From Marivita lacus (GTDB lineage Bacteria > Pseudomonadota > Alphaproteobacteria > Rhodobacterales > Rhodobacteraceae), in NCBI RefSeq assembly GCF_014637725.1, contig NZ_BMFC01000002.1:310907-374906 (forward strand): 64,000 nt of DNA, written 5' to 3'. Shown in pieces: positions 1-64,000 of the stretch; the stretch's first letter is position 1; each line of letters starts with the position of its first letter. Made by a program: the position numbers and the translations under genes. Under the pieces are notes generated by a model. It worked only from the letters and a program-made list of their open reading frames with translations. It was not told the DNA's origin and ran no database searches.

Positions 1-975
1 GCTGTTGAGGAAGGTGTTGCGGTGGATGCCGCCAAGGCGGGCAAAGCTGGCATTCTCCAGTCCGGGAATCGTCCGGAATACATCGGCTTGTGCGCCGTAC
101 TTCATCTTGGTCTGGAAGCCGACGATGTTGTAGAGAGTGCCAAGCGCGTTGTCACGGCGCAGCTGGACCACCGCCCAGGGTTTGACATCGGGTGCGTGCG
201 GATTGGTCAGGCCCACGGGCTTCATCGGGCCGTGGCGCAGGGTTTCGCGGCCGCGTTCGGACATCACCTCAATGGGCAGGCAGCCGTCGAAGTAACCCGC
301 GGTCTCGCCCTCGTGGAATTCGGTCTTGTCGGCGGCCAGCAGCGCGTCGATGAACGCGTCATACTGGGCCTTGTCCATCGGGCAGTTGATATAGGCGCGC
401 TGTTCTTCCTCGGTCTCGCCCTTGTCGTAGCGCGATTGCAGCCACGCCTTGGACATGTCGATGCTGTCGAAATAGACGATGGGCGCGATGGCGTCGAAAA
501 AGGCGAGCCTGTCGGTCCCGGTTTCCCTCTGGATCGCCTGACCAAGGGCCGCGCTGGTCAGCGGACCGGTGGCGAAGATCCAGTACCCGTCATCCGGCAA
601 TTCCGTGACTTCCTCGTGGCTTACACGGACATTTGGATGTGCATGCAGCCGGGCGGTGATCGCCGCGCTGAAGGCGTCACGGTCGACAGCCAGAGCGCCA
701 CCTGCGGGCAGGCGGTGCTGGTGCGCGGTGGTGATGATCAGTCCGCCCGCTTCGCGCATTTCCCAATGCAGCAGCCCTACGGCGTTCTGTTCATGATCGT
801 CCGAGCGGAACGAGTTGGAGCACACCATCTCGCCCAGATCGCCGGTCTTGTGCGCGAAGGTTTCGACCTTGGGGCGCATCTCGTGGATCACCACGGAAAT
901 GCCCCGGTTTGCGGCCTGCCAAGCGGCCTCGGATCCGGCCATGCCGCCGCCGACGATATGAAGTTCCTGTGTCAT
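1..975 (-). CDS. trmFO: TrmFO, folate-dependent tRNA (uracil-54) methyltransferase, 3' end cut by window edge
   Basis: FAD enzyme that makes ribothymidine at position 54 of tRNA from methylenetetrahydrofolate. The reading frame is open from an ATG at 975 to base 1 (325 codons) without a stop, so about the last quarter of a roughly 450-residue protein lies outside. The N-terminus [19 protein letters not shown] is the dinucleotide-binding motif of the TrmFO/GidA flavoprotein group. Further in come CSNSFRSDD and [20 protein letters not shown], segments typical of TrmFO rather than MnmG. An alternative ATG lies three codons upstream (984). It is the last gene of a minus-strand run and is not tightly coupled to the TetR gene upstream. 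Confidence 0.9.
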
Positions 976-1011
976 GGGAGGCATGTAATCCGTCGCACGG
1001 CGTTTGTCACG

Positions 1012-1629
1012 TCACTGATCCGCCGGAAGCAGGCCAAGTCCGCGCAGGTAGATGCCGATGCCGGTTTCCAAAAGCTGTTCCGGCGGAAAAGGCGATGCGG
1101 TGCCGGGGGAGTTGCGGGCAAAAAGCTCCACCACACCATGGCTCATTGCCCAGATATGGGCCGAGAACATCGAGGCAGGCGGGCGTTTTTCAGGCGGAAT
1201 ATGTTGCGACAGGTCCTCTGCGGCGCGTTCCAGCACGGCGCGGGCGCGGGCAGAGACAGCGGCCAGATCGGGCGTGCGGTTCACCGAGATGCCGCTTTCG
1301 AACATTGCGATGTAGTGGCCGGGATATTTGCGTGCAAAGGCCAGGTAAGCGCGGCCCGTTGCCTCGAACGCGGCGAGCGCCGAGGGTTGGCCGCTGTCAT
1401 AGGCGTATTGCATCACGTCGGCGAACACCTCGTAACCCTGAAGTGCCGCTTCGGCGATCAGGTCTTCGCGGCCTTCGAAATGGCGGTACACGGCGGCAGG
1501 TGTGACACCCGCCTGTTTCGCGGCCTCGGACAGGGTGAACCCTGTCGGGCCCTTTTCGGTGATCAACTCGAGCGCTGCATCGACAAGGGCCTGCCGCAGA
1601 TTGCCGTGATGGTAGCCCCGTTTAGGCAT
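1012..1629 (-). CDS. TetR/AcrR family transcriptional regulator
   Basis: Predicted DNA-binding repressor of 205 residues. The N-terminal helix-turn-helix is clear: residues about 10-55 include [19 protein letters not shown], then [19 protein letters not shown], the classic TetR recognition helix with YRHF. The C-terminal half (about 80-190) looks like the ligand and dimer domain of the WHG subtype, with [15 protein letters not shown]-like features. The start codon lies inside the end of the polyphosphate kinase gene (8-base overlap), so the two are probably co-transcribed and translationally coupled. The effector and targets cannot be read from sequence; control of its own operon is a reasonable guess. 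Confidence 0.9.
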
Positions 1630-2491
1630 CCCAGATGTCCGGACCGCCGCACACCTTGGGATCGACCTGTCCCAAGCCCTTGGTATCCTTGCGGGAATAG
1701 TCGAGCTGCGTCAGGACGCTGCGGATGGCGTTGATCCGGGCGCGGCGCTTGTCGTCGGAGCGCACGATGGTCCAGGGGGCGTGATCGCTGTGGGTCTTGG
1801 TCAGGGTTTCCTGAATGGCATCGCTGTAGGTCTCCCATTTCTTGAGGCCCTCAACGTCGATCCAGCTGAGTTTCCATTGCTTTAGCGGGTCTTTTTCACG
1901 GTCCAGAAAGCGGCGCAGCTGTTCGGCGCGCCCCACATTGAGCCAGATCTTGAAGAGGTGGATGCCATCATCGACCAACATTCTTTCAAAATCAGGAGTT
2001 TGGCGGAAGAAGTGCATGCGCTGATCGGGGGTGCAAAACCCGAAAACATGCTCGACCACGCCGCGATTGTACCAGCTTCGGTCATAGAACGCGATTTCGC
2101 CAGCGGCGGGCAAGTGATCGATATAGCGCTGGAAATACCATTGCGTCGCTTCGACGTCCGACGGTTTGGGAAGTGCGACGACGCGCGCTCCTCGGGGATT
2201 AAGATTTTCCCGGAAGCGTTTGATCGTGCCACCTTTTCCGGCAGCGTCGCGACCTTCGAACACGATGGCGATGCGCGCGCCAGTTTCGCGCGCCCATGTC
2301 TTCATCTTGACCAGTTCGATCTGCAGTGCTGCCAGTTCCTTGTCATAGGCCTTGCCGGGCATGCGTTCGGAATAAGGGAAATCCGGGTTGATGATGTCGT
2401 CCTTGTCCGCGCGCTTGATCGCGTTGCGAATGTCTTCGGGTGCATCGTTTTCGAAAAAGGCGCTGATCGCACCATCAAAGGGAAGGTCCAT
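1622..2491 (-). CDS. ppk2: Polyphosphate kinase 2 (PPK2)
   Basis: Cytoplasmic kinase that transfers phosphate between polyphosphate and nucleotides. At 289 residues it has the length of a single-domain PPK2. Walker A is GRDAAGKGG (residues 80-88) and the Walker B/lid start is FYDRSWYNR (135-143), both diagnostic; the lid region with GFCTPDQ and [10 protein letters not shown] follows. Whether it prefers GDP, ADP or NMP (class I, II or III) cannot be settled by eye. The gene is followed by, and overlaps, a TetR regulator. The start at 2491 gives [13 protein letters not shown] with a purine-rich stretch upstream. Confidence 0.93.
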
Positions 2492-2541
2492 ACCGGGCCC
2501 TTTCTGTCATCTGTTGATCTGAATATGGGATGTTAATGCGA

Positions 2542-3495
2542 TTAACGCAAACCCGCACGTTGTGCCGCGCGGTCGATGGCATCGATGACTTCGGGTTCGG
2601 CGGCGTGGTGCGGCATGTGGCCGATGCCTTCGAGAACGGTCAGGTTGGCACCCTTGATCTGCTTGGACAGGGGGATCGAGTGGATCGACAGGCCCACGGT
2701 GGTGTCGGCATCGCCATGCACGATCTCCGTCGGCACGTCGATGACGCCGTAGCGGGTGTGCAGTCGCTTGATCTCGTCCAGAAGGTTCGCGCGCTGTTTG
2801 GCGTTGGCGCGCAGGGTCTGGCGGCGCAGGGTCAGGGGCGCCCCGATATGGGCAGCGTAGCCTTCGGGTTCCTCCTGCGGTGCAAAGACGCCTTCGATGG
2901 CCGCGTCGACAACGGGGGTCGGAACGAAGGCCGTGAGCATGGGCACAACCGTGGCAGCGCCCAACTCGCTGGCGGTGACCTTGTAGAAGAGGTCGAGATC
3001 GCTGCTCCAGGGGTTTGAGGCGGCGGCGAGCAGGATCAACGCCGACAGGCTGTCGGGGCGTTCCACCGCCCAGGCCAGTGCAACGGCACCACCGTAGCTT
3101 TGACCCAGAACCATCGGTTTTTGCAGGCCAAGTTGCTCAGACGCGTCCGCGAGCAGGATCGCCTGTTCGATCAGTGTCGTGCCTTCGGGATTGACCCGCT
3201 CCGTATAGCCGAGCCCGGGGCGATCGAATGCGGTGACGCGGTAGCGGTTGGCCAGCTTGTCGACCAGCGAGAAGGTGAAATCGCGAAGGTTGCCGCTGGC
3301 ACCGTGGATCAGGACAATGTCCGGCCCCGTGCCCTTGGTGACGTAATGCACCTGCGTGCCGTTGACGGTAAGGAAGTCCCCCTCGGGCGGGAACCGCTGT
3401 TCGGCAAGGTCTTCGCGGTAGGAGGCCGTGCAGGCCGTCGTCAGCACCAGTGCGGCCGCGCATCCCAGCAGCACACCCAATCCCTTTAGCGACAA
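2542..3495 (-). CDS. Alpha/beta hydrolase, possibly a lipoprotein
   Basis: Alpha/beta-hydrolase-fold protein of 317 residues. The nucleophile elbow is GQSYGG (Ser133), the oxyanion region is LIHGASGNLRDF (62-73), and the likely acid and base are Asp264 (VHGDADTTV) and His293 (GIGHMPHH). The N-terminus is a hydrophobic export signal ending in a cysteine (LVLTTAC, Cys22). The lipobox is not canonical because a threonine sits at -3, so lipid anchoring is a possibility rather than a call. The substrate is unknown; the family includes esterases, epoxide hydrolases and haloperoxidases. It lies just downstream of metA on the same strand, with a 9-base gap. Confidence 0.85.
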   Translation of the reverse strand: MSLKGLGVLLGCAAALVLTTACTASYREDLAEQRFPPEGDFLTVNGTQVHYVTKGTGPDIVLIHGASGNLRDFTFSLVDKLANRYRVTAFDRPGLGYTERVNPEGTTLIEQAILLADASEQLGLQKPMVLGQSYGGAVALAWAVERPDSLSALILLAAASNPWSSDLDLFYKVTASELGAATVVPMLTAFVPTPVVDAAIEGVFAPQEEPEGYAAHIGAPLTLRRQTLRANAKQRANLLDEIKRLHTRYGVIDVPTEIVHGDADTTVGLSIHSIPLSKQIKGANLTVLEGIGHMPHHAAEPEVIDAIDRAAQRAGLR

Positions 3496-3504
3496 AACGG
3501 CCTC

Positions 3505-4449
3505 CTAACTGTTGCGCAGATCCGTGCTTGATGCGCCGATCTGCTCTATATCGAACGGAGTTGTCAGGTAGATCTCTGACACCCAGTTGCCATAGAGAAG
3601 ATGTGCATGACTGCGCCAACGGTTCTGCGGTGGCTGGCCGGGATCGTTGTCGGGGTAGTAATTGGCGGGCACGTTGATCGGTGTGCCTGCCTCGACATCG
3701 CGGTCATATTCGTCTTTCAGCGTGTTGCTGTCATACTCGAAATGGTTGAACACGTAGAGCGCGCGGTGGGCGGGATCCTCGACAATGCAGGGACCGGTCT
3801 CGGTGCTGTCGATCAGGATCGGCAGGCCTGCCTGTTCAACATCCTCGCGGCGAATCTCTGTCCAGCGGCTGACCGGGATCACCATGTCGTCGGAAAATCC
3901 GCGCAGATAGGGCGAGGCTGGTGCGAGGTTGCGGTGCCGGATACAGCCGAACGCCTTATGCGGCAGCGCGATCTTGGGCACGCCGTGGAAGTGGTTGATC
4001 ATCGCCATCCCGCCCCAGCACACGCCGAAGGTGGAATGCACATGGGTCTGGGTCCAGTTCATCACTTGGATGAGCTCATCCCAGTAAGTCACCTCCTGAA
4101 AGGGCAAATGTTCAATCGGCGCGCCGGTGATGATGAGCCCGTCGAATTTCTCTCCGCTCTGGGCCACCTCGGCGAAGGGGCGGTAGAAGCTTTCCATGTG
4201 TTCGGCGGCGGTGTTCTTGGTCTGATGCTCGGTCATGCGGATCAGGTTGAATTCGATCTGCAGGGGTGTGGCGCCGATGAGCCGGGCAAACTGGTTCTCT
4301 GTCTGGATCTTCTTGGGCATCAGGTTGAGCAGCGCGATGCGCAGCGGGCGGATGTCCTGCTGGCTGGCCAGTTCGTCGGGGATGACCATGACGCCTTCGC
4401 GCTTGAGCACGTCATAGGCGGGCAGGTTGTTGGGCAGTTTGATCGGCAT
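3505..4449 (-). CDS. metA: Homoserine O-acyltransferase MetA, predicted acetyl-CoA type
   Basis: First committed step of methionine synthesis: activates the homoserine hydroxyl by acylation. The 314-residue protein starts [20 protein letters not shown], as the family does. The nucleophilic cysteine is in FGVCWGG (Cys144) and the downstream HFEYD motif carries the catalytic region. In the specificity loop GAPIEHLPF the residue is Glu113, where E. coli MetA has Gly111. In characterised enzymes Glu here goes with acetyl-CoA and Gly with succinyl-CoA, so an acetyltransferase is predicted. The gene sits three bases after the ATPase gene and is probably co-transcribed with it. Confidence 0.95.
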
Positions 4450-4452
4450 GTC

Positions 4453-5319
4453 TTACGGTCTTTTCTGCTCTAGCGCGGTTGCGATCAGCGCGTCGAAATT
4501 CTGCGGCGTGGCGTCGGCCATCAGGTCATGGGCGTCGATGGTGACGCCCCATTGATCCGCCATCATCTGGTAGCGGGGCTGGCGGTGCGCAAGCGCCTGC
4601 GCATAGGTCCAGCGGATGAAGGTGTCAGGATCAACATCGTCCGTCTTCACGTTGTTTTCGCTCAGATATTGGGTCCAGACACGGGTCAGGAACTCGGGCT
4701 GGTAGGCCATCGGCTTGGGAGCCTTGTCGAAGCGGCGGATCAGGTCCTGGGTGTGGGCGGCATCTCCCTTGATCCACACCAGAAGCGCATGTTTCGAAAG
4801 CTCGGTCATGATCGGATCATGCGGATCCGCGGGATCGACCCATTCGCAGATCGACCCGCCAGTGTCACAGATAAAATGCGGATAGCCATAGAGGTCGATG
4901 GCGCGGTCGATGAAGTAGCCGGTGTCAAGCAGCGCCGCCATCTCGGCGCGGCGGAACTGGTCCTGTCGTTTGCGGTACTCGTCGATGGGCATGCCGCCGC
5001 GCGCCGGATCGCCCGGTTTGCCAAGATAGGCCGAGACGGGGGCAAGATTGTCGAAGGTGAGGTTCGATCCGATATAGATCGAATCCGACATCAGCAGATC
5101 GCGCAGGAACGGCACTTTCATCGCCTCGCGCTTGGCGTTGTCTGCGATGTATTCCCCCATGTAGCGGGTGCCGATGCGGTAATCGATGGAATAGTGAAAC
5201 CAGTCGCCGGTGTCGCGCAGCAGGGTCGAGAGATGGGTCTTGCCGAGGCCGGACATCGCAAAGAGCACAACCCGCTTGTGCGGCGCGTCCAGCCAGTCCC
5301 GTGCAGAGGTGTAGATCAT
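4453..5319 (-). CDS. P-loop ATPase of unknown role
   Basis: Cytoplasmic protein of 288 residues with a P-loop near the N-terminus (FAMSGLGKTHLS, residues 20-31, Lys27 and Thr28). This resembles kinase or nucleotide-binding domains that act on small molecules. Later segments include HFICDTGGSICEWVD (possible Walker B-like acid) and a long charged C-terminal half. No known enzyme family was recognised; similar ATPases seem common beside metA in this bacterial group, but that is from memory. Three bases separate it from metA, so a shared transcript is likely. Function unknown. Confidence 0.75.
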   Translation of the reverse strand: MIYTSARDWLDAPHKRVVLFAMSGLGKTHLSTLLRDTGDWFHYSIDYRIGTRYMGEYIADNAKREAMKVPFLRDLLMSDSIYIGSNLTFDNLAPVSAYLGKPGDPARGGMPIDEYRKRQDQFRRAEMAALLDTGYFIDRAIDLYGYPHFICDTGGSICEWVDPADPHDPIMTELSKHALLVWIKGDAAHTQDLIRRFDKAPKPMAYQPEFLTRVWTQYLSENNVKTDDVDPDTFIRWTYAQALAHRQPRYQMMADQWGVTIDAHDLMADATPQNFDALIATALEQKRP

Positions 5320-5406
5320 TTGCGCTGTTCCATGTCACAAAACCCGTCGCTTGGAAGTAACGGTGCCGTGCGGGGGCGTCAAACGGTTGTGGATGGGCAA
5401 CGGCAA

Positions 5407-5433
5407 ACCCCGCCGAAGGTGATCCGGCGGGGT
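5407..5433 (-). terminator. Candidate terminator of the fadL-like gene
   Basis: Nine-base-pair inverted repeat (ACCCCGCCG / CGGCGGGGT) with a 9-base loop, 20 bases past the stop of the minus-strand porin gene. On that strand it is followed by only a short T run (GTTTGCCGTT), so termination may be inefficient. Confidence 0.55.
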
Positions 5434-5453
5434 ACGTGTGTGAAAGGGGTCGA

Positions 5454-6779
5454 TCAGAAATCGACGGTCAGGGACAGGCCGACGCCAAGTGCCGTGTTGT
5501 CGTCGAACTTGACACCCGATGCGTCTTCGGCTTCGCCGATCCACGCGTATTCGAGCCCGCCGCGCAGGGTCATGTTGTCCATCTTGTACTGGCCGCCGAC
5601 ACCAAGGCTGACAAAGCCGTCGCGCGGGGCAAGGCGGGACACGACATCGCCGTTCTGGGCCTCGTAGGAGACCTGCACAAAGCCCGACAGGTCTTCGGTG
5701 AACGCACGGCCAACGCCGAGTTTCCATGTGGTGCGGTCGTTTTCAAAGCTGGTGACGTTGCCGCCTGTCACACCTTCGTATTCCGGGGTGCGGACCTCCC
5801 ATTTCGACCATTCGACCCATTTGACCTGACCGAACAGCAGCGTGCCCTGAGCGATACCGGTCTGGAAATCCAGCGCCACGGCTTGCGGCATGGTCACCTT
5901 GGTGTCGCCGCCCGTCGCGTCGATGCCAAGACCCGCGAGGGTTTCGCCCGTGCTGAACGTATGGGTGATCTCGCTTTGCCACGAGAGCGCGACGCGCAGC
6001 GCGATATCGGGAATTTCGTAGGCCACGCCAAGGATCGCGCCCCAGTCACCGACGCGGCGACCGCTTGCGTTGTATTCCATCGAGGTGCCGAAATCCTGAG
6101 CCGCAGCACCCAATGTCTGCGCGCGGGCGCCAAGCGCCTGTGCCTGCGCCCCGAGAGCCTGTGCCTGTGCGCCCAGTTCCTGAGCCGTGGCAAGATCACC
6201 TGCTGCACCTGCCGCCTGTGCCTGCGCGCCAAGCGCCTGTGCCTCGGCACCCAGTGCCTGCGCCTGTGCGCCGATGCCTTGGGCGTTGCGGCCCACCGCG
6301 CTGCGCACCAGAAGGTCGGGGATGGTGATATCCGCCTGGCTTTCGACATAGCGCGCGCCGCCAAAGACCGACACGCGGTCGCCGACGCGGTACTTGCCGA
6401 CCAGCGCGATCTGGTCGCTGTCCCAATCGGCGGTGAGACCTGCATAGATGCCTTGGGTGTATTCTGCACCAGCGCCGTACGGGTTGTTCACATACATCCC
6501 GAAGGTCAGTTTTTCGGTAAAGTCGTTTTTGTAGGCGATGCTGTAGTTGTTGTAATCTGTCAGCATGTTGCCGGTGCTGCTTTCACCGCCGCCGGCAGCG
6601 GTGAGTTCCGGAGTATAGGTGCCGGAAAGTTCGGGCATCACGTGCGAAAAGCTGAGCTGAAGCTGATCGTTCTGAGTGAACAGAAATCCGTAATCATTGT
6701 TGGAGCGCTCGATGCCCCCTGCCTGTGCCGTGCCTGTTGCAACGGCAAGCGCCATTGCGCTTGTCATCAATCGTGTCAT
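5454..6779 (-). CDS. OmpP1/FadL-family outer membrane transporter with heptad-repeat insertion
   Basis: Outer membrane beta-barrel of the FadL family, which takes up long-chain fatty acids and other hydrophobic compounds. The mature N-terminus AGGIERSNNDYGFLFTQ follows a signal peptide (MTRLMTSAMALAVATGTAQA), and the C-terminus ends LGVGLSLTVDF, with the terminal aromatic expected of a barrel strand. I chose the ATG at 6779 because it has AAGGGAAGAGGGACAC in front and begins the signal peptide; the frame stays open 18 codons further upstream. Residues roughly 165-228 are an Ala/Gln/Gly-rich tandem array absent from classical FadL. A palindrome upstream may be an operator. Confidence 0.88.
   Translation of the reverse strand: MTRLMTSAMALAVATGTAQAGGIERSNNDYGFLFTQNDQLQLSFSHVMPELSGTYTPELTAAGGGESSTGNMLTDYNNYSIAYKNDFTEKLTFGMYVNNPYGAGAEYTQGIYAGLTADWDSDQIALVGKYRVGDRVSVFGGARYVESQADITIPDLLVRSAVGRNAQGIGAQAQALGAEAQALGAQAQAAGAAGDLATAQELGAQAQALGAQAQALGARAQTLGAAAQDFGTSMEYNASGRRVGDWGAILGVAYEIPDIALRVALSWQSEITHTFSTGETLAGLGIDATGGDTKVTMPQAVALDFQTGIAQGTLLFGQVKWVEWSKWEVRTPEYEGVTGGNVTSFENDRTTWKLGVGRAFTEDLSGFVQVSYEAQNGDVVSRLAPRDGFVSLGVGGQYKMDNMTLRGGLEYAWIGEAEDASGVKFDDNTALGVGLSLTVDF
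6093..6285 (-). repeat. Tandem 21-base repeat coding for A-x-A-Q-x-L-G heptads
   Basis: Within the FadL-like gene about nine degenerate 21-base units encode heptads such as AQAQALG, AEAQALG, AQAQAAG, ARAQTLG and AAAQDFG, interrupted once by GDLATAQELG. The pattern puts Leu/Ala at regular spacing, as in an amphipathic helix or coiled coil. It is inserted between barrel segments (after ADITIPDLLVRSAVGRN and before MEYNASGRRVGDWG), hence most likely in a surface loop or at the periplasmic side. Confidence 0.85.
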
Positions 6780-6845
6780 GTGTCCCTCTTCCCTTGGATA
6801 AGTCTGGTGCTCCTCTGCAAATGGCGTACCCATCTGACGACGGAC

Positions 6846-6861
6846 TGGTCAATTTTGACCA
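6846..6861. promoter_or_regulatory. Candidate operator upstream of the fadL-like gene
   Basis: Perfect inverted repeat TGGTCAA-TT-TTGACCA, 67 bases upstream of the chosen porin start. The half site CTGGTC/GACCA recalls the E. coli FadR site (AACTGGTC-N-GACC), but the spacing differs. It is a plausible binding site for a regulator of fatty-acid transport; the factor is unknown. Confidence 0.5.
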
Positions 6862-6901
6862 TACGTCAGCATAGGGCTTGTGCCGTAGCGTCACATTCCC
6901 G

Positions 6902-7798
6902 TTACTTACGGGTGGATGACCAGATATTGAAGTAATTCGCACCAAAGATCAGGACCGCTCCGAGCAGGACAAACGGATCCAGCGCTTCGGCGTAGATCAG
7001 CATTCCGACGATGGCGATGACCGGCAATCGGGCAAAGTCGATGGGCATCACGATGGTCGCAGGCGCCAGCGACAGCGCTGTGGTCAGGCAGAAATGCGCC
7101 ACCAGACCGGCCACGGCGATCACCACCACCCACGGCACGTTCGCCGCTGTTGGCAGCGCGATGTCGCCGTCGAACCCGGCAAAGGCGATGCCCATGAGGG
7201 CCTGCATGACCGTCAGGTAGAAGAGGATGCAGGTGATCGTTTCGGTCCGGGTCAGCTTGCGGGTGAACACCGCCGATCCGGCAAAGCCTATTGCGGCCAG
7301 CGCCGCGGTCACCAGTCCGATGTGAAAGGTCTCGGGGCTCGGGCGGGTGACGATCAGGATGCCGACAAAGCCGATCACCGCCGCGATCACCTGCGTCTTG
7401 GTCAGCCGTTCGCCCAGCACGAACGGCGCCAGCAGCATCACCCAGAGCGGCGATGTGAATTCCAGCGCAAAGACCTGCGCCAGCGGGATCACCGTGATCG
7501 AATAGAACCACAGGTTCTGGCCCGCAAAGTGGCTGATATTGCGGATGAAATGCAGCCCCAGCTTTTGCGCGCGCACCTGCTGCAACGTCCCTGCGGCGGT
7601 TGCGATGCTGATCACGATCACGACGCCGATCAGGCTGCGATACATCATGATCTCGAACGTATCGAGATCGAGGCTGACCGCACGGCCCGCGATCGCCATG
7701 GACGTGAAGGACACGATGGCCCCGATCATCCAGAGGCAGGCGCGGATTGTCGGTGACAGGGGGACCAAGGCACCCCCGGTGTTTGGCTGTTGGGACAT
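6902..7798 (-). CDS. EamA/DMT-family membrane transporter
   Basis: Inner membrane protein of 298 residues with about ten hydrophobic helices in two repeated halves, the layout of the drug/metabolite transporter superfamily. Typical signatures are EIMMYRSLIG in helix 2, FALEFTSPLWVMLLAPFVLGERLTKTQ ending the first EamA repeat, and GANYFNIW near the C-terminus. Substrates in this family range from amino acids and purines to S-adenosylmethionine and cannot be predicted here. Its start is five bases from the end of the upstream SH3 gene, so these probably share a transcript with guaA. Confidence 0.9.
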   Translation of the reverse strand: MSQQPNTGGALVPLSPTIRACLWMIGAIVSFTSMAIAGRAVSLDLDTFEIMMYRSLIGVVIVISIATAAGTLQQVRAQKLGLHFIRNISHFAGQNLWFYSITVIPLAQVFALEFTSPLWVMLLAPFVLGERLTKTQVIAAVIGFVGILIVTRPSPETFHIGLVTAALAAIGFAGSAVFTRKLTRTETITCILFYLTVMQALMGIAFAGFDGDIALPTAANVPWVVVIAVAGLVAHFCLTTALSLAPATIVMPIDFARLPVIAIVGMLIYAEALDPFVLLGAVLIFGANYFNIWSSTRK

Positions 7799-7803
7799 GT
7801 TGC

Positions 7804-8418
7804 CTAGTCCCGCGGCAAGTGGCAGCAGCCGGACAGGAACCGCCGCTCCCCAAGCGCGATGCGTTGCAACGTGACGGTCCAGCCATAGGACCGGTCGCTC
7901 ATTCCGTCATTGCAGGACGCACCCGAGAGTGTTGCTTCGATCACCGTGTCGTCTTCGGTGGCCAGCATGACAAGGGCAGGGCTGCCCAACCGTCCTTCGG
8001 CAACCATGATGGTCTCGTACGCGAAATCCGTGTCGCCATCGGTGGGGTGCGAATAGCGCGCGTCCTCGCCGTAAAGGCCCAAGGCCCAGAACGGTTCGGT
8101 GCCGCCGCAGGTCAGGCCTTGTGGGATCGTGGAGATGCCCAACGTGGCGACCTCGTCGCGGGTCAGAAAGCGCGTCGCGACCCAGCCGTCACGTTCGTTG
8201 AGCGCGATGCGCGCCCAATTGCCGGTAGAGTCGAACTCGAACACCTCGACCTGCCGCGCATCATGCGCCAGATCGCCGATATCGGCGCTGCTGGCCGACG
8301 GCTCGGCGCGCACGTTCAGCGTGTCATTCGCGGCCACATCGATCACGCGGTGATAGCTGGGCTCGGCCATCGCCAGACCGGGAAGGGCCAGCGACAGGGC
8401 CAGAAGGCTTGCCCGCAT
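7804..8418 (-). CDS. Exported SH3-domain protein
   Basis: Periplasmic protein of about 204 residues. A signal peptide ([18 protein letters not shown]) precedes a bacterial SH3 domain (residues about 25-85, DTLNVRAEPSASSADIG and WARIALNERDGWVATRFL). The second half contains GLTCGGTEPFWALGLYG and resembles the COG3650-type domain often found with SH3 in alphaproteobacteria. Four cysteines (GLTCGG, ASCND, GCC) may form disulfides. I prefer the ATG at 8418, which shares one base with the guaA stop (TGATG) and has GGGAG in front, over the ATG nine bases upstream. Likely translationally coupled to guaA; precise role unknown. Confidence 0.8.
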   Translation of the reverse strand: MRASLLALSLALPGLAMAEPSYHRVIDVAANDTLNVRAEPSASSADIGDLAHDARQVEVFEFDSTGNWARIALNERDGWVATRFLTRDEVATLGISTIPQGLTCGGTEPFWALGLYGEDARYSHPTDGDTDFAYETIMVAEGRLGSPALVMLATEDDTVIEATLSGASCNDGMSDRSYGWTVTLQRIALGERRFLSGCCHLPRD

Positions 8419-9989
8419 CACTCCCATTCGATCGTGCCCGGCGGTTTGGAGGTGATGTCATAGGTCACGCGGTTGATGCCCTTGACCTCGTTGATGATGC
8501 GGGTTGCCGTCTCGCCAAGGAACTCATGGCTGAACGGGTAATAATCCGCCGTCATGCCATCGACCGAGGTGACCGCGCGCAAGGCACAGGCGAAATCATA
8601 GGTGCGCCCGTCGCCCATCACACCCACGGTGCGGACCGGGAGGATCGCGACAAAGGCCTGCCAGATCTCGTCATAAAGGCCGTGCTTGCGAATCTGGTCG
8701 ATATAGACCGCGTCCGCCTTGCGCAGGATCTCCAGCTTTTCGCGGGTGATCTCGCCGGGGCAACGGATCGCAAGGCCGGGGCCGGGGAACGGATGACGCC
8801 CAATAAAGCTGTCGGGCAGGCCCAGTTCTCGGCCCAGTGCGCGCACCTCGTCCTTGAACAATTCGCGCAGCGGTTCGACCAGCTTGAGGCCCATCTTTTC
8901 CGGCAGACCGCCCACGTTGTGGTGGCTCTTGATCGTCACCGAAGGACCGCCGCTGAAGGACACGGATTCGATCACGTCAGGATAGAGCGTGCCTTGCGCG
9001 AGGAATTCCGCGCCTTCGATCTGGTTGGCGTATTTCTGGAACACGTCGATGAACAGGCGGCCAATGATCTTTCTCTTGGTTTCCGGGTCACTTACTCCGT
9101 CAAGCTCACCCAGAAACAGTTCCTGTTCCTGCGCATGGATCACCGAAAGGTTCATGTGGTCGCGGAACATCGCGACGACCTCGTCCGCCTCGTTCATCCG
9201 CAGCAGACCGTGGTCGACGAAAACGCAGGTCAGCTGATCGCCAATCGCCTCGTGCAACAGCGCTGCCGCGACCGAAGAGTCGACGCCGCCTGACAGGGCG
9301 CAGATGACCTTTTTGTCGCCCACCTGATCGTTGATCTTGCGGATCGCTTCCTCGCGGTAGGCGTCCATGGTCCAGTCGCCGGTAAAGCCTGCCAGTTTCA
9401 CGAAATTCTGATACAGCGTCTTGCCGTTCGGGGTGTGGTGCACCTCGGGGTGGAACTGCACCGCGTAGAAATGGCGCGACCGGTCCGCGGTGATCGCGAA
9501 AGGCGCGCCGGGGGATGTGCCCAGAACTTCGAAACCCGGAGCGATTTCAGACACATGGTCGCCGTGGCTCATCCAGACCTGTTCGCGGCCCGACCCGTCC
9601 ATGAACCAGCCCTGCAACACCTCGTCACGGGTCTCCGACGGCTTGACCCAGGCGCGGCCAAATTCGGCCGTGGCGTGTTCGCCCGCTTCGACCTTGCCGC
9701 CCAGATCGTGCATCATCACCTGCTGGCCGTAGCAGATGCCAAGGATCGGCACGCCCATCGCGTAAGCCTTTTGCGGCGGACGGGGTGAGCCGTCGCGCAT
9801 CACGCTGTCCGGACCACCGGAAAAGATGATCGCCTTGGGGGCGAAATCCGTCAGAAAGTCATCCGTCACGTTCTGGAACGGATGAATTTCGCAATAGACA
9901 TTCAGTTCGCGCAGGCGGCGCGCAATCAGCTGCGTGACCTGGCTGCCGAAGTCGATGATGAGAAGTCGGTCATGTTCTGGTGTGCTCAT
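8418..9989 (-). CDS. guaA: GMP synthase (glutamine-hydrolysing)
   Basis: Converts XMP to GMP using glutamine and ATP, the last step of guanine nucleotide synthesis. The 523-residue length matches the family. The N-terminal glutamine amidotransferase domain has the nucleophile in LGICYGQQ (Cys86) and the His/Glu pair in QFHPEVHHT. The ATP-pyrophosphatase domain shows [12 protein letters not shown], and the C-terminal dimerisation domain ends KPPGTIEWE, the usual GuaA terminus. Two genes follow closely downstream (SH3 protein, EamA transporter). Other purine genes (hpt, purM, purN) are in the window but not adjacent. Confidence 0.98.
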
Positions 9990-10064
9990 GGCTCCTGATA
10001 GGCAGAGCCATGGAAAATGGCAATATTCCCGATGCCGCCTGGGTCAATTCCGGCAAGGGGGCTG

Positions 10065-10241
10065 TCACTCCGCGCGAAACGCCATGTGCACGATCCGCGC
10101 ACCGACGATCCAGACAAGGAAACACAGGACGATCGACAGCCCGAATGGAATGACCTGACCGGCAAAGCCCAGCAGGATGATTCCCAACCCGGCACACAGA
10201 ACCGCCAGCATGGCTGCGGTTTTCTTGGGGGCAAAACGCAT
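10065..10241 (-). CDS. Small two-helix membrane protein, unknown function
   Basis: Predicted 58-residue membrane protein with two hydrophobic segments (AAMLAVLCAGLGIILLGF and IPFGLSIVLCFLVWIVGA) separated by a short polar turn; both ends are basic. I chose the ATG at 10241 because GAGGAG lies nine bases upstream; a TTG six codons earlier keeps the frame but lacks that signal. No family recognised. It stands alone between guaA and the divergent methyltransferase gene. Reality is supported by the ribosome binding site and clean membrane topology, not by homology. Confidence 0.6.
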   Translation of the reverse strand: MRFAPKKTAAMLAVLCAGLGIILLGFAGQVIPFGLSIVLCFLVWIVGARIVHMAFRAE

Positions 10242-10444
10242 GGCGGCACTCCTCGGCAACTACCAGTGTCAAACTGTCCGGACTCTCGCTTGGTTCCCGC
10301 GCCGTGCCGTCGCGCGGTGCGGTGTCAAATGTCGCTTTCGCCACGCACAGGACGTTTACCGTCGTTGGAGGCTTCCTGTCTCATACTATGAGGTGTCCAC
10401 CGGACGCTGGACCGGGCCCAATTGAATCCGCACGGAGTTGAATC

Positions 10445-11989
10445 ATGGCAGAGGCAGAGACACGCAAACGGTCACGTGGCGGCGGCGGTGCGGCGCGACG
10501 CGCAGAACGCACGGCGGTTTCAGTCGAAACAGCAAAGTACATCCAGCGCAACATCCCGAATTTCGAGATCCTGAACGAAGAAGCGCTCGAGATCATCGAG
10601 GCGAATGCGGATACGGTGCTGGCCGAGATCGGCGTGAACTTCGTCAACAACCCTGCTGCGCTGGATCTCTGGCGCGACGCCGGGGCCGAAGTGATTGGCG
10701 AACGCGTGCGAATCCCCCGCGGATTGGCCCGCAAGCTGTGCAGCACCGCGCCCTCGACCTTCACGCAGCATGCCCGCAACCCGGACCGCGCTGTGGAGAT
10801 CGGCGGGCGGAACCTCGTTCTGGCCCCGGTCTACGGCCCGCCCTTCGTGCATGACGCCAAAGGCGGCCGTCGCTATGCGACCATGGCCGATTTCGAGAAA
10901 TTCGTGAAGCTGGGCTACATGTCCAAGTGGCTGCACCACTCGGGCGGCACCGTGTGCGAGCCGACAGACATTCCGGTGAACAAGCGTCACCTCGACATGC
11001 TGATGGCGCATATGATACTTTCGGACAAACCGTTCATGGGGTCGGTGACCGAGCCCAGCCGCGCACAGGACAGCGTGGACATGTGCGAGATCCTTTTCGG
11101 TCGGGAATTCGTTCAGAACAACGCCGTGATGACCTCGCTCATCAACATCAACTCGCCGATGACCTTTGACGACGTGATGATGGGCGCTCTGGAAGTCTAC
11201 GCGAAGAACAACCAGGCCTGCATCATCAGCCCGTTCATCGTCGGCGGCGCGATGGCACCGGTCTCGGTCATGGGCACGCTCACACAGGTTCTGGCCGAGG
11301 TCATGGCCGGCATCGCCTACAGCCAGCTGGTGCGCCCCGGCGCGCCGGTGATCTTCGGTGCCTTCGTGACCTCGATCGACATGAACTCCGGCGCACCGAC
11401 GTTTGGCACCCCCGAGGCCAGCCAGATCACCTACGGTGCCGGTCAGCTGGCCCGCCGCATGGGTCTGCCGTTCCGGTCCGCAGGCAGCTTTACGGGATCG
11501 AAACTGCCCGATGCGCAAGCCGCCTATGAAACCGCCAACAGCCTGAACATGGGTCTTCTGTCGGGTGTGAACTTCATGCTGCATGCGTGCGGCTGGCTCG
11601 AAGGCGGTCTGGTGTCTTCCTTCGAGAAATTCGTCATGGATGCCGACCAGCTTGGTGCACTGCACAAGATGGCGCAGGGCATTGCCACAGACGAAGAGGC
11701 GCAGGCGATGGGCGCGATTGCCGAGGTGGGGCCGGGTGGGCATTACCTTGGGTGCGAACACACGCAGGCGAATTTCAAATCCGCCTTCTGGCGGTCCGAG
11801 ATCTTCGACTTCAAACCATACGAGACATGGTCCGAAGAGGGTGCGCGCGACACCATGGCGCTGGCGACCGAACGGGTGCAGCGGATGATCGACACCTATC
11901 AGCAGCCGCATCTCGATCCGGGCATTCACGACGCCCTGACCGAATACGTGGCCAAGAAGAAAGCGTCGATGCCCGACGCCTTCATGTGA
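10445..11989 (+). CDS. Trimethylamine methyltransferase (MttB) family protein, non-pyrrolysine type
   Basis: Member of the MttB superfamily (COG5598), 514 residues. Archaeal MttB uses a pyrrolysine (amber codon) to demethylate trimethylamine with a corrinoid protein. This frame has no internal stop, so it belongs to the larger non-pyrrolysine group, some of whose members act on glycine betaine or other quaternary amines. Visible family features include FVHDAKGGRRYATMADFEKFVKL, CEPTDIPVNKRHLDM, and a TIM-barrel-like run of short strands with GAPTFGTPEAS and HACGWLEGGL. The basic N-terminus (residues 1-25) is a common extension. No corrinoid protein gene is adjacent. Substrate unassigned. Confidence 0.85.
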   Translation: MAEAETRKRSRGGGGAARRAERTAVSVETAKYIQRNIPNFEILNEEALEIIEANADTVLAEIGVNFVNNPAALDLWRDAGAEVIGERVRIPRGLARKLCSTAPSTFTQHARNPDRAVEIGGRNLVLAPVYGPPFVHDAKGGRRYATMADFEKFVKLGYMSKWLHHSGGTVCEPTDIPVNKRHLDMLMAHMILSDKPFMGSVTEPSRAQDSVDMCEILFGREFVQNNAVMTSLININSPMTFDDVMMGALEVYAKNNQACIISPFIVGGAMAPVSVMGTLTQVLAEVMAGIAYSQLVRPGAPVIFGAFVTSIDMNSGAPTFGTPEASQITYGAGQLARRMGLPFRSAGSFTGSKLPDAQAAYETANSLNMGLLSGVNFMLHACGWLEGGLVSSFEKFVMDADQLGALHKMAQGIATDEEAQAMGAIAEVGPGGHYLGCEHTQANFKSAFWRSEIFDFKPYETWSEEGARDTMALATERVQRMIDTYQQPHLDPGIHDALTEYVAKKKASMPDAFM

Positions 11990-12293
11990 TCGCGGCGGGC
12001 CCGGCGATCTGCGTCTGAGCGCGCAGAAGCTGGGATTCGCCCATGATCGCGATCAGAAGATCGACATGCACGGCGATGCTGTACCCGGCATCGCCGTTTT
12101 CACGTCTGTCGTTCATCTCGGCCTCCAGCGCCATCAACCGCATCAGCGTCGGTCCAAGCCGCAGCGTGACACCGTATCCCAGAAGCCGCGGAAGCCTGGC
12201 CTCGCGCCGGTAGGTTTGCGCTCCGATCCGGGCCGCACGGATCAACAGGCGCGGGCGGCGCAGGGCAGCGATTTGGGTCAGCAGATCTTGCAT
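11982..12293 (-). CDS. DUF6477-family protein
   Basis: Small basic cytoplasmic protein (103 residues) rich in Leu and Arg (ALRRPRLLIRAARIGAQTYRRE, then LGPTLMRLMALEAEMNDRR). I recognise it as the DUF6477 family, restricted largely to Rhodobacteraceae and typically divergent from a DUF6456 gene, exactly as here. The start at 12293 has GGAAAAGGACCAGACC in front; the frame extends 49 codons further upstream without a plausible signal. The 3' end overlaps the methyltransferase gene by 8 bases on the other strand. Function unknown. Confidence 0.75.
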   Translation of the reverse strand: MQDLLTQIAALRRPRLLIRAARIGAQTYRREARLPRLLGYGVTLRLGPTLMRLMALEAEMNDRRENGDAGYSIAVHVDLLIAIMGESQLLRAQTQIAGPAAIT

Positions 12294-12540
12294 GGTCTGG
12301 TCCTTTTCCTGGCTGGCGAAGTGCGTTCTCGTGGCAGGACCATGACACAACCCAAAGATGTGTTGCGTCGCAGGTTGAGTTGCGAACGGTGCCGCTCCAA
12401 TTTGTTTACCATTTGGAAACAAAAGCTTGAAAACCGGCAAACGTTAACAAATCAGAAACAAATACACTTATAGGTTGATTGCTGTTTGTGGATAAATCTG
12501 TGGATTTCTTCACGGGACCGTCTGAATTTGGGGGATTTCA
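12294..12540. promoter_or_regulatory. AT-rich divergent promoter region with an inverted repeat and a DnaA-box match
   Basis: This 247-base spacer between divergent genes is much AT-richer than its surroundings. It contains TTTGTTT-N9-AAACAAA (12401-12423), an inverted repeat suited to a dimeric regulator. Nearer the DUF6456 gene, 12487-12495 reads TGTGGATAA, an exact match to the reverse of the DnaA box TTATCCACA, with a partial copy TGTGGATTT at 12499-12507. No clear -35/-10 pair was chosen. Confidence 0.5.
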
Positions 12541-13581
12541 ATGACTGACCTGCAACATGTCAAAAGCCATCCTGGACTGACCGCATTGTGGCCCGAAGAG
12601 GCGCGCCGCTATCTTGCACACACCGCTGACGGGCGGCCGCTGCGCGAGATCGCACGCGAAGCCGGGTGCCACCCGTCGACCATCCTGCGGCAGGTGCGCA
12701 AGCTCGAAACCTTGCGGGACGACCCGTTGGTCGACCGCGTTCTGGGCGGGTGTCCCGCCGATCCGGAGAACCCCGCGGCCAGATCTGCGGGGATGGATGC
12801 CGTGACCGAGGCGATGCGCCTTCTGTGCCAGTCTCGGGCGATGATGCTCTACCGCGACGGGGTCCGACAGGCGGCGATCGTCAAGACGCTGGGCGAAGGC
12901 GACACGATTGTGCTGGGGGCGGTCGATCTGGATGTCGCGGCAGCCCTTGTCCTGCGCAACTGGATCGCACCCGAGGGTGGCACCGCGCTGAAGCGCTACC
13001 GGATCACCGATGAGGGGCGCGGCATCCTGCCAAGGCTGGTCGCGGCCCGCGACGCCCGCGCGGCCCGTCCGCAGGACGAGGGCCAGAGCCTCTTTCCCAT
13101 GTCCGAACCGGATCGCCGCTCGCGCGACCGGTCCCTGTCAAACGGTCCCGGTTTCGAAAGCCCGCTTTCGGTTCTGGCCCGGCGGCGTGGTCCGGACGGC
13201 AAGCCGTTCCTGCCTGCCGATTTCGTTGCCGCGGGCGACCGGCTGCACGAGGATTTCGCCATCGCGGGCTTTGCCAAATCCGATCTTCTGGGATGGGACC
13301 GGCCCGAGGCTCTGCAGCATCTGTATGCGCGGACCGAACAGATCACCGATATCCGGCGCTGCGAAGCGGTGGACCGCACGCTCGACGCGGTGCGGGATCT
13401 GGGTCCGGGGCTGAGCGAGGTCGTGCTGCGGTGCTGCTGCCTGCGCGAAGGGCTAGAGGCCACGGAAAAGCGGCTGGGCTGGTCTGCGCGGTCAGGCAAG
13501 GTGGTGCTGCGCATCGCGCTTCAACGGCTGAGCCTGTTTTACGCCAGAACCCGTGCGCGCGACCGCGTTCTGATCGGGTAG
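12541..13581 (+). CDS. DUF6456 / helix-turn-helix domain protein
   Basis: Predicted DNA-binding protein of 346 residues. Residues about 15-55 form a helix-turn-helix (RRYLAHTADGRPLREIAREAGCHPSTILRQVRKLE). The middle (about 95-160) looks like a winged-helix unit with a KRYRITDEGR segment, and the C-terminal part (about 200-346) is the DUF6456 region (LSVLARRRG, FLPADFVAAGDRLHEDFAIAGF, LGPGLSEVVLRCCCLREGLEATEKRLGWSARSGKVVLRIAL). That last stretch resembles domains found in integrase-like or sigma-like regulators. Divergent from a DUF6477 gene, a conserved arrangement. Targets unknown. Confidence 0.8.
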   Translation: MTDLQHVKSHPGLTALWPEEARRYLAHTADGRPLREIAREAGCHPSTILRQVRKLETLRDDPLVDRVLGGCPADPENPAARSAGMDAVTEAMRLLCQSRAMMLYRDGVRQAAIVKTLGEGDTIVLGAVDLDVAAALVLRNWIAPEGGTALKRYRITDEGRGILPRLVAARDARAARPQDEGQSLFPMSEPDRRSRDRSLSNGPGFESPLSVLARRRGPDGKPFLPADFVAAGDRLHEDFAIAGFAKSDLLGWDRPEALQHLYARTEQITDIRRCEAVDRTLDAVRDLGPGLSEVVLRCCCLREGLEATEKRLGWSARSGKVVLRIALQRLSLFYARTRARDRVLIG

Positions 13582-13651
13582 GGACGATCCACCGCAGGGC
13601 AGGGTGACGCGGCGGGGTGTGGCCGGAATGCCGCTCTGGGTTGGATAAGGT

Positions 13652-13724
13652 GCAGGAGGTACTCGTTACATTTGGGAATTTGAAAGCTGCATTGCAGCTA
13701 TGCAACACTGGTACTACCTCCTGC
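13652..13724. other. Structured spacer: perfect SD / anti-SD inverted repeat enclosing a hairpin
   Basis: GCAGGAGGTA (13652-13661) and TACCTCCTGC (13715-13724) are perfect inverted repeats. They enclose a second hairpin AGCTGC-ATT-GCAGCT (13685-13699). A transcript from either strand would carry both an ideal Shine-Dalgarno sequence and its complement. The inner CTGC-N3-GCAG also resembles the PhaR-type operator motif. No convincing open frame follows either SD. Possible small RNA, leader of lipA or operator. Confidence 0.5.
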
Positions 13725-13773
13725 TGCCTTCTATGTTAAACGGAGCGAAACCTGAAAGAGCGGGGAAAAACCG

Positions 13774-14724
13774 TTGCGCGACCTCAAGATCCCAGAACAG
13801 CGTCATCCCGAAAAGGCGCATCGCCCGGACAACGCCCAGCCGAAGAAACCCAGCTGGATAAGGGTCAAGGCGCCGGGGGGCGAAGGCTATAACGAGACCC
13901 GCCGCATCATCCGCGAACACAAGCTGGTCACCGTCTGCGAAGAGGCGGGCTGCCCCAATGCCGGTGAATGCTGGAGCCAGGGTCACGCGACCATGATGAT
14001 CATGGGCGACATCTGCACGCGCGGCTGTACCTTCTGCAACATCGCCACCGGACGGCCCAGCACGCTGGATGCGTTCGAGCCGGGCCGCGTGGCGGATGCC
14101 GTGCAGAAACTCGGGCTGAACCACGTTGTCATCACCTCTGTGGATCGCGACGATCTGGACGATGGCGGGGCCGAGCATTTCGCCCAGACGATCCGCGCCG
14201 TGCGGCACCGCTCGCCCGAGACCACCATCGAGATCCTGACACCCGATTTCCTGAAATGCGCGCCCGATGCGCTTGAGGCCGTGGTCGCGGCACGCCCCGA
14301 CGTGTTCAACCACAACCTCGAAACCGTGCCGGGGCTTTATCCCGAAGTGCGCCCCGGTGCGCGGTACTTCCATTCGCTGCGCCTCTTGCAGCGAGTCAAG
14401 GAAATCGACCCGTCGATCTTTACCAAATCGGGCATCATGGTGGGCTTGGGCGAAAACCGGCAATCCGTGATGCAGGTCATGGACGACATGCGCGCGGCGG
14501 ATGTGGATTTCCTGACCATCGGACAATATTTGCAGCCGACCCCGAAGCACCATGCGGTTGACCGCTTTGTCACGCCCGAGGAATTCGCGGGCTACGAAAA
14601 AGCGGCATATGGCAAGGGCTTCCTGATGGTGTCGGCCACGCCGCTCACCCGGTCGTCCTATCATGCGGGGGATGATTTCGCCCGTCTGCGCGCCAATCGC
14701 GAGGCGAAGCTGGCCAAGGTCTGA
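13774..14724 (+). CDS. lipA: Lipoyl synthase
   Basis: Radical SAM enzyme that inserts two sulfurs into protein-bound octanoyl chains to make the lipoyl cofactor of 2-oxoacid dehydrogenases and glycine cleavage. At 316 residues it has the usual length. The auxiliary cluster cysteines are Cys55, Cys60 and Cys66 ([12 protein letters not shown]), and the SAM cluster is CTRGCTFC (81-88). The C-terminal [10 protein letters not shown] is the family hallmark. The start is a TTG at 13774, preceded by GCGGGG; no in-frame ATG fits the conserved N-terminus. The unusual structured spacer upstream could influence its expression. Confidence 0.97.
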
Positions 14725-14742
14725 GGCGGCGATTGCCGCCTC
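14723..14742. terminator. Hairpin between convergent lipA and cytochrome genes
   Basis: GAGGCGGC-GATT-GCCGCCTC, an 8-base-pair stem with a tetraloop, overlaps the lipA stop and lies 10 bases from the convergent cytochrome gene. It lacks a proper T tract on either side, so it is a transcript-end hairpin rather than a textbook terminator. Confidence 0.5.
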
Positions 14743-14751
14743 GCGCTTTGG

Positions 14752-15633
14752 TCAGGGCAGCGCCTTGAGATAGGCAGCCACGGCGGCCCGGTCGGTTTCG
14801 GGCAGCTTGGCGAAATTCTCGACCACCGCGACCATGTGGCCGCCGACGCTGTCGAATTCAGGAGTAAAGCCGGTCTCGAGGTAATAGGCGATCTCGATAG
14901 GCCCCCAGCTCAGATCATCCGGCCTGAGCGACGGGATGGTGCCTTGCCCGGTCGGGTTCGGTGCGCCGCCCAGCCAGTCGTCGCGGTCCAGGCCACCCAG
15001 CGCATCGCGGGGTGTATGACATTCGCCGCAATGGGCCAGCGCCTCGACCAGATACCGCCCGCGTTCGATCTCGGGCGTGTCAGCCGAGGCCAGCACCCAG
15101 TCCTCTGTGACGTAAAGCTGTTTCCACACGCCGACCGACCGGCGGATGTTGAACGGAAATCCGATTTCGTGCGGCTGGCTTGGCGTCGCATCTAAGGGCA
15201 AGGTCTGCCAATAGGCCCAAAGATCGACCACGTCCTGATCGGTCATGTTCACATAGGATGAATAGGGAAAGGCCGGGTAATAGTGCTGCCCCTCGGGCGA
15301 CACGCCTTTCTTGACCGCGCTCGCAAATCCTTCAAGCGTCCAGTCGCCGATCCCCGCTTCGGGATGCATCGAGATGTTGGGCGCAATGAAGGTGCCGAAA
15401 TCGGATGCGAATTTCTGACCGCCTGCAAGGATCAGTTTGGCATCGTCTTCGGCGTCAGGGGCGTAATGGCACGACGCACAGCCCGCCGCGATGAACACCG
15501 TTTCACCCTTCGCCGCATCGCCCTCGCGCCCGGCAAGGGATGTTGTATCGATGGGCGTGGCCCGGGTGACTGCCGATCCGGCCGCCGCTCCGGCAGCAAG
15601 GACGACAACACCAAGAATCAGACCACGCCGCAT
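14752..15633 (-). CDS. Diheme cytochrome c
   Basis: Exported or membrane-anchored c-type cytochrome of 293 residues with two heme sites, CASCH (52-56) and CGECH (202-206). The N-terminal hydrophobic segment (LILGVVVLAAGAAAGSAV) is an uncleaved anchor or signal peptide. The two cytochrome domains are separated by a stretch with SPEGQHYYPAFPYSSYVNMTDQDVVDLWAYWQTLP, typical of cytochromes linked to alcohol, aldehyde or other periplasmic dehydrogenases. It is eight bases downstream of a class II cytochrome gene, and the pair likely forms an operon. Heme attachment would need the CcmABCDG system encoded at 45-48 kb. Electron partner unknown. Confidence 0.9.
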   Translation of the reverse strand: MRRGLILGVVVLAAGAAAGSAVTRATPIDTTSLAGREGDAAKGETVFIAAGCASCHYAPDAEDDAKLILAGGQKFASDFGTFIAPNISMHPEAGIGDWTLEGFASAVKKGVSPEGQHYYPAFPYSSYVNMTDQDVVDLWAYWQTLPLDATPSQPHEIGFPFNIRRSVGVWKQLYVTEDWVLASADTPEIERGRYLVEALAHCGECHTPRDALGGLDRDDWLGGAPNPTGQGTIPSLRPDDLSWGPIEIAYYLETGFTPEFDSVGGHMVAVVENFAKLPETDRAAVAAYLKALP

Positions 15634-15641
15634 CGTTCAGC

Positions 15642-16106
15642 CTAGTTCGCCGGAGCGCGGTGATTGTCGTGGCACGCCGAGCAGGCGTTACCGACCTGGC
15701 CCATCACCGGGCCGAGACCTTCAACGCCGCCCGCGGCTGCCGCTTGAAGGGCCAACGCCGCGGTGCCGAAATCGCCCCATTTGGCAAGAAAGTCGTCGTT
15801 CTGTTCCCAGATCGACGGCTGCGCGCGTGTGCCCTCGATCGCCATGTCGTCGGAACCGGCGGGCCACATCGGCGCTTGCTGGATCATCGAAACCGCGACC
15901 AGCGTATCGGCTGCGGCCTGCGCTTCCTCGGCGTTGTACTCGGTCTTGCCCTGCGCCATGCCGCCCAGAATGCCGAGGTTGATCGCCATGATGCGGAACT
16001 GACCCTGACGGGCCTTCAATTGTGCGGTGAAATCGTCTTGGGCATATGCCGCTGTTCCGCAACCAAGGGCTGCAAAGGCGATTGCGAACGTGAGATGCTT
16101 TTTCAT
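15642..16106 (-). CDS. Class II cytochrome c (c'/c-556 type)
   Basis: Periplasmic monoheme cytochrome of 154 residues. A signal peptide (MKKHLTFAIAFAALGCGTAAYA) precedes a four-helix-bundle-like domain. The heme site CSACH (142-146) lies at the C-terminus, as in cytochromes c' and c-556, followed by DNHRA. The N-terminal RQGQFRIMAINLGILGGM segment is the family's first helix, whose Met can be a heme ligand in c-556 proteins. It is first in a probable two-gene operon with the diheme cytochrome, divergent from a LysR regulator that may control it. Confidence 0.9.
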   Translation of the reverse strand: MKKHLTFAIAFAALGCGTAAYAQDDFTAQLKARQGQFRIMAINLGILGGMAQGKTEYNAEEAQAAADTLVAVSMIQQAPMWPAGSDDMAIEGTRAQPSIWEQNDDFLAKWGDFGTAALALQAAAAGGVEGLGPVMGQVGNACSACHDNHRAPAN

Positions 16107-16163
16107 GAATGTGAACTCCCTGAGACCTTTATGACTTAAGCGTGAGTATGCAACGCGCGTTTG

Positions 16164-16176
16164 ACAATTTAATTGT
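16164..16176. promoter_or_regulatory. Palindrome in the divergent cytochrome / LysR promoter region
   Basis: ACAATT-T-AATTGT, a perfect 6-base inverted repeat 40 bases before the LysR start and 58 bases before the cytochrome start. LysR-type regulators often bind an AT-rich palindrome in exactly this divergent setting. A TTGACA overlaps its left edge and may be a -35 element. Confidence 0.45.
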
Positions 16177-16203
16177 TAGATAATGCAAAGAGGGTCCACA
16201 TCC

Positions 16204-17079
16204 ATGCACAAGCTCAACTGGGACGACCTGCGCTTCGTGCTCGCGGTGGCGGAAACCGGCTCTGTCAACGCGGCGGCAAAGGTGCTTGGCGTCAACCATG
16301 CAACGGTTTTGCGCCGCATCGCCTCCTTCGAAGAGACCTGCGGCGGACCGGTGTTCGAACGCGATCGCAGCGGCTACCGGCTGCGCCCCAATCGCGCACC
16401 TGTGATCGAAGCGGCGCGTCTTGCGGCCCAACATGTGCAATCCGCAGAGACATTGATGCAGGACCGCGCCGGTCATTCGGGCAAAACCGTGCGGCTGACC
16501 TCGACCGACACGTTTTGCCAGACCGTGCTTGCGTGGATCTCGCCCGCCTTGGCGCGGCGGATTCAACCGGACCGGCTGGTGTTCCTGTCATCCAACGCGC
16601 ATCTCGACATGGCGCGGCTGCGCGCCGACATCGCGTTGCGCCCGACGATCAGCCTGCCGGATGATCTGACAGGCAGACACATTGCCGACATGCGCTTTGC
16701 GGTCTATCGGCGCGCATCGGCCACCGAAAGCGCGACATGGCTGGCCCTGACCGGCGCGCTTGAACGCTCCGGCCCGGCGCAATGGATGGCGCGCGAGATC
16801 GATCCGCTTCAGATCACTGCCGGTGCAGACAGTTTCTGCGTGCTGACCCAGATGGTGGTCCGGGGCAATTGCAATGCGATTCTGCCTTGTATCCTTGGCG
16901 ACGCCGCGCCGGACCTCGTGCGGGTGCCCTCCGCCGCGCCGGATTTCGTCGTGCCGGTCTGGGTGGCCTGTCACCGCGATCTGGCGGGCAGCGACCGGTT
17001 GCAGGGCGTGATGGGGGCGGTGGAAAAACTGCTGCAGCCGCATCTGGCGGCCCTCGCCGGAGACCTTGTGTCGGAATAG
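16204..17079 (+). CDS. LysR-family transcriptional regulator
   Basis: About 291 residues. The N-terminal winged helix-turn-helix is clear (LNWDDLRFVLAVAETGSVNAAAKVLGVNHATVLRRIASFEE). The effector domain is unusually compact and more divergent than in typical LysR proteins, with VRLTSTDTFCQTVLAW at its start. I start at 16204 because AGAGGG precedes it; an upstream in-frame ATG at 16183 has no ribosome binding signal. Divergent from the two cytochrome genes across an AT-rich promoter with a palindrome, which makes them candidate targets. Ligand unknown. Confidence 0.88.
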   Translation: MHKLNWDDLRFVLAVAETGSVNAAAKVLGVNHATVLRRIASFEETCGGPVFERDRSGYRLRPNRAPVIEAARLAAQHVQSAETLMQDRAGHSGKTVRLTSTDTFCQTVLAWISPALARRIQPDRLVFLSSNAHLDMARLRADIALRPTISLPDDLTGRHIADMRFAVYRRASATESATWLALTGALERSGPAQWMAREIDPLQITAGADSFCVLTQMVVRGNCNAILPCILGDAAPDLVRVPSAAPDFVVPVWVACHRDLAGSDRLQGVMGAVEKLLQPHLAALAGDLVSE

Positions 17080-17135
17080 GACAATCCTGCCGTCTCAGCG
17101 CACCGCATGCGCCATCCGGACAAGAAGGAACCAGT

Positions 17136-17678
17136 TCACGCCTCGGGAAACCGCACCTTGCCGATATAGGGCAGGTTGCGGTTGCGTTGCGCGTAATCGA
17201 TGCCGTAGCCGACCACGAACTCGTCGGGGATCGAGAACCCGATCCAATCCGCCGCCACATCGGTTTCGCGCCGCGACGGTTTGTCCAGCAGCGCAATGGT
17301 CCGCAACCGCCCCGGATTGCGCGATTCGAGCAACCCCACCACGTGTTTGAGCGTATGCCCGGTGTCGACGATGTCTTCGACCACCAGCACATCCCGGCCT
17401 TCGATCTGGCCGCGCAGGTCCTTGAGAATCCGCACCTCTCGGCTTGATTCCATCGCGTTCCCATAGGAAGACGCCTCAAGGAAATCGACCTCGACCGGCA
17501 GGTCCAGTTCGCGCACCAGATCGGCGATGAACACGAAACTGCCGCGCAGCAGGCCAACCACGATCAGCTTGTTGGTGTCGCGGAATTCTTCGGTGATGGC
17601 ATTCGACAATTCCTCGATCCGGGCGGCAATCGCCTTGGCCGAGATCATTTCATCGATGACATAAGGACGCTCTGACAT
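17136..17678 (-). CDS. hpt: Hypoxanthine phosphoribosyltransferase
   Basis: Purine salvage enzyme that makes IMP (and GMP) from the base and PRPP. The 180-residue protein has the PRPP-binding loop [18 protein letters not shown] and the N-terminal [19 protein letters not shown], both standard. [11 protein letters not shown] is the flexible active-site loop. The ATG at 17678 is preferred because AAGGGAAACCT precedes it and the protein then begins [14 protein letters not shown] like its relatives; the frame remains open 28 codons upstream, overlapping the divergent gene. No operon partner. Confidence 0.96.
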
Positions 17679-17750
17679 AGGTTTCCCTTGATTTTTCGCG
17701 CGCACAATACGACATCCCCCGCCACTGTCACGGTCAAAACAAAAGAGCAG

Positions 17751-18194
17751 ATGCCCATACATTCAGAAACCCGCACCCTGCCATACACGGCGCAACAGAT
17801 GTATGATCTGGTGGCGGATGTGGCGAATTACCCCAAGTTCCTGCCCTGGACAGCCGCCGCGCGCATCCGCTCGCGCGAGGATCGGGGCGATCACGAGGAA
17901 ATGCTGGCCGATCTCGTGATCAGCTTCAAGGTGTTCCGCGAACGGTTTGGCAGCCGGGTGGTGCTGTGGCCGGAACAGATGAAGATCGACACCGAATACC
18001 TGGACGGCCCGTTCCGTCACATGCATTCCAACTGGGCTTTCCGCGATGTGGAAGACGGGGTCGAAGTGACGTTCTTCGTGGATTTCGAATTCAAGAACCG
18101 CATCCTGCAAGGAGCGGCGGGCATGTTCTTTTACGAGGCCATGCAGCGGATCGTGCGTGCCTTCGAGCGGCGCGCGGCACAGCTTTACACCTGA
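17751..18194 (+). CDS. RatA / COQ10-type START-domain protein
   Basis: Small 147-residue protein of the COQ10/polyketide-cyclase (START-like) family. In bacteria members are called RatA or ubiquinone-binding proteins; mitochondrial COQ10 binds coenzyme Q and supports respiration. The signature is near the N-terminus: [28 protein letters not shown]. The C-terminal helix ([21 protein letters not shown]) is the one expected. ATG 17751 has AGAGCAG in front. The gene is divergent from hpt and overlaps the 3' end of the convergent pncC by 10 bases. Whether it acts as a toxin (RatA in E. coli) or a quinone chaperone is open; I favour the latter. Confidence 0.9.
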
Positions 18195-18670
18195 CGGTCT
18201 CGCAGCGCGGACACCAACAGGTCCAGCGCTTCATCCCGCGCGGCTGCCCGCACCTCTGCCCGGCCAATCGCACCGAACTCCACGGTTTTGGTCTGGACAG
18301 AATCGCGCGTGGCCAGTCCGAAGCAGACACGTCCCTCGGGCTTGAACTCTGACCCGCCCGGCCCGGCGATGCCGCTGATCGACACCGCGACCGTCGCATG
18401 TGCCGCCTGCAGGGCACCCACTGCCATCTCGCGCGTGACCTCTTCGGACACCGCGCCATGCACCTCCAGCGTGACGGGCGACACGCCCAGCAGGTCGGTC
18501 TTGGCCGCGTTCGAATAGGTGACGAAGCCCCGCTCGAATATCTCTGACGACCCTGCCACATCGGTGATCGCCGCTGCCACCATCCCGCCGGTGCAGCTTT
18601 CGGCGGTTGTCACCGTCGCCCCGGACGCGCGCGCCAGCTCCAGCAGGGTTTCCGCGCGCAACCCGCTCAC
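18185..18670 (-). CDS. pncC: CinA-family nicotinamide-nucleotide amidohydrolase
   Basis: Deamidates nicotinamide mononucleotide in the NAD recycling pathway. The 161-residue stand-alone domain contains the family motifs TTAESCTGGMVAAAITDVAGSSEIFERGFVTYSNAAK and SISGIAGPGG. It corresponds to the C-terminal domain of CinA without the N-terminal molybdopterin-like part. Its ATG overlaps the pgpA stop (ATGA), making it the third gene of an ispF-pgpA-pncC operon with overlapping junctions. Enzymatic role is by family. Confidence 0.93.
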   Translation of the reverse strand: MSGLRAETLLELARASGATVTTAESCTGGMVAAAITDVAGSSEIFERGFVTYSNAAKTDLLGVSPVTLEVHGAVSEEVTREMAVGALQAAHATVAVSISGIAGPGGSEFKPEGRVCFGLATRDSVQTKTVEFGAIGRAEVRAAARDEALDLLVSALRDRQV

Positions 18671-19158
18671 ATCAGCACCAGATGAAACAGCGCCGCCAAC
18701 GCGATGACGCCAAGTGCGGCGAACACGCCCGCGATCACGTCGTCCAGCATCACCCCCAGCGCGTCACCGCGCGCGTCCGCGCGGCCCACGAGCCACGGTT
18801 TCCAGATGTCGAACAGCCGGAACAGCACAAAGGCCGCGATCCAGCCAGGGTAAAGCGCCAGCAGGTCCGCCGACATCATCATCGCGCCGTAAGCCACTGG
18901 AAACAGGGCAATCCACTGGCCCACAACTTCGTCCACCACGATATGCGAGGGATCGGGGTCGGCCTGTCCGCGCGTCATCTCTCGGGTGGCGATCCAGCCC
19001 GACATGAAGACAAAGAAGGTCAGGTTCAACAGCAGCCAGAACCCGCCAAAGGACAGCACCGCATAAGCGACGGGCAGGGCGGCCAATGACCCCCATGTGC
19101 CCGGCGCAGGCCGCAGGTAGCCGACGCCGAAGAAGGTAGCGATCAGCCGGTACATCAT
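18667..19158 (-). CDS. pgpA: Phosphatidylglycerophosphatase A
   Basis: Inner membrane phosphatase that finishes phosphatidylglycerol synthesis. Translation from the ATG at 19158 gives a 163-residue protein starting [30 protein letters not shown]; the [14 protein letters not shown] segment is the PgpA hallmark. [17 protein letters not shown] carries the conserved acidic residues, and [10 protein letters not shown] is the next family block. Three or four hydrophobic helices follow the usual plan. The start ATGATG overlaps the ispF stop and the stop overlaps the pncC start, so translation is coupled on both sides. The same frame is open further upstream inside ispF, but that part is not coding. 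Confidence 0.94.
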
Positions 19159-19634
19159 GACGCCACCAATGCCGCCGTGGCCAGCGCCGCGATGCCCTCG
19201 CCGCGCCCGGTAAAGCCCAGCTTTTCCGAGGTGGTCGCCTTGACCGACACGTCCTCGACCGGCAGGTCCATGATATGCGCGAGGGCCGCGCGCATCGCCT
19301 CGGCATGCGGCCCGATCTTGGGGTATTCGCAGACCAGGGTGCAGTCGACATTGCTGATGACGAATCCCCGGTCGCGCGCCATCTGCACCGCGTGTCGCAG
19401 GAAGATTTCGCTGGCAGCACCCTTCCACTGCGGATCGGAGGGCGGGAAATGGCGTCCGATGTCTCCTGCCGCCAAAGCGCCGTAAAGCGCGTCGGTGATC
19501 GCGTGCATGCCGACATCCGCATCGGAATGGCCCACAAGCCCCTGATCATGCGGCACTTTCACGCCACACAGCACGACATGGTCGCCCGGCCCGAACTTGT
19601 GAACATCATACCCATTGCCCAGCCGCACTTTCAT
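19155..19634 (-). CDS. ispF: 2-C-methyl-D-erythritol 2,4-cyclodiphosphate synthase
   Basis: Isoprenoid (MEP) pathway enzyme. The 159-residue trimer subunit has the zinc-binding DVH (Asp10, His12 in GNGYDVHKF), [19 protein letters not shown], and the C-terminal [19 protein letters not shown] start at ATG 19634 with AAGGGA seven bases upstream; a GTG two codons earlier is too close to that signal. It is not fused to IspD as in many alphaproteobacteria, and no ispD is seen nearby. First gene of the ispF-pgpA-pncC operon. Confidence 0.96.
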
Positions 19635-19704
19635 ATGCACATCCCTTGAAGTGATGCGGCTTGTCTAAGGTTTGTCCGGTGGTTGTGCAATCGCTCCGGC
19701 GTAC

Positions 19705-19723
19705 CTGCCTAATTATTAGGCAG
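19705..19723. promoter_or_regulatory. Perfect palindrome in the dusB-ntr promoter region
   Basis: CTGCCTAAT-T-ATTAGGCAG: nine-base perfect inverted repeat, 92 bases before dusB, in an AT-rich spacer shared with divergent ispF. Size and symmetry fit a dimeric regulator; the position fits control of the ntr operon. It differs from the enterobacterial NtrC site consensus, so no protein is assigned. Confidence 0.55.
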
Positions 19724-19814
19724 ATGCGTTTTGTTGGTCTGTTTTTCAGGCTATTTTCATTGAACGGCGCGCGGGCACAGCGTAGCTCAAACTCATCAAT
19801 CAAGGATTGCAACG

Positions 19815-20798
19815 GTGACACCGTCGGTTCCACACAACTTAATTTCTCCACCCGTGCTGCTGGCCCCACTCGCAGGCATCACGGATCTGCCGTTCCGCAC
19901 GCTGGTGTCCCGCTTTGGCGCGGGGCGCGTCGTGTCCGAGATGATCGCCAGCGGCGAATTCCTGACCGCGCGGCCCGGAACACGTGAAAAGGCGGAACTG
20001 GGGGCTGGCATCGCCAACACCTCGGTGCAGCTGGCGGGCCGCACCCCCGACGCGATGGCCGAAGCCGCGCGCATGGTCGAAGGCATGGGCGCGCGGGTCA
20101 TCGACATCAACATGGGCTGTCCCGCGAAAAAGGTGGTGGGCGGCTATTCCGGCTCGGCGTTGCTGCGCGATCTCGACCACGCCTGCCGGTTGATCGACGC
20201 GGTTGTCGGCGCGGTGACTGTGCCGGTCACGCTCAAGACCCGGTTGGGCTGGGACGATGCCTCGCACAATGCCGCAGACCTTGCGCAACGGGCCGAAGCT
20301 GGGGGCATCGCGATGATCGTCATTCACGGCCGCACCCGCTGCCAGTTCTACAAGGGCCGCGCTGATTGGGCCGCCATCCGCCGGATCAAGGACGCGGTGT
20401 CGATCCCGGTGATCGCCAACGGCGACATCATCGACACGGCGTCCGCCCGCACCGCATTGGCGCAAAGCGGTGCCGATGGCGTGATGGTCGGACGCGGCGC
20501 GCAAGGCCGCCCTTGGGTGCTGGCCCAGATCGCCGCTGACATCTACGGCACCGCCAGACCCGCGATTCCAAAGGGCCACGCGCTTGTCGATATGGTCGCA
20601 GGTCATTACGAGGCGATGCTCGATTTCTACGGCCCCGATCTTGGCCTTCGCGTCGCGCGCAAGCACCTTGGCTGGTACATGGATGTCGCGCAAACGGACG
20701 CGATCCTGCGCAAGGCGATCCTGACGGCCAAGACACCGGCCGCCGTCCTGTCGGCACTCCCCGATGCCCTGGTGACCGATGTGAGGCAGGCTGCATGA
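19815..20798 (+). CDS. dusB: tRNA-dihydrouridine synthase (DusB/NifR3)
   Basis: FMN enzyme that reduces uridines in the tRNA D-loop. The 327-residue protein shows LAPLAGITDLPFR, the catalytic cysteine in DINMGCPAKK (Cys102), and VIHGRTR, all standard Dus motifs. It was called nifR3 in Rhodobacter because it precedes ntrB. The GTG start at 19815 has AAGGA nine bases upstream. Its last codons overlap the ntrB start (ATGA), so it heads the nitrogen-regulation operon. Confidence 0.95.
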   Translation: MTPSVPHNLISPPVLLAPLAGITDLPFRTLVSRFGAGRVVSEMIASGEFLTARPGTREKAELGAGIANTSVQLAGRTPDAMAEAARMVEGMGARVIDINMGCPAKKVVGGYSGSALLRDLDHACRLIDAVVGAVTVPVTLKTRLGWDDASHNAADLAQRAEAGGIAMIVIHGRTRCQFYKGRADWAAIRRIKDAVSIPVIANGDIIDTASARTALAQSGADGVMVGRGAQGRPWVLAQIAADIYGTARPAIPKGHALVDMVAGHYEAMLDFYGPDLGLRVARKHLGWYMDVAQTDAILRKAILTAKTPAAVLSALPDALVTDVRQAA

Positions 20799-21901
20799 CC
20801 GACAGCACCGACGAACCCAAGATGGTGGATGAACGGCTGATCTGGTCCTCGCTGCCGGTGCCCGCGATCATCATCGACGAGGATGAAAACATCCTCGACA
20901 TGAACCCCGCTGCCGAGGGTTTCATGAACAACTCGGCCAAGTGGCTGCGCGGTCAACCGATCTGGGACCGGCTGACCGTCGATGCGCCGATGGAAAACAG
21001 CCTTGCCCGCGCACGGGAACACGGAACGCTGCTTTTCGTGAACGACGTGGATGTGGGCACCGGCAACCGTCCGCCGCTGGTCTGCAACCTGCAACTCGCC
21101 CCGGTGCAGGGCAAGCCCGGTTGCATGATCCTGCTGATCAGCCCGCGCGAACTGGCAAGCCGCGTCAACCAGAGCCAGTCGGTCAAATCCGCCGCGAAAT
21201 CCGCCATCGGCATGGCCGAGATGCTGGCCCACGAGATCAAGAACCCGCTGGCGGGCATCACCGGTGCCGCCCAGTTGCTGAGCATGAACCTCACCAATGA
21301 CGATCTGGAGCTTACCGATCTGATCGTCGAAGAGACCCGCCGCATCGTCAAGCTGCTGGAACAGGTGGAACAGTTCGGCAACCTGTCCGCTCCCGAACGC
21401 AAGCCGGTCAACCTGCATGACGTGCTGGACCGCGCCCGCCGCTCGGCGCTGCTGGGCTTTGGCGCACACATGAAGATCATCGAGGATTATGACCCTTCGC
21501 TGCCGCTCGCGCTTGGCGATTCCGACCAGTTGCTGCAGGTCGTCCTGAACCTCATCAAGAACGCGTCCGAAGCGGCGGATTCCTCGAAAGGTGGCACGAT
21601 CCGCCTGCACACCTATTACGAACACAGCTACAGCCTGCGCCGCGCCGATGGCTCGGGCCAGTCGCTGCCGCTTCAGGTCGAGGTGATCGACGACGGCCCA
21701 GGTCTGCCGCCCGACATCAGGGGCGACGTGTTCGATCCCTTCGTGTCGGGTCGTGAAAACGGCACCGGCCTTGGCCTCGCACTGGTGAGCAAGATCATCT
21801 CGGATCACGACGGTTGGGTCGCTGTCGACAGCGTGCCCGGCAAAACCCGCTTTCGCATCTCGTTGCCGCAAGCGCCGCGCAAACAAAAGGAGTCAAACTG
21901 A
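20795..21901 (+). CDS. ntrB: Nitrogen regulation sensor kinase NtrB
   Basis: Soluble histidine kinase that phosphorylates NtrC when nitrogen is scarce, under PII control. The 368-residue protein has an N-terminal PAS-like region (residues about 15-115: [24 protein letters not shown]), the H-box [19 protein letters not shown] (His146), and ATPase boxes [16 protein letters not shown] and [13 protein letters not shown]. No membrane segment. Coupled to dusB upstream and to ntrC downstream (TGATG). Confidence 0.96.
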
Positions 21902-23271
21902 TGGATGGTACGGTACTTGTCGCGGATGATGATCGCACGATCCGCACGGTTCTGACACAGGCGCTGACGCGGGCTGGGTGCAAGGTGCACGCGACCTCGT
22001 CGCTGACCACGCTGATGCGCTGGGTGGCCGAGGGCAAGGGCGACGTGGTGATCTCGGATGTCATCATGCCCGATGGCAACGGGCTCGAGATGCTGCCCAA
22101 GATCAGCCAGGATCGCCCCGATCTTCCGGTGATCGTCATCTCGGCGCAGAACACGATCATGACCGCCATTCAGGCGGCCGAGGCCGAGGCCTATGATTAC
22201 CTGCCCAAACCCTTCGATCTGCCCGACCTGATGAAGCGCACGGCCAAGGCGCTTGATTCCCGCAGTCGTGTGGCGCGCCCGGCACCCAGCCGGGTGATTG
22301 ACGACGCGCCCGACGACCTGCCGCTGATCGGCAAGACCCCCGCCATGCAGGCGCTCTACCGGCTCGTGGCCAAGGTGATGAACACCGATCTGCCGGTGCT
22401 GATCTGCGGCGAATCCGGCACCGGAAAATCGCTCATCGCCCGCGCGCTGCATGATTTCTCGGACCGGCGATCCTTGCCCTTCGTCACCGTCACTGCCAGC
22501 GACCTGTCCGACATCGAAGGCCCGGCGCGCATTCTGGCGCGGGTTCGCGGCGGAACGCTTCTGATCGACGAGCTGTCCGATGTCCCCGACGAGGTGCAGG
22601 CCCGCATCGTGCGCATGATGGACGGGCCGGGCGACAACGTGCCCCGCTTCATCGCCACCAGCCAGTCCGATCCGGGGCAGGGCATTTCCGACAGCGGCGT
22701 GCGCGAAGACCTCTATTATCGCATCAGCGGCGCGACCATTTCCGTGCCGTCCTTGCGCGAACGCGTCGACGACATCGCGCTGCTCTGCGAACATTTCCTG
22801 ACCCGCGCCGAACGCGATGGCGGGGCAAAACGCTGGCTGTCGAACGACGCAGCCGATCTCTTCCGCGCCTACAGCTGGCCCGGCAACGTGCGCCAGTTGG
22901 AAAACGTGGTGCGCCGCCTCAGCCTGACCTCGCGCGCCGACGAGATCACCCGCGCCGAGGTGGAGAATGTTCTGGGCAACCAGCCCGAGACCGGCCCCGT
23001 CCTGCGCGGTGGCGACAGCGAGAAACTCAGCACCTCGGTCGCGCGTCATCTGCGCCGCTATTTCGACCTGCACGGCACCATGTTGCCGCCGCCGGGCCTG
23101 TATCCGCGAATCCTGCGCGAAATCGAAGCGCCGCTGATCGAAATCGCGCTGGAGGCAACGGGCGGAAATCAGGCGAAATGTGCCGATTTGCTGGGAATTA
23201 ACCGAAATACCCTCAGAAAGAAGATCACCGAACTCGATATTCAGGTGACACGCCGCCGTAAATTGATGTAA
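21901..23271 (+). CDS. ntrC: Nitrogen regulator NtrC lacking the GAFTGA loop
   Basis: Response regulator of nitrogen assimilation, 456 residues. The receiver domain has the phospho-acceptor Asp53 ([12 protein letters not shown]). The AAA+ domain has Walker A GESGTGKS (170-177) and Walker [12 protein letters not shown] (217-227). The C-terminal Fis-type helix-turn-helix is [22 protein letters not shown]. Between the Walker motifs, residues about 198-216, the GAFTGA loop that contacts sigma-54 is deleted. Rhodobacter capsulatus NtrC has the same deletion and activates sigma-70 polymerase; the same mode is inferred here. The start at 21901 is fixed by the overlap with ntrB. Confidence 0.96.
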
Positions 23272-23371
23272 AACTGCCACATAATAGTGCTCCGGCGGTG
23301 ACGCAGTTGATCGGAGACACAAAATATAGCGGTAGCCGGGCTGCGCGGCACATCACGGCGGGGGGTTGGCT

Positions 23372-25669
23372 GTGGCCACCTGGACACGCTCCTTGAATTG
23401 GGCCCGGTTGGACCGGGTGCGTCGTCGTCGGCGCTATCAGAACGCCATGACCCTCGGTCTGGTGCTGCTTGGCCCCATTCTGGCCATTGCCACGATTCTC
23501 GTGCTCGGCCCGCTCGACGCCGGGACCGGCGCGCAGTTCAACCTGCGACTCGTCCTGCTGGCCGACCTGATCTACGTGCTCTTGCTCGCAGCGATGGTTC
23601 TGCGCCGCGTCGCCAACCTGATCGCTGCGCGCCGCGCCAAATCCGCCGGGTCGCGGCTTCACCTCAGGCTCACCGGCGCGTTTGCGCTGATGGCGTTGCT
23701 GCCGACGATCACCGTGGCGGTGTTTGCCGTGCTGACGATCAATATCGGGCTCGAGACATGGTTTTCCGACCGCGTCCGCAACGTGGTCGGCGCGTCGCTT
23801 TCTGCTGCCGAAGCGTATGAGCAGGAACACCGCGAAGGGCTGACGCAGGATGCCGAGGCACTGGGAGCGTTTCTGGACGCCAACCGCCGCGCGACCTTCA
23901 TCATGGATGATGGCGAATTGCGCCAGGCGCTCAGCCAGGGGCAATCGCAGATCCAGCGCGGGCTGCGCGAAGCCTATGTCATTGATGGCACGGGAGAAAT
24001 CCGCGCGCGTGGCGAAGGGTCGTACCTGTTCGATTTTGAACGCCCCGGCCCCGAGGTGATCGCAGAGGCCGACGAGATCGGCCTCGCGCTGGTGCAGGAT
24101 TGGGACAATAACGAATTGCGCGCGCTTGTTCCGCTGCGCGCCTTCACCGACCGGTATCTGTACATCACCCGCGAGGTGGATGGCCAGATCCTCAACTTGC
24201 TCGACGAGACGCAGGAAACGGCGCGTTTCTACCAGCAGCAGGAAAACGACCGGGGCCGCGTCCTGTTCGATTTCGCGCTGCTCTACCTTGGCTTTGCGTT
24301 TCTGCTGATCCTTGCTGCCATCTGGCTGGGCCTGTGGTTCGCAGAACGGCTCAGCCGCCCGGTGGGCCGTCTGACCGGTGCCGCCCAACGTGTGGGCGCG
24401 GGGGATCTGGACGTGAAGGTGCTCGAAGAAGACGGCGACGACGAAATCGCCATGTTGGGGCGCTATTTCAACCAGATGACCCGGCAGCTCAAGGGCCAGC
24501 GCGAAACGCTGCTGGACAACACCCGCCAGATCGAACGGCGGCAGCGGCTGTTCGATTCCGTTCTGACCTCGGTGACCTCGGGGGTTGTCGGGCTGGATGC
24601 CGGTGGCCGCGTGACATTTGTGAACCGCTCGGGTGAACGGCTGCTGGCATGGCAGGAGAACCAGCGCAGCGTCGAGATCACCATGGCGGTGCCCGAGTTC
24701 GGGCCTCTGTTCGACCGGCTGCGCGAGCAGGGGATCGAGACCGCGCAGGAGGAGATCAAGGTCAGCCGCGCGGGTCGCCTCGAAAACCTGCTGGTCCGCC
24801 TGTCGACACGGCGGCGCGAGGATGGCGGGCTCGAAGGCTACGTGATCGCCTTTGACGACGTGACCGACCTTGTCAGCGCGCAGCGCATGGCCGCATGGGG
24901 CGACGTGGCCCGGCGCATCGCGCATGAGATCAAGAACCCGCTGACGCCGATCCAGCTTTCTGCCGAACGTATCCGCCGCAAGTTCCACCGTCATCTGGGG
25001 ACGGAAGACGCCGAGAGCCTCGAGCAGTTGACCGAAGTCATTGTGCGTCAAACCAATGACTTGCGGCGCATTGTTGATGAATTTTCCAAATTCGCCCGGA
25101 TGCCGGAACCGGACCGCAAGCCTGAAGACATCGTAGATATCCTGCGCAGCGTGGTCCTGCTGCAGGAAGCGGGACAGCCCAGCGTGCGGTTTGTTGCGGA
25201 GATGCCACAGACCGGCATTCCTGCGGAGATCGACGCGACGATGATCGGCCAGGCGTTCACGAACCTGATCAAGAACGCCGGGGAAGCCATTGAAAGTTAT
25301 ATCGAAACGGGGCCAGATCAGCCTGTGTCACCGCAGGTGCGCGTCACCTGCGAGATGAAGGACGACATGGCCGAAATCCGCATCTCGGACAATGGCATCG
25401 GCCTGCCGGAAGACCCGTCGCGGCTGTTCGAGCCCTACGTGACGACGCGCGAGAAAGGCACCGGGCTGGGCCTGCCGATCGTCAAGAAGATCATCGAGGA
25501 ACATGGCGGGACGCTGACGCTCGAGCAGGCCGAGCCGTTCGATGACACGGGCCGCTGCGGGGCGATGGCGGTGATCCGGCTGCCGGTGCTGATCGTTCCG
25601 AAAACTGCAAGCGAAATCAATGGGCTGGAGGCCGACATGGCGCTGGCTGAACCGGAACACGAGACGTGA
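23372..25669 (+). CDS. ntrY: Membrane sensor kinase NtrY
   Basis: Sensor partner of NtrX, linked in alphaproteobacteria to nitrogen, redox or envelope signals. About 765 residues with three or four N-terminal membrane helices (TLGLVLLGPILAIATILVL, LVLLADLIYVLLLAAMVL, LMALLPTITVAVFAVL), a large extracytoplasmic loop, and another helix (FALLYLGFAFLLILAAIWLGLWF). HAMP, PAS (near residue 390) and the kinase core follow, with H-box [20 protein letters not shown] and boxes NLIKNAGEA, DNGIGLP and GTGLGLPIVKKI. Start at GTG 23372, since GGGGGG lies six bases upstream; a TTG two codons earlier is also in frame. Confidence 0.94.
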   Translation: MATWTRSLNWARLDRVRRRRRYQNAMTLGLVLLGPILAIATILVLGPLDAGTGAQFNLRLVLLADLIYVLLLAAMVLRRVANLIAARRAKSAGSRLHLRLTGAFALMALLPTITVAVFAVLTINIGLETWFSDRVRNVVGASLSAAEAYEQEHREGLTQDAEALGAFLDANRRATFIMDDGELRQALSQGQSQIQRGLREAYVIDGTGEIRARGEGSYLFDFERPGPEVIAEADEIGLALVQDWDNNELRALVPLRAFTDRYLYITREVDGQILNLLDETQETARFYQQQENDRGRVLFDFALLYLGFAFLLILAAIWLGLWFAERLSRPVGRLTGAAQRVGAGDLDVKVLEEDGDDEIAMLGRYFNQMTRQLKGQRETLLDNTRQIERRQRLFDSVLTSVTSGVVGLDAGGRVTFVNRSGERLLAWQENQRSVEITMAVPEFGPLFDRLREQGIETAQEEIKVSRAGRLENLLVRLSTRRREDGGLEGYVIAFDDVTDLVSAQRMAAWGDVARRIAHEIKNPLTPIQLSAERIRRKFHRHLGTEDAESLEQLTEVIVRQTNDLRRIVDEFSKFARMPEPDRKPEDIVDILRSVVLLQEAGQPSVRFVAEMPQTGIPAEIDATMIGQAFTNLIKNAGEAIESYIETGPDQPVSPQVRVTCEMKDDMAEIRISDNGIGLPEDPSRLFEPYVTTREKGTGLGLPIVKKIIEEHGGTLTLEQAEPFDDTGRCGAMAVIRLPVLIVPKTASEINGLEADMALAEPEHET

Positions 25670-25693
25670 GTTCAGAAGGACAAGGGTGAGGTT

Positions 25694-27109
25694 ATGAGCG
25701 ATATTCTGATAGTGGACGATGAGCGCGACATCCGCGAACTGATCGGTGACATCCTGAAGGACGAAGGCTACACGACCCGGCTCGCGGGCAACTCGTCCGA
25801 GGCGATGGCCGAGATCAATGCAGAGGAGCCGTCACTGCTGATCCTCGATATCTGGCTGAAAGACAGCAAGATGGACGGGATCGACATTCTCAAGACCGTC
25901 AAGCGCGACAATCCGGATGTGCCGGTGGTCATCATCTCGGGGCATGGCAACATCGAGATCGCGGTCGCCGCGATCAAGCAGGGTGCCTATGACTTCATCG
26001 AAAAACCGTTCAATATCGACCAGTTGCTGGTCGTCATTCGACGCGCGATGGAAACGAGCCGCTTGCGGCGCGAGAACCACAAGCTCAAGCGGCGCGACAG
26101 CGACGTGGCGCAGATGGTGGGTGAATGCGCGGCCTATCGCGGGCTGGTGTCGAACCTCGACAAGGTGACGAAATCCAACGGCCGGGTGCTTTTGTCCGGG
26201 CCTGCGGGCAGCGGCAAGGAAGTGGCGGCGCGGTACATCCATGCGCATTCCAACCGCGCCAGCGCGCCGTTCATCACGGTGAACTGTGCCGGCGTGGCGC
26301 CAGAGACGATGGAGGAGGTGCTGTTCGGCCGCGAAACACCGGAACGCGGGGTCGAGCCGGGCTTGCTCGAGCAGGCGCATGGCGGGGTGGTCTATTTCGA
26401 CGAGGTGGCGGACATGCCGCTGGGCACCCAGTCCAAGATCCTGCGGGTGCTGGTGGACCAGCAGTTCCAGCGCGTCGGCGGGGCGGACAAGGTGCGGGTG
26501 GACCTGCGGGTGATCTCCAGCACCAACCGCGACCTCAAGACCGAGATCGCGGGGGGGACGTTCCGCGAGGAGCTGTATCACCGGCTCAACGTGGTGCCGA
26601 TCTCGGTGCCCAGCCTCGAGGACCGGCGCGAGGACATCCCGATGCTGGCGGGGCATTTCATCGACCTGTTCCACCAGTCGCAGGGCCTGCCCAAACGCGG
26701 GCTGAGCCCCGATGCGGTGGCGCTGTTGCAGACGATGGTGTGGCCGGGCAACGTGCGGCAGCTCAAGAACCTGATCGAACGGGTGCTGATCCTGGGCGAC
26801 GGCACGGGCGACATTGCGGCGCGAGAACTGCCGCAGGACACGACGCCCGCCGAGGATGAAGAGGGCCGGGTGGTGCTGTCGGGCACGCTGGCCACGATGC
26901 CGCTGCGCGAGGCGCGCGAGGCGTTCGAACGCGAATACCTGCTGACCCAGATCAACCGCTTTGGCGGCAATATCAGCCGGACGGCAAGTTTCGTCGGCAT
27001 GGAGCGCAGCGCGCTGCACCGCAAGCTGAAATCGCTGGGGGTGGTGACAAGCTCCAAGGCGGGGGGGCGGGTCGCCTATCTCGAGGACGAGGTGGAAGAG
27101 GCAACCTGA
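25694..27109 (+). CDS. ntrX: Response regulator NtrX lacking a GAFTGA loop
   Basis: Response regulator of the NtrYX pair, 471 residues. The receiver has Asp52 (LLILDIWLKDSKMDG). The AAA+ domain has Walker A GPAGSGKE and Walker B GGVVYFDEVADMPL. Where sigma-54 activators have FGHEKGAFTGA, this protein has LFGRETPERGVEPGLLEQAHGG, so direct sigma-54 activation is unlikely. The C-terminal Fis-type helix-turn-helix is GGNISRTASFVGMERSALHRKLKSL. The ATG is 24 bases past ntrY with GGACAAGGGTGAGG upstream. In relatives trkA follows directly; here an AT-rich insert intervenes. Confidence 0.95.
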   Translation: MSDILIVDDERDIRELIGDILKDEGYTTRLAGNSSEAMAEINAEEPSLLILDIWLKDSKMDGIDILKTVKRDNPDVPVVIISGHGNIEIAVAAIKQGAYDFIEKPFNIDQLLVVIRRAMETSRLRRENHKLKRRDSDVAQMVGECAAYRGLVSNLDKVTKSNGRVLLSGPAGSGKEVAARYIHAHSNRASAPFITVNCAGVAPETMEEVLFGRETPERGVEPGLLEQAHGGVVYFDEVADMPLGTQSKILRVLVDQQFQRVGGADKVRVDLRVISSTNRDLKTEIAGGTFREELYHRLNVVPISVPSLEDRREDIPMLAGHFIDLFHQSQGLPKRGLSPDAVALLQTMVWPGNVRQLKNLIERVLILGDGTGDIAARELPQDTTPAEDEEGRVVLSGTLATMPLREAREAFEREYLLTQINRFGGNISRTASFVGMERSALHRKLKSLGVVTSSKAGGRVAYLEDEVEEAT

Positions 27110-27113
27110 GCGG

Positions 27114-27173
27114 ATAGGTCCGTTCTGGCCCTTTTGTTTCGCGCGCGAAACATTGGGTCCGGAGTGGACCTAT
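27114..27173. repeat. Nested inverted repeats just after ntrX
   Basis: Outer arms ATAGGTCC (27114-27121) and GGACCTAT (27166-27173) enclose a 16-base perfect palindrome GTTTCGCGCGCGAAAC (27136-27151). The structure begins four bases after the ntrX stop, at the edge of the AT-rich insert. It could end the ntr transcript, act as an operator, or mark the insertion junction. There is no T tract for a standard terminator. Confidence 0.55.
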
Positions 27174-27355
27174 TAAGGGTTTGGTAACGTTGGGGAAGGT
27201 CTGGATTGGAAAATCGTTTCTTTTGGAGGCGCACCTGAGCCGAAGTCCGTTCACGTAGCATTGTTGTCCCATCTTAACGCTTTTTTCACGCGCTTATTTC
27301 AAAGATATGGACAGTAGTAGCTTCGTAGGTACTATGGAAAAAAAGGAGGTGCCAA

Positions 27356-27817
27356 ATGGCAGAGAGCATTCAGACGGATGAACCAATATTCACAATCGGT
27401 TATGAAAAGTCCACAATCGATGACTTTGTGAATAGACTTTCGGACGCGGAAATTGATGTTTTAGTAGACGTCCGTGAGCTTCCATTGTCTCGCAAAAAGG
27501 GTTTTTCAAAAAACGGTCTCAACGCTGCTGTCCGAGAGGCAGGTATCGACTACGTTCATGTCAAGGCGCTTGGTGACCCCAAGCTTGGCAGGGAAGCAGC
27601 GCGAGCTGGGGACCATGATCTATTTGTCGAGATATTCACTCGTCACATAGATGGTGAGGAAGCGCAATCGGCGCTAGCCGACCTTGCCGCTACTGTGAAG
27701 GGAAAGCGAATTTGTCTTACATGTTTTGAACGCCATCACGACGGCTGCCATCGCAAGATAGTTGCTGAGCGACTATCAAAAATGGTTGGGGCACGTATTG
27801 AGCATATCGCCGTGTGA
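27356..27817 (+). CDS. DUF488-domain protein
   Basis: A 153-residue protein of the DUF488 family, whose biochemical role is not established. Family features: the N-terminal FTIGYEKSTIDDFV, the basic loop DVRELPLSRKKGFSK (38-52), and the C-terminal cysteine cluster CLTCFERHHDGCHR with Cys120, Cys123, Cys131 and His132, which could bind metal or act as nucleophiles. A very strong ribosome binding site (AAAGGAGG) precedes the ATG. Codon use is AT-rich compared with the flanking ntrX and trkA, suggesting horizontal acquisition. The next gene starts about seven bases after its stop, so both are probably one functional unit. Confidence 0.88.
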   Translation: MAESIQTDEPIFTIGYEKSTIDDFVNRLSDAEIDVLVDVRELPLSRKKGFSKNGLNAAVREAGIDYVHVKALGDPKLGREAARAGDHDLFVEIFTRHIDGEEAQSALADLAATVKGKRICLTCFERHHDGCHRKIVAERLSKMVGARIEHIAV

Positions 27818-27824
27818 GCTGACC

Positions 27825-28598
27825 TTGAGTGATTGGCAACCTCCTGTCGAAGTATGCGTAATCGTAAAAGCTGCGCCTGAGACAGGTCAAACGCACGGTG
27901 AGACGGTGTGCGTGGCGGGGATCGATGTTTACGGTCAATGGCATCGGCTATATCCAATGCCTTTCAAGCTACTTAGCAGTAAACAAAAATTCAATCGCTG
28001 GGATATAATTCGTACAAGATGGCGAAGCGCTGCTCCAAAAGATTTGCGTCCTGAAAGCAAGCGAGTCGATCATGGATCACTTGAGAAGGTCCGCGAGGTT
28101 AAAGTATCAGAGCGCCATGAATTTGCGAGGCGCGCTATCGTGGAGAGCTTGTCAGAGGAAAAAGCAAAGGGTCGCTCTTTTGCTCTAATTCGACCAGAAA
28201 ACCCCGAATTTATCATTCGACGTTTGACTGAACCTGAAATGAAAAAGAACCAAAGGCGTCGTGATTTCCTTCTTAATCAAACAGATATGTTCTCGGGGGA
28301 TAGTACGGTGCTTACGCCCGACGTAGCTCCGTATTCATTTCACTACCGGTTCGTGCATGAAGGTAAGACTCTAACCCACACGTGTATTGATTGGGAAACG
28401 GAGCGAACGTTTTTTAAATGGCGTAGCCAATATGGCGAAGAAGCGACTTTGCGTCACATGGGCGAAAAGTGGGGACACGACATGCCATCGAGGGGAATAG
28501 CTTTCGCTATGGGCACGCATAGAGTAACGAAGTTCAATAAGTGGTTGTTATCTGGTGTAATCAGAGTAGATCATTCGACACAGCCAAGCCTATTGTGA
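27825..28598 (+). CDS. Unknown partner of the DUF488 protein
   Basis: Hypothetical protein of about 257 residues that I cannot place in a named family. The N-terminus has a strand-rich module: PPVEVCVIVKAAPETGQTHG, then ETVCVAGIDVYGQWHRLYPMPF, then FNRWDIIRTRW. The centre is charged, and the C-terminal half contains YSFHYRFVHEG, HTCIDWETERTFF and IAFAMGTHRVTKFNKWLLSGV. No membrane segment or signal peptide. No ATG fits: the frame is open from TTG 27762, inside the DUF488 gene, and I choose TTG 27825, just after its stop, because the conserved-looking module begins there. Same AT-rich composition as its neighbour. Confidence 0.75.
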   Translation: MSDWQPPVEVCVIVKAAPETGQTHGETVCVAGIDVYGQWHRLYPMPFKLLSSKQKFNRWDIIRTRWRSAAPKDLRPESKRVDHGSLEKVREVKVSERHEFARRAIVESLSEEKAKGRSFALIRPENPEFIIRRLTEPEMKKNQRRRDFLLNQTDMFSGDSTVLTPDVAPYSFHYRFVHEGKTLTHTCIDWETERTFFKWRSQYGEEATLRHMGEKWGHDMPSRGIAFAMGTHRVTKFNKWLLSGVIRVDHSTQPSLL

Positions 28599-28952
28599 GG
28601 TCGAATAATCAATTAGCTTGTAAGTATTCGCGCGCCCACACGGCGGCGATTTGGTGGGACCAGTGCTCCGCTTTGATCTTCTTTGGATGTGACCGAGATA
28701 AATCGAGGGATTCGACAGTTGGAACGCCACCGCGCGCGTCGGAGATGCGCGGCGGGTGAGCGTTGCGCGGATTCTTGGGAGTTCGGTGCGTGCGAGCACG
28801 CACCCTACGGGATGAATGCACCTATGATGAAAGTCGAGTTTGACGTTAACCATTTTGGCGAAAACTCCACGTTGCCGCCCAATTCTCAACCTTTTTGAGC
28901 GCGAACAATGGTTTGTCTCGATTTCGAGATTTTGAAAATTAGGAGATTTTTC
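28599..28952. other. Spacer of 354 bases without a supported gene
   Basis: This stretch between the DUF488 partner gene and the glycine-rich small gene holds no open frame with a plausible start on either strand that I would call. It contains one strong palindrome (28785-28804), a GC-rich patch, and an AT-rich tail (28880-28950) that probably holds the promoter of the small gene. The patchy composition suggests old insertion or deletion events. Confidence 0.6.
28785..28804. repeat. REP-like palindrome
   Basis: GGTGCGTGC-GA-GCACGCACC, nine base pairs around a two-base centre, flanked by CCTACGG. Sequences of the type GTAGGGTGCGTGC...GCACGCACC are common dispersed intergenic repeats in proteobacterial genomes. 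Only one copy was seen in this window. Confidence 0.6.
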
Positions 28953-29057
28953 ATGGGTAAAGGACAAGGAAACGGTGGCGGTTGGCCCAGCACAACCGGG
29001 AATCCTTCTGGCGGTGGCCGCTCCAATGGCTCTTCCGGTGGTGGAAAGAGCAAATAA
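28953..29057 (+). CDS. Glycine-rich 34-residue protein
   Basis: Tiny protein beginning MGKGQGNGGGWPSTTGNPSG and continuing with Gly/Ser/Asn up to a basic GGGKSK end; nearly 40 percent glycine, one tryptophan, no hydrophobic core, so probably disordered. It is supported by AGGAG six bases before the ATG, an intact stop and a clean intrinsic terminator right after. I recall similar WPSTTGNPSGGGR microproteins scattered through proteobacterial genomes with no known role. Too short for usual gene callers. It may be an independent transcript or belong with the DUF488 pair upstream. Confidence 0.75.
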   Translation: MGKGQGNGGGWPSTTGNPSGGGRSNGSSGGGKSK

Positions 29058-29061
29058 CTTG

Positions 29062-29090
29062 AAGGCTCCCAAAAGGGGCCTTTTTTCTTT
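29062..29090 (+). terminator. Intrinsic terminator after the glycine-rich small gene
   Basis: Stem AAGGCTCC / GGGGCCTT with a short A-rich loop followed by TTTTTTCTTTT, four bases after the small gene's stop. It would separate the insert from trkA transcription. Confidence 0.85.
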
Positions 29091-29225
29091 TCTCTTTTGC
29101 GTAGTCAACGGAAAGGTAAGGGAGGCAAGCGCAGCGCCAACACCCTCCCCAATTGACCCCACCCCGGACCTCTGCCACACAGAAGCCTGCGTCACAGCCA
29201 AGGGGCCCGTCCGCGGGCGTGTGTC

Positions 29226-30602
29226 ATGAAAGTCATCATCTGCGGAGCGGGTCAGGTCGGCTGGCAGATTGCGCGTCACCTCGCGGGCGAACGCAATGAC
29301 GTCACGGTTGTCGACAACAATGCCGAACTGGTGCGCCGGGCGACGGATGCGCTGGACGTGCAGGGGATCGCGGGGTTCGCGTCCTACCCGGATGTGCTCG
29401 AACAGGCGGGGGCGCGGGATGCCGACATGATCATCGCGGCGACCCATTCGGACGAGGTCAACATGGTGACCTGCCAGGTGGCGCATTCGGTGTTCTCGAT
29501 CCCGCGCAAGATCGCGCGGCTGCGGGCGAAATCCTACCTGACGGCGATCTATTCCGATCTCTACCGGCGCGATCACATGCCCATCGACGTGGTGATCAGC
29601 CCCGAGATGGAGGTGGCCGAGGCGGCGTTGCAGCGGCTGAACGCCCCGGCGGCGTTCGACACGGAAAAGTTCCTCGGGGGGGATGCGTCGCTGATGGGGC
29701 TGACCATCGACGCCGATTGCCCGATCATCAACACGCCGCTCAAGCAGCTGACGGATCTCTTCTCGACGCTGCGGAGCATCGTGGTGGGCATCCGCCGCGA
29801 GGGCACGCTGTTTGCGCCGGAATCGAACGATCAGATCTTCGCGGGCGATTCGTGCTACGTGATGTCCCACAGCGAGGACGTGCGCCGGACGCTCGAGATC
29901 TTCGGCAAGACCCATCACAAGCAGGAGCGGGTGGTGATCATCGGTGGCGGCAATGTCGGGCTGATGGTGGCCAAGGAGCTTGAACAGCGCACCGACCGGG
30001 TGCGGGTCAAGGTGATCGAGCGCAACCGCAAGAACGCCGAACGCGCCGCCGAGGCGCTGGAGCGGACGATTGTTCTGAATGGCGACGGGCTGGACGTGGC
30101 GCTGCTGGCCGAGGCCAATATCGAGCGCGCGGATGCGGTGCTGTGCGTGACCGATGACGACAAGACCAACATGCTGGCCGCGGTGCGCGCCAAGTCCGAG
30201 GGCTGCCGCATGGCGATCGCGCTGATCAACGACCCCACGCTGGAGCCGCTGATGGAACCGCTGGGGATCGACGCCTATATCAACCCGCGCTCGGTCACGG
30301 TCAGTTCGATCCTGCGCCATTTCCGCCACGGCCGGGTGCGCGCGGTCTATTCCATCGGCGATGCCGAGGCCGAGGTGATCGAGGCGGAGGTGCTGTCGAC
30401 CTCACCCATGGCCGGGCAGAGGCTGCGCGACATCGATTTCCCGGAAGGTGTGATCCTGGGCGCGGTCCGCAAGGCGGGCAAGGTCAAGCGCCCGACCGGG
30501 GCGATGGTGATCGAGGAAGGCGACCAGGTGGTCATCTTCACGTTGGCCAAGGACGTGCCGGAGGTCGAACGCCTGCTCCAGGTGTCGATCGACTTCTTCT
30601 GA
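29226..30602 (+). CDS. trkA: Trk potassium uptake protein TrkA
   Basis: Peripheral cytoplasmic subunit that gates the TrkH potassium channel by binding NAD(H) and nucleotides. The 458-residue protein has two RCK units, each with a Rossmann motif: MKVIICGAGQVGWQIARHL at the N-terminus and VVIIGGGNVGLMVAKEL near residue 237. Each is followed by a TrkA-C module. Four bases separate it from trkH, so the two are an operon. GC-rich like the core genome, in contrast to the insert upstream. Confidence 0.96.
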   Translation: MKVIICGAGQVGWQIARHLAGERNDVTVVDNNAELVRRATDALDVQGIAGFASYPDVLEQAGARDADMIIAATHSDEVNMVTCQVAHSVFSIPRKIARLRAKSYLTAIYSDLYRRDHMPIDVVISPEMEVAEAALQRLNAPAAFDTEKFLGGDASLMGLTIDADCPIINTPLKQLTDLFSTLRSIVVGIRREGTLFAPESNDQIFAGDSCYVMSHSEDVRRTLEIFGKTHHKQERVVIIGGGNVGLMVAKELEQRTDRVRVKVIERNRKNAERAAEALERTIVLNGDGLDVALLAEANIERADAVLCVTDDDKTNMLAAVRAKSEGCRMAIALINDPTLEPLMEPLGIDAYINPRSVTVSSILRHFRHGRVRAVYSIGDAEAEVIEAEVLSTSPMAGQRLRDIDFPEGVILGAVRKAGKVKRPTGAMVIEEGDQVVIFTLAKDVPEVERLLQVSIDFF

Positions 30603-30606
30603 TCCG

Positions 30607-32121
30607 ATGGCGCTGCTGTATCGCCTGCCGCTGTTGTTGCTGCTGACCGGGTTGGCGTCGGCGTCGATGATCGTGCCGGCCAGCGTGGCGCTCTGGGCCG
30701 AGGCCTATCACGACGCGCGGTCGTTCTTCTATTCGGGGCTTGTGGGGCTGATCTTCTGCGCGCTGACCGGGCTGGCGGTGGCCAACCGGACGCACAATCG
30801 CAATGCCATCCGCCAGCTGATCGCGCTGCTGGGCAGTTTCATGATCCTGCCCGTGGTGTTGGCGGTGCCGTTCTACGAGGCGATCCAGACCACGTCGTTT
30901 CTCAATGCCTACCTGGACATGGTGTCGAGCCTGACCACGACGGGCCTGCCGCTCTTCAGTGCCGAACGGTTGTCGATGGCCGAGCACCTGTGGCGTGCGC
31001 AGGTGGCGTGGATGGGCGGGCTGCTGATGTGGGTCGCGGCGGCGGCGATCCTTGCGCCGTTGAACCTTGGCGGGTTCGAGGTGACCTCTCTGGGTGAGCC
31101 GGGACAGGATGTGGTGGCCGGGGCCGCGCGGCGCGACACTGCCAATCCCGCAACGCGCCTGGCGCGCAGTGCCGCGGTGCTGGTGCCGGCCTACGGGCTG
31201 CTGACGCTGGCGCTCTGGGTGTTGCTGCTGGTGGCGGGGGACACGCCTTTCGTGGCGCTCACCCATGCGATGAGCGTGATGTCCACCTCGGGCATCTCGC
31301 CTGTGGGCGGACCCGCAGGAAGCGACAGCGGCATCGCGGGCGAGGCGATCATGGCGGTGTTCCTGCTCTTTGCGCTGTCGCGGGTGACCTTCTCGCAGGA
31401 CACCAGCACGGCGCAGAAGGCGGGGCTGTTCTACGATCCGGAATTCCGGCTCGGGCTGGCCATCGTGCTGATCGTGCCCACGCTGCTGGTGCTGCGGCAT
31501 TTCGTGGCGGCGCTGGATGTCGGGGACCAGAACAACATCGTCGCCGCCGCGCGCGCCTTCTGGGGGGCGGCCTTCACGGTGCTCTCCTTCCTGACCACCC
31601 ATGGCTATTCCAGCGTCGACTGGGCCGATGCGCGGGCCTGGTCCGGGCTGGCGACGCCGGGGCTGATCCTGATGGGGCTGGCGCTGATCGGGGGCGGCGT
31701 GGCGACGACGGCGGGCGGGGTCAAGCTGATGCGGGTGTTCGCGCTCAGCATGAACGGCATCCGCGAGGTCGACCGATTGGTGCACCCCTCCTCGGTGGGA
31801 CGCGCCGGGCTGGTGTCGCGGCGCACACGGCGCGAAGGGGCGTTCATCGCGTGGGTGTTCTTCATGATCTTCTCGATCACGCTGGCGGCGACCACGGCAG
31901 CGCTTGCGGGCTTCGGTGTGCCGTTCGAACAGGCTCTGGTTCTGGCAGTGGCCAGCCTCACCAATTGCGGCCCTCTGGTCGAGGTGGTACAAGCCGGACG
32001 GCTGGTGCTGATCGAGTTGGGCCCCGGCCCCAAGATCGTGGCGGCGATCGCCATGATCATGGGCCGTCTGGAAATGCTGGCACTTGTGGTTATTTTGACA
32101 CCAGATCTCTGGCGCGACTGA
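30607..32121 (+). CDS. trkH: Trk potassium transporter membrane subunit TrkH
   Basis: Inner membrane potassium channel-like subunit, 504 residues, with about ten to twelve hydrophobic helices. Selectivity-filter-like segments are visible: MVSSLTTTGLPLF, HAMSVMSTSGISPVGG, FLTTHGYSSVDW and AVASLTNCGPLVEV, each with the TTxG/TSxG/TxxG pattern of the four pore loops. GGGVATTAGGVKLMRVF is another family signature. Works with TrkA, encoded four bases upstream. Confidence 0.95.
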   Translation: MALLYRLPLLLLLTGLASASMIVPASVALWAEAYHDARSFFYSGLVGLIFCALTGLAVANRTHNRNAIRQLIALLGSFMILPVVLAVPFYEAIQTTSFLNAYLDMVSSLTTTGLPLFSAERLSMAEHLWRAQVAWMGGLLMWVAAAAILAPLNLGGFEVTSLGEPGQDVVAGAARRDTANPATRLARSAAVLVPAYGLLTLALWVLLLVAGDTPFVALTHAMSVMSTSGISPVGGPAGSDSGIAGEAIMAVFLLFALSRVTFSQDTSTAQKAGLFYDPEFRLGLAIVLIVPTLLVLRHFVAALDVGDQNNIVAAARAFWGAAFTVLSFLTTHGYSSVDWADARAWSGLATPGLILMGLALIGGGVATTAGGVKLMRVFALSMNGIREVDRLVHPSSVGRAGLVSRRTRREGAFIAWVFFMIFSITLAATTAALAGFGVPFEQALVLAVASLTNCGPLVEVVQAGRLVLIELGPGPKIVAAIAMIMGRLEMLALVVILTPDLWRD

Positions 32122-32244
32122 GCCTTGGCGGCACACTTGCCGAAATTCCTTGTTTTTCCACTGGAATTCGCGCGACTGCCAATACATAGTGGCGTGAAAT
32201 CACGACTGTCGGCGCGACAAAAGCAAGAATAAAGGCAAAAATTT

Positions 32245-32484
32245 ATGGCATCTGACAAGCAGAACCTTCAGGACGCGTTTCTCAACCACGTCCGCAAGAC
32301 AAAGGTGCCCGTAACCGTTTTCCTGATCAACGGCGTCAAATTGCAGGGCGTGATCACCTGGTTCGACAACTTCTGTGTGCTTTTGCGCCGGGATGGGCAG
32401 TCACAGCTTGTTTACAAGCATGCCATCTCGACCATCATGCCAGCACAGCCGATCAACCTGTATGACGGCGAAAGTGACAATTGA
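32245..32484 (+). CDS. hfq: RNA chaperone Hfq
   Basis: Hexameric Sm-like protein that pairs small RNAs with mRNAs. The 79-residue protein has Sm1 ([29 protein letters not shown]) and Sm2 ([13 protein letters not shown]), with the conserved KHAIS for poly-U binding. In Rhodobacteraceae Hfq affects photosynthesis, nitrogen and stress genes. Upstream is AT-rich with TAAAGGC as the likely ribosome binding site. The hflX start overlaps its stop. Confidence 0.98.
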
Positions 32485-33758
32485 AAGAAACTGAAGCGCA
32501 TGTAACCCCGGCTTGGGTTCTGCATCCCGACATCACCAGCGACCGCTCGCGGCGGGCGGCCCAACCCGCTTTGGCAGAGGCCGTGGCGCTTGCCGCTGCC
32601 TTGCCCGGGCTCGAGGTCGTCGGCAGCACAGTTGTGCGCCTGCCGAAACCGCAGCCCCGCGCCTTGTTCGGAACGGGCAAGATCGCGGAGCTTGACGCGC
32701 TCTTCAAGGCGCAGGACGTGGAACTTGTGCTGGTCGACGGGCCGGTCACGCCGGTGCAGCAGCGCAATCTGGAAAAGGCCTGGGGCGTCAAGGTGCTGGA
32801 CCGCACCGGGCTGATCCTCGAGATTTTCAGCGACCGCGCCGCCACCCGCGAAGGTGTGCTGCAGGTCGAGATGGCCGCGCTCAGCTACCAGCGCACCCGG
32901 CTGGTGCGCGCCTGGACCCACCTCGAACGGCAGCGTGGCGGATTGGGCTTTGTCGGTGGTCCCGGCGAGACCCAGATCGAGGCCGACCGCCGTGCCATCG
33001 ACGACCAGTTGGTGCGCCTGCGCAGACAGCTGGACAAGGTGGTCAAGACACGCGGCCTGCACCGCGCCGCGCGCGCCAAGGTACCGTACCCGATCGTGGC
33101 GCTGGTGGGTTATACCAACGCCGGAAAATCGACGCTGTTCAACCGCTTGACCGGGGCCGATGTGATGGTCAAGGACATGCTGTTCGCCACGCTCGATCCC
33201 ACGATGCGCGCGGTCAAGCTGCCGGACGGTCCCGAGGTGATCCTGTCGGACACGGTGGGCTTCATCAGCGACCTTCCGACTGAACTGGTCGCCGCGTTCC
33301 GCGCCACGCTCGAAGAGGTGCTGGCGGCCGATCTGATCCTGCATGTGCGCGACATCAGCCATTCCGCGACCGAGGAACAGGCGAAGGATGTGCGCGATAT
33401 CCTGAACTCGCTGGGGGTGACCAACACCACGCCCTTGCTCGAGGTCTGGAACAAGATCGACGCGATGGACATCGAGGCCCGCGAAGCCGCCCAAACCCGC
33501 GCGGATCGCGATGACGCGGTCTATGCCACATCCGCCCTGACCGGTGACGGGCTGGAGGCACTGCTTGAGGCGGTGTCGCAGATCCTGGAAGGCGACCGTC
33601 GCGTCGAGGTGATTCACCTGGGCTTCGACGAGGGCCGCAAGCGGGCATGGCTCTTCCAAAAAGAGCTGGTCGAGGAAGAGACCCAAGGCGAGACCGGCTA
33701 CAGCCTGCGCGTGCGCTGGTCCGCACAAGAGGCACGGCAGTTCGAAGCGTTGAAATAG
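32481..33758 (+). CDS. hflX: Ribosome-associated GTPase HflX
   Basis: GTPase that binds the large ribosomal subunit and helps split stalled or stress-hibernating ribosomes. The 425-residue protein has the HflX N-terminal domain ([43 protein letters not shown]), the coiled [13 protein letters not shown] signature, and G motifs [12 protein letters not shown] (G1), DTVG (G3) and NKID (G4). It begins with TTG at 32481 overlapping the hfq stop (ATTGA), so translation depends on hfq; no ATG fits the N-terminus. Confidence 0.95.
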
Positions 33759-33772
33759 GCGCAGGGCTTCAG

Positions 33773-33875
33773 GCTTCTCTGGTTCCAAATTACCTCGGGG
33801 GAGGCGCCGCAAGGCGACGGGGGCAGAGCCCCCAACGGCGCGCGCAGCGCGCCCCTGTCGGATGGCCAGCGGCCA
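33773..33875. repeat. Convergent-gene intergenic repeat, copy A
   Basis: Begins GCTTCTCTGGTTCC, runs through ACCTCGGGGGAGGCG and ends in the hairpin GGGGGC-AGA-GCCCCC (33819-33833). A second hairpin follows, TCGGATGGCC-AGC-GGCCATTCGA (33858-33880). It lies between convergent hflX and the acylase gene. Two relatives lie at 59.34-59.47 kb, also between convergent genes. Confidence 0.75.
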
Positions 33876-33887
33876 TTCGACATCTGC

Positions 33888-36362
33888 CTATTCCCGCACC
33901 AGCCGAGTGACGCCTACCGATGCCGCGCGTGCCAGATCGACATCCAGCGACATCGGGATGTATTCGCCGCGCCGCCAGAGTGTGCCGAGGTCGTCATAGT
34001 GTCTCGAAAGGAAATGGCCCGACTGGCCGGTGGACAGGATAAAGACCGAACTGTCGGGATCGGCGAAATCATAGACCCCGCGATAAGCCGCACCGTGCAC
34101 GTTCAGAAACGGGTTGGGGCCCATACCCGTCCCGCGTCCGCGCATAAGCGTGTGATCGCCGCCCGAGGTGCTTTGGCGGATGTTCACGAAATACCGCAGC
34201 ACGGGCACCTCTCCCAGAACCGGGTGGTCATGGGTGGCCTGGTGCGCGTCGCCCCAGCGCAGGGATTCCAGCGCGGTGCCCCAGTTCTCGGAGATCCAGA
34301 CCAACGCGTCGTCCAGCGCCAGACGCGAGATGTCGCTGCAGGTTTCCTCGACCGCCGAGCGGATCACGTCGCACCACGCGCTGGCCCCGTCTACGTCGCG
34401 GTAGACCCGTTCGATGAAGAGCGGCTCCACGCGGGTGAATTCCGAGGCGAGCGTGCCGAGGTCGTCGCGGATCAGGCGGTCCTGCAGCGCGCGCAGCCAG
34501 GCCGAGTAGATCAGCGGTTCGGGCAGATGCTCGTTCATCTCGCCGTTCCAGTTGGCCAGCAGGTCGAGCGCGCGCTGACGCAGCCGTTCGGGTGTGCCTT
34601 CGGGCGCCGCCTCGCCCGTGAACCACAGGTCGGCGCCGATCAGCGGCAGCAACGCGCGCGCGGTGACCGACACGGTGTCGAGCTGCGCTTCGATAAAGCT
34701 GTCGCGGGTGTGCACCTCGCGGCCCTGCATCAGCCCCTGCCAGCGCATCACCCGCTGGCTGTCGCCCCAGTCGAAGCTGACATGCAGCGGGAAGGGGCGG
34801 TCCACGATCTTGTTGTTGGTGTTGCCCACGATGCCGCCGACAGGATCGCGGAACACCGGGTTCGCGTCGTTGGGGAACACACCCTGCCAGCGGTTCTCCT
34901 GCCGCCAGCCCAGCGACGGCAAGCGTCCCTGGCTCTGGTGCGCCGCATCGCGGCGGGGCATCGCGCCGATCATTTTCATCGCGATGCCGTCGCCGTCGAT
35001 CACCGTCAGGTTCTGCGAGGGCGCGACATAGCCCTTGGAGACCTCGAGCGCCTCGTCGACGGATTGTGCGTGCATCAGGCCAATGGCGGCGGACATCGAC
35101 GTGTCGCGCGCGCTGAGCGCGGTCCAGGACAGGGCGGCAACGTGATCCGGAGGGGTGATCGTGCCCAGATCAAAGTGGGTGGCAGGCAGCACCGGTCCAT
35201 TGTCGGTCCAGCGCAGGGTCAGGGTGACGGGGTCGGAATCCCTGATCTCGATGATCGACCGTCGGGTGACGAAATCCTTGAAACCGTCGGGCGTGCGGTA
35301 CTGCTCGCGGTTGTCGGGGTTCAGCTCTTCGATGAACAGGTCCTGATCGTCGAGGTAGGAGGATGTCAGTCCCCAGGCGATGGCGTCTGACCGGCCCGCC
35401 ATGATCGCCGGGATGCCGGGAATGGTGGCGCCGATCACGCCACCCGAGGACAGTTGCATCCGCGCCAGGTACCATGTCGCGGGTGCGGTGAATTGCAGGT
35501 GTGGATCGTTCGCCATCAGCGAAGATCCGGTGGCCGACCGGGTTTGATCGGCGGCCCAGGCGTTCGACGCCCCCGCCAATCCGCGCGGTGCGACGGGCCA
35601 GAACAGGGGATCGGGGCCGGATTGGGCGAATTGCGTTCGGTCGGGCAGGGGATGCAGGCCGGGGACAAGCTGCGCGTATTCGGGCAGGGCGGCAATGCCT
35701 GAACCGGGCACGTCGGGCAGGATGTCGGCCAGACGGTTCTCGTCCGGCAGGAGCAACGAGGTGCGGGCGCGCAGCACCTCTTCGGTGAGGTGGCTGGAGA
35801 GTTGCAGCGCCATCAGCTTGATCAGTGCCAGCGAATCCACCGGCTGCCATGGGGCCAGCGGTGCGGAGAACACGAAGAACTCGGGCGCGCCGCGGCCAAG
35901 GCTGTCGAGGTTGATCTCGCCGATGCGCGCATTCACCCCGGCGGAATAGGCCTCGAGCGCATCGCGGGTGCGGGCGTCCTGCACCTCGACCGACTGAAGC
36001 GCGCGGGGATAGAGATCAAGCCGGCGCAACAGCTTGTCGGTTTCCAGCGTGCGGCTCCCGAAAAGCTCGGACAACCGGCCCTGCGCGGTGCGCCGCATCA
36101 GCGTCATCTGCCAGAGCCGGTCCTGTGCATGGGTATAACCCAGCGCATAGAACGCGTCGCGGTCGGACATGGCAAAGATATGGGGCACGCCCGAATTGTC
36201 GCGCACGATCTCGACCTCGGCGGTCAACCCGCCGACCGGGACCGTCTTGTCGTATTCGGGAAGGGACCGCGAGGCGAGGTAATAGACCGTCACGACACCG
36301 ATTGTCGCCAGAACGAGAAAAGCCGTCGTCAGCCAGACCAGGGTTCTGAAGATCAGCGCCAC
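33888..36362 (-). CDS. Penicillin-acylase-family hydrolase
   Basis: Ntn-hydrolase of 824 residues, made as one precursor that cuts itself into two chains. The predicted nucleophile is Ser266, in GLAGASNAWAADQTRS, where cleavage exposes the serine. The alpha-chain motif NSGVPHIFAMSDRDAFYALGYTHAQDRLWQM and the later MANDPHLQFTAPATWY are family landmarks. An N-terminal hydrophobic segment (LVWLTTAFLVLATIGVVTVYYLA) anchors or exports it to the periplasm. Relatives cleave beta-lactams or the acyl chain of homoserine lactone signals; the latter would be relevant in roseobacters but is only a possibility. Divergent from the dehydrogenase gene. Confidence 0.93.
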   Translation of the reverse strand: MALIFRTLVWLTTAFLVLATIGVVTVYYLASRSLPEYDKTVPVGGLTAEVEIVRDNSGVPHIFAMSDRDAFYALGYTHAQDRLWQMTLMRRTAQGRLSELFGSRTLETDKLLRRLDLYPRALQSVEVQDARTRDALEAYSAGVNARIGEINLDSLGRGAPEFFVFSAPLAPWQPVDSLALIKLMALQLSSHLTEEVLRARTSLLLPDENRLADILPDVPGSGIAALPEYAQLVPGLHPLPDRTQFAQSGPDPLFWPVAPRGLAGASNAWAADQTRSATGSSLMANDPHLQFTAPATWYLARMQLSSGGVIGATIPGIPAIMAGRSDAIAWGLTSSYLDDQDLFIEELNPDNREQYRTPDGFKDFVTRRSIIEIRDSDPVTLTLRWTDNGPVLPATHFDLGTITPPDHVAALSWTALSARDTSMSAAIGLMHAQSVDEALEVSKGYVAPSQNLTVIDGDGIAMKMIGAMPRRDAAHQSQGRLPSLGWRQENRWQGVFPNDANPVFRDPVGGIVGNTNNKIVDRPFPLHVSFDWGDSQRVMRWQGLMQGREVHTRDSFIEAQLDTVSVTARALLPLIGADLWFTGEAAPEGTPERLRQRALDLLANWNGEMNEHLPEPLIYSAWLRALQDRLIRDDLGTLASEFTRVEPLFIERVYRDVDGASAWCDVIRSAVEETCSDISRLALDDALVWISENWGTALESLRWGDAHQATHDHPVLGEVPVLRYFVNIRQSTSGGDHTLMRGRGTGMGPNPFLNVHGAAYRGVYDFADPDSSVFILSTGQSGHFLSRHYDDLGTLWRRGEYIPMSLDVDLARAASVGVTRLVRE

Positions 36363-36518
36363 GCGAGTTTACCCTTTCAAACGGGGAATGGGCCCGCATC
36401 AGGACCCGGTACAGACACCCGCGATGCCCTACCGAACACGCAGGCCCTTGCCAAGAGGGCGGTGCAGCGTCAGGTAAATACTGCGGAAAATTACCACGGA
36501 ATATAGGGAGCACGCGGC

Positions 36519-37391
36519 ATGGCGAAAGTGGCATTCTTGGGTTTGGGGGTCATGGGCTACCCGATGGCGGGGCATCTGGCGAAGGCCGGGCACGAGGTGA
36601 CGGTCTACAACCGCACAACCGCCAAGGCAGAGGCCTGGGCCAAGGAACATGGCGGCGGCCATGCGGCCACCCCGCGCGAGGCGGCGGCAGGCTGCGACTT
36701 CGTGATGTCCTGCGTCGGCAATGACGACGATCTGCGCAGCGTGTGCCTGGGCGAAGACGGCGCCTTCGCCGGAATGGAAAAAGGCGCGGTGTTCGTCGAT
36801 CACACCACGGTGTCCGCAAAGGTCACGCGCGAGCTTCATGACGCGGCAGCGGCGGGTGGCATCGCCTTTGTCGATGCGCCGATCTCGGGTGGGCAGGCAG
36901 GGGCCGAGAACGGCGCGCTGTCGGTGATGTGCGGCGGCGACGAAGCCGCCTATGACGCGGCACAACCGGTGATCGATGCCTATGCGCGCATCTGCCGCCG
37001 CATCGGCGAGAGCGGCGCGGGCCAGATGACCAAGATGTGCAACCAGATCGCCATCGCGGGTCTGGTGCAGGGTCTCAGCGAGGCGCTGCATTTTGCCGAG
37101 AAGGCGGGTCTCGATGGCCGCGCCGTGGTCGAGGTGATCAGCCAGGGCGCTGCCGGATCGTGGCAGATGTCGAACCGTTACGAGACCATGATCGACGACA
37201 AGTTCGAGCATGGCTTCGCGGTCGACTGGATGCGCAAGGATCTGGGCATCTGCCTTGATACGGCGGATGAGGTCGGCGCGTCGCTGCCGGTGACTGCGCT
37301 GGTCGACCAGTTCTACAAGGATGTGCAGAAGCTGGGTGGCGGGCGTTGGGACACGTCGAGCCTGGTCAAACGCCTGCGCGCTATGGGGTGA
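36519..37391 (+). CDS. NAD(P)-dependent beta-hydroxyacid dehydrogenase
   Basis: Member of the 3-hydroxyisobutyrate / tartronate semialdehyde / glyoxylate reductase family, 290 residues. The Rossmann motif is AFLGLGVMGYPMAGHL (GLGVMG, 8-13), the substrate loop is DAPISGGQAGAENG, and the catalytic lysine is Lys172 in GAGQMTKMCNQ. The exact substrate cannot be resolved by eye. GGGAGC lies upstream of the ATG. It has no operon partner; a double-hairpin repeat follows directly. Confidence 0.9.
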   Translation: MAKVAFLGLGVMGYPMAGHLAKAGHEVTVYNRTTAKAEAWAKEHGGGHAATPREAAAGCDFVMSCVGNDDDLRSVCLGEDGAFAGMEKGAVFVDHTTVSAKVTRELHDAAAAGGIAFVDAPISGGQAGAENGALSVMCGGDEAAYDAAQPVIDAYARICRRIGESGAGQMTKMCNQIAIAGLVQGLSEALHFAEKAGLDGRAVVEVISQGAAGSWQMSNRYETMIDDKFEHGFAVDWMRKDLGICLDTADEVGASLPVTALVDQFYKDVQKLGGGRWDTSSLVKRLRAMG

Positions 37392-37399
37392 AAACAGGG

Positions 37400-37442
37400 C
37401 CCGGATGCGTCGACGCATCCGGGTGTTTCCGTTGACGGAAAC
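37400..37442. repeat. Double-hairpin intergenic repeat, copy 1
   Basis: First hairpin: a perfect 24-base palindrome centred on GCG-TCGA-CGC (37400-37423). Second, one base later: GTTTCCG-TTGA-CGGAAAC (37425-37442). Both have YYGA loops. Copies of the same design but different stem sequence are at 40672 and 44936. No T tract. Confidence 0.75.
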
Positions 37443-37582
37443 GGCCACTGGCGATTAGACGCCGATCCGCGGTCACGGTTTTATTTCAGTACCTTGTGGC
37501 GCGTTATGGGCATGATATCTCAAGCGTCGACGGCATGAAGCCGTTGTGTGCGGGCGCGCCCGTAGTGGAGAATGAAGACATC

Positions 37583-37822
37583 ATGAAGAACGCATTTGTA
37601 ACCTTTGGAACCATCGTCGCTCTGTCGGCCGGTTTGGCGCATGCGCAGGTTGCGGTGGAAGACACGGATGGCAATGGCAGCTATTCGATGGAAGAGCTGA
37701 TGGTCGCCTATCCGGACCTGACAGCAGACGTGTTCGCGGAAGTCGATGCCGACAGCGACGGGTCTGTCAGTGTCGAAGAGCTGACCGCTGCTCAGGACGC
37801 GCAGATCCTCGTCGCCAACTGA
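37583..37822 (+). CDS. Small exported EF-hand protein
   Basis: Predicted periplasmic calcium-binding protein, 79 residues. A signal peptide (MKNAFVTFGTIVALSAGLAHA) is followed by two EF-hand loops of twelve residues, DTDGNGSYSMEE and DADSDGSVSVEE, both with Asp/Asn at positions 1, 3 and 5 and Glu at 12, so both should bind calcium. The spacing between loops is typical of a paired EF-hand. I start at the ATG at 37583 because the signal peptide begins there. A strong terminator follows. Function unknown; similar proteins are common in marine alphaproteobacteria. Confidence 0.85.
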   Translation: MKNAFVTFGTIVALSAGLAHAQVAVEDTDGNGSYSMEELMVAYPDLTADVFAEVDADSDGSVSVEELTAAQDAQILVAN

Positions 37823-37844
37823 TCGGCGATCACGATCTCAGGTG

Positions 37845-37875
37845 GGGCTTCGGGAAACCGAAGCCCTTTTGTTTT
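37845..37875 (+). terminator. Intrinsic terminator of the EF-hand gene
   Basis: Perfect 9-base-pair stem GGGCTTCGG / CCGAAGCCC with a GAAA loop followed by TTTTGTTTT, 22 bases after the stop. A textbook rho-independent terminator, and the best in the window. Confidence 0.95.
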
Positions 37876-37886
37876 ATGAGGACCGT

Positions 37887-38588
37887 CTATTCCGTGTCCG
37901 TTCCGCGCAGCGCCAGGATCGCCATGATCCCGATCACGCACAGCCCGACCACCGCGATATTGAGCGGTGTTCCATTGGCCACGATCACCGCGACCAAAGC
38001 CCAGATCACCGTCACGCCGTATTCCGGCGCGCGGTGCAGCCGGTACTGCGCTACCATGGCGATCACCAGCCCGATGCTCAGTGCGACTATGGCGGCCCAT
38101 GTGCCGTTCAGCAGTCCGTAACCGCCCAGCAGCAACCCGATAGACACCGACGAGGCGGCAGTCAGCCAGCCCGCATAGATGGCCACCGGCGTCTGTTGCA
38201 GCCAGCGGTCCGTGTCGCCGACGCGGAACAGGCTGAGCAGCGCTGTGCCAAGCATGATCCAGATCAGGATCGTGGCAATAACCGGCGACAGGGTCGCCAC
38301 CGGCAGCCAGGTCGCGCCGACGGCCAGGCTCGCCACCAGCGGCGGGCGCATGGCGTCCCAGTCGGGGTCGTCGCTGCGTTTGATCAGGCCGAACCCCGCG
38401 CCGATGATGAGCCAGAGATAGATCAGCCCCCAGATCGCAAAGGCATAGCCCGCAGGCTGCACGGGCGGGTTGTCCTGCGGCACGGGGAATTGGTCAGGCT
38501 CGAACCCGTTGAACCCGTCCGTGAACCACGGAGAGGCGGCAAAGACGAGTGCCGCCAGAAGAACCAGTGCTGCCCAGACCCGTTGCAT
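37887..38588 (-). CDS. Multi-pass membrane protein (TspO/MBR-like or related)
   Basis: Integral membrane protein of 233 residues with about seven hydrophobic helices and many tryptophans (FAIWGLIYLWLIIGAGF, VGATWLPVATLSPVIATILIWIML, QQTPVAIYAGWLTAASSVSIGLLLGGYG). Such proteins are often labelled tryptophan-rich sensory protein; similarity to true TspO is weak and the label should be treated with care. Start chosen at ATG 38588, two bases after the serS stop, so it is probably co-transcribed with serS; the frame continues upstream inside serS without meaning. Confidence 0.75.
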   Translation of the reverse strand: MQRVWAALVLLAALVFAASPWFTDGFNGFEPDQFPVPQDNPPVQPAGYAFAIWGLIYLWLIIGAGFGLIKRSDDPDWDAMRPPLVASLAVGATWLPVATLSPVIATILIWIMLGTALLSLFRVGDTDRWLQQTPVAIYAGWLTAASSVSIGLLLGGYGLLNGTWAAIVALSIGLVIAMVAQYRLHRAPEYGVTVIWALVAVIVANGTPLNIAVVGLCVIGIMAILALRGTDTE

Positions 38589-38590
38589 GC

Positions 38591-39883
38591 CTATTCCATC
38601 GCTCCGTCTGCGGTGATCCGTGTCTTGCCGCCCAACCACGGGTGCAACGCCTCGGGAAGGGTGACGGATCCATCCGCCTCCTGTCCGTTTTCCAGCACCG
38701 CGATCAGGCAGCGCCCGACGGCAAGGCCGGACCCGTTCAGGGTATGCACGAAATCGGGCTTGCCGCCACCCGCGGGCTTGAAGCGCGCGTTCATGCGGCG
38801 GGCCTGGAAATCACCGCAAACCGAGACCGAGCTGATCTCGCGGTAGGTGTTCTGTCCGGGCAGCCAGACCTCGATGTCATGGGTGCGGCGTGCGCCGAAC
38901 CCCATGTCGCCCGTGCAGAGCACCATTGTGCGGTAGGGCAGGTCCAGCTTTTCGAGGATGCCCTGCGCGCAGCTTGTCATGCGGTCCAGCTCGGCACGGC
39001 TGTGATCGGGATGGGTGATCGACACCATCTCGACCTTTTCGAACTGGTGTTGGCGCAGCATGCCTGCCGTGTCGCGCCCGGCGCTGCCCGCCTCGGAGCG
39101 GAAGCATTGCGTGTGGGCGACGTAGCGGCGGGGCAGGGTGTCTTCGTCCACGGTTTCGCCGTTGACGATGTTGGTCAGCGTTACCTCGGCGGTGGGCACC
39201 AGCCACCAGCCATTCGTGGTCTGGTAGCTGTCCTCGCCGAATTTCGGCAACTGGCCGGTGCCGTACATCATGTCGTCGCGCACCAGCACGGGAGTCCATG
39301 TCTCCTGCAGGCCGTTTTCGGTGATGTGCGTGTCCAGCATGAACTGCGCCAGCGCCCGGTGGACGCGCGCCACGGCGCCGGAGAGAACGACAAAGCGCGA
39401 GCCCGAGAGTTTGGCCGCGGTCTCGAAATCCATGCCGGGCTGTGCTGCGGCGATCTCGTAATGCTCTTTCGGCTGGAAATCGAAGTCGCGCGGCGTGCCC
39501 CAGCGGCGGGCCTCGACGTTGTCGGCCTCGTCCGCGCCATCGGGCACGTCGTCATGGGGCAGGTTGGGCAGGCCCATCAGCAGCGTCTGCAGCGTGTCGT
39601 CCAGGTCCTTGGCGCGGGTCTGCATGTCGGCGACGGCGGCTTTCTTGGCAGCCACCTCTTCGCGCAGCGTCTGGAACGCGGCCTCGTCACCCGATGCCTT
39701 GACCTTGCCGATTTCCTTGGCCGCCTTGTTCTGGTCGGCCTGTGCGGTTTCGGCAGCAAGGATGGCGGCGCGGCGGGCTTCGTCGATGCGCAGCACCTCG
39801 GACGAGACCGGCTCCAACCCACGGCGCGACAATGCCGCGTCAAAGGCGGCAGGGTTCTCGCGGATGGCTCGGATGTCATGCAT
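38591..39883 (-). CDS. serS: Seryl-tRNA synthetase
   Basis: Class II aminoacyl-tRNA synthetase that charges tRNA-Ser, 430 residues. The N-terminal coiled-coil arm for tRNA binding is residues about 30-100 ([28 protein letters not shown]...). The catalytic domain shows [30 protein letters not shown] (motif 2) and the C-terminal [19 protein letters not shown] (motif 3). The ATG at 39883 ([18 protein letters not shown]) has AAGGAC upstream and matches the family's start; an in-frame upstream ATG adds eight residues without support. Confidence 0.97.
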
Positions 39884-39954
39884 GGGTCTTGTCCTTCTGA
39901 CTCGCAACTGTGATGCGCGGCCTTATGCACCGGAATGCGGCGCTTTGGTAGGGG

Positions 39955-40626
39955 TCAGAGCGCGTTCAGGCGCGATACCACGCCCGAGACGGGGACCGCC
40001 AGCGCACCGCCCTGTCCCATCGCGCTGATCACCGCCGCAACCGCCCAGCCCTCATCCGCCCGGACCAGCACCGGCCCGCCGGAATTGCCCGGCGTGACGG
40101 CGCAGTCCAGACGCAGGATGCCCGCGAGTCGCTGCCCGCCGCAGGCAAAGTCGGCACCCAGCATGTGGGGGCGGCGGCTGGAATAGGCGACGAGGCCAAA
40201 CGGTGCCTCGGGCTCTGTGTCGGACAGTCCCAAAGGGGCCACGGTCGAGGGCCGTTCGAGCGTCAGCAGCGCCACGTCATAGCGCATGTCGAGTGCGCCT
40301 TCGGCATAGGCTTGAGGATGCACCCAGATGGACGCGCCCGACACAGTGTCTGCGGCGGTGCCGCGCAGCCATCCGGCGACAAAGGTGATCTCGTCGGCGC
40401 GTGGGCCCACGCCGTCGGTGCCGGCCACGCAATGTGCGGCGGTCAGCACCATGTCGGGAGCGATGAGCGTGCCGGTGCACATCTCGCGTGTTCGGTAGCC
40501 CGCGGCATTGACGCGACCGACCGCCTGCCATGCCGGATGGTCGGATGCGGGCAGGACCGGCAGGTCCGCGGCCTGCGCCGTTGAAGCAAGAAACAGGACC
40601 ACAGAGGCAAGGGCGGCTCGGATCAT
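39955..40626 (-). CDS. Exported trypsin-like serine protease
   Basis: Periplasmic or secreted S1-family protease, 223 residues. A signal peptide (MIRAALASVVLFLASTAQA) precedes the catalytic domain with His65 (LTAAHC), Asp117 (YDVALL) and Ser182 (GNSGGP), a complete triad. Cysteine pairs (Cys50/Cys66, Cys162/Cys175) fit trypsin-like disulfides. There is no PDZ domain, so it is not a DegP/HtrA protein. It looks like a stand-alone gene, divergent from yajC. Confidence 0.92.
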   Translation of the reverse strand: MIRAALASVVLFLASTAQAADLPVLPASDHPAWQAVGRVNAAGYRTREMCTGTLIAPDMVLTAAHCVAGTDGVGPRADEITFVAGWLRGTAADTVSGASIWVHPQAYAEGALDMRYDVALLTLERPSTVAPLGLSDTEPEAPFGLVAYSSRRPHMLGADFACGGQRLAGILRLDCAVTPGNSGGPVLVRADEGWAVAAVISAMGQGGALAVPVSGVVSRLNAL

Positions 40627-40671
40627 GGCGCGATGTAAGCCCTATTTCGCAGCGTGTCACAAGGTGGCGGA

Positions 40672-40713
40672 CAAAACCGCCGACGGTTTTGCAAAAGCGG
40701 TCGACCGCTTTTG
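40672..40713. repeat. Double-hairpin intergenic repeat, copy 3
   Basis: CAAAACCG-CCGA-CGGTTTTG (40672-40691) immediately followed by CAAAAGCGG-TCGA-CCGCTTTTG (40692-40713). Both stems are perfect and both loops are YCGA. The two are related to each other in sequence as well as in form. It lies between divergent genes (protease and yajC), so it is not simply a terminator. Confidence 0.8.
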
Positions 40714-40842
40714 TCGCGTCGCACCGCACGGCTCTCCCGGTGGCACACCCGCCTTGCAAAGCCGCGCATGGCGACATAGGTAACGGCCAAATTTATGGCC
40801 AGTATCGGTGGGCATTCCCCGCCGTCTTGAAGGAGCACGCCC

Positions 40843-41130
40843 ATGGAAGGCAACGCCATTGCCCAGTTCGTCCCGCTAATTCTGATCTTCGCGATCATGT
40901 ATTTCCTGCTGATCCGTCCGCAGCAGAAAAAGATGAAGGATCATCAGAAAATGGTCGAGGGTCTGCGTCGCGGCGATGTCGTCATCACCCAGGGCGGGTT
41001 GATCGGCAAGGTCGTGAAGGTCAAGGAAAACAACGAGCTGGATGTCGAGATTGCCGAAGGCGTCAAGGTTCGCGTGGTGCAGAGCACCGTCGCGCAGGTC
41101 GTGTCCAAGACCGAACCCGCCAACACCTGA
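40843..41130 (+). CDS. yajC: Preprotein translocase subunit YajC
   Basis: Small accessory membrane protein of the SecDF-YajC complex, 95 residues. A single N-terminal helix (FVPLILIFAIMYFLLIRPQQKKMKDHQKMVEGLRRGDVVITQGGLIGKV) is followed by a cytoplasmic domain, exactly as in the family. GGAGC precedes the ATG. It heads the yajC-secD-secF run with short spacers. Confidence 0.95.
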   Translation: MEGNAIAQFVPLILIFAIMYFLLIRPQQKKMKDHQKMVEGLRRGDVVITQGGLIGKVVKVKENNELDVEIAEGVKVRVVQSTVAQVVSKTEPANT

Positions 41131-41176
41131 TCACCTGACCTGATCCTTTTCCCCACCCGCATCGGACCGTTCGCTC

Positions 41177-42838
41177 ATGCTTCAGATCGACCTCTGGAAG
41201 CGCCTTCTGATCTGGACCACCGTTGCGGTGGGACTGTTTCTGGCGCTGCCCAACCTGTTCTACCCGCGGGTGGAGCAACACAACGACGCCGTTGCCGCGA
41301 TCGAGATGTCGGGCGAAACCCCGGAACTGGTGGCGCGAAGCGCGGGATGGCCGGATTTCCTGCCATCGGGGCTCGTGAACCTTGGCCTTGATCTGCGCGG
41401 TGGCGCGCATCTTCTGGCCGAAGTTCAGGTCGAGGACGTGTACGCGTCCCGGCTCGAGGCGCTCTGGCCCGAAGTGCGCGACGTGTTGCGCCCGGAGCGG
41501 GAGGCCGTGGGCACGATCCGGCTGCAGCCTTCGGAAGACGGCGCCTTGCGGGTCCGCATCTCGCAGCCCGAAGGCATGGCGCGTGCGCTGGAACTGGTGC
41601 GCGGTCTGGCCCAACCCGTGGTGTCGGTCACCGGTTCGCTGAGCAATGATCTGGATGTCCGGGCCGAGGGCGCGGATATCGTCGTCACCTTGTCGGAAGC
41701 GGAACAGACCGCCACCGACGAACGGACGATGCAGCAGAGCCTCGAGATCATCCGCCGCCGCATCGACGAGGTCGGCACCCGCGAACCGACAATCCAGCGG
41801 CAGGGCAGCGACCGCATCCTGATCCAGGTGCCGGGCATCGGATCGGCGGCCGAGTTGAAAGAGATCATCGGCACCACTGCGCAGCTGACCTTTCAGCCGG
41901 TGGTTGGCCGGACCGACGACTCGAACAGCGCGCCCGGCGTGGGCAACGAGGTGTTGCCGTCGCTGGACGAAAGCGGCGTGTTCTACATCCTCGAACAGGC
42001 CCCGGTGGTGTCCGGCGAAGAGCTCGTCGATGCGCAGCCCGCCTTTGACCAGAACGGTCGCCCGGCTGTCAATTTCCGCTTCAACCCGTCCGGTGCGCGC
42101 AAGTTCGGCGATTACACGGCGGCCAATATCGGCAATCCCTTTGCCATCGTGCTGGACGAAGAGGTGATCAGCGCTCCGGTGATCCAGAGCCACATTCCCG
42201 GCGGATCGGGCATCATCACCGGCAATTTCTCGGTCGAGGAAAGCACGCAGCTTGCGGTTCTGCTGAGGGCAGGTGCCTTGCCTGCCGGGCTGGAATTCCT
42301 CGAGGAGCGCACCATCGGTCCCGAATTGGGACAGGACAGCATCGAAGCCGGGCGCATTGCCACGCTTGTGGCCTTTGTCGGCGTTCTGGTCTTCATGGCG
42401 CTGAGCTACGGTCTGTTCGGGATGTTCGCCAATATCGCGCTGATCATCAACATCGGCCTGCTTTTCGGCCTTTTGAGCCTGATCGGCGCCACGCTGACCT
42501 TGCCCGGCATTGCAGGGATCGTGTTGACCGTGGGTATGGCGGTGGACGCCAACGTGCTGGTCTTCGAGCGGATTCGCGAAGAACTGAAGACTGCCAAAGG
42601 CCCGGCGCGTGCCATCGAGCTGGGCTATGAAAAGGCGTTGTCGGCCATCGTGGACGCCAACATCACGACGTTCATCACGGCGGTGATCCTGTTCGTCATG
42701 GGCTCGGGCCCGGTGCGCGGCTTTGCGATCACGCTGGGTCTGGGTATCATGACCTCGGTCTTCACTGCCATCTTTGTCACCCGGCTTCTGATCGTGATCT
42801 GGTTCGAACGCCGTCGCCCCAAGACGATAGAGGTCTGA
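41177..42838 (+). CDS. secD: Protein translocase subunit SecD
   Basis: RND-type membrane protein that uses the proton gradient to pull translocating proteins through SecYEG. The 553-residue protein has the first helix near residue 10-30, GLDLRGGAHLLAEV (the SecD signature) near 70, a large periplasmic domain, and C-terminal helices with GMAVDANVLVFERIREEL. Stop and secF start are separated by one base, so expression is coupled. Confidence 0.97.
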   Translation: MLQIDLWKRLLIWTTVAVGLFLALPNLFYPRVEQHNDAVAAIEMSGETPELVARSAGWPDFLPSGLVNLGLDLRGGAHLLAEVQVEDVYASRLEALWPEVRDVLRPEREAVGTIRLQPSEDGALRVRISQPEGMARALELVRGLAQPVVSVTGSLSNDLDVRAEGADIVVTLSEAEQTATDERTMQQSLEIIRRRIDEVGTREPTIQRQGSDRILIQVPGIGSAAELKEIIGTTAQLTFQPVVGRTDDSNSAPGVGNEVLPSLDESGVFYILEQAPVVSGEELVDAQPAFDQNGRPAVNFRFNPSGARKFGDYTAANIGNPFAIVLDEEVISAPVIQSHIPGGSGIITGNFSVEESTQLAVLLRAGALPAGLEFLEERTIGPELGQDSIEAGRIATLVAFVGVLVFMALSYGLFGMFANIALIINIGLLFGLLSLIGATLTLPGIAGIVLTVGMAVDANVLVFERIREELKTAKGPARAIELGYEKALSAIVDANITTFITAVILFVMGSGPVRGFAITLGLGIMTSVFTAIFVTRLLIVIWFERRRPKTIEV

Positions 42839-42839
42839 T

Positions 42840-43808
42840 ATGCGTTTGCGACTGGTCAGAGAGAACACGAATTTCGATTTCTTCAGCCGCTGGAAGCTGT
42901 GGTTCGGCATCTCCGCCTTCCTGATGGTGCTGTCCTTCGGATCGTTCCTGCTGCAGGGGCTGAATTACGGCATCGACTTCCGGGGCGGCACGACAATCCG
43001 TACTGAAAGCGCGCAGCCGGTGGATGTGGGCCAGTACCGCGATGCCATCGGCGCGCTGGACCTGGGCGATATCACCATTTCCGAGGTGTTCGATCCGAGT
43101 TTCGGCCCCGATGAAAACGTCGCCATGGTGCGCATTCAGGCGCAGGACGGCGAAGAGGCGGTCAGCACGACGGTGATCGAACAGGTCGAGGCCGCGCTTC
43201 AAACCGTGGTGCCGGACATCCAGTTCGTGTCGGTGGAATCGGTTGGTCCGAAGGTGTCGGGCGAACTGATCCAGACGGCGATCATCGCAGTTGTACTCGC
43301 CATCGGGGCTGTGCTCATCTACATCTGGCTGCGGTTCGAATGGCAATTCGCCGTCGGTGCCGTGATCGCGCTGGTGCATGACGTGATCCTGACCATCGGC
43401 ATCTTTTCCGAGCTGCAGATCAAGTTCGACCTCGCCATCATCGCGGCGCTGCTGACGATCGTGGGCTACTCGCTCAACGACACGGTGGTGGTGTTCGACC
43501 GGGTGCGCGAGAACCTCGTGAAATACAAGAAGAAGGACCTCAAGGAGGTTCTGAACATCTCGATCAACGAGACCCTGAGCCGGACCTTCATGACCTCGGC
43601 CACCACGCTGCTGGCGCTGGTTGCGCTGTTTGTGCTGGGCGGCGACGTGATCCGGGGCTTTGTGTTCGCGATGATCTGGGGTGTGATCGTCGGCACCTAT
43701 TCGTCGATCTTTGTCGCCTCGGCGATCCTGCTCTGGCTCGGGGTCAAGCGCGACTGGACCAAGCCGACCGACACCACCGGCAACCAGTTCGCCAACGTGG
43801 ATGCCTGA
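42840..43808 (+). CDS. secF: Protein translocase subunit SecF
   Basis: Partner of SecD, 322 residues with six helices. GIDFRGGTTIRTE is the SecF signature after the first helix; VGYSLNDTVVVFDRVREN lies in helix 4/5, and the family block SINETLSRTFMTSATTLLALVALFVLGGDVIRGF follows. The last 8 bases overlap the next gene. Confidence 0.97.
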   Translation: MRLRLVRENTNFDFFSRWKLWFGISAFLMVLSFGSFLLQGLNYGIDFRGGTTIRTESAQPVDVGQYRDAIGALDLGDITISEVFDPSFGPDENVAMVRIQAQDGEEAVSTTVIEQVEAALQTVVPDIQFVSVESVGPKVSGELIQTAIIAVVLAIGAVLIYIWLRFEWQFAVGAVIALVHDVILTIGIFSELQIKFDLAIIAALLTIVGYSLNDTVVVFDRVRENLVKYKKKDLKEVLNISINETLSRTFMTSATTLLALVALFVLGGDVIRGFVFAMIWGVIVGTYSSIFVASAILLWLGVKRDWTKPTDTTGNQFANVDA

Positions 43809-44559
43809 CGCGCTGCTGGGAGCCTTGGCGACACCGGGCCTTGTCTGGATCGGTCTGGTCACCATCGTTGCCGGCATCGTCTATGGCTTTGCGGGGTTTG
43901 GTGCGGCGTTGATCTACATGCCGGTCACGGTGATCTACGTGGCGCCCGTCGTGGCGATTGCCGCTTTTTCCGTATCTGCCATGTCGTCCCTGGTGACGGT
44001 GTTTCCGCGCGCGTTGCCCCTGGTGAACCGCAAGGCGGTGCTGGTGCTGATCCTGTCGGCCACGGTTGCGGCCTCGTTCGGTATCTGCGTGCTGCGGGTG
44101 GCGGATGTGACCGTGATCCGCTGGGTTGTTGTGACGGTCTGCGCCGTGACGCTGATCGCCCTGATCGCGGGCTGGCGCTACAGGGTCGAACCGACGCTGG
44201 GCACGCGGATGGGGGTCGGTGCGGCGGCTGGCTTTGTCGGCGGGCTGAGCGGCTTGACCGGGCCGATCATGGTGCTGTTCCAACTGGCCGGGCGCGACAC
44301 CATCACCACCACGCGGGCCACCACTGTGGTGTTCCTGACGATGACTAGCCTGCTGATGCTGCCGCTGATGGCGGCGCAGGGTGTGCTGACGGCTCAGGCG
44401 GTGGCGCTCGGGGTGCTCTTGCTGGTGCCCTACGGTGTCGGATCGTTGATCGGGCAGGCGCTGTTCCGCCCCGAGAGGGAACGGTTTTACCGCACCGTGG
44501 CTTATGCCATCATCGGGCTGGCGACGCTGGCCGGGGTGCCGCTCTGGGACAGGATGTAA
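43801..44559 (+). CDS. TauE/SafE-family membrane permease
   Basis: Membrane protein of 252 residues with about eight helices; the first half repeats in the second (GFAGFGAALIYMPVTVI and GAAAGFVGGLSGLTGPIMVLF). This is the TauE/SafE (DUF81) layout; members export sulfite, sulfoacetate or related organic anions. The ATG at 43801 lies inside the end of secF, giving translational coupling; the frame remains open upstream within secF. Substrate not predictable. Confidence 0.88.
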   Translation: MPDALLGALATPGLVWIGLVTIVAGIVYGFAGFGAALIYMPVTVIYVAPVVAIAAFSVSAMSSLVTVFPRALPLVNRKAVLVLILSATVAASFGICVLRVADVTVIRWVVVTVCAVTLIALIAGWRYRVEPTLGTRMGVGAAAGFVGGLSGLTGPIMVLFQLAGRDTITTTRATTVVFLTMTSLLMLPLMAAQGVLTAQAVALGVLLLVPYGVGSLIGQALFRPERERFYRTVAYAIIGLATLAGVPLWDRM

Positions 44560-44574
44560 CGGGAAGGGACGAAC

Positions 44575-44940
44575 ATGCGATTGAACGAAGTGGTCTTTAC
44601 CGACGCGCAGCCGATCGAGGGGTATGGCCCCGGCTTTTTCCGCATTGGCGGCACGAAACACGAGGGGCCAGTTGTGACCGGTCCCACGGGCACCAAGCCC
44701 TGGGGTGGGTATGACGATGCCGACACGCTGCTGGCCTACGAGGGTGCGGTGGATGTGCTGTTCGTCGGCACGGGTGGGGATATCGCGCATATTCCGGCCG
44801 CTTTGCGCGACAGGCTCGAGGCGCGCGGGATTGGAGTCGAGGCGATGAGTTCGCCCGCGGCCTGTCGCACCTACAACGTGCTTTTGTCCGAGGGACGCAG
44901 GGTTGCGGCTGCGCTGTTGCCTGTCGGGGACGCCACATGA
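44575..44940 (+). CDS. Mth938-like domain protein
   Basis: Cytoplasmic 121-residue protein of the Mth938/DUF498 family; the eukaryotic relative NDUFAF3 assists complex I assembly. The segments FFRIGGTKHEGPVVTGPTG, VDVLFVGTGG and VEAMSSPAACRTYNVLLSEGRRVAAALLP are typical. It lies 15 bases after the permease gene and finishes the secDF transcript, with a double-hairpin repeat overlapping its stop codon. Function in bacteria is unknown. Confidence 0.88.
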   Translation: MRLNEVVFTDAQPIEGYGPGFFRIGGTKHEGPVVTGPTGTKPWGGYDDADTLLAYEGAVDVLFVGTGGDIAHIPAALRDRLEARGIGVEAMSSPAACRTYNVLLSEGRRVAAALLPVGDAT

Positions 44941-44978
44941 TGCATCGACGCATCATGGCTTTCCGTTGACGCAAAGCC
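44936..44978. repeat. Double-hairpin intergenic repeat, copy 2
   Basis: CATGATGC-ATCGAC-GCATCATG (44936-44957) then GGCTTT-C-CG-TTGA-CG-C-AAAGCC (44957-44978, one C/C mismatch). Loops and core resemble copy 1 (TCGA then TTGA), with changed but still complementary stems. It overlaps the stop codon of the Mth938-like gene. About 100 bases of further spacer separate it from ccmA. Confidence 0.75.
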
Positions 44979-45081
44979 GCCCCCGGCTGATATGTTTGCG
45001 CGCGCCATGCTCTTGCACCCGATCCCAAAATTCGGAATTTTCGCGCTTTTGCCCGCGCCGGGCTTGGTCTAAGCCAAGCGC

Positions 45082-45696
45082 ATGAAATTGTCAGTCCGCG
45101 ATCTGGCCGTGACCCGCGGCGGCCTTGCGATCCTCGAAGGCGTGTCGTTCGACCTCGCGCCTGGCGAGGCGCTTGTGCTGCGCGGCCCCAATGGAATCGG
45201 CAAGACAACGCTTTTGCGCAGCGTGGCAGGGTTGCAGCCGCCTGAAACCGGCAGCGTGACCGGTGCCGAAGACCAGATCGCCTATGCTGCGCATTCCGAC
45301 GGGCTCAAGGCGATGCTCAGCGTGACCGAGAACCTGCGCTTTTGGGCGTCGGTGTTCGGCCTGTCCGAGATCGACGCGGCCCTTGTCGCCTTTGACCTGA
45401 CCTCCCTGCGCAACCGCATGGCGGGCACCCTGTCGGCGGGGCAGAAGCGCCGTCTGGGTCTTGCCCGGTTGGTCGTCACGGGACGCCCGATCTGGGTGCT
45501 GGACGAGCCGACCGTGTCGCTGGACGTGGCGTCGGTGGCGCTTTTTGCCGAAGCGGTGCGCGGGCATCTGAAATCGGGTGGCAGCGCGCTGATGGCGACC
45601 CATATCGACCTTGGCCTGACCGAGGCGCGGGTGCTTGACCTGACGCCGTTCAGGGCCAAACCCCGCACCCGCCAGATGGACGAGGCGTTCCTGTGA
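45082..45696 (+). CDS. ccmA: Heme exporter ATP-binding protein CcmA
   Basis: ATPase of the CcmABCD complex that releases holo-CcmE during cytochrome c maturation. The 204-residue protein has Walker [12 protein letters not shown], the signature [14 protein letters not shown] and Walker [12 protein letters not shown]. Its stop overlaps the ccmB start. A small hairpin (GCTTGG/CCAAGC) lies directly before the ATG, and no good Shine-Dalgarno is visible. Confidence 0.96.
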
Positions 45697-46349
45697 AGGC
45701 GCTGCTTGTCCGTGACCTGATGCTGGCGATCCGGGCTGGCGGCGGCTTTGGCCTTGGCCTGTCGTTCTTTCTGATCGTCACGGTTCTGGTGCCCTTTGGC
45801 GTTGGCCCGCAGACCGAGCTTTTGTCGCGCATTGCGCCGGGTATCCTGTGGATCGGCGCGCTGCTGGCCTGCCTGCTGTCGCTCGACCGCATCCTTGCGC
45901 TCGACTGGGAGGATGGCTCGCTCGACCTGCTGGCCACGGCACCGCTCCCGATGGAGGGCATCGTCAGCATCAAGGCGCTGGCGCATTGGATCACCACGGG
46001 CCTGCCGCTGGTGCTGGCGGCACCGGTTCTGGGCGTTCTGCTCAGCCTGCCGATCCCGGCTTACCAATGGGTGGTGATCAGCCTGGCGGTCGGCACACCC
46101 GCGCTCAGCGTGATCGGCACCTTTGGCGCGGCGTTGACCGTGGGGATCAAGCGCGGTGGACTGCTGATGTCGCTCTTGGTTCTGCCGCTCTACGTGCCCA
46201 CGCTGATCTTCGGGGCCGAGGTGGCCCGACGCGGGGCCGAAGGGTTGACAGTTCAGGCGCCGCTGCTGTTGCTGGCCGGGATCAGCTTTGGCGTGATCGC
46301 GCTCTTGCCCTTTGCCAGCGCGGCCGTTCTGCGGATCAATCTGCGGTAA
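45693..46349 (+). CDS. ccmB: Heme exporter membrane protein CcmB
   Basis: Membrane subunit of the CcmABCD complex, 218 residues with six hydrophobic helices. [22 protein letters not shown] at the N-terminus, and [40 protein letters not shown] in the first loop are family blocks. The start overlaps ccmA (4 bases). Confidence 0.95.
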
Positions 46350-46359
46350 CGCGTCCCAT

Positions 46360-46394
46360 GCGGTTTTTTGAATTGAAGATGCCCCAAAAACCGC
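46360..46394 (+). other. Intercistronic hairpin between ccmB and ccmC
   Basis: GCGGTTTTT (46360-46368) pairs perfectly with AAAAACCGC (46386-46394) around a 17-base loop, the only sizeable structure inside the otherwise tightly packed ccm operon. It ends 13 bases before ccmC and could act as a stability or processing element. Confidence 0.55.
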
Positions 46395-46407
46395 CTACCT
46401 GATTTTC

Positions 46408-47136
46408 ATGTCATTCTGGGAATATGCAAATCCTGTGAAGTTCATCCGCACCACCGACAAGGTGTTGCCATGGGTATGGGCTTTGACGGGTATCAGCCTC
46501 GTGACCGGACTGGTCTGGGGCTTTTTCTTTACGCCGGATGATTTCCGGCAGGGTTCAACCGTCAAGATCATCTACATCCACGTGCCCTCGGCGCTGATGG
46601 CGATCAACGCGTGGCTGATGATGCTGGTGGCGTCACTGATCTGGATCGTGCGGCGGCATCACGTCTCGGCTCTTGCCGCACGGGCGGCAGCGCCGGTGGG
46701 GGCGGTGATGACGCTGATTGCGCTGGCAACGGGTGCGTTCTGGGGCCAGCCGATGTGGGGCACATGGTGGGCATGGGATCCGCGCCTGACCTCGTTCCTG
46801 ATCCTGTTCCTGTTCTACCTTGGCTACATGGCCCTGTGGGAAGCGATCGAGAATGACGACACGGCGGCAGACCTGACGTCGATTCTTTGTTTGGTGGGGT
46901 CGGTGTTCGCGATTCTCAGCCGCTATGCCGTCAATTTCTGGAATCAGGGGCTGCATCAGGGCGCGACGCTCAGCCTCGACAAGGAAGAGAACATCTCGGA
47001 CGTGTTCTGGTTCCCGCTCTTGGTCTGTATCGCCGGGTTCGTGCTGCTGTTCATCGCGTTGGTGTTCCTGCGCACCCAGACCGAGATCCGCGCCCGCCGC
47101 ACACGGGCGCTCTTGGCGCGGGAGGGGCAGGCATGA
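46408..47136 (+). CDS. ccmC: Heme lyase/handling protein CcmC
   Basis: Integral membrane protein that presents heme to CcmE. The 242-residue protein has six helices and the tryptophan-rich heme site WGQPMWGTWWAWDPRLTS, diagnostic of CcmC. Conserved histidines flank it (IIYIHVPSALMAIN and FWNQGLHQGATLSL). Its stop overlaps the ccmD start (ATGA). Confidence 0.97.
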   Translation: MSFWEYANPVKFIRTTDKVLPWVWALTGISLVTGLVWGFFFTPDDFRQGSTVKIIYIHVPSALMAINAWLMMLVASLIWIVRRHHVSALAARAAAPVGAVMTLIALATGAFWGQPMWGTWWAWDPRLTSFLILFLFYLGYMALWEAIENDDTAADLTSILCLVGSVFAILSRYAVNFWNQGLHQGATLSLDKEENISDVFWFPLLVCIAGFVLLFIALVFLRTQTEIRARRTRALLAREGQA

Positions 47137-47285
47137 TGCCGGATCTTGGAAAATACGCCTTTGCGGTGCTCAGTTCCTATGGGGTGACAATCGTGCTTCT
47201 GGCGGTGATCGTGCTGGTCAGCGTCTGGCGCGCGCGCAAGGTCAAGACCGCGCTTGACGAGATCGAAAACCGGCGGGGCAGCTGA
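47133..47285 (+). CDS. ccmD: Heme exporter protein CcmD
   Basis: Small membrane protein (50 residues) needed to release holo-CcmE. One helix (AVLSSYGVTIVLLAVIVLVSVW) is followed by a basic tail RARKVKTALDEIENRRG, the usual CcmD shape. It begins MMPDLGKYAF from an ATG at 47133 that overlaps the ccmC stop. Its TGA overlaps the ccmG ATG (TGATG). Confidence 0.92.
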   Translation: MMPDLGKYAFAVLSSYGVTIVLLAVIVLVSVWRARKVKTALDEIENRRGS

Positions 47286-47824
47286 TGGCGAAGATTTCCC
47301 CCTTGATGGTTCTGCCGCCGGTGATTTTCGGTGCCTTTGCGGTGCTGGCCTATGTCGGCATGTTCCGTGACGACCCGCAGGGTCTGCCCTCGACTCGCGT
47401 GGGTCAACCGGCCCCACCGATCACCGAGGTGGCGCTTGCGGGGTACGAGGCCTTTGATCCGGCGATGTTGACCTCTGGCGAGGTCACGCTGGTGAATTTC
47501 TGGGCGAGCTGGTGCCCGCCCTGCCGGGTCGAGCATCCCAAGCTGTTGGAAATGCAGGCCGAAGGCATGCAGATCATCGGTGTCAACATCCGCGATCAGG
47601 AACGCAATGCCACCCGCTACCTGGAAGAGGACGGCAACCCGTTCGCCGCCGTACCGTTCGACCCGGCAGGGCGTACGTCGATCGATTGGGGCGTGACCGC
47701 GCCACCCGAGACGTTTATCGTGGATGGGGACGGAACGGTGCTGTTCCGGTTCGCCGGACCTCTTGTCGGGTCCGACTACGAACAAAGGTTTGTGCCAGCG
47801 CTGGAAAACGCGCTGGTGGATTAA
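47285..47824 (+). CDS. ccmG: Thiol:disulfide oxidoreductase CcmG (DsbE)
   Basis: Membrane-anchored periplasmic thioredoxin that keeps apocytochrome CXXCH cysteines reduced for heme attachment. The 179-residue protein has an N-terminal helix (MVLPPVIFGAFAVLAYVGMF) and the active site WCPPC (76-80). Acid residues and the GVTAPPETFIVDGDG loop with the cis-proline follow. Last gene of the ccmABCDG operon; ccmE, ccmF and ccmH are not nearby. Confidence 0.96.
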   Translation: MAKISPLMVLPPVIFGAFAVLAYVGMFRDDPQGLPSTRVGQPAPPITEVALAGYEAFDPAMLTSGEVTLVNFWASWCPPCRVEHPKLLEMQAEGMQIIGVNIRDQERNATRYLEEDGNPFAAVPFDPAGRTSIDWGVTAPPETFIVDGDGTVLFRFAGPLVGSDYEQRFVPALENALVD

Positions 47825-47833
47825 AATCAGATT

Positions 47834-47935
47834 TTACGGAAAGAGTGTCGTGCCGGCGTCAGGGATGCCGGCGAACACACTCGCGCCTGCGATAAACAGC
47901 AAGGCTGCGGTCTGGATGATCGTTAAAAGCTTCAT
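47834..47935 (-). CDS. Possible 33-residue hydrophobic peptide
   Basis: Short frame MKLLTIIQTAALLFIAGASV followed by a small tail ending TTLFP. It reads like a signal peptide or single helix. The ribosome binding signal (GACGAG) is weak. It is convergent with ccmG and isolated. Included as a tentative small protein only. Confidence 0.35.
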   Translation of the reverse strand: MKLLTIIQTAALLFIAGASVFAGIPDAGTTLFP

Positions 47936-48156
47936 GATATGACTCGTCGATGTTTGCGCCTGTTGGACGACTAATTGGTGTATCCGCGCGGCTTTTGTAG
48001 GGGCCAAGCTGTCACATGCGACAACTTGAACCAAATTCTGAATATCTTTTTCATTTTTGTGCGGGATCTTGCCGGGATCGCCCGATTTTGCGGCAGGCCG
48101 TGAACGGATTTCCTCGCTCCAAGCCCGATCAGACAGGGACCAGATGCGCTGAACGA
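47936..48156. other. Spacer between the small peptide frame and the acnA terminator
   Basis: No gene supported. It contains one imperfect palindrome, CAAG-c-TGTC-ACATGC-GACA-a-CTTG (48005-48028), that could be a regulator site. The rest shows no obvious structure. Confidence 0.5.
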
Positions 48157-48182
48157 AACAGGCGGGCCAAAGCCCGCCTGTT
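48157..48182 (-). terminator. Terminator of acnA
   Basis: Perfect 11-base-pair stem AACAGGCGGGC / GCCCGCCTGTT with a 4-base loop, 29 bases after the acnA stop on the minus strand. It is followed by TTCGTTC, a weak T run. Symmetry would let it act on both strands. Confidence 0.7.
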
Positions 48183-48210
48183 CCAAGTCTCCAACGATTG
48201 ACGACCGGCT

Positions 48211-51000
<2,790 letters not shown>

Positions 51001-51094
51001 GACATGGCTCCTCAAAGGGGAATTCGGATCTCTGAGCCGCTGTTTGCCTGATGGCTCCGACTCGATCAAGGGGGGTGCGACGATTTTGGTATAC

Positions 51095-51108
51095 TATTGT
51101 GCACAATA
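51095..51108. promoter_or_regulatory. Perfect palindrome upstream of acnA
   Basis: TATTGTGCACAATA, 14 bases perfectly symmetric, 95 bases before acnA and 107 before the divergent DUF1223 gene. The TTGT...ACAA form recalls GntR-type operators. Likely a regulator site for acnA or both genes; factor unknown. Confidence 0.55.
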
Positions 51109-51214
51109 AGGCGATGCCGCTCCGATCGCGGCCTATCGCAAAACCTTGATTGGTTATTTCACTTCGCTATGGCTAAGTGTCTTGATGCAAATGCAAGGAC
51201 GGGAAACAGGCGGC

Positions 51215-51913
51215 ATGAACAGGCTTTTTGCGTTGATGACAGCACTGCTGCTTGGTGTGACCGCGACGGCCTCGCAGGCCGAGGACGCGCCCGTGGTGGT
51301 CGAGCTGTTCACATCGCAGGGCTGTTCCTCCTGTCCGCCCGCAGACGCGTTGCTGACCCGGCTGGGCGAGTATGACAACGTGATCCCTCTCGCGCTGCAT
51401 GTCGACTACTGGGATTATATCGGCTGGAAGGACAAGTTCGCCCAGCCTGCTTTCACCAAGCGCCAGAAAGCCTACGCCCACAATCTTGGCACCAATGTGA
51501 TCTACACCCCGCAGATGGTCATCAACGGCAGTGACCAGGTGGCGGGCAACCGCACTATGGACGTGTCCGACCTCGTTCAGGCGCACAAGGCCAAGGGAAT
51601 GCCGGCCCGCATCGACATCAACCGCTCAGGCGATACGCTGACGATCCGAGGCAAAGAAGTGAATACGCTGCGCCGTGCCGACGTGATCCTGATCCGTTAC
51701 CAGCCCGCGGCCACGGTTCAGATCGCGCGCGGCGAGAACGCGGGCAAGACCCTGTCGCACAGCTTTATCGTGACCGAGTGGATCGACATCGGTGATTGGG
51801 ACGGCATGTCGCCGCTGTTTCAGACCGTAGCGGTGTCCGGTCAGAACCCGATCGTGGTCCTGGTGCAGGCCAAGGGTCAGGGCGCCATATTGGCCGCAGC
51901 CCGCTTGCGCTGA
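51215..51913 (+). CDS. DUF1223-family exported thioredoxin-like protein
   Basis: Periplasmic protein of 232 residues with a signal peptide (MNRLFALMTALLLGVTATASQA). The mature part starts VVVELFTSQGCSSCPPADALL, the DUF1223 signature; its Cys pair (CSSC) is in a thioredoxin-like position. HVDYWDYIGWKDKFAQPAFTKRQKAYA, with GTNVIYTPQMVINGSDQVAG, follows. The family has no settled role; redox chemistry is assumed. The start at 51215 is chosen by the signal peptide. The 3' end overlaps the convergent acyltransferase by 37 bases. Confidence 0.85.
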   Translation: MNRLFALMTALLLGVTATASQAEDAPVVVELFTSQGCSSCPPADALLTRLGEYDNVIPLALHVDYWDYIGWKDKFAQPAFTKRQKAYAHNLGTNVIYTPQMVINGSDQVAGNRTMDVSDLVQAHKAKGMPARIDINRSGDTLTIRGKEVNTLRRADVILIRYQPAATVQIARGENAGKTLSHSFIVTEWIDIGDWDGMSPLFQTVAVSGQNPIVVLVQAKGQGAILAAARLR

Positions 51914-52803
51914 CGTTTCGGCTTCCAACGCCGGTGAATCCAGAACCACTGTTCGGGATGCGCTTGGATCCGTGCCTCGAGCCGCCGTGTGACCTCGCGC
52001 ATCATCTCGACGGGATCGCCATGCGGCACGGGGGCTTCGAACACCGCGTCGAAACTGATCCCGTCCGCTTTGCGAATGCCGAAGAACGGGACCAGAAGCG
52101 CGCCGGTTTTCAGTGCGATATCGGCGGCTGAGGTCAGGGTTGGCGCGGGTTGGCCCATGAAGTCGATCACTTCGCCTGCGCTGTCATAGACATCGAACAA
52201 AAGCACACCCATCCCGCCCTCGCGGATGTGGCGGATCAGCCCGATCGTGCCGCGCCGCCCCTGTTCGAACACGGGGTCCGACAGGGCGTGCATGTTGGCG
52301 GCGTAATGCGCGTTGAAATACGGATTCGACATGGGTCGGTAGAGCCCGCCGATCCGGTATCCCCGTGCCACCAATGCCGCGCGCGGGGCTTCGAAATTGC
52401 CGAAATGGCCTGTGACGAACAGCACGGGGCGCCCCTCGGCGCGGGCCTGTTCGACTTCGACCAGCCCCTCGCCGCGAATCTCGGCCTTGGCCATGCGCCG
52501 CATCAGGCCGTGCACGTCGTAATTGTCGATCATCGTGCGCCCGGCATTGTCGGCCACCCGGTCGGCAAGGTGTCGGCGGTCGAGCACGCCCATGTCGGGC
52601 CAGACATGCGCAAGGTTGTTCATGGCGCGTTGCCGGTAGCCTGCAAGGGGCGCCACCACATGGCGGATCAACCGCCCCATCAGCCACAGCCGCGCCCGCA
52701 GCGGAAGGCGCAGCGCGCACCAGATCGCTGCACGCAGCACGCGGTCGGTCGCCCAGTCCTCCCAGCCACCGGGGATGTGTTTGCGCGTCTTGGTCTGGGG
52801 CAA
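51877..52803 (-). CDS. LpxL/HtrB-family lysophospholipid (lipid A) acyltransferase
   Basis: Membrane-associated acyltransferase of about 308 residues. The catalytic HX4E motif is in VTGHFGNFEAPRAAL; GYRIGGLYRPMSNPYFNAHY and DVYDSAGEVIDFMGQPAPTLTSAADIAL are the next family blocks. It probably adds a secondary acyl chain to lipid A. The start is uncertain: the frame is open to 52953, but the upstream part runs through three strong hairpins and looks non-coding, so I use TTG 52803. A start at the GTG within WATDRVLRAAIW is also possible. No convincing ribosome binding site was seen. Confidence 0.82.
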   Translation of the reverse strand: MPQTKTRKHIPGGWEDWATDRVLRAAIWCALRLPLRARLWLMGRLIRHVVAPLAGYRQRAMNNLAHVWPDMGVLDRRHLADRVADNAGRTMIDNYDVHGLMRRMAKAEIRGEGLVEVEQARAEGRPVLFVTGHFGNFEAPRAALVARGYRIGGLYRPMSNPYFNAHYAANMHALSDPVFEQGRRGTIGLIRHIREGGMGVLLFDVYDSAGEVIDFMGQPAPTLTSAADIALKTGALLVPFFGIRKADGISFDAVFEAPVPHGDPVEMMREVTRRLEARIQAHPEQWFWIHRRWKPKRQRKRAAANMAP

Positions 52804-52832
52804 AAGGAAACCTGCGATTGGTGGCGGCGGAG

Positions 52833-52899
52833 AAGCGCCTTCGAGGGCGCTTGATACGCGATTTGCAAATCGCGTGTCAAAGCCCGTTGCACCGGGCTT
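52833..52899. repeat. Triple hairpin in the acyltransferase / SDR spacer
   Basis: Three hairpins in a row: AAGCGCC-TTCGAG-GGCGCTT (52833-52852); a 26-base nearly perfect palindrome centred on ATTTGCAAAT (52853-52878, one T/G pair); and AAGCCCG-TTGCAC-CGGGCTT (52880-52899). It is related in design to the double-hairpin repeats at 37.4-45 kb. Located between divergent genes. Confidence 0.75.
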
Positions 52900-53014
52900 G
52901 TCGTGCTCTGTCCCCGAAAGGTGCAGCCGGGTTGTTTTCCCACCCCGAAACACTTCAGAAAGGATCGCGGTGCATCACCATTCGTGACAGCCAGAACCAG
53001 CAGGGAGAGAGCGC

Positions 53015-53782
53015 ATGATCATCACGCAAGACACCGTTGCCGTCATTTCGGGGGGCGCATCCGGCCTCGGGGCCGCTGCCGCCACCGCGCTGGCCGAGGC
53101 CGGGGCAAAGCTGGTGCTGCTGGACATGAACGAGGCGGTGGGGCGGGCGCGGGCAGAGGCGCTTGGCGGCATTTTCATCAAGACCGATGTGAGCGATCCG
53201 GACAGTGTTGCAGCGGCGATGGAGCAGGTCCGGCAGGCCCATGGCGCGCTGCACGTCGCGGTGAACTGCGCAGGCATCGCGCCTGCCGCCAAGACGGTGT
53301 CCAAAGGGGCGGCGCATGACGCGCAGACCTTTGCCAACACGATCAGCGTCAACCTGATCGGCACATTCAACGTGGCCTCGCAGGCGGCGGAGCTGATGGC
53401 AGCAAACGACCCGCTGGACCAGGACGGCGCGCGCGGCGTGATCGTCAACACCGCCTCTGTCGCAGCCTTCGAAGGGCAGGTGGGGCAGGTGGCCTATGCC
53501 GCGTCCAAGGGCGGCGTGGTGGGCATGACCCTGCCGATGGCGCGAGATCTGGCGCAGCTTGGCATCCGCGTCTGTGCAATTGCGCCGGGGCTGTTCAAGA
53601 CGCCGATGCTCGAAGGCCTGCCGCAAGAGGTGCAGGACTCTCTGGGTGCTCAGGTTCCCTTCCCGTCGCGTCTGGGTGGTCCGTCCGAATATGCCCAGCT
53701 TGTACGCCATATCGTCGAGAATCAGATGCTCAACGGCGAAGTGATCCGATTGGATGGTGCCATCCGCATGGCCCCGCGCTAA
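53015..53782 (+). CDS. Short-chain dehydrogenase (type II 3-hydroxyacyl-CoA dehydrogenase-like)
   Basis: SDR enzyme of 255 residues. The cofactor motif is GGASGLG (13-19), the catalytic residues are Ser148, Tyr161 and Lys165 (YAASK), and NCAG is at 84-87. The C-terminal [15 protein letters not shown] and the [31 protein letters not shown] region closely match the HSD17B10/type II 3-hydroxyacyl-CoA dehydrogenase group, so it may act in beta-oxidation or branched-chain amino acid breakdown. The CbiX-like gene follows 29 bases later. GGAGAGAG precedes the ATG. Confidence 0.9.
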
Positions 53783-53811
53783 GTCTGCGGCAGGTAACGC
53801 GGAGCCGCCCC

Positions 53812-54528
53812 ATGTCCTTTGATGCGCTGATCGTCAGTCACGGCCAACCCTCTGACCCCGATGTGGGCGAGGCCGAGATCGCGGCGCTTGCCGCTGCCGT
53901 GGCAGCACATCTGCCCGAGGCCCGTATCGACGGCGTGACGCTGGCCGCGCAAGGCCGGATCGAGGCGCTGTCGGCCAACCGTCCCGGCGCGCTGATCTAC
54001 CCGATGTTCATGGCGGATGGCTGGTTCACGCAGGTGCAATTGCCCAAACGACTGGCCGAGGGCGCGGGTCCGCAACTGGTCAGCTTTGGTCTGGATTGCA
54101 CCTTGCCGATGCTGGCCGCCGATTGGCTGCGGCAGGTCTGTACGGATCACGGGCTTGAACCGGACAAAACCGATCTGGTCGTCGCCGGTCACGGATCGGG
54201 CAAATCCCGCCGCGTGTCCGAGGCGACCCGCGCCTTTGCCGACCGCGTGGCCGAGGGCTTTGGCCCCCAGTCGGTCCGCTGCGGCTTTGTCGAGGAAGAC
54301 CCGTCGCTGACAGATGCACTGTCAGGCTTGGGGTCCAACGCCATCTGCCTGCCGTTCTTTGCCGCACGGCGCGGGCATGTGCTGGAGGATCTGCCCGAAG
54401 CGGTGGACGCTTCGGGCTTCAAGGGGATCATGCTCGACCCGATCGGCCTGCACCCGGAGGTGCCCAGGATGATCGCGGGTGCGCTGCGCTGGCGGGCGAC
54501 AACATCTGATGTGTCGAGATGCGTATAA
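53812..54528 (+). CDS. CbiX/sirohydrochlorin chelatase-family protein
   Basis: Protein of 238 residues with two related halves. Each resembles the CbiX/SirB/ferrochelatase fold: FDALIVSHGQPSDPDVGEAEIAALAAAVAAHLPEARIDGVTL, and LVVAGHGSGKSRRVSEATRAFADRVAEGFG. The metal-binding His of the family is present in SHGQ and GHGSG. It may insert Co or Fe into a tetrapyrrole or be a chelatase homologue with another job; no other cobalamin or siroheme genes are nearby. Likely co-transcribed with the SDR gene. Confidence 0.85.
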   Translation: MSFDALIVSHGQPSDPDVGEAEIAALAAAVAAHLPEARIDGVTLAAQGRIEALSANRPGALIYPMFMADGWFTQVQLPKRLAEGAGPQLVSFGLDCTLPMLAADWLRQVCTDHGLEPDKTDLVVAGHGSGKSRRVSEATRAFADRVAEGFGPQSVRCGFVEEDPSLTDALSGLGSNAICLPFFAARRGHVLEDLPEAVDASGFKGIMLDPIGLHPEVPRMIAGALRWRATTSDVSRCV

Positions 54529-54555
54529 AGCCCGCCAAGGCACCGTTTCGGCAGG

Positions 54556-54876
54556 TCACTCGATAACGAAGCTGTCTCCGTCGATCATGCAGATATCGAC
54601 ATCGAACTCCTCGAACGTGTCTCCGTCCGAGAAGACGTACATCACATCCCAGAAGCAGCCATAGCCGCTTGTGTCGAGCGTGACTTCGAGTTCTTCTCCG
54701 TTGCGGATTTGACCGTCCAGGATGTTGTCGCCCCAGTTGCTCTCGTTGGAGGGCCCTGCATAGACTTCGGTGATCGTGTAGCCGCTTTTGTTGACAAGAT
54801 CGAACCCTGCGGCGGCAGCGGCGAGGGGCAGAGCGAAAAGGGCCGCGGACAGAACCGCGACATGTGCGTATTTCAT
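54556..54876 (-). CDS. Small secreted protein, unknown function
   Basis: Exported protein of 106 residues with a clear signal peptide (MKYAHVAVLSAALFALPLAAAAA). The mature part FDLVNKSGYTITEVYAGPSNESNWGDNIL and GCFWDVMYVFSDGDTFEEFDVDICMIDGDSF is acidic with two cysteines, suggesting one disulfide. Relatives in databases are often mislabelled; I know no verified function. The CbiX-like gene is convergent with it. Confidence 0.8.
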   Translation of the reverse strand: MKYAHVAVLSAALFALPLAAAAAGFDLVNKSGYTITEVYAGPSNESNWGDNILDGQIRNGEELEVTLDTSGYGCFWDVMYVFSDGDTFEEFDVDICMIDGDSFVIE

Positions 54877-55177
54877 GTTTGTCTCGTTGTAAGGGGTGAC
54901 GCTTCAATCTTGTCGAGACCGGGGCGGTCGATCACACCGCCTCGTCAGCGCCTCTGCGGTGAAATGCTTAAAATTTGCAGCAACGCACTGGCGATATTGA
55001 CCGGTTCATATCCAAAGGCAAGTGGGGTCGAGATTTGGCGCTGAAATCTTATGAAGCCGGTTGCGTCCGCGAAGGCATGCTGAAAACGAAACGTCCGAAA
55101 CGGCGCACCGGTCTCATCCTCTCGGGGGCAGGATGCGCCATATTCGATTGGGGTTCAGGGGTGTTTTGGCGGTGTGT
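54877..55177. other. Spacer of 301 bases between the secreted protein and the tRNA
   Basis: Contains the promoter and leader of the secreted-protein gene. Short open frames cross it but none has a ribosome binding site or a recognisable product. No repeat or clear hairpin was found. Confidence 0.55.
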
Positions 55178-55254
55178 TGGTAGGCCCGGCAGGACTTGAA
55201 CCCGCAACCAAAGCGTTATGAGCGCTCTGCTCTAACCAATTGAGCTACAGGCCC
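55178..55254 (-). tRNA. tRNA with CAT anticodon (Met elongator or Ile2)
   Basis: 77 bases including an encoded CCA. Acceptor arm GGGCCTG, D arm GCTCAATTGGTTAGAGC, anticodon loop CTCATAA on stem AGCG/CGCT, T arm GCGGG-TTCAAGT-CCTGC, discriminator A. The anticodon CAT fits elongator Met, or Ile2 after lysidine modification; the overall sequence looks more like Ile2 to me. The first acceptor pair is G-U. Confidence 0.9.
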
Positions 55255-55324
55255 GCCATGTGTATTTCAGTACCAGACCGCCGGGGCGCGTCAAGAGGCG
55301 CGGCACGCGGATGATGGACTCGTG

Positions 55325-55362
55325 CCGAAGGCTGCGCTAAGGCAGCCGCGACCTTCGGAGGG
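55325..55362 (+). promoter_or_regulatory. Candidate RNA switch-like hairpin in the purM leader
   Basis: CCGAAGG (55325-55331) can pair with CCTTCGG (55352-55358), whose last two G are part of the purM Shine-Dalgarno GGAGGG (55357-55362). A competing inner hairpin GGCTGC (55330-55335) / GCAGCC (55342-55347) shares bases with the first arm. Mutually exclusive folds could modulate purM translation. Confidence 0.4.
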
Positions 55363-55368
55363 TGCAGC

Positions 55369-56415
55369 ATGACAGACGGCAAGAACGGCATCACCTACGC
55401 GGATGCGGGTGTGGATATCGACGCAGGGAACGCCCTTGTGGAACGGATCAAACCCGCGGCCAAGCGCACGGCGCGGCCGGGTGTGATGTCGGGGCTCGGC
55501 GGGTTCGGCGCGCTGTTCGATCTCAAGGGCGCGGGCTTTGTCGATCCGGTGCTGGTGGCGGCCACGGACGGTGTGGGCACCAAGCTGCGCATCGCGATAG
55601 ACACCGGCCATGTGGATGGCGTGGGCATCGACCTTGTTGCGATGTGCGTCAACGATCTGGTCTGTCAGGGCGCGGAGCCTCTGTTTTTCCTCGATTATTT
55701 CGCGACGGGCAAGCTGGACACCGACACCGCCGCACGGGTGATCGAGGGCATCGCGACAGGCTGCGCGCAGTCGGGCTGTGCTCTGATCGGCGGCGAGACG
55801 GCGGAAATGCCGGGCATGTACCCGGCGGGTGATTTCGACCTCGCGGGCTTTGCCGTAGGCGCAATGGAGCGGGGCACGGACCTGCCCAGTGGCGTGGGTG
55901 AGGGTGATGTGCTTTTGGGGCTGGCGTCGAACGGCGTGCACTCCAACGGCTACTCCCTTGTGCGCAAGCTGGTGGAGGTTTCCGGCCTTGGCTGGGATGC
56001 CGATTGCCCCTGGGCCGACGGATCGCTGGGCGAAGCGCTTCTCACTCCGACACGGCTTTACGTGACGCAGGCGCTGGCGGCGGTAAAAGCCGGCGGCGTG
56101 CACGCACTGGCCCACATCACCGGCGGCGGTCTGACCGAGAACCTGCCGCGCGTCCTGCCCGAGGGTCTGGGCGCGCAGATCGACCTGACGGCATGGGATT
56201 TGCCGCCGGTGTTCAAATGGCTGGCGCAGACCGGTGGCATGGCCGAGTCCGAACTTCTCAAGACCTTCAACTGCGGCATCGGCATGATCGCCGTCGTGGC
56301 CCCGGACCAAGCGGATGCGCTGACGGCGGTGCTGGAAGAGGCGGGCGAGACCGTGTTCCGGATCGGTACCGTCACCGGCGCTCCGGGCGTGGCTTACACG
56401 GGCGCGCTGCGTTGA
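55369..56415 (+). CDS. purM: Phosphoribosylformylglycinamidine cyclo-ligase
   Basis: Fifth step of de novo purine synthesis (AIR synthetase), 348 residues. Features: [19 protein letters not shown] at the N-terminus, the ATP-binding [35 protein letters not shown], and [11 protein letters not shown]; the C-terminal half includes [14 protein letters not shown]-like [22 protein letters not shown] precedes the ATG. The stop overlaps the purN TTG start, so the two form an operon. Confidence 0.97.
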
Positions 56416-57005
56416 GAAAACGGGTGGCGATCCTGATTTCGGGTGGAGGCTCGAACATGGTGTCGCTGGCCGATGACATGACCGGCGATCACCCGGCGCA
56501 GCCTGTGCTGGTGCTGTCCAACCGCGCCGATGCGGGTGGTCTGGAGAAAGCCAAGGCGCGCGGCATTCCCACAGCTGTCGTGGATCACCGGCCCTTTGGC
56601 GGCGACCGTCCGGCGTTTGAAGATGCGTTGAACCACGTGCTGGATCAGGCGCGGCCGGACATCATCTGCCTTGCGGGCTTCATGCGGGTGCTGACCGAAG
56701 GCTTCGTGACGCGCTGGCAGGGCAAGATGCTCAACATCCACCCGTCGCTGTTACCAAAATACAAGGGTCTGCACACCCATCAGCGCGCCATCGACGCGGG
56801 CGATACCGAGGCCGGCTGTTCCGTGCACGAGGTCACCGCCGAACTCGATGGCGGGCAGGTGCTGGGACAGGTGCGGGTGCCGATCGCGCCCGACGACACC
56901 GCCGCGACCCTGGCTGCCAAGGTGCTGGTGCAGGAACATATGCTCTATCCGTTGATCCTTCGGCGCTTTGCCCAAGGCGACACGGCCCGTATCGATCTGC
57001 CCTGA
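56412..57005 (+). CDS. purN: Phosphoribosylglycinamide formyltransferase
   Basis: Third step of purine synthesis; uses 10-formyl-tetrahydrofolate. The 197-residue protein starts [14 protein letters not shown], the usual PurN N-terminus, and has the catalytic block [36 protein letters not shown], with its Asn and His. The start is TTG 56412 overlapping the purM stop (TTGA); a GTG four codons downstream would cut into the first strand. Reading further upstream in the same frame is meaningless sequence inside purM. Confidence 0.95.
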
Positions 57006-57096
57006 CGATTGAGGCCCGGACGCTAGGCAAAGCCTGGCTTTTGGTCTATACGCGGGACGGGGACCGAAAACACAAGAATAACGAACGACCCGAGAC

Positions 57097-58254
57097 ATGC
57101 ACATCATCACAACCACGACCGAGCTTGCCGCATTCTGCGAACGCGCTGCACAGACACCCTATGTGACCGTCGATACCGAATTCCTGCGGGAACGGACCTA
57201 TTATTCCAAGCTGTGCCTGATCCAGCTGGCCTATCGCGGGGATGGCAAGGACGACGCCGTTCTGGTTGATCCGCTGGTCGAAGGATTGTCGCTCGAGCCG
57301 CTGATGGATCTGTTCCGCAACCCGGATGTGGTCAAGGTGTTCCATGCGGCACGGCAGGATATCGAGATTTTCCACATCGACCATGGGGTCATTCCCAGGC
57401 CGCTGTTCGACACTCAGGTGGCGGCGATGGTGGCGGGGTTCGGCGAACAGGTGGGCTATGAGACGCTGGTGCGAAAGATCGCCAAACAGGCGCTCGACAA
57501 ATCCTCGCGCTTCACCGACTGGTCGCTGCGGCCATTGTCGGACAGCCAGACCGCCTATGCACTGGCCGATGTGACCCATCTGCGGGTGATCTATGAATAC
57601 CTGCGCAAGAAACTGGCCGAGACCGGGCGCGACCGCTGGGTCGAGGAAGAAATCGGCGTGCTGCTTGATCCCGAAACCTATGTCACCCATCCCGAAGACG
57701 CGTGGATGCGCGTCAAGACGCGGTCGAACGCGCCGCGCTTCCTTGCGCTGGTCAAGGAACTCGCCCGCTTCCGCGAGACCTATGCGCAGGAACGCAACGT
57801 GCCGCGCAGTCGGGTGTACAAGGATGATGCGTTGGTCGAACTGGCATCGACCAAACCCAAGGACATGGCCGATCTGGGCCGGTCCCGTCTGCTGTTGCGC
57901 GAAGCGCGCAGGGGCGAGATCGCCAATGGCATCCTCGAGGCGGTGCACCGCGCCCAGAGCATGCCCAAGGAACAATTGCCCTCACTGGATGACGCGCGCC
58001 CGTCGCCGCAGGTGAACCCGGCGCTGGCGGATTTGCTGCGCGTGCTGCTGAAGGCCAAGACGGAAAGCTCTGGCGTGGCATCCAAGCTGATCGCCACCTC
58101 TGCAGAGCTTGACGCGCTGGCCTCGGGTGACCGCGATGTGCCCGCGCTGCACGGCTGGCGCCGCGAAGTCTTCGGCGATGATGCGCTGCGCCTCTGCGAT
58201 GGGCGCGTCGGGCTGGCTGCCAAGGGCAAGCAGGTTCAGATCATCGAACTCTGA
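57097..58254 (+). CDS. rnd: Ribonuclease D
   Basis: 3' to 5' exoribonuclease that trims tRNA and other stable RNA. The 385-residue protein has the DEDD exonuclease domain: VTVDTEFLRERTYYSKLCLIQLA (Exo I, Asp and Glu), VKVFHAARQDIEIF (Exo II), and YALADVTHLRVIYEYL (Exo III). The HRDC domain lies near residues 205-285. Good length for the family. It does not overlap its neighbours. Confidence 0.95.
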   Translation: MHIITTTTELAAFCERAAQTPYVTVDTEFLRERTYYSKLCLIQLAYRGDGKDDAVLVDPLVEGLSLEPLMDLFRNPDVVKVFHAARQDIEIFHIDHGVIPRPLFDTQVAAMVAGFGEQVGYETLVRKIAKQALDKSSRFTDWSLRPLSDSQTAYALADVTHLRVIYEYLRKKLAETGRDRWVEEEIGVLLDPETYVTHPEDAWMRVKTRSNAPRFLALVKELARFRETYAQERNVPRSRVYKDDALVELASTKPKDMADLGRSRLLLREARRGEIANGILEAVHRAQSMPKEQLPSLDDARPSPQVNPALADLLRVLLKAKTESSGVASKLIATSAELDALASGDRDVPALHGWRREVFGDDALRLCDGRVGLAAKGKQVQIIEL

Positions 58255-58257
58255 CGC

Positions 58258-58773
58258 CTAGCGGCGGACGCTGCGCGCATCATTGGCACCGCGCACGGTG
58301 ATGGTGCGGATGCCCTGCAGATCCTGATCGGTGATCCAGAGCCCAACGGTGACCTGACGGGCGCGCGGGTTGGTGCTGCGCGGGCCGGGCTGTTGCAACG
58401 CCTTGAGATCGAACACCAATGTGCCGTCGGTACTGGCGGATGCATCCGGGACAAGCCGCACATCGAACGGCCCCACGCGGTCGGCCTGACCGGTGGCACG
58501 GATGATCGCTCCGCCGGGGCGGCGTTCGACCAGAAGCTCGGTAACCTCTGCAATCGGACGACCGGCAAAGACCTCGGGCGCATTGTTGCTGATGATCGAG
58601 ATCCGCCGCGCCGGGATCAGCGGGTTCACGGGGGCATTGGCCACGTCGAGCGCTGCCGGATCAGGCTGGCTCGATCCGAACCAGTTGAACGGGTTCAGAC
58701 GCGACTCGCCGATGGCGACGCAGCCCGTGAGCATCGCGGTTGCAAGGATCAAGAGCGTCACGGGTTTGCGCAT
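58258..58773 (-). CDS. Lipoprotein of unknown function
   Basis: Outer- or inner-membrane lipoprotein, 171 residues. The lipobox is canonical (MRKPVTLLILATAMLTGC, Cys18). The mature part begins VAIGESRLNPFNWFG and has a domain with RRISIISNNAPEVFAGRPIAEVTELLVERRPGGAIIRATG. I start at 58773 because AGAGGGACCGACC precedes the ATG; the frame is open further upstream. Similar genes accompany rnd in this family, by memory. Role unknown. Confidence 0.85.
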   Translation of the reverse strand: MRKPVTLLILATAMLTGCVAIGESRLNPFNWFGSSQPDPAALDVANAPVNPLIPARRISIISNNAPEVFAGRPIAEVTELLVERRPGGAIIRATGQADRVGPFDVRLVPDASASTDGTLVFDLKALQQPGPRSTNPRARQVTVGLWITDQDLQGIRTITVRGANDARSVRR

Positions 58774-58908
58774 GGTCGGTCCCTCTGCCAGTGTTTCTTC
58801 GACGTAACCGATTGCGCCGCGGTTGAAAAGCGTCAAGCCCGGGCTGGACGTTTGCCCCGCGCCTGCCTAGGTGTTCGGGGAACACGCAACCTGGACCCGG
58901 AGGCCGCC

Positions 58909-59322
58909 ATGGCGAGCGCCGCTTTTGAAGAGATAGTCGAGGATTTCGAGTTCCTGGACGATTGGGAAGACCGCTACCGCATGGTGATCGAGCTTGGCCG
59001 TGCGATGGAGCCCTTGCCGGACGCGTTGAAAGTGCCGGCCACCAAGGTCGATGGCTGTGCCAGTCAGGTCTGGTTGCACCCCCAGATCGAAGGGGGTGTG
59101 TTGCGGTTCGAGGGCGAGTCGGATGCGATGATCGTCAACGGGCTGATCGCGGTGCTGCGCAAGCTCTATGACGGAGTGCCGCCTTCCGAAGTGACCGCCA
59201 TCGACGCGCGGGCCGAACTGGGACGGTTGGGACTGAATGATCACCTCTCGGCCCAACGCTCCAACGGGCTGCGCGCCATGATTGAACGTTTGCAAGGTTT
59301 TGCGCACGCGTCGTCACCTTGA
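58909..59322 (+). CDS. sufE: Sulfur acceptor protein SufE
   Basis: Takes persulfide sulfur from the cysteine desulfurase SufS for iron-sulfur cluster assembly. The 137-residue protein has the acceptor Cys50 in KVDGCASQVWL and the N-terminal FEFLDDWEDRYRMVIELGR, both family signatures. The ATG at 58909 has GGAGG upstream. The rest of the suf cluster is not here. A convergent-gene repeat follows. Confidence 0.95.
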   Translation: MASAAFEEIVEDFEFLDDWEDRYRMVIELGRAMEPLPDALKVPATKVDGCASQVWLHPQIEGGVLRFEGESDAMIVNGLIAVLRKLYDGVPPSEVTAIDARAELGRLGLNDHLSAQRSNGLRAMIERLQGFAHASSP

Positions 59323-59341
59323 AGGAACGCCACGCCGTGTT

Positions 59342-59470
59342 GGGGGCTCTGCCCCCAAACCCCCGAGATATTTCCGAACCAGAGAATGAAGAACCGCGCC
59401 CCGGCTTCTCTGGTTGACAAATACCTCGGGGGAGACGCGCGCAGCGCGGCGGGGGCAGCGCCCCCGATCA
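59342..59470. repeat. Convergent-gene intergenic repeats, copies B and C in inverted order
   Basis: Copy C (59342-59391, reverse orientation) starts with hairpin GGGGGC-TCT-GCCCCC and runs through CCCCCGAGATATTT to AACCAGAGAATGAAG. Copy B (59404-59465, forward) begins GCTTCTCTGGTTG, passes ATACCTCGGGGGAG and ends with hairpin GGGGGC-AGC-GCCCCC. Together they face each other between convergent sufE and trpE. Copy A is at 33.77 kb. Confidence 0.8.
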
Positions 59471-59479
59471 ACAGCCGGA

Positions 59480-60994
59480 TTACGCGTTGCCGTTGCCTGT
59501 AAACCGCGCGGCGTCCGCAGCAGCACGGCGGATCGCGTTCGATTTGTGCACCGTTTCCTGGTACTCGGCTTCAGGGTCGCTGTCATAGACGACGCCGCCG
59601 CCCGCCTGGATATAGAGCTTTTGGTCCTTCACCAGCGCGGTGCGCAGGGCGATGCACATATCCATGTCGCCGCCCGCGCTGAAATAGCCGACGCCGCCGC
59701 CATAGATGCCGCGCTTTTCGGGCTCCAGCTCGTCGATGATTTCCATGGCGCGGACCTTGGGGGCACCGGACACGGTGCCTGCGGGCAGACCGGCCAGCAG
59801 TGCCGACAACGCGTCGTGTTGGGGATCAAGCTCGCCTACGACGTTCGACACGATGTGCATTACGTGGCTGTAGCGTTCGATGATGAATTTCTCGGTCGGG
59901 CGCACGGTTCCAATCCTGGCCACGCGGCCCACGTCGTTGCGGCCGAGGTCGAGAAGCATCAGGTGTTCGGCGCATTCCTTGGGATCACCCAGAAGGTCGG
60001 CCTCGAAGGCGTCATCCTCGGCTGGGGTCGCGCCGCGCGGGCGGGTGCCTGCAATGGGGCGGATGGTGACCTCGTTGCCGAAAACCCGCACGAGGATCTC
60101 GGGACTCGCACCGATCACCTGGAAGCCACCGAAGTTGAAGTAGAACATGAAGGGCGAGGGGTTGGTCCTTCGCAAGGAACGATAAAGTGCAAAGGGTGGA
60201 AGGGGGAAATCCTGCGTCCAGCGCTGTGCTGGAACCACCTGGAAGATGTCGCCGGCGCGGATGTAGTCCTTGGCCTTTTCGACGGCTTGCTTGTAGCCCT
60301 CGTGGGTAAAGTTCGACACGGGTGCTGCGATCTCGGCGGCATCGCCCATTTCGCGGGCCTGCTGCGGCAGCGCGCGCTCCAGGTCGCGCACTGCGTCCAT
60401 CACCCGTTCGGCGGCCTGTGCATAGGCGGCGCGGGCGGTCAGACCGTCAGCGACCCAGGCGGGGGACACCACGGTGACCTCGCCCTTGACCCCGTCCAGC
60501 ACCGCAACCACCGAGGGGCGCAGCATCACAGCATCGGGCAGGCCGAGCGGGTCGGGATTGATGTTGGGCAGGTGTTCCACCAGCCGGATCATGTCATAGC
60601 CCAGATAGCCGAAAAGCCCGGCGGCGGCCTGTGGCAGGGTATCGGGCAGGTCGATCTTTGATTCCGCGATCAAGGCGCGCAGCGTCGTCAGAGGATCGCC
60701 CGACTGGTCCTCGAACGCGTCGGAATCATAGCGGGCGGCACGGTTGATGCGGCTTTTGTGGCCGTGGCACTGCCAGATCACGTCAGGCTTCATGCCGATG
60801 ATCGAATAGCGACCGCGCACTTCGCCGCCAGTGACGCTTTCGAGCACGAAGGCGTCCTTGGCGGCACCGGTGAGCTTGAGCATCAGCGACACCGGCGTGT
60901 CGAGATCGGCGGCAAGGCGGGCATAGACGACCTGGTTCTGACCCGCGTCAAAAGCGCGGGCAAAGCTGTCGAAATCTGGGGTCAGTGTGGCCAT
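59480..60994 (-). CDS. trpE: Anthranilate synthase component I
   Basis: Converts chorismate to anthranilate with ammonia from TrpG, first step of tryptophan synthesis. The 504-residue protein shows the regulatory N-terminal region (DTPVSLMLKLTG, ESVTGGEVRGRYSIIG, where tryptophan binds) and the chorismate domain: IFQVVPAQRW, FNFGGFQVIGASPEILVRV, TIRPIAGTRPRG, LLDLGRNDVGRVARIGTV, GAPKVRAMEIIDELEP and AGGGVVYDSDPEAEYQET. It lies five bases after ppiD, so they may share a transcript. No leader peptide or attenuator was recognised. Confidence 0.97.
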   Translation of the reverse strand: MATLTPDFDSFARAFDAGQNQVVYARLAADLDTPVSLMLKLTGAAKDAFVLESVTGGEVRGRYSIIGMKPDVIWQCHGHKSRINRAARYDSDAFEDQSGDPLTTLRALIAESKIDLPDTLPQAAAGLFGYLGYDMIRLVEHLPNINPDPLGLPDAVMLRPSVVAVLDGVKGEVTVVSPAWVADGLTARAAYAQAAERVMDAVRDLERALPQQAREMGDAAEIAAPVSNFTHEGYKQAVEKAKDYIRAGDIFQVVPAQRWTQDFPLPPFALYRSLRRTNPSPFMFYFNFGGFQVIGASPEILVRVFGNEVTIRPIAGTRPRGATPAEDDAFEADLLGDPKECAEHLMLLDLGRNDVGRVARIGTVRPTEKFIIERYSHVMHIVSNVVGELDPQHDALSALLAGLPAGTVSGAPKVRAMEIIDELEPEKRGIYGGGVGYFSAGGDMDMCIALRTALVKDQKLYIQAGGGVVYDSDPEAEYQETVHKSNAIRRAAADAARFTGNGNA

Positions 60995-60999
60995 TTGCG

Positions 61000-62844
61000 T
61001 TACTGGATCAGCGCATGAACCGCGTTGATCGCGGGTTGGTTGATGTCGACCCCGGCGCGGCGTTGCACGTCGCTTGCAAAGGCGCGGAACAGGTCTTCGG
61101 CGACGCTGTTGGCGGCCTGATTGCGCAGGGCCTCGGCCAGCATCTCGATATCGCCATCGCTGCGGTCCACCGCCGTGATGCCGTCAAGGCGCAGCAGGAT
61201 CACGGTCCCGGTTCCGGCCACGGCACGGGTGTCTCCGACGCCCATTTCGAACACCGCCGTCAGCAGGTCGGGGCCAAGCTCGGCGATCTGGGCGTTGCGG
61301 CCAAGTCCGGTTTCGGTGCGCGGGGACAGGGACAGGTCCTCGAAGCTGGCGCCGCCCGCGAGCGATGCGGCGAGATCTTCGGCCTGTGCCATGAGCTGCG
61401 CGGTCTGTTCGCGGGTGTCCCAGCCCTGACGGACGCGGTCGATCACGTCTTCAATGGGCTGTGGCGCGGGGGGCTGGATGCGGTTGAGGCGCATGGCAAA
61501 CACACCGCCATCGCCAAGCTGCATCACTTCGGGGAAGTCGCCTTCGTTCAGCATTCCTGCGGCTTCGCGGAAGGCGTCATAGGCGGCGATCTCGCCGTCG
61601 GCACCGGGGAACCAGTCGATCTGGCCCAGCTGCGCCTCGGTGGAGTTTGCGATCTCTTCGAGAGTGGCCCCTGCGGCCAGTTCATCGTCGATCGTTTGCG
61701 CCAGCGTTTCGATCACCCGACGGGCACGGTCGAGTGCCAGTTCGCCGCGCAGGTCGGGGCGCGCGTCCTCAAAAGACGTGGTCTGCGCGTCCAGCACCGC
61801 GTTGACGCGGTAGAGCGCCGGTCCGAGGTTCGAGGGCAGCGGGCCGACAGTGTCGCCGGTGCCTGCGGCAAAGACACCCTCAGCGGCGGCGCCCACGTCA
61901 TCGCGGGTGACATCGCCCATGTCAACGTCCGGCAGGGTCAGACCGCGCTCTGCAACCAAGTCCTCGAAGCTGAAGTCATCGCCCAGACGAGCCAGCGCCT
62001 CGGCGGCGGCGTCTTCGCTGTTGAAGACAAGACGTTCGACCAGCCGACGCTCGGGCAGGTTGAACTCGTCGAACCGTTCCTCGTAGGAGGCGCGCAGCGT
62101 GGCGTCATCCACCTCGACCGTGTCCACGATCATCTCGGGCGTGATCCATGCATAGGTGATGTCGCGCTGTTCGGGCAGGGTGTAGCGGTCGATATTGTCT
62201 TCGTAATAGGCTTCCAGATCCGCCTCGGATGGCTCCGGCAGGCCGGTTTGCAGGTTCGATCCGGTCAGCCGCGCCCAGGTGAAATCGCGGGTTTCGCCGG
62301 TATAGGACAGCAGCGTGTCGATATAGGTGTCGGGCAGGGTGTTGCCGGCGATCAGCGCGCTTTGCAGGATGGTGCGCGCGGTGTCGTCGCGCAGCTGTTC
62401 CTCGAATTCGGATTCGGACAGGCCCTGGTTGCGCAGGGCAAAGCTGTAGGCCTCGCGGTTGAAGCTGCCATCGGCGCTCTGGAAGGACGGCACCTGCAAC
62501 AGCTGTTCCGCGACCACTTCGTCGCCGACCGAAATGCCGATGCGCGCCGCTTCGTGATCCAGACCGCGGGCGGTGATCAACTGGGCCAGCACCTGCCGGT
62601 CAAGCCCCAGCAACTGCGCCTCGGACATCGGCACGGCGCGTCCTGCCTGTGCGGCAAATGCGTTGATCTCGGTGCGCAGGTTGCGCAGGTAGGCCTCGGT
62701 CGAGACCTCCTTTTCGCCCACTGTCGCCACGCTGCGCGCGGTGCCGGTCAGACTGGTCGCGCCAAAGCCTGCGAGGCCAATGATGAGAAGCCCCAGCAGA
62801 ATCCAGATGAAGGTCTTTGACAGCTTGCCTTTGCCCATGGCCAT
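61000..62844 (-). CDS. ppiD: PpiD-type periplasmic peptidyl-prolyl isomerase/chaperone
   Basis: Inner-membrane-anchored chaperone for newly exported outer membrane proteins, 614 residues. A single N-terminal helix (FIWILLGLLIIGLAGFGATS) is followed by a SurA-like N-domain (KEVSTEAYLRNLRTEINAFAAQAGRAV, DGSFNREAYSFALRNQGLSESEFEEQLR). The parvulin region is weak and may be degenerate, and a second PPIase-like stretch follows. Works beside the Sec machinery encoded at 41-44 kb. The name PpiD is by domain plan rather than strong identity. Confidence 0.88.
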   Translation of the reverse strand: MAMGKGKLSKTFIWILLGLLIIGLAGFGATSLTGTARSVATVGEKEVSTEAYLRNLRTEINAFAAQAGRAVPMSEAQLLGLDRQVLAQLITARGLDHEAARIGISVGDEVVAEQLLQVPSFQSADGSFNREAYSFALRNQGLSESEFEEQLRDDTARTILQSALIAGNTLPDTYIDTLLSYTGETRDFTWARLTGSNLQTGLPEPSEADLEAYYEDNIDRYTLPEQRDITYAWITPEMIVDTVEVDDATLRASYEERFDEFNLPERRLVERLVFNSEDAAAEALARLGDDFSFEDLVAERGLTLPDVDMGDVTRDDVGAAAEGVFAAGTGDTVGPLPSNLGPALYRVNAVLDAQTTSFEDARPDLRGELALDRARRVIETLAQTIDDELAAGATLEEIANSTEAQLGQIDWFPGADGEIAAYDAFREAAGMLNEGDFPEVMQLGDGGVFAMRLNRIQPPAPQPIEDVIDRVRQGWDTREQTAQLMAQAEDLAASLAGGASFEDLSLSPRTETGLGRNAQIAELGPDLLTAVFEMGVGDTRAVAGTGTVILLRLDGITAVDRSDGDIEMLAEALRNQAANSVAEDLFRAFASDVQRRAGVDINQPAINAVHALIQ

Positions 62845-62886
62845 GCGGGTGCGCCCCTTGCTTGGTTGTGTTTTCGTGCGACGTGT

Positions 62887-64000
62887 CTACGCGGCGGGGA
62901 CAGGGGTCGCAAGGGGCCAGTCGAGGCTGGCCAGACGGCTGAACAGCGCCTCGATCCCGGTTCGGTCGACATTGGCAAAGGCGACACGGAACTGACGTGC
63001 GCCGGACGGGTCCGAAGCGGGCGTGAACATGGTGCCGGGCAGGGCGAGGATACCCGCCTCCTGCACCAGTTTCGGGGCCAGCGTGGCGCTGCTTTCGGCG
63101 AAGGGATGTTCAAGATAGGCGAAATAGGCGCCACAGCCCATGAGCCGCCAGCCCTTGGCTTCGATGAGCGGCATGTGGTCTTGGATGGCTGCACGCCTGT
63201 CGAGGATCTCGTGGCGTTCCCCGGCCAGCCAGTCGCCGAGGTTCTGCAATCCCCAGAGGGCCGCGCGCTGGCCCAGTTGCGAGGGGCAGATGGCGACGGT
63301 GTCGAGGAATTTCTCGATCTCGGCCAGAAGTGCTGGATGCGCAAGCACCGCGCCGACGCGGTGGCCTGTGAGGCGGTAGGCCTTGGAAAACGAGTAAAGC
63401 TGGATCAGCGTGTCGTCCCATTCAGCGTCGGACAGCAGATCGTGCGGCGGGTTGGGGCGGCTGTCGAAATCGCGATAGGTCTCGTCGACGATGAGTTTGA
63501 GCCCGGTCTCGCGGGCAAGAGCGAAGAACGCCCGGAGCGTTTCGGCGGGGTATTCGACGCCGCCGGGGTTGTTCGGTGTGACCAGTGCAATCGCGCGGGT
63601 CTTGGGCGTGATGTGCGCGCGGGCGGCACTGGCCTCGGGAATGAGATCCGACCCGGTGGGCAGCGCCACGGCACTGACGCCGGACATGTCGAGCCACATT
63701 TTATGATTGAAGTACCATGGGGTTGGCAGGATAACCTCATCCCCTTCGGTGCAGAGCGCGGCGATGGTGGCGGCAAAGGCCTGATTGCAGCCCGAGGTGA
63801 TCGCGACCTGATCAGCGGTCACGCTGCCGTGGTAATGCGCGGACCATTGCGCGGCAAGTTCGGCGCGCAGGGCGGGCAGGCCCAGCACCGGGCCGTAGAG
63901 ATGGGTCTCGGGCAACTCCAGCGCCTCGGCCATCGCGGCACGCAGGGGCGCGGGAGGCGGCTCCACCGGGGCGGCCTGGCTCACATTGATCAGCGGCTGG
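62887..64000 (-). CDS. Class I/II aminotransferase, 5' end cut by window edge
   Basis: PLP-dependent aminotransferase, about 370 residues visible and no start inside the window: the frame continues to the last base as QPLINVSQAAPVEPPP, so the true start is outside. The PLP lysine is in LYSFSKAYRLTGHRVG, and other blocks are TSGCNQAFAATIAAL, LPTPWYFNHKMWLDMSG, VTPNNPGGVEYP and VDETYRDFD. It resembles aspartate- or kynurenine-type aminotransferases; substrate unassigned. Confidence 0.9.
   Translation of the reverse strand, partial: QPLINVSQAAPVEPPPAPLRAAMAEALELPETHLYGPVLGLPALRAELAAQWSAHYHGSVTADQVAITSGCNQAFAATIAALCTEGDEVILPTPWYFNHKMWLDMSGVSAVALPTGSDLIPEASAARAHITPKTRAIALVTPNNPGGVEYPAETLRAFFALARETGLKLIVDETYRDFDSRPNPPHDLLSDAEWDDTLIQLYSFSKAYRLTGHRVGAVLAHPALLAEIEKFLDTVAICPSQLGQRAALWGLQNLGDWLAGERHEILDRRAAIQDHMPLIEAKGWRLMGCGAYFAYLEHPFAESSATLAPKLVQEAGILALPGTMFTPASDPSGARQFRVAFANVDRTGIEALFSRLASLDWPLATPVPAA

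Follow-up and report, generated by a model that had tools for sequence, protein, structure and literature searches.

Organization of the ntrX-trkA Junction

Between ntrX and trkA of Marivita lacus, within the 64-kb stretch of DNA analyzed here (hereafter the window), lies a segment carrying a gene for a DUF488 protein, a partner gene that begins seven bases further on and a separate gene for a glycine-rich microprotein of 34 residues, all in the places given by a previous sequence-only reading. The features of the segment are the following.

27110..27190, + strand: 60-bp palindromic element (arms 27114-27143 and 27144-27173) with conserved downstream bases; the same element occurs in sibling junctions
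27191..29143 (approximate ends), no strand: composite insert, its limits set by comparison with G014, a sibling genome whose junction is nearly empty; lowest GC of the window
27254..27355, + strand: probable promoter or leader of the pair, its DNA conserved in relatives that lie at unrelated sites
27356..27817, + strand: DUF488 protein gene, 153 aa; Pfam PF04343, PADLOC PDC-M19A
27825..28598, + strand: partner gene, 257 aa, TTG start; PADLOC PDC-M19B, AF2 model, Foldseek/VIA matches
28278..28292, + strand: internal clamp-type motif QTDMF of the partner, residues 152-156, in a low-confidence loop
28581..28595, + strand: C-terminal clamp-type motif QPSLL of the partner, residues 253-257, in the low-confidence last block of the model
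28629..28811, no strand: repeat, of which several sibling species carry up to three copies between ntrX and trkA
28953..29057, + strand: open reading frame of the 34-aa Gly-rich microprotein, with matches at unrelated sites
29061..29083, + strand: terminator-like hairpin with T-run directly after the microgene, from a hairpin scan

Nowhere else in the window is a 2.1-kb segment as AT-rich as the ntrX-trkA insert. The GC content of 27110-29225 is 0.501, against a mean of 0.630 (sd 0.025) for 619 sliding segments of the same size, only two of which have lower GC, both overlapping the insert; the GC of third codon positions is 0.44 in the DUF488 and partner genes versus 0.87 in ntrX and 0.885 in trkA. 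These values confirm the AT-rich insert that had been proposed at 27110..29225, but the alignments indicate that it is composite and has different limits. Compared with the near-empty, 267-bp junction of G014, homology extends to about 27190 and is found again from about 29143, and the region 27110-27190 (including the palindromic element) thus belongs to the old junction rather than to the insert, while the repeat at 28629-28811 has a GC content of 0.64. A 26-bp piece matching 28785-28810 is also retained in the G014 junction. No integrase or transposase was recognized by eye among the open reading frames of the insert, and no Rfam match to a structured RNA was found in 26900-29400 up to an E value of 0.1.

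The palindrome (27114-27173) has arms that are 77% complementary and the core TTTCGCGCGCGAAA. It stays on the trkA side in genome G010, whose junction has an additional gene between ntrX and the palindrome, and may serve the trk operon as operator or leader. The repeat, of approximately 145-180 bp, has junction copies in L033-L036, L038 and L040 and a single full-length copy in the M. lacus genome; that it might be the remnant of a DUF3102 gene, as guessed from its peptide, was discarded, Pfam returning no family for the 70-aa frame of the window.

The microgene is real but independent of the pair, a sporadic and strongly conserved orphan. Matches of 84-94% identity occur in only 3 of 294 other genomes of the family, at unrelated sites, the start codon being in the same place in two of them (L173 and L174) while the third (L175) matches from residue 3 and its start is not clear; no plasmid match was found. 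Neither gene of the pair lies within 1.5 kb of the microgene in any of these three genomes, and its candidature as part of the system was rejected. The earlier description of a 34-residue gene followed by a terminator-like hairpin is consequently retained, but not the membership of this gene in the system. The hairpin scan alone proves nothing, because it found two terminator-like sites versus a mean of 2.5 in shuffled sequences.

Variation of the Junction among Relatives

The distance between ntrX and trkA is 267, 912, 1289, 1731, 2450, 3333, 3504 and 4769 bp in eight of the 16 same-genus genomes, the other eight reaching contig ends or, in the case of G013, lacking ntrX in the 19.5 kb retrieved. 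Among 14 family members from other genera, ntrX lies 12-265 nt from trkA in eight and 693-940 bp away in four, and is absent within 1.5 kb of trkA in two. Neither DUF488 nor the partner is present at trkA in any of the 30 loci (16 same-genus and 14 other-genus, with longer stretches for 20), as opposed to what would be expected of core genes, and the partner gene is carried by none of the 16 same-genus and none of 20 same-family relatives. Together with the otherwise short junction, this agrees with the earlier proposal that the insert was acquired.

The cargo of the junction varies between sibling species: it includes AAA/OLD/AriA-like genes in G002 (trkA side of the junction only), Imm11 in G012, LuxR with an alpha/beta hydrolase in G005 and FGE-sulfatase in G016. 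In the profiling of this cargo, which with Pfam and PADLOC together took 12 of the larger junction open reading frames, five of ten had no Pfam family and one of ten had a strong PADLOC match (in G002), another match being weak (E 0.0034, in G005). The variable distances and the different cargo mark the junction as a site of variable insertion in the genus, and the insert as accessory; because the cargo is mixed, a dedicated defence island at this position was rejected. Fragments of the 5' part of trkA are seen upstream of intact trkA in G003 and G013, about 1 kb and about 19 kb off (L042 1709-1962 and L035 19667-19777), a pattern that would result from cargo inserting at the beginning of trkA and duplicating part of it.

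The DUF488 and Partner Genes Form a Mobile Unit

The pair is a real two-gene unit that travels together on phages, plasmids and chromosomes. DUF488 adjoins 81 of 83 distinct full-length partners in three gene orders, namely that of the window (55), convergent (25) and with DUF488 downstream on the same strand (1), a count that leaves out 13 partial rows (coverage ≤0.85) and copies with an identical core. The compact two-gene system suggested earlier, and the co-occurrence of its genes elsewhere, is therefore well borne out. Near partial partners, DUF488 is found in L065, L079, L113 and L169 and is absent in L078, L080, L081, L111, L112 and L141, the end of the locus being reached in the last three. 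All eight further full-length loci (L177-L184) have DUF488, as does the broken partner of L185/L186 (L187 is the same place as L077). In the last set of loci DUF488 is next to the partner in four of four, including the Saccharolobus plasmid pBEU9E1, in which the gene immediately upstream of the partner is a ParB-DUF488 fusion whose DUF488 part matches the DUF488 profile at 1e-31; L193, with a partial partner surrounded by transposases, has no DUF488.

The unit has a length of about 1.3 kb. Eight distinct loci carry the pair with 68.6-75.4% DNA identity to it, the similarity ending at or near the unit edges; the alignments to L060, L061 and L083, for instance, run from 27254-27255 to 28589-28591. 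The M. lacus genome contains one match each for DUF488 and the partner. One genome search for partner relatives gave six loci; relatives are present in 17 of 394 family genomes (some of them fragments) and 10 of 398 phylum genomes, both numbers including M. lacus. The partner was further found on plasmids (25 records, those opened being from Pseudomonadota, Actinomycetota, Cyanobacteriota and Thermoproteota), on phages (seven records, all of Gordonia phages) and on viral contigs.

The DUF488 Protein and Its Conserved Loop

DUF488 families are widespread and filed under domains of unknown function. The window protein scores above the curated cut-offs of both Pfam DUF488 (PF04343; E 4.9e-29, 101.8 bits vs. 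22.2) and DUF488-N3a (PF22751; E 8.1e-10, 39.5 bits vs. 27), and its AF2 model has a pLDDT of 91.5. In our alignment of 62 sequences, comprising 61 of 65 listed stretches and the window protein, the residues C123, E125, C131, H132 and R133 are invariant and form a C-x-E-x5-CHR loop; D38, R40, S45, R46, Y66 and R79 are invariant too. The cysteine cluster highlighted before (Cys120, Cys123, Cys131, His132) was thus correctly numbered, but Cys120 is not conserved. Equally, the metal or sulfur chemistry deduced from this cluster is allowed by the conserved Cys/Glu/Cys-His-Arg loop, but on the same residues a PTP-like Cys/Arg chemistry would be as good a reading.

Sequence searches for solved structures retrieved no convincing relative, the hemocyanin and glutaredoxin rows being weak and partial. 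Some DUF488 relatives have N-terminal extensions which, by eye, resemble an XRE helix-turn-helix (L090) or an antitoxin-type domain (L079 and L184).

The Partner Has a Predicted OB Fold and Two Clamp-Type Motifs

The partner protein matches PHROG 25907 at 3.9e-25 and has no match above cut-off in Pfam or NCBIfam. Its AF2 model (pLDDT 87.8) contains an OB fold, and Foldseek matches most of this model best with HIN-200, RPA and telomere proteins with tandem, DNA-binding OB folds, for which TM-scores are low and no sequence relationship was found. The model leads to the prediction that the partner binds nucleic acids as an OB-fold protein. The dual OB-containing domain of Pfam (DuOB, PF22557) does not match the window partner at E values up to 1, but it does match 10 of 60 partner relatives when E values up to 0.1 are admitted, the lowest being 4e-05; a second Pfam run gave matches to DuOB in two of nine partner proteins, below the cut-off (18.6 and 18.7 vs. 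27 bits).

The two lowest-confidence blocks of the model, with mean pLDDT of 55 (block 151-160) and 57 (last block), hold the two motifs, which are thus probably located in disordered segments, disorder being judged from low pLDDT. The internal motif, of the form Q-x-x-hydrophobic-hydrophobic, is kept in 58 of 60 aligned partners (59 of 62 listed relatives plus the window protein, with L138, L139 and L170 left out), and between residues 147 and 164 entropy falls below 1.4 only at Q152, 155 and 156. The C-terminal motif is present in 77 of 82 partners; over 1000 tail shuffles the average was 9.6 and the highest count 18, and the motif ends only 2 of the 82 DUF488 proteins and 17 of the 1630 other frames. 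Its strict form QxxLF ends 45 of the 82 partners versus at most 5 in shuffles and none of the 82 DUF488 tails or 1630 other frames. Among 12 clusters at 50% identity, 11 have the internal motif and 12 the C-terminal one; later loci are less perfect, the C-terminal motif being recognized by eye in six of eight (it is missing in L183 and L184).

Bacterial proteins that bind the β sliding clamp, which include Pol III alpha, DinB and MutS, do so through motifs of the form QxxLF or QxxLxL. Because both partner motifs fit this consensus, we read them as β-clamp-binding and infer that the partner may bind the clamp (DnaN). The internal motif of one relative, QADMF, is identical to the motif of E. coli Pol III alpha. 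Like those of clamp binders, the partner motifs are conserved and lie in low-pLDDT segments; unlike them, they occur as two in one small OB-fold protein that is often on mobile elements. Two archaeal partners that were examined have no clamp-type motif; the clamp of archaea is PCNA.

Relation to Known Systems

Both proteins match PADLOC profiles of the same class, PDC-M19A (8.4e-35) and PDC-M19B (2.2e-31), in adjacent genes seven bases apart. The PDC names reportedly come from a 2024 preprint by Payne and others. PDCs are described as candidates obtained by guilt-by-embedding (PMC12988326). The literature searched contained neither PDC-M19 by name nor an experiment on it, and the clamp motifs and OB fold are absent from the descriptions found there. 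Similarly, none of the papers retrieved on DUF488 function, PDC-M19, DuOB or clamp motifs in defence seemed, in the portions available, to describe the pair or its motifs. The pair is thus a catalogued, candidate member of the PDC-M19 class, for which the evidence of an OB fold and clamp motifs in the partner is new content and the link to the clamp is new. An archaeal fusion of a ParB-CTPase with DUF488-HTH is reported to bind CTP (PMC12704722); in such fusions DUF488 is joined to a ParB-type domain, whereas the 153-aa DUF488 protein of the window has no ParB domain.

Neighbourhood and Possible Functions of the Pair

Computation shows that the insert was acquired, that the two genes are linked, that the partner has conserved motifs and that the DUF488 loop is invariant. 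The interpretation that we favour, and regard as rather probable, is that the insert carries a horizontally moved module in which a clamp-docking OB-fold partner and a DUF488 enzyme act at DNA. The partner would bind DNA and dock on the bacterial β sliding clamp via its two short linear motifs, and such docking would therefore place it, as we propose, at replication forks or on fresh DNA. DUF488 would be an alpha/beta enzyme with the Cys-x-Glu-x5-Cys-His-Arg loop, positioned there by the partner with which it works, and its substrate might be nucleic acid or a nucleotide. The benefit would most likely lie in conflict between mobile elements and their hosts, either as defence or for the protection or replication of the carrier element itself; we consider these two functions about equally likely.

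The neighbourhood of relatives was scanned in 38 of 41 picked loci for 148 of 162 selected proteins, chosen by ORF length and some perhaps in the wrong frame. Among the 25 commonest families, DNA methyltransferase and ParB-like families match 9-10 of the 148 neighbours (Pfam ParB_N itself, three), and GmrSD parts, HEPN/Toprim, Mu-like and terminase genes 1-3 each. Nameable neighbours are more commonly phage DNA-metabolism genes than known defence genes. The partner of the Gordonia phage Eviarto is gp43, placed immediately after the annotated immunity repressor (gp44); DUF488 is gp42 there, and the integrase gp39.

In an anti-phage module the partner would sense phage replication at the clamp and DUF488 would be the effector, a reading that we consider quite possible but short of probable. 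The assignment of both genes to PADLOC PDC-M19A/B lends weight to the defence role raised earlier, as do the sporadic distribution, the carriage on viral contigs and plasmids and the GmrSD parts and HEPN/Toprim protein near relatives. However, the commonest named families among the neighbours are the ParB-like and methyltransferase ones, with no defence systems beyond orphan-type methyltransferases; furthermore, the cargo of the ntrX-trkA hotspot is mixed and the papers searched contained no phage-protection test of the pair. In two Sulfolobales plasmids (L189 1930-4346 and L088 3989-5349) the gene after the partner shows, by eye, a motif resembling PD-(D/E)XK. Such a gene would fit defence, but Pfam finds no nuclease match in that of pSOG2.

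Of similar standing, and a real possibility short of an even one, is that the pair serves phages or plasmids as an accessory of replication, repair or DNA modification and is now a passenger in chromosomes. The ParB-like and N6/N4-methyltransferase matches of the nearest neighbours favour this function, which OB folds and clamp motifs would also fit. A pair 84% identical to that of the window lies in a 47.6-kb viral contig amid replication-looking genes, a ParB-methyltransferase and a cytosine methyltransferase (ORFs by eye), and a Sulfitobacter plasmid copy is near RadC and beside SSB. Conversely, the pair stands alone between chromosomal genes in M. lacus and L060.

An extension of these ideas, which we put forward tentatively and judge to be rather doubtful as a whole, is a replisome-tethered surveillance of DNA: a tandem-OB, HIN/RPA-like partner would read DNA while holding the β-clamp by its two motifs and pass a signal or substrate to DUF488, with ParB-CTPase as a third, nucleotide-controlled element, in an immune or anti-immune role. 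ParB-CTPase is seen fused to DUF488 in the archaeal plasmid and as a neighbour in some phages.

A toxin-antitoxin pair could be envisaged for two adjacent genes that are mobile and sporadic, but it is improbable, since 25 of the 83 pairs are convergent, an unusual arrangement for an antitoxin-toxin operon, and no toxin or antitoxin family is above cut-off in Pfam or NCBIfam (an NCBIfam match of the partner reaches 12.4 vs. 100 bits). Enzymes of metal or sulfur stress are likewise very unlikely, for even if C123, E125, C131 and H132 could bind metal and copper-resistance genes neighbour the pair in two plasmid loci, these two are the only ones with such neighbours among the 10 regions of plasmids and phages examined, and the clamp motifs and OB fold of the partner are left unexplained.

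Returning to the favoured interpretation of a clamp-docking partner with a DUF488 enzyme, its meaning goes beyond M. lacus. The ntrX-trkA junction of the genus is a spot in which to search for cargo. A near-constant partner with a predicted OB fold and two clamp-type motifs would link part of the DUF488 family to the replication fork, so that the question of what DUF488 does becomes one of binding and mutation tests, and the PDC-M19 class gains a mechanistic hypothesis. If the surveillance proposal were true, the pair would represent an immune or anti-immune system watching replication itself.
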